Assembly: GCA_001630475.1 (NCBI GenBank)
Contig: KV419439.1
Span: forward strand, 5,100 to 45,120
Length of the DNA stretch: 40,021 nucleotides
Reading direction: 5' to 3'
Source of the DNA: Sistotremastrum niveocremeum HHB9708
Taxonomy: Eukaryota; Basidiomycota; Agaricomycetes; Sistotremastrales; Sistotremastraceae
The position numbers were made by a program, and so were the translations under genes. A model generated the notes under the pieces. The model was not told where the DNA came from and ran no database searches. It saw nothing but the letters and a program-made list of their open reading frames with translations. Shown here piece by piece: positions 1-40,021 of this stretch. How positions within the stretch are numbered: position 1 is the first letter of the stretch; every line of letters starts with the position of its first letter.

Positions 1-32
1 CGCTAGAGGATCCGCCGATTCACCTAATACGG

Positions 33-2800
33 CTATGGGGCTCGGCTAGACTTCTCCCGCCCGGCCATCGGCCTCTGTACCGTCATATTCCCACAATAAG
101 ACGATGTCGACCCTGGCCCTCCGCTTCCAAACTCTGGCGAAAACGGCCGTTGTCCAACTCGAATATTCACGGCCTTGGCTGCAGGCACCCGCAACGGCAC
201 AGGCGCAGAAGGGGACATCGTCATCGTTGCATTCTGTTCCGTCTTTGACGATTCCATAAATGTCGAGTGAATTGAAGAGTCTGACAGCCCCCGCCTCAAG
301 GTCCGCACGACAGGTGACGGCGCGTCCACCTTTTTGGAAATTACGTGCCAGGGCTCGCCGTTCAGCACCGCTGCGGATGCGTTTCGCGATCCGGCAAATA
401 TTCCGCGCACGTCGCCTAGTCCACTAGGGCGCATAGGCACAAAGCCCTGTCGTAGACTCGATGCAATAGAGGCTGGACTAGCCGCAGTGGCATTGTGGCC
501 TCGGATTCCCACACCTGCAAACTCCACATTGACAGTTGTCGTCGAAGCTCCCAGAGCAGGCCCAAGTTTCGGTGCAAGTCTTCCCAAAGGTGTCGGTGAC
601 CTCATGATAGCATTCCTTCGCAGACTGCCAGCATCAGGATTAGATTTTCGCCCTTCATCCGTCCCAGCGGGCGAACTGCTGCCGGCAAATAGTTTTGACA
701 GCGGCCCCATCCAACTCTGGTTCTGACTTTGAGGCGTCGAGGGTCCTTTACCAGCTAGATTCAAATCCGAATCATTAACGCGGATCCTCATCTCCCCCAG
801 TTCATCAAAGGTGTTCTTGATGAAACCCATCAGCCCTCGCCATTCCTTCTTCGAAATCCATGCCCCGGATTCGTCCACAATCTTGAACTCATATCGGAGT
901 TTGTCGACCTCGACCAAGATGCCCCCCACACTCGATCGTGATACGTGTGCAATATCAGCTCCGTCTAGCAGATGTTGACGTTTGAGTCGCTCGCTCAAAG
1001 AAGGAACGTCGCAATGCACGAGTCGCGATAGAAGGCCATTTACGCGCTCAATTAGAGCGCCTAGTGATGTTGCTGATTCAGCTCTCGATGATCCTTGGCT
1101 AAATTGGGAGATCTCAGGTTCTGACAACCGTGGGGAAGTTGCACCGGACCACCAAGGTTCCGTTTGCACTCCCTTCGAATGCAGAGGGGGAGAATGTTGG
1201 TGATTTGATGAATAGTAAGGAAGTGGTCGGGGTTGACGAAGTGGCGAAGGGGCTTGTATGGGGGATAGTGGTCGTAACGAAGACTCTGGAGTGAGAACTC
1301 CCTGGTCGAGTCTCCATTCACTAACTCGCATGTCATCCTGTGCTGTAATCAGGATACTAAATCCGACAGAATGATATGGCTCTTACCCTGCATGGCGAGC
1401 TTTCTCTGGCTAATCTCCGGTGACTCGATCGCCGCGACAGCTCGTGCAATGGAGATAGCACACGAGGGACGTAGTGAGTCGGCAAAGAAGAGGAAGGAGT
1501 CCAACTGGAAGATGCTGTTCCCAGATCTGCAAGAAAAATGAGTATAGTATGCATACGCAAAATAGTATGTGTACCTTCGTAGTCAGCTCCAAATCTAGGC
1601 ACGACGATACTGGGGCCCTCTTCGACCTCCTCTCGAATCGCTCTAACTTCCTCACGAGCATCGTGCAGTAGTTTCTGCATTTCGGAGCTTTCCAATCTAA
1701 GCTGCTCATTCTCCTTCACCAATGTTTCCAAAACATGGGTGGTCTCGATAGAATGGAGTTCATTCGATTGACTCAACTACATACCGTTAGATTTGTTTAT
1801 ATTTGCCGAGTTAATGAAGGAACATACCGAAAGCTGCAGCGCCTCCAAACGGGTCTTTGCATGCGTCAAGACCTTCTCGGACAGATCTTGAATGCCTAGG
1901 ACCTGCGATTCTCTCTTTGCTCTCTCCCTCTCACGTTCATGCCGCAGTCTTTCCACGTCAGTCCGCATCTTGCTCATCCTATCAGTCACGCTTGAGAGTC
2001 TTCCCTCCAGACTTCGAGACCTATGTGCTTCTTGATCTCGTTCCTACATTTCAGACGGAGAGGGTCAGTTGTTTCTTGCGACCGCGGGATATGATCGAAC
2101 CTGTCTGAGATCATCATTCTCCTGCTGAAGCAATCTGAGCCTCTCGTCCAGCGTAGCAGACCGTGCTTGGAGTAGAGTCAGTCGCGATAGCTGACTTCGT
2201 GTCTCTTCCAGTTCTTGCAGCACGGTCCGATGTGAAGCCTCTGTAAGTTCCGCATTTGCGAGCGCATGAGTTAAGGTCTAGCCAGTGAGATATTAAATGA
2301 AAGCCTGGAAGAATCGAAGAAATGAGCGGACCTTGCGAAGCGACCTGTTCTCGGCTGTGAGGTCCGTGACACGATCCTCTACCGTGGTGTCTGAGGAGAG
2401 AGACCTCGACAAGGTTTCGGCGGCATGATCACTCTAACAATAAAAGAAGTCATTGATAACGTGTTTGGGTTAAGAATGAGGGTCTTACTTCAATAGATTG
2501 GGATGGTTCGTGTTGTTTCTGGACGAATTGCTCGTGGCGTTCCAACAACGCTTGTCCAACCTTTCGACTCCTTCAATACATTTGATAATGCCACACGCTA
2601 AATCCACTCACTTGAGCAGCAAGAACCAGCCTACTCTCAAGTTTCGCCTTCAACGCCAACCAAGCTTTAACATTCTCGCACTCAGCGCGTTGACAACAGC
2701 AAGACAAGGCGCGAGGATCGGGTGTTGGTGGACGCGAGAACAACGTCAAAGCTGAAGTAAGATGATCGATAGAGTCGCCTATTTGAAGGTCTAAATCCAT
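33..2800 (-). CDS. large coiled-coil protein of unknown function (8 exons)
   Basis: Predicted 800-aa protein. Exons on the minus strand: 2800-2612, 2560-2489, 2433-2332, 2277-2101, 2043-1828, 1776-1575, 1526-1387 and 1337-33; all junctions are GT-AG and keep frame. Residues ~40-340 are rich in Glu, Arg, Leu and Gln with heptad-like spacing and form a long coiled coil. The middle is Ser/Pro-rich. A compact region around residues 445-560 (starting SLGALIERVNGLLSRL) looks folded and may be the conserved core. The tail is a low-complexity Ser/Pro/Gly/Arg stretch. The start at 2800 gives an acidic first exon; an in-frame ATG lies upstream at 2983 but would add an atypical leader. No enzyme motif, signal peptide or membrane segment is visible. 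A cytoskeletal or scaffold role is only a guess from the coiled coil. It is divergent from Isy1, with 213 bp between start codons. Confidence 0.8.
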
Positions 2801-3013
2801 GTGTGCAGGGTATAGGTATGTGCTGTAGGTGTACGGTGAGGTGGAGGCACAGGAGGTGAATGGTTCGTTTATGAGCTTGGGAACGGGGAAGAGACGCCCA
2901 ACTTGGACGTAATTGCGGGCATTTGCCACGTGAACTTTCCGTTTTGAGCCATCGGCACGGCTCATCGGCTTTGTCTCTTTCAACTCCGATCCGTAACCGT
3001 TCCTTCATCCACC

Positions 3014-4215
3014 ATGGCAAGTTCTTTCAACGTACTGGACTGTACGATTACTGATGGTTAGAATAGGCTCGTAATGAGGAAAAGGCACAGTCTATGCTCT
3101 ACCGCTTCCGTGAAGCCCAGGCTGCCGAGCTTGGGCTGGGGACGAGAGCAGATCGCAGGCCACGAATGGCGAGTGCTTGCAAGTCGCTTAGGGAATGTGA
3201 GCGATGGAGAGGAGAAATATTGAGAGAGATCAGTCGAAAGGTTTCTAAGATTCAAGATGGTCTGTTCCTTTCCTTTCTGATGTGAATTTACAAATGACGG
3301 TGTTCGTTCAGCTGGTTTGTCGGATTATGAAGTGCGAGACCTGAACGATGAAATCAACAAGCTCTTGCGCGAGAAACGGCATTGGGAGAATCAGATTGTT
3401 GCCTTGGGCGGTGCCAACTATCGACGAAATGTGGCTATGCTTGATGATGACGGGAAGGAAGTCCCTGGGACGAAGGGTTACAAGTACGCCCTGCGTTACG
3501 TCCCCGTCGAACGACCCTAATTGGTTTGCAGGTACTTTGGTCGAGCAAAAGAATTGCCTGGTGTCAAGGAACTCTTCCAAAGCCGGAAGAAAGAGGAAGA
3601 AGAAGAAGACGCGATCTACCAGTACTACAAAAAGTTCACAAATCAAGGACCGGAATACTTTGGTGACTTGGATGAGAAAGACGAGGAACTTCTGAAATAC
3701 GAGCGGGAAGCTGAAGAAAATGGTGCCTTTGTTCTCATGTCATGGTTGATGATACTGACACTTGTACAGATTGGGAGGAAGCTTGGACAAACGCTAGAGG
3801 CGCAATGGGTCTTCCGCCTGGCGAAATTCCTCCTGTACCCCGAACCAAATCCTCGACGCCTCCAAAACTTCCCTCATCTGACGCTCCTCGGGAGTCCAAA
3901 AGGAAAGCACCTGCGGACGACGAAGAGAAGGGAGAAGCACCAGAGCAAGAGCAGTCAAAGAGACAAAAGACTGATTCGGCTGCTCCATCCGCTCCTCAGG
4001 CCGATCAGCAGGATCCTGCCTTCCAGAGTGCCGTCGCCATAGCCTCATATATCCCATTCCTCAGCCCTGAGGAGCTGTTGCCGCCAAAACTGCCTACTCG
4101 TGAGGAAATGGAGCAGGTTTTACTGGAATTACGCAAGAGGGCATTGGTAGAGGAATATTTTGGAGAAGAGAACCAGGAGAACCAGACCCCTCAAGCCAAA
4201 GCTTTGGTTGTATGA
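3014..4215 (+). CDS. ISY1: pre-mRNA splicing factor Isy1
   Basis: Predicted 334-aa Isy1 orthologue, a subunit of the Prp19/NTC-associated spliceosome that acts in the nucleus during the catalytic steps. Exons: 3014-3016, 3067-3259, 3312-3483, 3532-3722, 3770-4215. The N-terminus MARNEEKAQSMLYRFREAQ is the family signature. It is followed by the conserved CERWRGEILREI and the LSDYEVRDLNDEINKL region, GYKYFGRAKELPGV, and DWEEAWTNARGAMG. The C-terminus is a Lys/Glu/Pro-rich tail typical of fungal members. Exon 1 codes only the ATG; the family N-terminus is restored if intron 1 (3017-3066) uses a GC-AG border (GCAAGT...TAG). The ATG sits in a good context (CCACCATGG). The gene converges on the U5-40K gene. 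Confidence 0.95.
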
Positions 4216-4272
4216 ACTCATGTACATTAATTGTAACAATCTGATACACTAATGAATACTTTTATTACATCA

Positions 4273-5569
4273 TTATATACCGATACCAGGTTCGATCTCT
4301 CCGAGTAACATGGTGTAGTCTTTGCTGCCCGTCAAAACTATAGTGAAGGATGAGCCATTGAACAGCTTGCGATGGAGAAATGCACGTACCAATAGGCTCC
4401 TTGGGATGGAAGTCCACAGCCATGACAGTGCCTTTGTGACCAGGCAGCTTGTATAATATCCGTCCACTTTCAACGTCCCAGATCGTCACCGTTCTGTCTG
4501 AGCCACCGACAGCAACCCTTCTGCCACCATCGTCTTTACTCCATGCACCGCGTAACAAAGCATTCTCAAACCCAGCAGATACACCTGTCAAAACGCGATG
4601 TATACGAGTAGGATTAGGTGCGAAGGGCCGAACGTCGTGGATAATGGTTTGCGATGAGAGGGAAGGCGACAATAAGAATTGACCGTTGGGTGATAACGAT
4701 AGTGAGGTAGGAGTATCGGTATGACCGCCAAGCGATTCCTTCCACAGCTCTCCTTTTCTCAAGTCGAAGATATGGATCTCATTATCCAACGCCCCGACAA
4801 AGACATGCGTTCCATCTGCACTCCAGCAAACACTCGTCACGGGACATCCGAAATCATACGTTGCGACAGGAGCTTTCTTCCCTTCATCGCTCTCCTCCCA
4901 AATCTTCAAAAAGCCGTCGTCACCGCCAGTCGCGAGAAGTTCGACGCCTGCTGCTCCTGCGATTGTCCGGTCGAGAGAATTGATCACTCCTCGGTGAGCA
5001 CGAATCTTCCGCGATCGAGTTCCCGTGGTAAGGTCGGTCATAATTAGGAGACCGTCGGCGCCGACAGTGTAGAGTTGTGAGCTGGTGAGGGACCATTGAA
5101 GGTCGGTGATGGCGGTTTTGTGGACGTTAGTGAGGAAACCATAGTTCGTCGTGGGGGGATATGTTCTCCATAATGCTTTGAGACAAAAGAATGTGAGCCA
5201 CCGAGTAGAAGTATAGATTGAGAGGGCACGTACATACGCAACGGTCAGTCGAGCACGCTGCAATGTTCTGTCCTGTGGGATCAAATCTGCAACTCAAAAT
5301 TTCGCCCTGCATTACATTTCCCAGTTACTTCAACCATTCTGTAGGACTCGAAGCCGCGTATAACTCACTCCATGTGCACCAGCCAAACTGACAATGGGAG
5401 CTTCGAGCGAAGACGTGCGTTTGACGGTTCGAATCAGCCCTTTCTGCTTATCATCGTTCCCAGACGAGATAGCGATCAATTGCTGCTGAGGGCCTGCCGG
5501 AGAATCCTCTCGAGCGCGCTTTGTGAGGGATGTTGAGACGCCAGGAGGGGTGCCAGGTCTTTTGGACAT
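4273..5569 (-). CDS. SNRNP40: U5 snRNP 40 kDa-type WD40 protein (Cwf17/Spf38 family)
   Basis: Predicted 374-aa WD-repeat protein. Exons: 5569-5369, 5306-5234, 5175-4390, 4337-4273. The basic N-terminus (MSKRPGTPPG, KRAREDSP), the LIRTVKRTSSLEAPIVSLAGAHGGE entry (residues ~45-70) and the last blade with EPI-VLTGSKDYTMLLGEI match the U5-40K/Cwf17 family (human protein 357 aa). Seven WD blades can be traced, for example LKIWEE, HIFDLR and VTIWDVESG. It serves as a beta-propeller scaffold in the U5 snRNP and activated spliceosome. Exon 2 ends at GTACGT rather than the nearby GTATGT, because only that choice keeps the blade in frame (RCV-SLWRTYPP). Its stop codon is 57 bp from that of Isy1. Confidence 0.93.
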
Positions 5570-6223
5570 GCTCGACGAGTGAATGCCAAATGGCCAAGTT
5601 CGTCGATGTACACAAGTGAAAACACAGTGTGTTGGCGTCTTTTCTTCAACGCTCTGCGGGGCTGGCTGCATCTATACCTCCCTCACTATCACTCGTCTAT
5701 CTGGACCTGAGGCTGGGGAGGTGACTCTTCTGTTGATGAATTTATGCTCTATCATCTTCGAACAGTTTTGCTGATCTTTACTTCGGGTGTCTATGCATGC
5801 TTCGCGTTCGACGCCCCTCCAAGGCTCCAACTTCGTGACACTCCTCATTTCTGTCTGTTATACAGAGGGTGCTGAAGTCGTTAGGGACCAGAGAAACTAG
5901 TGAATACGCCTCTGAGACAAGACTCTCCCGTGCACCTCTTTCTGTACTCGAACTTGCTTCCGCTAACCTCTGTCATTCCTGATATAACATATTTCTGACA
6001 TCTACCAGTCAAAATCGCACAGCTTTAAAATGATAGATCGAGTTGAATGGTTTCAAGATGCGTATAATGATGGTTTCGCGACATGTAAGTGACTGGGCTA
6101 GTAAGAGATGTACCATATTATGTTAGAGGAGGAACGTCGCGCAGCCAAGAAGCCGATACGAAAAGAGGGCCAATCTGCAGCGAGGACGCAACAGCTTGGG
6201 ATTGAAGGAAGTCTGGAGCGAGA
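5570..6223. other. intergenic, no supported gene
   Basis: Upstream region of the U5-40K gene. A short ATG-led stretch near 6030-6083 (MIDRVEWFQDAYNDGFAT) ends at a good GTAAGT donor, but every acceptor I tried downstream (TTAG near 6125) creates an immediate stop, so I do not call it a gene. A 47-codon open stretch rich in Glu, Arg and Lys lies at about 6127-6270 in another frame. Confidence 0.4.
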
Positions 6224-6683
6224 ATGGGGAATGAGCAGCCAACGTCCCATGAGAAACTCGAGCTGCTGAACGATGAGTTAGTCAAGTGCAGCAAAAGATG
6301 ATACTGACATGTCGAAAAGGAAAAGTCCATCCCCTCGCTGGCGTCGGTGGATGGACAGTCAAACTCAGACAGTGTCGGAGCTGCTGCCAGTGCTGAAGAT
6401 GCCGGCGTCGAGTCAAGAGCTCATTCATTGTCAGCGTTTGCATGGCGAAGAAGTGCAGACAGGATTGATGTTGTCAAAGTCAGCGACGCTGCGCTATTCC
6501 GGTTGATGAGAGAAGTCGGCAAATCGAACTCAGGGCAGCAGAGTGCGAAAGGTGTGTGGGGCCATATATGGTCTTGTTTGGTCGACCTCCTTGCGCTCGT
6601 CGTCGTCAAAGGCTCAAAGTCTGACACTTTTGGAAAACCCCAGTCTGCCTACACCCGTTGACAAGCCCGTTGAAGACAAGTGA
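6224..6683 (+). CDS. small hypothetical protein (3 exons)
   Basis: Tentative 120-aa protein, not recognised. Exons: 6224-6280, 6320-6553, 6612-6683. The model starts MGNEQPTSHEKLELLNDEL and continues into a Ser/Ala-rich segment, a short basic and hydrophobic segment (FAWRRSADRIDVVKVSDAALF) and a proline-containing tail ending PTPVDKPVEDK. Intron 1 is only 39 nt with a good ACTGAC branch site; intron 2 starts at a weak GTGTGG donor. The tail reading appears only when intron 2 is removed, and the composition there looks coding. No domain, signal or membrane segment is visible. It may have further upstream exons, or be a decaying gene. Confidence 0.35.
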
Positions 6684-6958
6684 GTGTGCCGAACTCCGAC
6701 GTCGTTGCTTCCGGGACAAACAAGCGCCTGCGTCTCCCCTTCCTATTGTCGCTCCCGTTGCCTTGCTCGTCGCCACCACGAGCACACCAGCATACCAACT
6801 AAAACATGTTCTTAGAATTTCAAGTGTCCCCATTTGCCGGACTCTCTTGTCTTGCTTTACAATTTCTCGGTCTTGCTTACCCCCTTGGTCATCTCAACTT
6901 GGGTCACATGCGCTGTTTCGCTCTACGATTCTCTATGAAAGGCTGCTGGTTTTTTGAA

Positions 6959-7310
6959 CTCCGTTCTTTCCATCTTGTCCCCATTCCTTCACTTGACCAC
7001 TACCCAGTGGTCGAGTGTGAGCGCGCCCCGTCAACGGGATAAAAGAGAGGCCGGGCCAAAAGCCATAAGCAGCTGCGCCCATCCCACCCTGGCCAACTTT
7101 GTTGGCTTGTAGATGCGATAAAGGTGGTCGTAGTCGTCCTCGAGTGCTCTGGATGCCGTCAGACTTCATTGTCTGGGCCATGCAAAAGCTAGGCTTGGGA
7201 GTGGGGCCAGTGCGCAACGTTGTCTCTCGATAAGTATCTTGTATTCTCAGTCTTACTTTCTTACTCACCAAGTTCTAGATATGTACTCTCAACCGACCAC
7301 CTGCTGCAAG
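6959..7310. repeat. tandem repeat unit A (~352 bp) with conserved structured core
   Basis: First of two adjacent related units. The core (about 6993-7221) is nearly identical to the matching part of unit B, while the flanks are only loosely similar. Inside lie a perfect hairpin (GACCACT-ACCC-AGTGGTC near 6993-7010), a CAGAC/GTCTG stem and a CCAAC/GTTGG stem. No reading frame is shared intact between the copies, because a small indel shifts the minus-strand frame. Confidence 0.75.
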
Positions 7311-7662
7311 CTCCGCTCTTCCCATCTCATCCCCACTCCCTCATTCGACCACTACCCAGTGGTCGAGTGTGAGCGCGCCCCGTCAACGGGATAAAAGAGA
7401 GGCCGGGCCAAAAGCCATAAGCAACTGCGCCCATCCCACCCTGGCCAACTTTGTTGGCTTGTAGATGCGATAAAGGTGGTCGTAGTCGTCCTCGAGTGCT
7501 CTGACTATGCCGTCAGACTTGATCGTCTGGGCCACGCAACAGCCAGGCTTGGGAGTGGGGCCAGCGCGCAACGTTCTCTTTTGATAAGTCTTTTTTCTTG
7601 TGTTCTCAATCTTCCGTTCTAACTCGCCAATCTCTAGCCTCGCTGGCATGTGCATTCAACCG
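7311..7662. repeat. tandem repeat unit B (~352 bp) with conserved structured core
   Basis: Second unit, offset 352 bp from unit A. The core at about 7345-7575 differs from unit A by a few substitutions and one indel (GGATGCC versus GACTATGCC). The hairpin at its start is extended by a TCG/CGA pair. A T6 run at about 7588-7593 follows the core and could end a Pol III transcript on the plus strand; unit A lacks it. A degenerate third start with a different hairpin (GACGA...TCGTC) may follow near 7706. Confidence 0.72.
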
Positions 7663-9884
7663 GCCGCCCAATACCACCATACATCTTTCCTCTTCACTCT
7701 CCCACTTGACGACTCGCAATGCGAATCGTCTTGTGTGGGCTCGTTGTTCTTCGGAACTGTAACTGGCGAGGGTGGAAGCCCGTAATACTAGTGGTTGAGG
7801 TCGTGATGGCTGGGCCTCCGATGCTCCTGCTACGTAGCCACATGAGAGCCCTTCTGCTCCTGGTAAGTGAGCAGGTAACCTAGGTATCGAGAGTGGAGTT
7901 GATGGAGCCTCGTCATTAAGATACATCAAAGCCTTTAAACTTCAAGACCAACCTTGTCTCCCCGACGTCGTCTATCTCTTTACGCTATGCGGTCGGATCT
8001 GTCAGACCTTCCCACTACCACGCGTCTATTTTGATCTATCGTTGGGGAAATGACTTTTGTGTCGGCGAGTCCCTTGATTTATTCTTGTTATCACCTCATA
8101 AACTATCACTTTATATCCATCGGTGGTCTGGTCAGGTAGCCCCAATTTTTTGGTAAGCTATCCGATGAAGATGGCGCGGTCGAGGTAGGATTTGTGCATA
8201 TTATGGATCAAGTGACCACTTTCATAAATAACCAGGTCTATTCTCAACCATTGTGTGCAGGACCAAGGTGTGACTATCTATCGACATTGTAGAATGAACC
8301 GTCGCTGACATCGTATCCTACAGATGGTCCTGAGATGGACACTTTTGCAAGGACGAAGAGCGCCTAATAGCGGAAGGAGGCACTGAGGGGCCTAATGAAG
8401 AATATCTCGTTCAGCATGAGAGGCGTCACCGGCGATCTCTTAATGAATGTCTCTAGCAACCACAAATCCCGCCCCCCTTCGCGACGGAACATCGCTGTGA
8501 CCGCACGCTGAACGGCATTCGTGGAATCGTAGTCGCTCGTTCATCGGCTGCTGGATCGCAAATGAGTGATTGTTCCCTTTTGATGCAAGTTTTGATGTCG
8601 AGAGGCCCTTCAGGACACGACCACAAGCTTCACATGCGCGACTGTTCTGTGCTTCCTCTCGCGCAACACAGAATATTGGACGACTGAAGTCGTGCACGGT
8701 GAACCAAAGAGAAAATATTCATGCCCAAGACTGGAATCTGGCAACGGAAATTCTGAAGCTCCATAAACTCGACAGAATAACCTCAAAGTGAAGATGACTT
8801 GCCCTCGGAAATTGTGCTTCCCTTTCATTATCCCAAGTGGTTGTCACGTTGCTATGTGACGGGCGCTTCTTTGCTGTGACAGCGAGAGTGCAAGAGTCGT
8901 CGCGGTTTCATTCTCCGCTCCCCAGCTCTCTCCCTTACCACTCACTCTGTCGACGGCTACTGTCGTTCAAGACCGACGTTGGGCTCGCTGTCCTCCGGGA
9001 TGAGACAGGAATGGTCGGTCTTCGGACGTCAATGATCTTCTCTAAATCGCGCTGCCGAATGGTGGACGTAGAACGGGGCTTGGTCAACCATTCCTGGAGA
9101 GCTGAGCTGAGTGGGGGCCACATTCCCGCGTCTTGGACGTTTGTTCTTCTCCTTCCGTTCTTTAAGCGGGTCGGGAGTGAACCGGTACTTTGTGGGTGTC
9201 GTGTGTCACGCGACCGGAGAACGTCCTCTCATCGTTGGGCCGGGCTGGCGATGAGAGGCGTCTGACGGATAGATAAGTGTCTTCTCTTCTCTCAACTCAC
9301 AGTTTACTGATGCATTCTATCACAGACGCTCTTTGATATTTCTTCCGTCGTCACTCTAGCCTGAGTGCTAGAGTTGCAATGGGCTGGAGTTTTCGAGTCG
9401 ACAGGTCAGCATCGCCTCCTCCTGCGCTTGACCGACTTACCGTTAAACAGCTCGAGCTTCGCATGCGATGTTTGCTGCTCCTCCTACGTTCTCAATCCAA
9501 GTTCCCTTCGATGCCAAAAATTGATGATCCTAGCATGTTGACCGACCACCTGTGTTGTTTTCATGTCAGGGTCCTGTCCCTTCTCTAACACAATACGACA
9601 TATCTATTACTTGCTCGTTCACATACATGTAGTGAAACTATGAATATATAACATTGAGAACATTGAGCCAGAGTATCATTTCGAAGTTGTGCAATATTTC
9701 TGTCACAGCACAACACCGATTATTCGGCTTCTGAGGCCGAAGCCAAGATCTGAGATTCGGCGCCTGTTGATCCCATTCCGGCAAGTGAACCTCATCCGAA
9801 GCGCTTTCTTGCAATCCATCGACTCTTCGACGTCTGTGCGAGCTGGTTGACACAGGGAATATCGTCTTGCTTCTCTAGAAATCT
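7663..9884. other. intergenic, no supported gene
   Basis: I see no conserved domain or convincing exon chain in this 2.2 kb. Several open stretches of 60-140 codons occur on both strands (for example 8837-9265 plus and 8935-9123 minus). They overlap each other and show no family resemblance, so I treat them as chance or decayed sequence. The last part presumably includes the promoter of the RNF220-like gene. Confidence 0.4.
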
Positions 9885-11452
9885 ATGAGCCAGTCTTCTC
9901 CGTCAAAGTCAGTTGCATTTATCCTTCAAACGCCGTTCTAGTCATTTTGACCGTCGAACTCGTTCAGAGGCAAGAAAAGAGCATTATCTCAGGATTTAAG
10001 CGAGCAGGATACTTCTCATTCGAGGATACCATCTCCAACAACCGAAACACCTGCAAAAAAGTGTCTGTTCTCCTATTGTTCGAGGGCTTTGAATTCGTTC
10101 TTATTTATGGGTTTCAGCGAAGAAGAAAGCGGATACGAGGCCATGTCCTGTCTGCGATGAACCGATTCCTATACGGCTCCTCGCCGCACACCTCGAGTTC
10201 GAGATGAATAAAGTACAAGAGGTCATAGACGCCGTTGGCTCTACATCGGTTCTGCCTGCAGCTCTGGAACTCATCGGTGACTCGAGGTGTGCTCCTTCTC
10301 TTCTCACTGTTGATGATACTCATCAAGAGTGCCGCAGCTTCAGCAGGACGCGTAAAGCACGTAAATCTCATGTCCAACAACCACACATCGATACGGGTGG
10401 TATCGCCACAGACCCCGAACTCGACCCTTCCATCGACCAAGCATCGAAAACTATCCGAACAATCATTCGAAACCGACGTCAGCGGTACACTAAACTCCGA
10501 GATTTCACTCGAGACCTCCTCGACGACCGGAAGAAGATTGGTGCGAGTCGAGGCATGGTGAATGGGGGAGACATCTCGATATGTCCCGTTTGCGAGATGG
10601 AGGTTCCGGGGGATAGGGATGTTGTTGAAGCACATGTTGATGCGTGCATTCTTGGGAGCGTGGAAGCTGAGAGACAGAGGATGGATGATGAGGGGCTGGA
10701 ACAGTACGAGACTGCTGGGGAGACGAGGGTCAGGGTCATCGGCATGACTGGCACACGAGGTACGTTTCAAGGGAAAGAGACGCGCTCTCATTTATTGACG
10801 TATCGAGTAGGCATGGGATTCGATGTTCGTGATTCAACGCAAGTGGATGTGGACGATGAACTCGATATTGACGGCGACGAAGAAGATATGTACGGAGAAG
10901 CACAGTTCACCGAACGAGACGTCATCACGCTGAACGGCAATCATGCTCAAGAAGATGTGGTCATTGACGACGATGAAGACGGCGAATCTGCAGAAAATGC
11001 ACTGCGAATGCTCGTTGCTGCTGGCAAAGGTCCCTCACAGCGTCCCTCTCTGGCCGTCTCAGGAAGTGAACTCGATATTCTCGACTCTGCTATCATTCGA
11101 GCACGCGCTGTCGGGGACAAAGATGCACTCGTGGCTGCCTTGGATCGCAAGATATCTCACTTAGTATGTTCTGCATTCATCGTCCTCACCGTCGTTCTCT
11201 GACCCCAGTTTTCCTCAGGAGACTTCACAAACGCCATCCCCAGGCGTGAATACACCCGTCACCTCCGAAAACGCAGGCACAACCTCGCTATGTCGTATAT
11301 GCATCGAAGTATACACCGAGCCAACCGTCTCTACGGGATGCTGGCACACTTGTTGTCGGGAATGCTGGCTGAGATGTCTAGGCACGACGAAATTATGTCC
11401 TATCTGTAAGAGAATCACATCCGCGAACGAGCTTCGCCGTATATATCTTTAA
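9885..11452 (+). CDS. RNF220-like RING-type E3 ubiquitin ligase
   Basis: Exons: 9885-9907, 9968 to 10060 or 10077, 10118-11163, 11219-11452; about 470 aa. The C-terminus is a RING finger (CRIC, CWHTCC, CRECWLR, CPICK) followed by ITSANELRRIYL, the diagnostic end of the RNF220 family. The N-terminal half has two zinc-binding motifs: CPVCDEPIPIRLLAAH and, further on, CPVCEMEVPGDRDVVEAHVDAC, a C2HC UBZ-like finger. Between them and the RING lie the TYRVGMGFDVRD segment and acidic stretches. Expected role: E2-dependent ubiquitin transfer; the substrate is unknown. Exon 1-2 (MSQSSPSK-GKKRALSQD) suits a nuclear basic N-terminus. One problem: with the obvious 57-nt intron (10061-10117) exons 2 and 3 are one base out of phase; a later donor at 10078 (40-nt intron) restores frame. 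Confidence 0.85.
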
Positions 11453-12245
11453 TCTATCTTGTATCGTCTTCTTGCATTTGACTTCTTGAGTTCGACTTCT
11501 GATGATGTGTGTAGAGGTATGATGTAGTGCATCTTTCGTGTTTTTGTTACAGTGCGGATACCAGTAAGTGGTGGATATTAATCATAGCAACAATAATGAT
11601 TCTGCGATGAGAATAATCAGAACTAGTTCCAAAGGAATGGAGAGAAAAGAGAAAGTTGTCATATCTGGCCTTGAAGATATCCGCATGACGCAGGAGAGGT
11701 AAACCAAAGCTGGTTACTCCAACTCCTGGTATCGGACGCAAGATTGCGCATCCACTGGGAATAATCATACGATGGTAAGAAGGACGTTAGCTCACCTATA
11801 GCGAGCGACGTTAAGGATGCGTCCTTCGAAAGTACATGGATCACGCGAGTGGACTGATCAATCTAGCTCGAGAATTAGAGCGCGTACGAAAGAGAATAGA
11901 ACAGAGACGCACTTGATCAGTGAAGGCTGGGGGTTGCTTCTCGTGTACCCGACGTAAATGATGAAAGGGATCCAGCCATAGTGGAGAACAGTCTATAGCC
12001 ATTCAATACGCTTTCAAGCCCAATTTTCGCGAGGATTTCTCACTCTTCCAAGGTCAATAGCCTTGATAATTCTTTCCTGTATTCAAAATATAAGCTCATC
12101 CGCCCGATAACGAGCAAAAACACGAACCTTTGTCTCCTCTGATGGCATGGCGGGTACAACGAAGATTTGTCGGTATTTGCCGTTTTCGACGAAAACTCAA
12201 AACATTTCTGACCTATACACCATCGGCAAGTAGCTCACCTTCGCT
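11453..12245. other. intergenic between RNF220-like and eIF3f genes
   Basis: Holds the 3' end of the RNF220-like transcript and the promoter of eIF3f. Two short open stretches on the minus strand (11547-11844) lack any recognisable motif. Nothing else seen. Confidence 0.5.
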
Positions 12246-13332
12246 ATGCCACTAGGTAGCTCCTCGTCCGCGATATATCTCCAGACTTCAGCTCTGGGAT
12301 CCTCTGCTAACCCCGGGTATGTGCCTCCAAAAATTCTCATTTCGGTTCGAAGGTTGACGAAAAACTAGACGTGCGCTGCCCACGGTTACGGTTCACCCTG
12401 TTGCTTTATTCTCAATCTTGGATCATTTCCTGAGACGCACGGATAGCCAAGACAGAGTCATTGGGACGCTGATTGGGACGAGGAATGAGAATGAGGTGGA
12501 AGTCAGGAATTGTTTTGCAGTCTTGCACTCTGAGACGAGCGAGCAAGTCGCTGTGGACATTGAGTATCACCACTCCATGTTCGAACTGCACCATCGCGTC
12601 AACCCCAAGGAGGTCATTGTAGGATGGTGAGTGTCTTCCCGCTCCTTCCTGTCGCCAGAGTTCAACAATGCTTTGCGCAAAGGTACTCGACTGGGTCAAA
12701 TCTTAACACATATTCCGCCCTCATCCAAAATTTCTATTCTCAAGAAACTGCACCCCATCAGGCTGTCCACCTTGCAATGGAGACTGGGTTACAGGAAGGC
12801 ACCCAAGTCGGCGTCAAAGCCTACGTGAGGTACGACTACCCTTTCACCGCTCCCGAAACCCTAGTCACACAAAGTCTAGTTCACCACTGGGCGTATATCC
12901 CAAAGCCGAAAATTGTGTATTCATTCCTATTCCACTCGAACTTCGCTTCCGCGAAGCCGAACGCAGCACTCGTGAGTCCACCCTTTTTCGACCCAACTCC
13001 ACGAGAATAACATGTTCTTTTTAGTCGACCTTCTGACTTCCCCACACTCACCATTAGCACCCTTGACCGACCTCGATGTCCTCTCAGAAACCCTCCAATC
13101 CGTCTCAGCCATGATTGACAGAGTCCTGGCTTACGTTCGCTCGGTCCTCGCAGGAGAAGTGGAAGGCGATGCAGCTGTGGGACGATACCTCCTCGACACC
13201 CTTAACACGAGCGTCAAGGGAATGGACTCTGGCCTCAACTCCCATCTCCAGGATACGCTTATGGTTTCATATCTCGCGAACCTCGTCAGATCGCAAGTGG
13301 AGGTTTCTTCGCGGTTGGCACTCGTGACATAA
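12246..13332 (+). CDS. EIF3F: translation initiation factor eIF3 subunit f
   Basis: Predicted 291-aa eIF3f. Exons: 12246-12316, 12369-12626, 12683-12829, 12880-12971, 13025-13332. It is a non-catalytic MPN-domain subunit of the eIF3 complex, acting in the cytoplasm in 43S pre-initiation complex assembly. The MPN domain begins at about residue 25 ([21 protein letters not shown]) and includes [29 protein letters not shown] and [10 protein letters not shown]. The metal-binding HxHP of active JAMM proteases is replaced by YSTGSN, as is usual for eIF3f. The [16 protein letters not shown] junction is recovered only with donor 12830 and acceptor 12879. The C-terminal helices ([24 protein letters not shown]) are typical. 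The N-terminus [16 protein letters not shown] supports the chosen start. It converges on ureF, with 107 bp between stop codons. Confidence 0.95.
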
Positions 13333-13439
13333 GACGAGCCGCGATTTTGGGAGGAAGTCAAAATTGGCTGGCCGGTGAGGATGGAGATTGGCCGTGGGTA
13401 TAGCCATGTTTCCCTGGTGGATGGGCGAGGTGTGCGTTT

Positions 13440-14407
13440 TCAGCTGTTGAAGATGCGGGAATGGAGGAGGTCGTGTCGTGCGCCTAATATTTCGCCTAGT
13501 GGCCAGGTTGTCGCTGGACCATCATCGTCTTCATATGGTGTAGACCGTTCTTCATCGTTGATGTTTTTACTCTTGGCAGAGGCTTGCGTTCGAATATGAC
13601 TTGTCTGCTTCAGGGCAGAATCACAAAGTGGCTTTATGACGTGCAAGAGAAGTTGCTGGGATGCGTATGGTCCGATTGTGTTCATTCGAATTGCTGCTGA
13701 GATTAGGGAGCGTGCCTGGAGGAAGAGGTGGAGGTATTGCGAGCGCTCTGGATTGTGGCCTCAAAACACGAACAGAACGACGAGATAGAATTTAACTCAC
13801 CCAGTGACAGACCAAGAGCTGCGGTCAAAATTCCCCAACAAATTGGAAGATGTCCAGGAGTGTCAGACGCACGGATTCTGAGCTTCATATCGTCGATCAA
13901 CGTCAAGAATGTATCTTGCGCCGTCGAATCTTTGGTGTCGATGGCAGGTAACGCGACAAGAGATGGCTTCGTAAACCCCTTGCTATATAGCGTTAACAAT
14001 GCAACGCCTTGTGCTTGTGAAGCACGTCGAGCAACATGATTCAGCATCATGCATTCATACAGCTCGTCCAGCTCCAGCAAGGCTTTCTCGACCTCTTCAA
14101 CGAGCTCTACAGGGGGCGGCCCAGAAGCGATCTCATCGCGGAGACGCGAGACAGTGATATGGGCATCAGAGACGAATGGAAGTGCTGTATGAGCATACGT
14201 GAATAAACTATCACGGATGAAGTTGACCGTCCCGTCTGTTTTGGACAATCTCGGTATCGGGGTTTCTGTGTCTTTGGTCGCGGTATCGAGGCCTAAGAAG
14301 CCGTGTTTCACGAATGATTCTAGACCTGACGATGAGACGAATGATCCTGTTGGAAGATTGCCGTCTGAAAGTAACAGGAGCAGGTATTCATCTTGGGACA
14401 AGTCCAT
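13440..14407 (-). CDS. ureF: urease accessory protein UreF
   Basis: Predicted 304-aa UreF. Exons: 14407-13801 and 13747-13440. It is an accessory protein that, with UreD/UreH and UreG, delivers nickel to apo-urease in the cytosol. The N-terminal signature YLLLLLSDGNLPTGSF followed by SSGLESFVKHGF (residues 8-36), the ARRASQAQGVALL helix, PICWGILTAALGLSL, RSQYLHLFLQARSLISAAIR and MNTIGPYASQQLLLH all match the family. The end TTWPLGEILGARHDLLHSRIFNS is characteristic of fungal UreF. The acceptor at 13748 is preferred because it restores LSLERSQYLH. A fungus-style polar insert (residues ~255-280) lies before the end. No other urease gene is in the window. Confidence 0.95.
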
Positions 14408-14810
14408 CGTGGCAGCGGAAGCTAAGGAGAGTTCGGCTATTCACACCAAATGCGCAATACATCTACATGCACTGGCCCGGGATATGAATGAACGTAATCA
14501 GTCACCAGGAAATTAAGTATCTTTCATTTGCTGTCTACTGCTATACATAGGTACGCAGGGAATAATCCAGTAGCAAGCCCGCAGAGCTGCTGAAATTCGT
14601 ATCCCTGCGGCGACCTTGACTTAATCTCTTCAAAGGCAATGCGAAGCATAGTCAGAGTAGCCGGGTTGGAGGAAATTTGGAGTTGCTCGTCTGATCTGGC
14701 TATTATCGCCACTCGTGAAGTGGCTATCTCCAGAATCCGTCCTGAGTAAATTGGAAGGCACATAATAGAGCTTGACTCACATCGACGGGTGAGAAACAAT
14801 AATTGTGTTT
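14408..14810. other. intergenic between NDUFB9 and ureF
   Basis: Contains the 3' region of the NDUFB9 transcript and the ureF promoter. A 91-codon open stretch on the minus strand (14524-14799) overlaps this space; its product has no recognisable motif and I do not call it. Confidence 0.45.
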
Positions 14811-15505
14811 CTAATGACCGGCTACATGGCCAGTTTCTCTATCATGCAGGTATTGAGAAATTCCGTCGAGCTCTCCGCTTTTGGTCTTCAGGAAGTCAAG
14901 GAAGGGTTGGACGTCTTGTCCTGCTGACTCGACCATCTCGACCACCTCCTTGGTGGGGTGATACGCTTCTCCGTGGATATGATCATAGATTGGGCCCATA
15001 GGCGGCTGATGATAGGTTTGTGAGTGATCGTTGTGGCCGATATGAGCGACCGGATGCATACCGCGACTGCACGCTCCCTGCGAGTTACAAGTCAGCATTT
15101 TTTGGTGCTTTTGCATTTATTCTACACACCATTTTGTACCGCCAGGGAACCCGGGGACTTGATTGGGATGATTGAGTTAAATCACGGAGACAAGCTACAC
15201 TGACCACCTACCAATGTAAGGATCCGGATGGGCTGTCTTAGCGATATATTCCTCGGCCTTGGACAGTATGATGGATAATGATCTCGGGTCCTGAATATTC
15301 CTCGAACAAATCTAAATCGCCTGAGTCAAACGCTATAGCATGAGTAAACTCACCGGTTCCGCTCAAACTCTGCCCGAATCTCCAACGCTCTTCGTCTCCA
15401 AATATCTCGCCTCACGACCCAATTAAGTTCATTGACGAGAAATCTTTTGTATAGTGACTTGACGTATGACCTATGCGCTGCTGTGAATGGAGATACAGCC
15501 GCCAT
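14811..15505 (-). CDS. NDUFB9: NADH dehydrogenase (complex I) LYR subunit, NDUFB9/B22 type
   Basis: Predicted 179-aa protein. Exons: 15505-15354, 15300-15212, 15157-15126, 15077-14811. It is a mitochondrial inner-membrane complex I accessory subunit of the LYR family. The N-terminal LYR domain is clear: FTAAHRSYVKSLYKRFLVNELNW, VVRRDIWRRRALEIRAEFERNR, then NIQDPRSLSIILSKAEEYIAKTAHPDPYI and PGGTKW (residues ~5-91). The start at 15505 places the LYR helix at the very N-terminus, as in the family. The last exon adds about 88 residues rich in His and Gly (HPVAHIGHNDH, QPPMGPIYDHIHGEAYHP) that I do not recognise. Its junction is less certain: a donor at 15125 (GTAGAA) is needed to enter this frame. 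It shares a 73-bp divergent promoter with RRN3. Confidence 0.88.
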
Positions 15506-15578
15506 CGTCACTGGCGCGGTCGTCGATGAGCGGCTCGGAGTTTCAAATAAATTCTTGCACGGCTCCGAGTTGACGAGA
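15506..15578. promoter_or_regulatory. 73-bp divergent promoter / overlapping 5' leaders of NDUFB9 and RRN3
   Basis: Only 73 bp separate the NDUFB9 start codon (15505, minus) from the RRN3 start codon (15579, plus). It contains an AT-rich patch (TTTCAAATAAATTC, near 15541). With normal leader lengths, at least one transcript must start inside or beyond the other gene's first exon. Confidence 0.6.
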
Positions 15579-18069
15579 ATGAACCCACATTCCGTACGTT
15601 CGCAGTACAACCAGAGACCTCCGAGGACAGGCTCTCTGCCTCCTTCTAGTCGACCCATGAACATTCACAAACCATCCGACCCAATTTTGCTCAATAAACC
15701 GTCCAAGGAGACAAACGATGTCCCTTTGAAGAGCAAAGATGTCAACATCCCCACAAGACCCATCGCTTCCAATTCGCGTATCAGACGAGACAGTGGATAC
15801 CGAAAGGACATGTATCTCGCCTTTGTACACAATGCATTGCAGCAAAAGCTCAAGGTGTGTGATGTGAAATTTGTCGCGTGCCACCGCGTCTGAACATGCG
15901 TGTAGGGAGCGTCAGAACCTTTCGACGAGCTCGTCAGTCAGTTTGACTCGAGAAAACTCGGAACGGATGACGGTGCTACTATTTCACAACTTCGGTCATG
16001 GATATCAGCCCTTAGCCACGTCGTATCGCAACTGGAGCCTGCTCATTCCACACTTGTAGATGCTATCTTGGGCATCCCGTGGACGCTTCTAGACGCAGCA
16101 TTTGTCAAATCATACATATCGTTTATCGGGATGCTAGTCAGCGCACGGCCTGAGTACCTGGTGCCAGTCCTGACAAGGACTGCCCAAGGACTAACTCATC
16201 GTCCGTATTTCCATTTTACCCCCTACTTCTCTTTTTGACGTGGCTTATAGAATCCGGTTTTAAATCTCTGTTGACGAACATCCCGGAGAGCTCAACAAAT
16301 CCGTTAACCCGTGGCACGGTCTACGATCGCCATCATTCCCTTCTTCAACATCTTCTCTCCCTCATCCCTACGCTGCCTTCATCTCTTCAGCCACTCCTCA
16401 TTCGCAACTTCCCCCACAAGCGACTACCGAAATCGTCACAAGTGACATTTATACGAAACCTCTTACGCATAGCAGATTACTGCCCCAGTCTCTCGGATAA
16501 GATCATTGGAACTATTGTTGAACGGGCTATTCAAATAGACGTACGTGTATTATTCGCTCATACCCACGCCTTTCTTAATCTGCAATCTTCCAGGTTGAAA
16601 TTCAGATAGACTTGGATGAACTAGAAGAATTTCAAGCGGAGAACAATGCTGAAGTAATAGATATGGATCCATTCGAAAATCCAGTCGATGCACCCGACGA
16701 CGACGACGAAGATTCAGAAGGCGAGGATGGCGAGGACGAAACTGGGTTCAGTGATATCTCATCCGATGCTGGAGAAAGCACCGGCGACGTTCAGGATGTG
16801 ACAGAGCAACCGCCCGACGTCGCCCACATCAGCAGTATGGCTCAGAAACTAGATGCTATTCTAAAACTGCTTCTTCAACACTTCGAAGAAATCAGGCTGC
16901 CGCGACCACCAACGCCTCCTGAAGGATCTCGAACACCATCCGGTATGCCCGGTTTCCTGCCCCCAGAAGAGAGACACGAGATTCGCGTGCGCCAGTTCTA
17001 CACCCTCCTATCAATATTCGACTCCACTATAATCAAAACACTTAAATCTCGATATACCCAATTTCTGCTTTTCTGGTTCACCTCCTTAGACCCCCAATTT
17101 GTAGACCTCTTCGAAGGCCTCCTGGTTTCCAAAGCTTTAGTGGAGGAAGCCCAACCTGCCATCATTCGTGTCGCAGCCGCCAGTTATATCGGAAGCTTCG
17201 TCAGCCGATCGACGTGTGTCGATCAACAGAGTGCTCGACAGGTTGTCCACTATCTCTGTCTCTTTTTGGGCGATTACGCTCGATCGATCCCGCCTGGGAC
17301 TCAGATCAACCCTGCCCAGCATGGCGTGTTCTATGCTGTCGCCCAGTCCTTATTCTTGATATTCTGTTTTCGATGGCGCGACTTCCATGTGGGAGATGCC
17401 AAAGATGATCTCGAATTTGAACTGGGTTTCGAACAGTCATTTGGAGACTCCAAACCAAAGGCTTGGATTTCGGATTTAGACGTTGTCCAACAAATCGTCC
17501 ATTCACAGCTCAATCCTTTAAAGGTATGTCTCTTATGTTCTCCACTAACAGCCCGCATACTTAATGAGGAACAGTTTTGCTCTGTTAACGTCGTCAAGCA
17601 ATTCGCACGAGTAGCAAACAAAACTGGCTTCTTATACGTTCATCCTATATTGGAAATGAACAAACGTATGGAGTATTCAACCTTGCAATCCCGCCAAGCT
17701 GTGTCGACCAAGCGTACCGCTGTAGTCAACGCACAGGCCCTCTCAACTACGGACCTGAACACATTCTTTCCTTTCGACCCGTTCCATCTACCACTTTCGC
17801 GGAGCTACATTGAGCCGATATACCGTGAATGGCAATCGGTTGAGTTGCAGGGCAGTGATGATGAAGACGAGTACGATGATGAGGCCGACGACGACGAGGA
17901 GGCCGACCAGGATGAGGATGAGGATGATGCGAGGACCGAGACGGAGGGTATACACATACGACGTGCAAGTCCTGGCTCCAAGGACGATGTGGATGAGGGC
18001 CTTGGGCGATCTTTCGAGGGCATGAGCATAAGCCCGGTGCGCCCTCCATGGCCAACGTCGTCTTTTTAG
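15579..18069 (+). CDS. RRN3: RNA polymerase I-specific initiation factor RRN3 (TIF-IA)
   Basis: Predicted 761-aa RRN3. Exons: 15579-15854, 15906-16200, 16251-16540, 16594-17523, 17575-18069. RRN3 bridges Pol I to the core factor on rDNA promoters in the nucleolus, and its phosphorylation couples rRNA synthesis to growth. Family marks include DRHHSLLQHLLSLIPTLPSS, IRNFPHKRLPKSSQVTFIRNLL, the RPPTPPEG and RHEIRVRQFYTLLSIFD segments, ASYIGSFVSRS, and LNPLK-FCSVNVVKQFARVANKTGFLYVHPI, the last recovered only when the 51-nt intron 17524-17574 is removed. That intron is a multiple of three without stops, so its retention would give a longer product. Acidic loops lie at residues ~321-336 and ~691-716, as in other RRN3 proteins. 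The start at 15579 gives MNPHSVRSQYNQRPPR. Confidence 0.95.
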
Positions 18070-18595
18070 ACGAAGGTCGGGGCTTGGTGAACGAAGAGGC
18101 CGGGGGCGAGTTTGGCAGGTGCTGTAGGATATCTTGTCTTGGGTCGTCTGCTGTTTGACTCTCTCTCTTCATTGTTGTTCGCTTTGTTAGATACAGTAAA
18201 TGGATTTGTATTTCTGTGGTTAGTAGTCTAGGATTATAGTAATCGAACCTATGGATATGTTGCCAGAGCGCGGGTCAACCGTTGATCGACGCGAGGCTCT
18301 TAGTAGAAAATACAGTGTCTTCTTCGATTTTGACCTTCATTTCACTCGACCCCTGCGGCCTAGACTTTGAGTCATATAGGGAGCTCGAGTTCTGGAATTC
18401 CTTGGGGTTGCAATTCTCGAATCGTACGTTTCAAGATTTCGTGGCAAGCCGCAATATTTCACACTTCGATCTTCCCAAGAAACAATTCATATGTAACCAA
18501 GTATGAGAAGGCCTAGGATACACAAGTGACATGACCGAGGTGTCTCGTAAGATTGATTACAAGTAGACGTCGCTAGTGAAGGTCCATATCCGTGT
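18070..18595. other. intergenic, convergent 3' regions
   Basis: Lies between RRN3 (plus) and the oxygenase-like gene (minus). One 74-codon open stretch at 18282-18506 has no recognisable motif. Nothing else seen. Confidence 0.5.
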
Positions 18596-19733
18596 TCAGG
18601 CCACCACAGTCGGTGCTTGGGCATCCAACCAATTCTTGAAATGTCCCCTCGTGTCGGTTGAGACTCGCTCGACAGGATCAGTCATCTGCTTCATACTTTC
18701 CTGAAGAAAATTCGACTGCTCTCTAATGAACCTATCCATCTCCTCAACCAGGTGCTGAGAGTCGCTAGTCTGAACGAACTTCGTCGCACGTTCGGCCAGC
18801 AATTTCAGGCGATAGTCGAGCCATTGTTTGTGGAGGACTGGGACTTCGCTGACAGTACGAACAGTGTTCAAACGGCAGCTATCGGTTTGCAATGGGTCTG
18901 ATGGCCTGTAGGATGTGACCATAGAAAGACGTTCCTGGCTTGCTGATGTCGGTGAGACCGCGTGATCGAGTAATCCTCCTTGGAGGATCATGGCGTGTCC
19001 TATCGGAGGAAGTGGGCACACTAGATTCGTGCCATCTGCTTTCCGAATGAAAGTGTTTCCGCCTTTGAAAGTCGAAGTTTCGCTAAGCATCAAGATACAG
19101 ACAAACTGTGGGAAACTCGGTAAGGGTTCATTTCACGTTGCGCAACGCATGAAACTCAATCCTTACGGGATAAGAATCTTTGTGCCAGTTGGGAACTTTG
19201 TATACGGTGGGCTCAATTTCTGCATCAACTGCAAGATTCCCCTCAGCACTTGGCATATCTGGTTCGGCTTTCAGTCCAGCCCAACCTCGAGGGCCCAGCT
19301 GAATGTTGCTAATGATAACACGGAGCTCGTCAACTAAACAATTTGCTGGACATGAAGGTATAACTCACGTATGTCCGATTTCGTAATTATAGACGATAGT
19401 AATAGGGATGCCTGCCATCTGATTTACCCTCTCCTTCACAGCATCATGAGTCCAGGCATTATAAGTGAAACGAGCTTTGTCGGGACAATGACCCCGGACG
19501 ACACAGGGGTTGTTATCGTCGCTGAACATATGATTGGCCAAAGTTTCATGGTCCACAATTTCTGCGCGAATGCGACGGACAGCCTCTGGCGTGAACAGAG
19601 GGAATGGTTTACTAGCCGCAATAGGCGAATATGCCGTGGGCTCAAAACCTAGGTCGGAGAGGAGAATGAACCCGGGGTCATCGACCAGAGGTTCGAGGTG
19701 GATCTCAGGGATGAAGGAACTCGTGTTAGACAT
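18596..19733 (-). CDS. fungal 2-oxoglutarate/Fe(II) oxygenase-like protein
   Basis: Predicted 338-aa protein. Exons: 19733-19369, 19308-19167, 19105-18596. It belongs to a widespread fungal family with a double-stranded beta-helix and a complete HxD...H...R site: His164 and Asp166 (NWHKDSYPFVC), His217 (GGLLDHAVS) and Arg228 or Arg236 (RLSMVTSYRPSDP). The upstream conserved segment NPCVVRGHCPDKARFTYNAW (around residues 75-95) and GPRGWAGLKAEP are also typical. The C-terminus is a helical region (residues ~250-338). Expected activity is oxidation of a small molecule or protein using O2 and 2-oxoglutarate; the substrate is unknown. The first exon has no clear targeting signal. Splice phases close exactly across all three exons. 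An upstream in-frame ATG at 19835 exists but adds an unlikely leader. Confidence 0.82.
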
Positions 19734-20986
19734 CGTTGATCGTGGGTGGTTGAGTAGAGGGCAGCAGCGCGCAAAGACAAGTAATAAATAGACAAGGTCA
19801 GATATCGCGGTGTCCCGATGGGAGGATTCTCTCAATAGACCCTCAATGTTAAGCGAACAAGTGTAGCATTATGTAGACAATCACGAGGAGAACATGAGGC
19901 TGAGATGGTGGCGATCAGGTCACGAGCTTATCTTATCTGAACCTGGGGAACCATGGTCACGCTGGGAGAGCAGAGAAGTCCGCTAAGACTTGGAACCGGA
20001 GTTGAGAGGACTAGATGCATAGTCCCATCTAGAAATCTAGGGGTTCCCTGAGTTCGAGAAGGTCCAGAGCGTGTGCAGAGAAACCTGAATGACGAATGTC
20101 TCCCGCGACAAGCAAAATTATTGCGTTCCGGAGGCCATCATGTAGAACATTACGCGCTCAAGACACTCCTGTCAATCCCACGACTTTCTGTGATATGAAT
20201 GAATGGATCGTGCGGCGTGGGGAACCGGGAGGGCACCATACGGCAATCCCTGAGGCTAAGCAGAACGCAATCCATGGATCCACTTGACGCGTTCAGGGCT
20301 CCATAAGAAATACATGGCAGACATAATGCCAGCTTTAAGGATGAATGATAGTAGCTTTGACGAAAGGGAGTCGAGATTTGAGACCAGAGGACCAGAGACC
20401 TTGATGGACCGGAACCCGAAGAAGTGAAGTCGATCGTTGGATCCGGCGCTTATTATTATTTGTCGCTTCCGTACTTGTTTCTTAAGGAAAGTAGGTGTCG
20501 TCAGATAGGACCAGTGAACCTTCTGGAATTATCGGGCATGGAGCAAAATGTCGCGGTCGAGCTGCTCCTGATCCACGTGCACCGTCAAACCGGTAGGCAA
20601 TGCGCAGTGCCAGTGAACGAGCGAGGTCTCGCTGAGCCTGACAAAAATTGGCAGTCGAAGACTGAGAGACCACACCAGACGGTTCACCATATTATCACGA
20701 AGCTCTGATGTCCTTCATGAACCAACCAGCAAAAGCACGTTGTCACGAATACCTAAACGGCCACGGAAGCACCCTGATAAATAGTAGAAATAGAAAATCG
20801 TACAACTGACTAACGATATGACTCTGATCATAAATTAATCATAGAAGGCTCTCTGTGCGATTTCAAAGCTGGCATTGCACAATGAAATGAAAGATACTCG
20901 AGTAGGACCATGGCATCGTGACAGCGTTTAGGAACGAACACCGGAGCTGAAGCCGATAATCCCGAGAATGTTTTGTCTTCTCGACC
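19734..20986. other. intergenic, transition to repeat-rich half
   Basis: About 1.25 kb without a supported gene. Open stretches at 20424-20708 (plus) and 20482-20673 (minus) overlap each other and show no motif. The region includes the promoter of the oxygenase-like gene. It ends at the target duplication of the retroposon insertion. Confidence 0.45.
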
Positions 20987-20997
20987 GTGACCAACTC

Positions 20998-21151
20998 TTT
21001 ATCATGAATACAAACCCTGAACGGCATCACTCGCCTACCATCCACTCAAAGATCTTCACAATCAGAGAGCCAGGTACTAGAGGAGATGACGAACAGGGGT
21101 AGATCGGAAGCAGGGGAAATTTCCCAAAAAGAATGCTAAGGATGCTGATAC
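20998..21151. repeat. left arm of 154-bp perfect inverted repeat
   Basis: Exact reverse complement of the right arm, which is split as 21164-21254 plus 22018-22080 by the MITE. The spacer between arms is 21152-21163. Identity over the 154 bp appears complete by eye. Confidence 0.9.
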
Positions 21152-21163
21152 TGGCCGTTTTCG

Positions 21164-22080
21164 GTATCAGCATCCTTAGCATTCTTTTTGGGAAATTTCC
21201 CCTGCTTCCGATCTACCCCTGTTCGTCATCTCCTCTAGTACCTGGCTCTCTGATTAAGGATCCCCATGGGCTATATCCTAGGATAAGGATATCCCCAGAA
21301 TTTCTCGGAGGCCCATCCCCCATCCTCGGATAAAATGGCGGGGATATCCGAGATTTTCGGGGATATCCGAGCTTATCCGGATCATCCTAGGATATTAATA
21401 TATATATTATTTGTTTTAATATATATTAATTTTCGAATATATATATTATTTTCACTATTTACATATGTGTTCCCGCGATCCGATCGTGATAAAACTTGAT
21501 CAAACACGATCAACAAACGACGCGGACTGTTTTCAAACTCAGCTGTTCGTCCCCTGCCTCTCTCCAACACCACCGACCGGCCTCAAGCATCGTTTGGACC
21601 CCCTTCCTCATCAACAACCTCGCTCAGCAACCTCAAGACAGTGTGGAGACATCTAGAGAAGACTGTTAGTGGTGGAAATGGGCAGCTTGGGGATGGATTG
21701 GCTGATGGATGGCTGGATGTAGGGCTGGATGAAGGCTGCAGGCTGTGGTGAGGTCCGAAAAAATAAAATAAAATAATAAATATAATCGAAAATGTATATA
21801 TAAATGATTAAAATAATAATATATATAATATAAAATAATAAATAAAATAATAAATATATTAATATATATCCGGATATCCTCGAAAATCCAGGCCCTCCAT
21901 CCTCCATCCTCGGATGGGCCCTGTCACGGCTATCCTGTCACGCGGATATCCTGTCACACGGATAATCCCCCAGGGATAGCCGGATGGCCGTAGCCCGTGG
22001 GGAACCTTATCTCTGATTGTGAAGATCTTTGAGTGGATGGTAGGCGAGTGATGCCGTTCAGGGTTTGTATTCATGATAAA
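21164..22080. repeat. right arm of the inverted repeat, interrupted by a MITE
   Basis: The arm comprises 21164-21254 and 22018-22080 (91 + 63 = 154 bp). Removing the MITE and one copy of its 8-bp target duplication restores an exact complement of the left arm, which independently confirms the MITE borders. Confidence 0.9.
21255..22009. mobile_element. hAT-type MITE, 755 bp, non-autonomous
   Basis: Imperfect terminal inverted repeats, TAAGGATCCCCATGGGCTA at the left and TAAGGTTCCCCACGGGCTA at the right (reverse complement), match at 17 of 19 positions. They are flanked by the 8-bp direct repeat TCTCTGAT (21247-21254 and 22010-22017), the duplication length typical of the hAT superfamily. Subterminal regions are filled with GGATAT/ATATCC and GATCC-like motifs. 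The centre (about 21385-21870) is very AT-rich, with TATATA and AATAAA runs. No transposase is encoded. Confidence 0.82.
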
Positions 22081-22193
22081 TTATTACATATCTCTATTGC
22101 TTTGTACCTTAGTTAGCCGTCTACCATAGGCACCTCTGTGCCTCGAGGACGTTAATTGAATTTGTTGTTGTTGTTGTTGTTGTGACCAACTCT

Positions 22194-22829
22194 CAGAAGG
22201 CTTATCTAAAGCTTGCTCTTGTCAAAAGGCACCAAGATGGTGCGCCTCTTGACGCAATATTTGCCTTCGTCATATCCCGGAATTCGCATTCTGATGGGCC
22301 ATCCGACGACTTGAAAGGACGAGCCATCCATGAATTCCATACTTTCATCCAATTCGAACATTATCGTGTCGACAGATCCGCACCCCGCTGCAGTGTATTC
22401 GTGACAATGAAGATTCCAGGTATCTGGACTTCCTGCGGTCCGATATGAAATGCTGCACCCAAAGATCTCGAAGACTCGGGTTTGCTCGCTCTGGGAATAT
22501 AACCTGCTAATGCCGTGCCGGTCCCTGCGTTCAATAAGGGATCATCGCATGATCCATCGTGATGGGTGAGATTCGGCTTTCTGGTGTCTGATTTGGCTCA
22601 TGATGAATTCATTCGTACACAGCCAACGCTCATCCTTTTCTGCGGCGATTGTATAACACCGGGAGGAAGCAAACCAATCCACAAAGAGATGCCGACGTAC
22701 ATGCTCTGCAAGATATAAGATTGACTGGGTAACACACAACTCCCTCAATCAGTTCCTCGCAATAGCTACTCAGGTACGATTGCTTTCGGCTCACATATTT
22801 TATCGGGGTAAACTGATGTTGTCATTAGC
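22194..22829. other. intergenic / promoter of metalloprotease-lectin gene 1
   Basis: An open stretch of about 88 codons (22182-22448, plus) begins inside the target duplication and has no recognisable motif. It may be part of whatever the retroposon inserted into. The sequence just before 22830 (TTGTCATTAGC) looks like an acceptor, so a non-coding or short first exon of the protease gene is possible. Confidence 0.4.
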
Positions 22830-24386
22830 ATGGGCAATGAAGATGAAGTTTCGTCTTGTGGCTTCCGCCTCCCCGATACACCAGTTCAGGTCGATGACTC
22901 CAATGAAAATACATATACCACGATGCGCCTGGCTCATGGCAAAAACTGGAAGTGGCCAAATGGATCAACATTACGTATCAAGTTCTTAGATGGTACTGAA
23001 GAGCAACATCGCAGGGTATGCTGTACAGCCTCTTTATGCTTTGCTATCCTGACTGTCGTTTTGAAGGTCAAAAAGCATGCCGCTGAATGGCTCAAATATG
23101 CGTATCTCGGCTTTTCATATGTCACCTCAGGGGACGCCGATATTCGCATCTCTTTCGACCCCAATGGCGGTCACAATTCGAAACTCGGCACAAATAGTGC
23201 CCGCAACCAGAACGAGAAGTCGATGAATCTAGCCATGAAGTCCTGGCACACGGATCACGATTCACGCGAATACATCCTTCACGAATTCGGTCACGCTCTC
23301 GGCTGCATCCATGAGCAAGCCAGACCTGATGTACCGATTAAGTGGAACAAGGATGCCGTCTACAAGCATTATGCGAAACCACCAAACAAATGGACGACGA
23401 AAGATGTCGACTGGAACGTATTCAAGAAATACGACGCCGACAAGATCATCACATCCTCTTATTGGGATTCCACCTCCATCATGCAGTACGCCGTTCCAAA
23501 GGGCTTAACTACCGACGGGTGGTGGTGCCCTTGGAATACGGAACTCTCCAGCGCCGACAAAGCTTTCATCGCTAGCATGTATCCCTCGCCCACCGTCCTG
23601 AATTTGCAGACCGTCAGTCGTCCAATGTCCAAGGGCAACATGCAGAGAATCAAGGCAACTGGTGTACATACTTCTAATGTCCGTGCTGGCATAACTGGAC
23701 TAGAAACAGTTGCGGACTCTTCTGCACCCCGCCGGGATAAACTCAACTTCACGATGGCCAATTGGGAGGAGGACTCGAAGATCGAAGTGGAGGCGTATCC
23801 CTACCAGGATACCTACATGTACAACGTTGCTGTGTCAGCCATCGACTTGGTCCACGACGTCGATTTTCAGAGCGGACAACAACACGTCGCTTGTCCCAGC
23901 TCGAAGAAACCTACGAAAGTCTGGGTCGAGTTCGAAAAATCGTACAAGGACGCTCCGGAGGTGATTACCTTCATCAACTCCTTCCAGCTCGAGAATGAGT
24001 GGGTGATGAAAGTTTGGCCCGAGGGGATCACCAAGGATGGGTTCTGGCTCTGCTCTCAAAATTATGACCCGTCCAATCTTCATAGTTTGGACGCGCAATG
24101 GATCTCAATCCCGGCAAGACGAGGAGCTCCTCGCACTGGGACGTTCGCTGGCACTATGTTGAACGACTTTAAGGGTCACGTAGAGTTCAAGAGGAGATTC
24201 ACAAAGCCTCCGCTCCTCTTCGTTGCTCTTAGCCAACTGGATGCTGATAGCAAGCACTTCTTGCGCTTCCGTATCGTAACGACCAAATTGACGGAGTACG
24301 GATTTGAGTGGGAGGTGAACAGCTGGTGGGACTCTATAAACGCCATAGTCGGGGCTTCCTATCTGGCCTTGGAACCTTGGTCGTAA
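22830..24386 (+). CDS. metzincin zinc protease fused to H-type-lectin-like domain (paralogue 1)
   Basis: Predicted 501 aa with the 51-nt intron 23016-23066 removed (518 if retained, since the intron is stop-free and a multiple of three). Residues ~35-260 form an astacin/metzincin-like protease: WKWPNGSTLRIKFLDG start, zinc motif HEFGHALGCIHE (His134, His138, His144; catalytic Glu135) and Met-turn SIMQYAVP. The C-terminal half contains two segments resembling H-type lectin repeats: KVWVEFEKSYKDAPEVITF with FQLENEWVMKVWPE, and GHVEFKRRFTKPPLLFVAL, ending in YGFEWEVNSWWDS and GASYLALEP. No signal peptide or propeptide cysteine switch is visible, so the protein may stay inside the cell or leave by a non-classical route. 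It faces a close paralogue (24946-26550). Role in defence or carbohydrate-targeted proteolysis is inference only. Confidence 0.85.
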   Translation: MGNEDEVSSCGFRLPDTPVQVDDSNENTYTTMRLAHGKNWKWPNGSTLRIKFLDGTEEQHRRVCCTASLCFAILTVVLKVKKHAAEWLKYAYLGFSYVTSGDADIRISFDPNGGHNSKLGTNSARNQNEKSMNLAMKSWHTDHDSREYILHEFGHALGCIHEQARPDVPIKWNKDAVYKHYAKPPNKWTTKDVDWNVFKKYDADKIITSSYWDSTSIMQYAVPKGLTTDGWWCPWNTELSSADKAFIASMYPSPTVLNLQTVSRPMSKGNMQRIKATGVHTSNVRAGITGLETVADSSAPRRDKLNFTMANWEEDSKIEVEAYPYQDTYMYNVAVSAIDLVHDVDFQSGQQHVACPSSKKPTKVWVEFEKSYKDAPEVITFINSFQLENEWVMKVWPEGITKDGFWLCSQNYDPSNLHSLDAQWISIPARRGAPRTGTFAGTMLNDFKGHVEFKRRFTKPPLLFVALSQLDADSKHFLRFRIVTTKLTEYGFEWEVNSWWDSINAIVGASYLALEPWS

Positions 24387-24945
24387 GGTCCACCGCGAAA
24401 GCCCTATGATTCATCGATAGTCCGAAATGAAATCGAGAGAGGTATTACTAGCAACTTTGGAGGTCAAGATTTCGACGTATCCATAGACTTTCACAAGCCG
24501 CCTACGACACTCGAGTACTCGATAATTAAGGTCATAATATCTTTTCAACTTTCATCTCTCTGTTGTCACCAGAGAAGAATTTGTGATTGGTGACATTTGA
24601 TTTTGTCGTTGTTGTCGGTCTTGGAGTCAGTTAAATGCTAGGGGGTGGCGATGTCCCCGCGAGCTCACTCCCTCGACCTTCGGAAACACCTCAAAAATTT
24701 GCCATCAATCTCCTTGCCGTCCCAGGAACAATAAATTAGGGATCATACTCCTTGAAAATAAATCCAGGTGGGACGGTGTCCTCAGCCGGTCCTCGCTGTA
24801 ATAATAAAATGAAAATGAATTCCACCTGATATCCCAAAAACAATTCCGAGCCACCCTTGAGACCATCGGGTGGTGTAGTGTAAACAGGTGCACCTCCTAG
24901 TATATCATCAATTTCGCAAGGACTTGTAATGGTACATGATCTACT
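24387..24945. other. spacer between convergent paralogues
   Basis: 559 bp between the two stop codons. It includes an AT-rich stretch and no reading frame of interest. I saw no inverted repeat large enough to explain the tail-to-tail arrangement beyond the genes themselves. Confidence 0.5.
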
Positions 24946-26550
24946 CTACAACTTCGTGGAAACCCGTTCTCCTGATGACCCTGACAGGCACGGCGAGTGC
25001 TCCAATGCAAGGTACGATGCCCCGATTGCATTGTTTTTGGAATCCCACCAACTTTCTACCCTCCAATCGAATCCATACTCTGTAACGTTTTTTGTTACGA
25101 TCCGGAAGCGCAAAGGATGCTTGCTATCCGCGTCAAGCTCGTTCAATGCAACGAAGAGGAAAGGGGTTCCACTGAATTTCGTAGGGAACGTGACATGTCC
25201 CTTGAATTCGTTCTCTTCCGTGCCGACGAACGTCCCGGTGTGGCGACCCAATCGACCCTTCGACGAGATCCAAGCGACGACTAGGTTTCGCAGATTGGAA
25301 GGACCGGAGTTCTGCGAGCAAAGCCAGAACCCGACCTTGTCGATCGACTCGGGCCACACTTTGATCAACCACTCATTCTCGATTGAGAACGAATGGACGA
25401 AGGTCGCCACGTTCGGGACGTCATTGTACGGTTTATCGAACTCGACCCACACCTTCGAGAGCCTCTGCGAACTACAGCAAGTGACGTGCTCTTGCCCACT
25501 TTGAGTTTCGGTGTCGCTGACGGTGTCAACGACTGAAAGAGCGGCATGGCACACGCATGTGTCCTCGTCGGGTTTAATCTTCACTACTGTCTCCGAGTCG
25601 CGGGACAGATCACGCATGGTGAAGCTGAGTTTATCCACATGTTGGCCCGAGCGATCTGCAAGCTCCAAGCCCGTGATGCCGACCTGAATATCTGCCGTCT
25701 TCAGACCAGACACTTTGACCTGCTGTACTTCGCCTTTCGCAATGGGAGGATCGAGTCGACATGAGGTCAAGAGGTCTACGACCACGGGAGGGGGGTACAT
25801 GGTCGCGATGAAGGACTTGTCGTAGGATGATAGTTTGTTGTTCGAAGGATAGGACTTCGCACCGTCCGTCCATGCCTTGTCGATTGGGTATAGCATGATC
25901 GATTTGGAATCCCAATCAGGAGACATTGTGACCTCTTCTCGAGTCCACCGAGACAGGACATCTCGCTCGACCATTGCATGTGGCCAGGAATTCGGTGGGC
26001 CCGCGAAGTACGCACACACTGCGGGTTCGTTCCACTGAAACGGAGTATCGGGGCGGCAATGTTCATGGATGCAGCCCAGAGCGTGACCGACTTCGTGAAG
26101 GACGCCTGCGCGTGAATCGTCGAGGTCTGAATTCTTGCATCCAATGGCTAGGTTCATGGTAGGCTTAGAGTCGTCACCGGGAGTAGCTCGACCAACAGAT
26201 GACCACCAGCCGTCATGAAGATCAAACGCGATACGGATATCGGCCCCTTCGGATTCGACGAACACGAATCTGAGGTACGCATGCTTCGCCCATTCGGAGA
26301 AGCACTTCTTGACCTGAAGAGTTTAGCAGGATGAGGTGTTAGCTCAAGGAAGAAGTTGGCAACATACTAAATTACGCTGGTGATCAGAGGCGTCCACGAG
26401 CTTGACGCGGAGTGTAGCTCCATTGGGCCATCTATGCTCTTTCAGATAAGCAAGTCGGAGTGGTTTGCAGTCTTGGTGGCTATCGGTTGATTCCCGGTTA
26501 TTGGGAGTCTGAGAGTTCAATGATAGGATGTTGCAGTCGGGCGTGGTCAT
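24946..26550 (-). CDS. metzincin zinc protease fused to H-type-lectin-like domain (paralogue 2)
   Basis: Predicted 516 aa. Exons: 26550-26368 and 26313-24946, with a 54-nt intron at the same place as in paralogue 1. The protease has HEVGHALGCIHE at the same residue numbers (His134, Glu135, His138, His144) and Met-turn SIMLYPID. The lectin-like half repeats the paralogue's plan: KVWVEFDKPYNDVPNVATF, IENEWLIKVWPES, GHVTFPTKFSGTPFLFVALNELD, NVTEYGFDWRVESWWDS and IGASYLALE. A C-terminal tail of about 18 residues is not shared with paralogue 1. The start at 26550 gives MTTPDCNILSLN with no signal peptide; a longer start at 26628 would not add one. All catalytic residues are present, so both copies appear functional. 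The pair shares intron position and architecture, which points to local duplication with inversion. Confidence 0.85.
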
Positions 26551-27612
26551 GCTATGGATAGTGGTAAGCCCCAAAACAGTTCGAGCATGGGATGACATTA
26601 CTTGGAATGAGTCGTCAACTCTGCTCACGGGCGGCGAAGGAAGAGGGAGGGGTTGTAGTTGATTCAGCTTGAGGCAGCACTGCTCGTATCTATAGGATGT
26701 CCGACTGAGGGGATTGCGACATCATCGCGACCATACGTTTTCGATGCAATCGATGAATGCGACGACATGAGTCCATGTACGATGAGAGCAGAACTGGAGG
26801 GGTCAGCAGAACAAGCCAAATCTAATACGCAAAACTCCGATCAATCCCGTTCTCCAATCCCAATTAGGACCTGGAAACCCAAGAAGTCAAGTACGTAAAA
26901 ACTGTTTGGCACCGCAGTAAGACAAAAATGGGGGAGTAAAATACTGTGCTTTTAAAGCAGTGATGAGAACTACTCTCCCAATTTTTCCGTGTAAGATACA
27001 TGCAGAATACGCGTAAAATACTGATAAAATACCTAGAGGTCACGTTTAAACGTGATCAAGCTGTCTCCGAGTCTTCTGAACGAGAAGTTTAGAAGCCCCC
27101 TTATCTGGAGAGAACCGCCAATCAATCACCCCGAAGCCCGCTAGACCGCCAGAAACGATGGCGTTATGAGGACGCGAGTTGTCCTACACGCCCGGATGTC
27201 GCTGAGATGGAAATCGGCTGAATTGAGTGCAGCCGGAAATCGTCGCACGCCAATATCTGGAATATACCTGTATCGTATCTGTTTTCCAGAGATTCCCTTC
27301 GCATGATGTTTACTTCTTACTTTTGGCCGATTTTCACAAGAAAGCTTAGCTGAATGTTGGAAGAAATATTACACATAAAACTCCCCGCGCATTCGCCTTG
27401 AAACCAGGATTCGCCTCCGGTGCCGCACAACCGAAGCCCGAATCGGCTCACGTAAGCTGCTTTTCTGCTCTCCTGCTTTCCAGGCTTGCGCTCGATGGAA
27501 TCCAGCCCCGCCGTCCAGCAGAATTCAAGCCTCCGAGGGGACTTAACGCGTTTGGACTGAAGCTCTCTGATGTTCTGAACACTGCTCCCGCTCTCATCAC
27601 GTCTTCAGCACA
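26551..27612. other. intergenic, no supported gene
   Basis: About 1 kb upstream of paralogue 2. Short open stretches (26659-26898, 27398-27655) lack motifs. The sequence around 26930-27040 is AT-richer, with repeated GTAAAATAC-like words. Confidence 0.45.
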
Positions 27613-27998
27613 ATGCCCCGCGACTCCTCGTCTCCTGTCTCACCGCTACGCTTGAGTCCACTTTCAAGACGACGCCTTTTGATACGTCGAGCTCCACCAG
27701 CTGTCGATCATGAGGTGATGAAAGTCGGCGGGGTTGTATCTCCACCGCCAGCTCTCAGTCCTCTTTCGAGACGCCGATGTCTCATACGACGTGCGACAGT
27801 AGTGCCTGTCGACGATGTCTTTCCTCAGTGAGTGGCCCTTTTATATGTGTTCTTTGGACCTCACGCTCTCTCTTCACTTTCAGTCATGTCATTCCCACCA
27901 CCAGCAACACTTCCTCGTCCTTCACCGACGAATCTACCACCTCATCTATGATGGTCATTTTCCACAAAAATATAGTGGACCGTGTCAACAAAAAATAA
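27613..27998 (+). CDS. small Arg/Pro/Ser-rich hypothetical protein with internal repeat
   Basis: Tentative 109-aa product from exons 27613-27827 and 27884-27998, separated by a good GTGAGT...TTTCAG intron of 56 nt. The first exon has two copies of a motif, LSPLSRRRLLIRRA and LSPLSRRRCLIRRA, about 37 residues apart, preceded by Ser/Pro-rich sequence. The second exon is Ser/Thr-rich and ends VDRVNKK just as the sequence changes to a low-complexity repeat, so the gene may be truncated by a repeat insertion. No known family recognised. Confidence 0.35.
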
Positions 27999-28592
27999 AA
28001 CCTACACACACGGACCTTAAATTTCCTTATTTGGGACTTAATTTTTTGTGTGCGTGTAAAAACATGCCGTGTGTGCGTAAAAACTGTCTGTGCGTGCTGA
28101 AATTCTCATATTCAAGTATGAAAGTCCATTGGGCCATTTAATCACGCGCACAATTTGTGCAACACGCAGGCAAAAATTTCCTTTTTAGGCTATAAAATGC
28201 ATGTCGCGCGCACTTGAGATGTCACCTGCAGACATTATTTTGACACTTCCATTGAAACAGAATCAAGCATGATTTTGAATTTGTCTTGCCATGTGCACCA
28301 ATTTTGTGTGTGCGGTTCACAATTTTTCCATGTTTTTGTGTCTGTGCAGCAATTTTCCAGGCAGCTAGATGTGCCCGTCATGCAAAATCCATTTCATTTT
28401 TAGTCACATCACACGGGGGCTTCAAAGCAGCAGTAGCATTGCACACACACATGTTTCAAAGTTAGGCCTCCCTGCAGCTCCCGGAGCATCAAATCACCAG
28501 TGCCTGCGCGTCTCTGAGTTCACCTGCATGCGTGTTCAAAGAGGTTACATCAGTGCCCCCGATAGTGTCAGAAGTGACAATAGTGGATTCAC
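27999..28592. other. low-complexity GT/AC-rich repeat region
   Basis: Contains many GTGTGTGCG, TGTGCGTG and CACACAC words with T-rich spacers. It looks like a decayed transposable-element fragment. No borders could be set and no gene is supported. Confidence 0.5.
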
Positions 28593-28787
28593 GCTTCTTT
28601 TAGGGCTGTGATAAGCTTAAGCTTAAGCATGACATATATTAAGGGGCATAAGTGGCTTCTGGAGGCGCTTATCAACTCTATGCTTAAGTGGCTTGTCTGA
28701 TTTAAGCTTAATTCAGCACATGCGATCAGGCTTCTCCCGCTAATAAGGTCAGCGCTTAATATGGCTTAACTTATTAACAAAAGAAGC
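28593..28787. repeat. TTAAGC-rich element with imperfect terminal inverted repeats
   Basis: Left end GCTTCTTTTAGGGCTGTGAT and right end (reverse complement) GCTTCTTTTGTTAATAAGTT share GCTTCTTTT, then diverge and resemble each other again (GATAAGCTTAAGC versus AATAAGTTAAGCC). The inside is packed with GCTTAAG and TTAAGC words. This is consistent with a short palindromic MITE. No clear target duplication was found. Confidence 0.45.
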
Positions 28788-28983
28788 CTGATGGCTGCCT
28801 TGACCCTTCAGGGTACATCACACAGCGGATCTAACTAGCTACCGATCTAAATGGGCTTTTACGTTTTGAGGGGAAAAATGACCCTGAGCCTTGATCGGGC
28901 CACGTCAGCCTTGGACGATGGCCAGTGCTCAGCCTTCAGATGAGCAGTCATGGTCTGAGCTAGAGAAAATACCTTGAGTGCAG

Positions 28984-29916
28984 TTTGGAACAGTGTTGAG
29001 CAGCGGACTGAGAAGCCATAGGAAGGGAAAAGAAACGAGTGAATGGGCGCCAATTTTTGCAAAAGCAGGTCCAACCTTCAAAACTACGGTCAGTCATGTA
29101 GAGAGAGAACAGTTGTAAGATTCATACCTCAGCACCACTTGACTTCCTCTGGATTACTCAGGACAGGATAAACTGAAGGGCAGAGCAGCGAATGCAAAGC
29201 AGAGTGAAGGAGGCCTCATCGTTGAGTCAAGGAAGAATGCGGAGTTTCAACCTACAAGCGTGTGACTTCCTTGCGCTCACTGTCTTGCCTATGGCTTATT
29301 ATCATGAGCATCCATGTCCCATGCAGTTGTTCTGCAGAATTGACTGCCAACCCATCAGCCAGAAAGTCCTGGATTTATTGAGAAAATCCAGTGTCGTTGA
29401 TCAAATCAACCGTCACTTGAACTTCCTCGATCTTCCCACTCTGGCTCCCTTTCCAACCCACGGCTGTATGGCCATGTTGCATTCATATGTACCTCCTCCT
29501 GCTCAGAAAAATGCTAATATTCAGCTGATCTGGGCATCACCTTAGATTTGGAAATTTGTCGCCAATACTATATCGTCAACAACTTATCGTTGCAACATTC
29601 GTGTACCTCTTGTCTTGCAAGACCTTGAAGTGCAAGATTCCGCTTATCAGATGCGGTTTCAGTTCATGGAATATATTGGGGTATGTGCTTTTTATAAGCC
29701 AGCTGGTCACGCTCTAAACATGAATAGGACATTCTTATGAGGGGAAGGTTGCATGACCGGTTACGAGGGATTGGGCGGACAAGGCAGAAAAAGTGCGTTG
29801 TTCAGAGTGTGGTTGAATTCTACTTGGAGGAAGAGGATGACATTGAGCAGAACGGAGATGGTGAGAACAGTGACAGCGATGAGGATGAAGGACCATGGTA
29901 CTATGGGACTGCATAG
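28984..29916 (+). CDS. unrecognised spliced gene or 5'-truncated remnant
   Basis: A chain of phase-0 exons can be read: 28984-29088, 29167-29259, 29327-29488, 29546-29680, 29728-29916 (stop at 29914). Together they give about 227 codons. Segments such as KGKETSEWAPIFAKAG, CQPISQKVLDLLRKSS, VVDQINRHLNFLDLP, RVPLVLQDLEVQDSAY and the acidic end YLEEEDDIEQNG...PWYYGTA look coding. All introns are GT-AG (47-78 nt). The 5' end is unresolved: a possible ATG at 28918 (MASAQPSDEQSWSELEKIP) is followed by an in-frame stop before 28984, so an upstream exon is missing, the first intron is unidentified, or the gene is broken near the TTAAGC element. Family unknown. It converges on the Tet/JBP-like gene with 100 bp between stops. 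Confidence 0.45.
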
Positions 29917-30016
29917 CGCACTTTTTGTTGATCTTGTAATGCTGCTTTGAATGTTTAAGACACAAATATCTTGGTCACTTCAACAAGCTAATCCATTGGA
30001 ATTTCGACATGATACA

Positions 30017-32019
30017 TCAAAGACTATCAATACCATGCCACTCCTCCTCCTCCTCCTCCTCATCACCATCCTCTTCCTTGATGCCCTCATATTCGGGCGC
30101 GTCATCAGCACGTATATCAGGAGCCATACCATAATATGTACGCTTAGCCCAACTGGCTTTCTTATCTACCAAAGTCTGCAGGGCACGAAGTTGAGTGAAG
30201 AAAACCCACGAGAATCGACCTGGAGTGAGTGTTGTGCTTCCATCATGCACTGTGGGCTTCCAAGGGCGTACACCATGGTAGAGGTCAGCCGAGCGGAAAA
30301 AAAGAATGCTTCCAGGTGGATATCTTGAAAAAGATAGAGTCAATTAATATAAAAGCTGAAGACAATTGACGCTCACTCAAAGATCAAGTCCAAATCAGGG
30401 AACATCATCATACCTCCTCCAGGTTCAGCCGCCTCATAGAATCCACCGTTGAAGCAACAGCAGATTCCACGGGGTCCATCATGACAATCGCGATGAAGGG
30501 CGACTTGCAGCTTCCAGACAAGGGCACGTCCGAGCCAAAGGCCATGCTTGACATCATGATTTGGATATTGTCCTGCTTCGTAAGATTTCCGATACGGTGT
30601 GGTTTCGTCCCCGAATATGGCCTTTGCATACTCTGCTAATATACCATGCACAATCTTGGTTCGCTCATCAAAGTTGTCTGTGGCCAAACCACGACGCACA
30701 CCCCCTGTTCCCTTCATTTGAGTCGAAGGTTGCAGATGACCGTCATCTCCCTGTCAGGCATATCAAACTCATGCGTAATAATAAAGATTGAGAGAACTCA
30801 CTTCATGCTTTGGTGTATGTCCTTGAGCGTACCAGGCGTGGACCAGATGCGCCAGTCCAGCAACCTCCTCTCTGACCTCTTGAGTCGCGTTCGGCACGAG
30901 TTTTGGCAACTCATATTGGCAGAACATATCTGTACACATCAGTCTGAGAAGACAGAATGCTGTTGCAGCGTACCTGGATTCTCGCCATGGGACATTGCAC
31001 GCTCAAGCTCGAAAGCCAGCTTCTCAATGTCAGCATCGCTGATCTCAGGGTCATCACGCATTGACTCAGTACTGACAGTTCATCAGGCCATGACAGATAA
31101 GCGAGTGTACAGACACTTACACATGTGCCTTCCTATATTCCTTTGGGATCTCTTTGCGAACCCGCGGTGCTCGCACATTTGCCATCTTGTCGGAGAGATA
31201 TTCCGTCAAGAAAATAGTGCCTGGGTTTGGATGGCGTTGATCGTCTTGGGGGGTTTCTGGCAAGCAATGGGCGAAATACCATTGGGTGTCCCAATGGATT
31301 CGGCGCTGCAAGGATTTCTACGATGATGATTTAATTAAGAGCAAGGCGACTGAACATGTGACTTACGGTGAATCCATGATCCTCCCACCCTTCACTAGTC
31401 TGGATCCCGCTCAGATAGGCAACTAATACTTTCCCGTTCCGATCCTTAAAAATGGCAGACTCGCGTTGAACGTATTCATCGCTGAAGCCACGCTCACACA
31501 TTTGAGCCATCTTCTTCTGAGCCAGGGCGTAGTTTTCATCACTCTGGTGTCTAGCGCTCAGGTCATCGAGACTGACGTCGAGCTCCTTCGCTCCAGTCGC
31601 CATCCTATACGGAGCTATTGACACTCATGAGCCGTCTGTAATATTGTAACTTAGATGCACTGACGTTTGACATGTTGTGTATGCTGGCTCCACTGCTTCA
31701 GACGCTGCCTGGCTTCAGCACGCTCAGCTTCGTCCCAACTTCGGTAGGGGCCTGGTGGTCGGCCCAATCTTTGTTCCTGCTGACCAGCTGATTGCCGGGC
31801 AGAGGCAGCATGGGATGGAGGAGTGACAGGATTCTCTTGATAGAGGGGGGCAGCTGAATCCATTTGAAGGAGACCGGGAGGCACCGATGGCCGTTCTTCG
31901 TAGAGGGGGACTGTGGGATCAATTGGCAGGAGATCGTCGAGATCGGGAAGGGGGACTGGAATGTTTTTTTTCTTTCGTTTCTTTCGTGGATTCTTGTTGG
32001 CAGAGTCACGAGGGGCCAT
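30017..32019 (-). CDS. Tet/JBP-like 2OG-Fe(II) oxygenase (7 exons)
   Basis: Predicted 568-aa protein. Exons: 32019-31665, 31614-31367, 31317-31121, 31071-30974, 30929-30802, 30750-30377, 30323-30017; all phases close. The catalytic domain lies at residues ~380-515. The iron site is His428 and Asp430 (KLQVALHRDCHDGPRG) with distal His483 (FFRSADLYHGVRPW); Arg503 (GRFSWVFFTQ) probably binds 2-oxoglutarate. A GG-containing turn (EPGGGMMMFPDLDLIFEYPPG) separates them, as in fungal Tet/JBP-type domains that oxidise modified bases in DNA. The N-terminus is basic (NPRKKRKKKN), a likely nuclear signal, followed by Pro-rich repeats (PTVPLYEERPSVPPG and PLYQENPVTPP). The C-terminus is acidic (EEEEEEEW). 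Such genes are expanded in Agaricomycetes and linked with KDZ transposons, but no KDZ transposase is recognised here. The Tet/JBP assignment is from motif pattern. Confidence 0.78.
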
Positions 32020-35000
32020 GATGCGAGTAGGGGCTGGGGGCTCAAGACGAGACGAGAGGGGACGGGCGGTGAGCTGGGGTTCTTATCTGTCTTGTTATCA
32101 ATTGCGATCAGCACAGCATGTCCGAAAATGGCAGAACACGCACCTTCCGAGACATCGTCGGCCTCCTAAGACAGATTACATGGCTGTGGTGCAACACCGC
32201 GTGGCACAATCAAGGGTGGTCGAACGGGAAAGCGGTTGCGGTTTGAGATAACACGCTAAGATTTGCAACTTGGCTTAGCTTCTGATGGCCGTTGAACATG
32301 AAAATGTACATACATGTGCTTCGAACATGAGGGGAACGACAGGATCGCAATGCGTTTGCAGGCAGATCAACAGAGTGAACGCTCAGTGCTTACATCCGAG
32401 CGATGAGGACAGGTTGATGGGCTGCGGACAGGTGATTTGATGGGCCATTGACAGATAGGAGAGACGCTGAGTAGCAGACATGTGGTGAACTCGAGGCTGG
32501 CAACGTGGATAGGGGAGGCTTGGGAGCACGAGGAGAATGCAGCGCCGGCATGGTCGGGTGATGCTCGAACGTCAGCAAACGGGTGCGTGTGGATGTAGTG
32601 GAATGACTTTAGGGAACGATTGAACCATAGTCAGAGAGGGACTTATTGAGAGATGTGATTGGTGACGCACCTATGTTGAACTCGCCCCCACAATGAAACA
32701 TCGTTTACGACAACCTACAGCCCTTCACATATCCAATCGAGACCACTTCGAGATGGAGCAAACGACTAGGCCCCGTATCAGTGTCATTGTGTATACATCC
32801 TGGCTTTTAATACACACCTTCGGTATCCTCAGTGCTCTGGCTAGATCGTGGTTTGAGCACATGGCGTAGTTGTGAGGTGAGCGAGAGAACCGTGACCGCG
32901 ACAGTTGGCTCGACGATGCTCCGCCGCTCACTCAAGACTGATTATTAATAAGAAGCATGCGCAGGATGATAGCTGGCTGACGACAAGAGATCATGCGCGA
33001 AAGCGAAGACCTTTGGATTTACTATTCCAGTCTGAATCGTAGGGTGTACCGCTGAATATATAGAGACACTTGATAATTACAACACCAGTAGCTACAGCGC
33101 ATGATTCAGAAAGGCATATGAACCGCACGCAAGTGAAGGCTACATCGCTCTACAATGACTCCTACACCTCCCAATTTTGAGCCCTACTGCCATCGCCCTT
33201 GTATCAGACGTCCCGATGTCGTGATTGAGTCCCCGGATTCGGCTTTCCGAGTGATTATGGCTTGCAAGGGTTACGGTGGTAGCAAGGGACGATGATGGCA
33301 ACGCCAGATGGGATGGATCGTACATGAAAGTGGTTGAGGAATGGAGAATGATAGACGAGCTGTCGATAGATAGATATGAAGTACTTAGCAAGGGACAGAG
33401 ATCGAGAGATCAAGGTGACGCACCTGAGTTCCATACTAAACCATGCTATACATCCAATGCAGCCCCATCTCATTCTCTCACCTACTCGTAAGTCAAGGAG
33501 GACATTGTCTGAATACCATATGGGTAAGTCACTCAGTGTATCAGGAGAAAACTTGGGCTCACCAAATCGCACGAATCTCGTCCGTGCGGTCTTCACATCG
33601 AGACAGTGGTGGTAGAGACGATGTCGAGGCGGCAGAACAGAGCAGATGGAGGGCAATCGTCGTTGGTTGGGTTTCTGTGATGGCGAATACTGACGGATGC
33701 GATCTCGATGAGCTTGTGAAGCAGGGCGATTGGGCTGCGGCTGCGGCGCCAAAAAAAAAAAAAAAAAAAAACGAAAACAGCAGCAGAGCATGCTGGGAAG
33801 GAACGAGACAAGAACAGTCAGCGCCAGAGAACAGAAAGCAGACGATGGAGATGCGTACCAGATCGCGAAAACTCATCATATGCTTCACTTGGTCAGGGTC
33901 GATGGGAGCGCAATGATTGGCGAAATTCGACAACGATGATCGATGATGACAAAGGGGAGCCAGAGACAATGTCAATTGGACAAGGGTTGATTGTGCACCT
34001 GAGAGTATGGTGGATACGTTGTTCGATCATCAGAAAGTAGTTAGCGATGAATCCAGAAACCAATCGATCTCAAACACGCACCAGTTTGGGTCCCTAACCG
34101 TTCCATATATATGGCTCGTCAATTCCACCTCTTGCGGGTCTAAGTCGAAACATGATGTCTGAGGACAATGAAGGTAAGTCAATGCATGCAATCTGAATCG
34201 AAATAAGGTCTACTCACTGATGCCGACCAAGTTGCACGATTCTCGGTAGCACGATCGTGATTAAGAGGGGGAGAGAGAAACACAACGACCAGGGGGAGGA
34301 TTAAGTGGCGAGAAGGTACGCAATAACGACGTTATGATCAGAGTTGACAGTAGACAGACCGATACGATCGTATAAGTGTTGGTGGTATGATGGCAGCAGA
34401 GAAGGGTTGTGGCCATCTCGCGTGACTGAAACACCGAACTTGAGGAGTCTGAAAAGCTTGGTGTTCGTAGCTGGGTGCATGAATGAGATTGGCAAGTCGA
34501 TCATTGATTGAGACTATTGGTGTGGGCCAAGACAGTTCAAGTGACTGAAATAGCAAAGGGCATAGTGCAGCTTGCAGCACGCGGGATAACAGGACGCACA
34601 ACTTGATGTAGAGTATCCAGTTTTATGATGTATATAGAGGGCATAGCACTATAGTAATGTCACCAATCCAAGTTCTCGAGGAATTATTCTGAGTCTGATC
34701 ACTACGTCTACTGCGGTCATAATCACCAGTCGTTCGCCACAGGTGGAAAGCCACGCTCTGCCATCGTGTCCTCTTGAGGTGATCGTCAGTCCCAATTTGC
34801 AGGCTCTGATTTTGAAACGGGGAGTGGTGGAACAGATGTCGCTGGGTTGGTATGAAGCTCTGAGAAATAAATAAAAGAGTGAATTGCTAGCGCACCTGAG
34901 CTTCGATGTGGACCGCGATGATAGATCGATGTTGATGACTTGTTTAACAAGTGAATGTGGTGTGGAATGGTCTTGATGATCAGACTTGCGAGGTGAGATG

Positions 35001-35690
35001 GTCCGACGGAAGCGGTGACGACATGTCGACAGAATATCGAGCTGGCGTGATGGCGACAGAACGTAGATGTACGTGATGGACGGGGAGGGAGAAGGACGCG
35101 GGGGAGTAGTCGAAGTTAGAAAGGATCAACGGTTGGTAAGTTCATGATCATGCTCCGGTAGTCTGGCCCACGCACCATGCAGTCTCAATCCGATCCGTGG
35201 TATCCAAATTTCTCTGCCCTCTCGATGCCCATGCCCGCTACGGCAAAGAACAAACGTTGAGAGGACCTAGACAGTCTCAGTAAGAGAGAGAAATTAGTAT
35301 GTGACATTCGCACACGTCCATCGAATAATCGTACTCACTTTCGGCAGCGCGAGCGTGGTCGACCAGTCCCATCGATCTCCATTGCGACGAGGGCGCTGGA
35401 AAAGTGAGGAGACGGCTGATACAAGTGTAAATTGACCCATGAGAGCTGATCGTTGCATGGCAGAGTCGCTTTCGTCGGCGTCAGTTGAGGTGTCATGGTT
35501 TCAGGCTTGGATTCGCCGATTGTGACAGAAGGTAGGGGGAAGAGGAGGGTGCGACATGGAGTGTCAAACGTTGAAGGAACGCTGTCGGAGATTGTGAGAT
35601 TTACGAGTTGTAGTATGAAATACGAAAATTCGTCCTTCTCTTGCGAGAGCGACCTGCATCCTTGACACTGATTGCGAGCTCAATTTAATT
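32020..35690. other. 3.7 kb without a supported protein gene; splice-like motifs on the minus strand
   Basis: No reading frame resembles a known family. On the minus strand, GTGCGT/GTGCGC or GTGCAC donor-like sites recur at about 32670, 33423, 34000, 34079, 34896 and 35175, several directly after CTCAG. Plausible branch sites and acceptors lie nearby (for example CTAAGTACT...GACAG after 33423). Another donor-acceptor pair surrounds about 34150-34235. An open stretch starting near 35496 ends at a GTGAGT donor at 35338. A 21-base A run sits at 33751-33771. This could be a spliced non-coding transcript or a decayed multi-exon gene. Confidence 0.4.
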
Positions 35691-36600
35691 TATTTTGAAT
35701 TCAAATTTTTACCGTACATGCGTATTCTCAATATCTCCAAAATGGCACCTTTCCGACACATTTTACATGCGTCCTCATCGTTTGAGCCCGCATATACTGC
35801 TTTTTTGGCCTCACCCGAAATCCGATTTAAAACTCCGCGCCAGCGTTTTCGAGCCTCAAAATTTCATGTTTGACAGCGATAGCACACTCAAAACTTAACG
35901 TAAATTCAAAAATCAAATTACATGAGCTATAGTAGTGTATATCTTGAGGTCAGACCCAAGAAACGCATTTCTCCTGCCCCGGAAACCGTTGAACTGAGCA
36001 ATCGACGATTTTAGCGCTAAAGTTGGGTTAGCTTGGGTTAGCATTGAAACTCCGTCCAAAATACTATGACAGCGATGGCGGGCTCAAACATTAGCTTAAA
36101 TTCGCCAAACTAAATACACGCTGCTCAATCACTATTTCCGTACTGCATATCTCATTTTCGTCGCAGAAACCCGCCCCGAACTCTGAGTTCTTGCGTGTCG
36201 GTTGTTTCTCCCGGCGAATTCCGAAACTGCTGGCTGTACTGCGTTTTTGGCAACTTCCTGACTTACCCTTCATCGATTGATCAGTGCTTCATCACTGGAT
36301 TGCCTGCCACATCTCGTGAGGCAGGCAACAATCATCCTCACTTTCTGCTCCCAACTGCTATCATCTACCTCTTTCGATTTCTGCCTGCAACAACGTCGGC
36401 AAAAAGGTAAACTCATGAACTTGCCGGAAACCGGCTGATCAGAACGCAATCAGAATGACTGAATCTTTTCGCCCTCCCACCGCGCTTTTGAGTATAGAGA
36501 CCAGCATCTATTTTTGATAGGTATACATGTATCTCTTATGCTCTTTGTAGCTATAATATTTTCAAAGGGTTTAGATGAAATTTTAGACTAACTGATCTCC
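35691..36600. repeat. region with diverged direct repeats
   Basis: Two diverged copies of a motif, GACAGCGATAGCACACTC... near 35873 and GACAGCGATGGCGGGCTC... near 36068, are both followed by AAACNTTANC-TAAATTC. They are preceded by AACTCCG words (35830 and 36048). A short direct repeat GGGTTAGCTTGGGTTAGC lies near 36026. This looks like an old repeat; no gene seen. Confidence 0.4.
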
Positions 36601-37207
36601 GCTGACGTGGCCTGATCATGGCTTAGTCATGGACGAAGCTCTGATTCCCGCGCTTCAGGAGCTTCATGACTTTACCTTTTTCCCGACGAACCTGTAACCT
36701 GTCAAACCTGGTTATCCTTGCAATTGCGCGTCGTCATCTCACCGCAGTTCTGGTCTTCCGATCTCTTTGTCTGATTCAAAATTAGGAGAACCGTGTAGCT
36801 CAAGACAAGACATAGTGGGGGAGAGATGGCCTGGCAGAGATCCATCGGGCCAAGGTCAAAAGCCAAAGGAACGGTGAAGGTGCGTCATTGAACCTCCCTT
36901 AAGCCTTTCGGTCGTTGATTTCCGGGCTCCAAGTTGTCGTTCCCGCATCCATTCAATATCTACTGTCGTTCTTGGGTCTGAAGAGGAATCGCCCGCCCCC
37001 AGTGCTCATGTACCAGCCGCTCATCTCAACGGTCGACGTATCCCCACCAATCGTGCAGCTCAATCCTCTGTTCCACTGTCTAACGGCATCTTGAGCTCCG
37101 ATGCTCACCGCTTTCACTCTATTGCTGTCGATGCATGTCTTGCTTTCTTCTTCGCACGCTCCAAGCCTGAACGGACGTATCGACAAATCAGTGAATAGGA
37201 CGATAAC
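36601..37207. other. intergenic, no supported gene
   Basis: One 98-codon open stretch on the minus strand (36953-37249) shows no recognisable motif. Nothing else seen. Confidence 0.4.
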
Positions 37208-38730
37208 ATGACAGGTGCCGATGGAGTGGCAGCAGGAGACGATGTACATCAGTTGAAGGGTGCTAAGGTGTGTCGTCTTATCTTTCTGACTGGCTCGTTA
37301 GCAGTCCTGACTCATCCGGCTCGATTAAGCAACTTGATGACACTCCCTCCCCCTCTCTCAATCGCATGGTGCATGCTTTCTCACCACCGTTCAACGCCGG
37401 TCAACGACTCCACGCGAGCTGTCTCATCCTTATCCCTTACGGTGTCCTAGATTGCCTTTCCTCTCATCCCGTTCGTCATCAGTCGCTTCCCTCTTGCATT
37501 CAAGGTTGCCAGATAATCTCTTCAAAATTTCTCTATGCATGCTCGTTCGTTCTCGATATACTCTTGAGTATCCGCTAGCTGCCGGTCAAATTCTTTCCGA
37601 CAAGATCCCCTCGAAGATGACAGCTATCTTTCCATCGCTAACGTCATGTCCACCATCATCGACACCACAAAAGCTCAACACACTCTACTTGCGCCTCTCC
37701 GGACGCTCCATGTTGAACCATTGCACGTATCAGCTCTCAATATCATCAGGAAACCAGCATCCGAGTTTCACGTTTACCCAGACTTTACCTTCGTCGCAGC
37801 TTGTCATGGAGATGTTGAAATATTATATGGGAAGCCGAACCGTAGGCGCTTGAATGAAGTAAGTTCGCTGACCTACCTGATGATTTTCTCTCATGTCGTT
37901 TTATTCCTTCTCGATTAGTCCTCGTGTTCCAGGACGAGCCCGTCTTTTCACGTTTGTAGTACTTTGAACCGTAGACATGTATTGTTGAATAACTGAATAA
38001 GCATAATTGCTACAACCTGGTTCCCGCTGCCAAAACTCCTCGCCGCCATGACGGCCATTTCGGATCTTGCCTCAAGCCTTCAGTTGAGCGCAGCTACTTT
38101 GGCCTGCATGTTGCGAATATCCCCTCCGTTGCTCGGCTTACCTTTCAACGTTCAATTTCGGCCTTGACTCTCAAGCCATAGCAAATGCTATCATCATCAT
38201 TCCCTCATCGATAGAGTGCGACAAGCTTGGGATTTGCCCAACGATCAAAGTGCGTTGTCTATACTCATTGAATGGTGACTGACTTCCTGCATGTCTGTCT
38301 CATGAAGTCTTGGTCATCACGCTGCTCATTCCACGACATTTGCTGGCAGTCCATTCGGGTTCATTCCCTAGCACCAGTCCTCCGTCTCATTGTGAAGTCG
38401 CGTCGTCGTATCAAGCATCCACATCGACTGTTGGACGGATTTCATAGGATGTCAGAGAAATGTGACGAGTCTTGTTCAGTTACACGTTCGTCAATACGTT
38501 CCAAAGCTTCTATATCCCTTAGAAGACTATCCTAACACTGTTCCAATTTCCTAAAGCGATGTCCCCTCCATCAAAATGATTCAGTCTGGCGCATGTCTCA
38601 TCCCGCACTCTCTTTTGACCTCAAGCACTCATGTTTTGCGTCCCAGAGAATGTCAACACACCTGCAGCATGACTATGGCAACGAACGAGAGATCAATAGC
38701 TGGATTGAAGGATTTAGGACCGGTTCGTGC
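37208..38730. other. possible decayed coding fragments
   Basis: Short coding-looking pieces occur on the plus strand: MTGADGVAAGDDVHQLKGAK before a GTGTGT donor (37208-37267), SPDSSGSIKQLDDTPSPSL (from about 37305), and a 37646-37860 piece with LLAPLRTLHVEPLHVSAL that ends at a GTAAGT donor (37861). I could not join them into one frame without stops. From 38272 on, only short open stretches are present. Probably a degenerate gene or unrelated fragments. Confidence 0.3.
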
Positions 38731-39012
38731 TAAGGCTTCCAACGAATATAGCCCGTTTAAGGATATCCGCAAGTATACTTGCCAAGGGTACCTGCCTAAT
38801 ACACCGTAGGCAAGTATGAGATTATCGGCTGGACATCTAGGCAGGTACCTGCCTGCTGTTTTTACTAGTAAATAGGGGTTATTTAGGCAAGTATAGGCAA
38901 GTAAGTACCTGTACTTGCCAAGTACAAGTATGGGATTTTGGCTGAAAAAAACAGGCAGGTACCTGCATGCAGGTACCCAGGTAAGGCAAGTATATATTCG
39001 TTGGAGGCCTTA
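38731..39012. mobile_element. hAT-type MITE, 282 bp
   Basis: Terminal inverted repeats TAAGGCTTCCAACGAATATA (left) and TAAGGCCTCCAACGAATATA (right, reverse complement) differ at one position. They are flanked by the 8-bp direct repeat GTTCGTGC (38723-38730 and 39013-39020). The interior consists of repeated GGCAAGTA and GGCAGGTACCTGCC words, including palindromes (AGGCAGGTACCTGCCT). The TAAGG ends and 8-bp duplication match the MITE at 21255-22009, but the interiors differ. Confidence 0.85.
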
Positions 39013-39134
39013 GTTCGTGCTGTGTCAACGTGTGTTTCAATTTATCCGTCTATTGTCCCATCTCACATTTCCTTTTCCCCATCTTGATCCGCACCACCTC
39101 TGCCCATTTCATCACCTCTTGCGCCATCTCGTAT

Positions 39135-39393
39135 ATGTCTTCATTCGTTCACCTCCCTGTGACTTTCGACTCTTCGAAGCATCACTACACCGTTATGGCC
39201 CATAGCTATGTGCCGTCGTACCCGCAATCCTATCCTCTCAAGCTTCCCGCAATCCTATCCTCTCAAGCTTGACGATACGCTTCTCACCACCTTTTGGGCC
39301 CTCTTGGTCGTGTCATATATTATTGTGACTATTGATGTACTGTCTATCGTCCACTCTCTCATTCTCCTGTCTCAACCCTTGTCGCATCATTAG
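39135..39393 (+). pseudogene. reading frame broken by a 25-bp tandem duplication
   Basis: After a pyrimidine-rich leader (39050-39130) a frame opens with MSSFVHLPVTFDSSKHHYT and runs to a short end because a 25-bp unit is duplicated at 39221-39270. Beyond the duplication a different frame carries a hydrophobic, membrane-helix-like segment (LLTTFWALLVVSYIIVTIDV) up to 39393. The shift equals the duplication length modulo 3, so the two parts were probably one frame before it. Family not recognised; a longer gene with downstream exons is possible. Confidence 0.4.
39221..39270. repeat. perfect 2 x 25-bp tandem duplication
   Basis: The unit beginning CCCGCAATCCTATCCTCTCA and ending AGCTT occurs twice without a mismatch (39221-39245 and 39246-39270). 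Confidence 0.95.
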
Positions 39394-39861
39394 CACTGTT
39401 CCTTCTCCTCGATCAATGTCACGCACGCATCTACATCCTCTCTTTTACTGCCTCTATCACTCAATACTCTGCATCATCCCACGGCGTACCTGCTTTTTGA
39501 CCATAACTTCGAACCAGCTCACGATCTCTTCGCATCGATCTCGGCATGCACTCGTTCTCACAATTGTTTGTCATCTCCCAACATCAACACGCGGCTTTGC
39601 TTTTTCCATTCTGTTGGGCGGCAGATACACTGGAATGCATTGATATGGCATAAGCCATTAATTGTCCACTGCAGTGCGCATCTGCTATGGGTTTGCGCTG
39701 CCTATTTCGCCTCCGTGACCTTCCTGAATACCTTCAAACTCGAGTCACAGTATTTTGGTTGCTCATACTTCTTCTGCAAAGTCTGTGTTTTCTGCGCACT
39801 ATAGAGATTGTAATAGACGGAGCTTAAGACTGCGACCAAATGCACCAAAAACCCGCGCATG

Positions 39862-40021
39862 ACTAGTGATGCCAAGGTTCGGTTCGAGAACCGTTCCGAA
39901 CCGGGTTTGAACTGAACTGAACTCTGGTTCAGTTCAAGTTCGAGTTCAGTTCAGGTCTGGGACCAAGTGGTTCGGTTCATGGTTCAGGTCTTTGGCCGGG
40001 CACCTGAACCGAGTTCAAACT
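39862..40021. repeat. GTTCAGTTC-rich repeat, cut by the window end
   Basis: From about 39862 (CTAGTGATGCCAAGGTTCGG) the sequence becomes a dense array of GTTCGGTTC, GTTCAGTTC, GAACCG and CTGAACTGAA words in both orientations. This is typical of the end of a MITE. The other end lies beyond 40021, so length and target duplication cannot be judged. Confidence 0.6.

Follow-up and report, generated by a model that had tools for sequence, protein, structure and literature searches.

It is not settled how target-primed insertions close their 5′ junction. In the window studied here, a 40,021-nt stretch of Sistotremastrum niveocremeum HHB9708 (contig KV419439.1), this question is raised by an insertion that begins with an inverted copy of its own 5′ part: how did that copy arise, and at which point in the history of the locus?

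Structure of the composite insertion

Direct reading of the sequence identified 20987-22193 as a single composite insertion between two copies of GTGACCAACTCT, a target duplication (TSD). The features, in order, are:

20987..20998, + strand: left TSD GTGACCAACTCT, 12-bp direct repeat
20998..21151, − strand: inverted (antisense) copy of the 5′ part of the element, 154 nt (left arm); first base T common to the TSD (1-nt microhomology); pre-MITE empty site kept
21152..21163, + strand: 12-nt spacer (hairpin loop) TGGCCGTTTTCG
21164..21254, + strand: 5′ portion of the retroposon body, forming the initial part of the right arm; ends with the left MITE TSD
21247..21254, + strand: left 8-bp TSD of the nested MITE, TCTCTGAT
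21255..22009, no strand assigned: nested 755-bp hAT-like MITE, ends TAAGG...CCTTA, flanked by TCTCTGAT
22010..22017, + strand: right 8-bp TSD of the nested MITE, TCTCTGAT
22018..22161, + strand: 3′ portion of the retroposon body; contains the remainder of the right arm (22018-22080)
22162..22182, + strand: (TTG)7 tail; last G is the first base of the right TSD
22182..22193, + strand: right TSD GTGACCAACTCT, 12-bp direct repeat

The match between the two GTGACCAACTCT copies does not extend beyond 12 bp on either side. One TSD copy abuts the antisense arm and the other abuts the TTG tail, which places arm and body within one insertion. Moreover, the left arm begins inside the element, directly at the TSD and not at the tail; thus, it was not primed on the TTG tail. 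The right flank (22182-23200) occurs once in the assembly (34.7 Mb, 111 contigs), and no second haplotype for it was found there. The 267-nt body has no long frame, as would also be the case for a truncated or non-autonomous copy. It has no match to simple A-box or B-box patterns on either strand (a test of low sensitivity), and ARAGORN in bacterial mode found no tRNA in the window.

We found that 20998-21151 is the reverse complement of 21164-21254 joined to 22018-22080 over 154 nt with 0 mismatches, and that the arms meet at the center across 12 nt. In the contiguous DNA, the repeat finder reported two perfect pairs, one of 92 nt (21060-21151/21164-21255, 12 nt apart) and one of 71 nt (20998-21068/22010-22080). 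The description as a 154-bp perfect inverted repeat therefore holds only when the 755-bp middle is removed together with one of the two 8-bp TSD copies that flank it, as was already implied by the joined body coordinates in the initial annotation. The 12-bp direct repeat, the (TTG)7 tail, and the 154-bp inverted repeat with its 12-nt spacer, all described there, were confirmed by their coordinates. A chance origin of the inverted repeat is excluded by its length alone. Among the 136 inverted 16-mer pairs lying up to 3 kb apart in the window, 133 start in 20900-22200, of which some may belong to the A+T-rich MITE. Against 200 shuffles, the DNA fold of 20998-21255 scores z = −25.7. The absence of differences in 154 bp bounds the pairwise divergence at about 1.9% (95%). 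For the view that perfect arms imply a young event, this figure sets a bound only, and arm-to-arm gene conversion could also have kept the arms alike.

A search of 20800-22400 against Rfam gave eight matches with E up to 1 (mir-1263, MIR408, snoR125, and others), all under their gathering scores. Those that cover the arms are to be expected from a long perfect hairpin, and these candidates were rejected.

The boundaries bear on the possibility that the arm is a DNA-level inverted duplication, formed after insertion by replication slippage or fold-back repair. In the survey excerpted from PMC12350158, inverted duplications, mostly with 1-15 bp of microhomology, were the commonest class of human inversions outside mobile-element insertions (277 of 733). 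Here, however, such a duplication would have had to end by coincidence at the inner edge of the TSD, which is the old 5′ junction, and we regard this origin as improbable.

Elsewhere in the window, two convergent paralogous genes (22830-24386, + strand, and 24946-26265, − strand) each contain an astacin-like metalloprotease part and an H-type lectin domain, with 51% identity over 423 aligned columns. A perfect 25-bp tandem duplication is present at 39221-39270, and an RRN3 gene was identified.

The nested MITE and the order of events

The 755-bp middle belongs to a multicopy family that is separate from the retroposon, with 53 matches in the assembly, of which many are incomplete or weak or lie on the opposite strand. 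The copies examined were the 12 matches that span both ends, including that of the window, with the other 41 of the 53 left aside. All 12 have TAAGG...CCTTA ends and an 8-bp TSD, at lengths of 745-802 bp. Their identity to 21255-22009 is 79-90%, and several also match on the opposite strand. We take these ends together with an 8-bp TSD to be a hAT MITE signature, and 21255-22009 has the 8-bp TSD, the short terminal inverted repeats, and the multicopy nature of such elements. The hAT dimerization domain has 21 matches in the assembly.

The left arm runs uninterrupted across the MITE insertion point (ACCTGGCTCTCTGATTGTGAAGAT as reverse complement) and thus preserves the empty site of the MITE. 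Because this empty site is kept, the arm is older than the MITE and was copied from MITE-less sequence. The MITE entered the right arm only, after the hairpin had formed.

Perfect palindromes are a known artifact class, and the hairpin might accordingly stem from hairpin read-through in reads or assembly. However, MITE sequence would be expected in a fold-back of the locus as it now stands, whereas the left arm has none and holds the exact empty site. The arm also ends at the TSD. An artifact is therefore very improbable, more so than any other origin considered here.

A small family of tailed copies at GTGAC

A search of the assembly with 22018-22181 returned the element's own two parts and copies at three other places, namely, C57 (89 bp, 99%), C8 (81 bp, 100%), and C15 (30 bp, 100%). 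These copies have the 3′ end of the body portion 22018-22161 in common and are 29-91 bp long with the tail included. All three are 3′-anchored and truncated at differing points on the 5′ side. Their tails, (TTG)8 at C57, (TTG)5 at C8, and (TTG)4 at C15, are followed by TGAC. Exact TSDs were found at C57 (GTGACACTGTGTC, 13 bp) and C15 (GTGACAGA, 8 bp), while the evidence at C8 is weak, with only GTGACA repeating exactly in the flank (6-7 bp). At the left junctions, 2 nt at C57, 2 nt at C15, and 1 nt in the window fit both target and body.

The target begins with GTGAC in all four tailed copies. The probability that the three further copies share this motif by chance is about 2 × 10^−9, a post hoc value derived from 49 occurrences in the window (+ strand). 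The tail-plus-target word TTGTTGTTGTTGTGAC has four exact occurrences in the 34.7-Mb assembly, all in this retroposon family (reversed control, 0). Allowing up to three mismatches in the 23-mer GAGGACGTTAATTGAATTTGTTG revealed no degenerate copies in the assembly beyond the same four places (control, 0). The shorter word (TTG)3TGAC occurs at six places, these four plus C5 and C91 (control, 4). Over the 300 bp upstream, C5 and C91 do not otherwise resemble the family, and given the four control matches both were taken as chance. (TTG)5 words have 42 matches compared with 32 in the control, so TTG runs as such mean little.

A 165-nt query consisting of the arm and spacer, searched with E up to 10 for a longer copy or source gene, found only the element itself and a fragment at C3. 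The latter is a 49-bp relative of the 5′ body (94%) that begins directly after CCGTGAC; a run of N and another short inverted-repeat element obscure its 3′ side. This short element (L003:1340-1492) has inverted ends AGGTCACCTCAGCT.../...AGCTGAGGTGACCT and adjoins both the C3 fragment and the run of N.

GTGAC starts all five family places (C57, C8, C15, C3, and the window), preceded by ACC in three of the five and by ACC or ACT in four. This motif and its ACC/ACT context point to a putative sequence-preferring endonuclease.

These copies also bear on whether the inverted arm belongs to the element itself, in the form of a hairpin template RNA or of a foldback or Penelope-like structure with a regular head-to-head inverted end. 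Rotifer Penelope elements with an inverted pLTR resemble the present case: according to PMC3846280, they often have head-to-head inverted terminal repeats at the 5′ end together with TSDs, a structure ascribed to self-priming. No other copy in our family is long enough to exclude such a form. On the other hand, the copies at C57, C8, and C15 join the target directly without an arm. They are too short to reach the arm-covered parts, and the full-length form is not thereby revealed. In Penelope-like elements, the inverted end is recurrent and a hammerhead lies in the terminal repeat, whereas the window element has no long frame, and no hammerhead was found among the eight Rfam matches in 20800-22400. 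The same paper describes protist and fungal genomes as holding only endonuclease-deficient Penelope elements without such a structure. A foldback DNA transposon would have long inverted repeats at both ends, while here the inverted copy is present on one side only and its partner, the right arm, stops at 22080, about 100 bp before the tail end (22182), so the element is no such transposon. We therefore consider it unlikely that the arm is part of the element. The initial annotation had named many 3′-anchored (TTG)n copies, mostly without the inverted part, as support for its reading. The copies proved to be few, with three others found, and all three are without the arm, although their shortness makes this a weak test.

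Origin of the inverted arm

The insertion and its relatives have the features of a non-LTR type retroposon inserted by target-primed reverse transcription, namely, a TSD, a simple-repeat 3′ tail at the target, and 3′-anchored copies of varying truncation. The tail, the TSD, and the 3′-anchored truncation place the event in target-primed reverse transcription. This agrees with the initial annotation, with the relatives located at GTGAC and the arm lying inside the same TSD. For the arm, we favor, with a probability of about 0.6, a cDNA end that folded back, used its own sequence as template for 154 nt, and only then joined the target, which corresponds to a snap-back 5′ junction.

The element would be a non-autonomous or 5′-truncated non-LTR retroposon with a GTGAC target. 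A bottom-strand nick beside GTGAC would prime cDNA synthesis on an RNA ending in (UUG)n. At the end of the cDNA, its 3′ terminus may have folded back and paired with sequence close to its own end across a loop of about 12 nt. Extension by about 154 nt, with the cDNA itself as template, would have followed. The extended end would then have been joined, through about 1 nt of microhomology, to the target strand upstream, which would give the 12-bp duplication. A hAT-like MITE later entered the right arm only. We infer the formation of the arm during insertion and the self-priming of the cDNA, as well as the polymerase involved, which may be the reverse transcriptase of the element or a host end-joining polymerase.

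Fold-back and self-copying of the cDNA would account at once for the join at 1 nt of microhomology and for a hairpin that is perfect, has a short loop, and ends at an arbitrary point. Arms that meet across 12 nt at the center follow automatically from self-priming. Priming complementarity at the edge of the loop is uninformative, since the copying itself creates it. Several points weigh against snap-back: no other full-length copy was found to mark the RNA 5′ end or to show whether the spacer is templated, no TTG-tailed enzyme source was found among the reverse transcriptase (RT) loci with their 3′ side seen, and the C8 copy has an exact flank repeat of only 6-7 bp. In addition, the same product would result if two cDNAs, one per target end, both reached the RNA 5′ end.

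The last point describes twin priming with complete overlap. The top-strand target end would prime inside the RNA about 154 nt from its 5′ end, and the bottom-strand cDNA would run from the tail. Strand displacement, or the use of two RNA molecules, would let both cDNAs reach the RNA 5′ end, and their ends would be joined head to head. Twin priming of L1 was reportedly described by Ostertag and Kazazian in 2001. The orientation and TSD are as this process predicts. According to excerpts of PMC12350158, PMC10191854, and PMC3024322, it produces a 5′ inversion inside one TSD-flanked insertion, in some cases with duplication at the breakpoint (reported for human L1 in the legend of Extended Data Fig. 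5 of PMC12350158). Short 5′ inversions were present in 29.5% of somatic L1 insertions in the survey excerpted from PMC10191854. However, ordinary twin priming splits the element between an inverted and a direct part that scarcely overlap, whereas here all 154 inverted nt recur in the right body, giving a perfect hairpin. Furthermore, the target end should find a match in the RNA from which to prime, and where the arm starts this match amounts to 1 nt; both cDNAs would also need to end within 12 nt of each other. A passage in PMC3024322 reports twin priming in 142 of 1421 truncated L1HS but 0 of 4056 AluYa5 and ascribes this to template length, which weighs slightly against twin priming if the template here was short. 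Twin priming is a possible origin of the arm, though clearly a less probable one than snap-back. At this locus the two cannot be told apart decisively, as neither a longer copy nor a TTG-tailed LINE nor an empty allele was found.

Snap-back 5′ junctions are known from R2-driven insertions. Section 9 of PMC11371274 (Zhang et al., 2024) defines them by synthesis that starts from the 3′ end of the cDNA and yields its complement, and reports upstream target joined to antisense insert. An excerpt of PMC11331408 gives the same definition and a low frequency. The window insertion agrees with this description, having an antisense copy of the same insert between the target and the 5′ end of the insert. 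In both systems, a cDNA 3′ end would prime DNA-templated synthesis on the cDNA, and an antisense insert is joined to upstream target (PRINT; PMC11371274 and PMC11331408, in the parts that treat these junctions). For one of two proteins, these parts place snap-back mainly after full-length cDNA synthesis. The R2 cases are engineered transgene insertions at rDNA in human cells, seen in sequencing reads at low frequency, whereas the window insertion is natural, is present in an assembly, and has a GTGAC target, a 12-bp TSD, and a TTG tail. For snap-back, PMC11371274 cites two references, one of them a polymerase theta paper; hence, a host polymerase may have carried out the extension.

Inverted duplications at 5′ ends have also been reported for somatic L1 insertions. 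An excerpt of PMC10191854 lists three foldback cases (0.3%) and one with both features (0.1%). These share the 5′-side inverted duplication with the window insertion, and the 154 bp observed here falls within the range of about 52-220 bp given for the extra DNA synthesis to which they are ascribed. However, the duplicated DNA in L1 is that upstream of the target site, whereas here it is the element itself. The remark in the initial annotation that this hairpin-ended form has no standard name is thus superseded. "Snap-back 5′ junction" is its name in the relevant parts of PMC11371274 and PMC11331408, and excerpts of PMC10191854 and PMC12350158 report duplicated inversions or inverted duplications at the 5′ ends of human L1 as well.

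Candidate enzyme sources

The assembly contains at least 30 RVT_1 matches. A Pfam scan of 20 of 30 RT loci identified LTR-type elements with integrase and RNase H domains as well as LINE-type proteins, and a PDB sequence search was applied to two RT loci. Neither (TTG)4 nor (CAA)4 was found within the ±1.5-kb loci of 30 RT matches. Likewise, no TTG tail was found in the extra 3′ stretches of six RT loci (one stretch half N), where the repeats present were one (AAC)6 and one (CCA)n-type run. The (AAC)6 (L079:541-558; C39:312040-312057) lies about 0.2 kb downstream of a LINE-type RT frame. At least one resident LINE may thus carry a terminal tail of CAA type, complementary to the TTG tail of the window insertion, and another LINE-type frame possibly ends in (CCA)n. 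The driver of the family may be lost, unassembled, masked, or among the RT loci with 3′ ends beyond those reached.

Implications

No natural insertion of exactly this form was recognized among the descriptions in the open-access literature searched. The window insertion is real, clean, and natural, and its junction is most likely of a known kind. There is also a slim chance that it represents a lineage with GTGAC preference and a (TTG)n tail in which cDNA self-priming for the second strand is recurrent and hairpin-ended insertions are a regular product. As a natural snap-back-like product that is time-ordered by the preserved empty site of a MITE, it suggests that this pathway acts beyond engineered R2 insertions. 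A GTGAC-targeted, TTG-tailed family would add a small case of sequence-preferring insertion.
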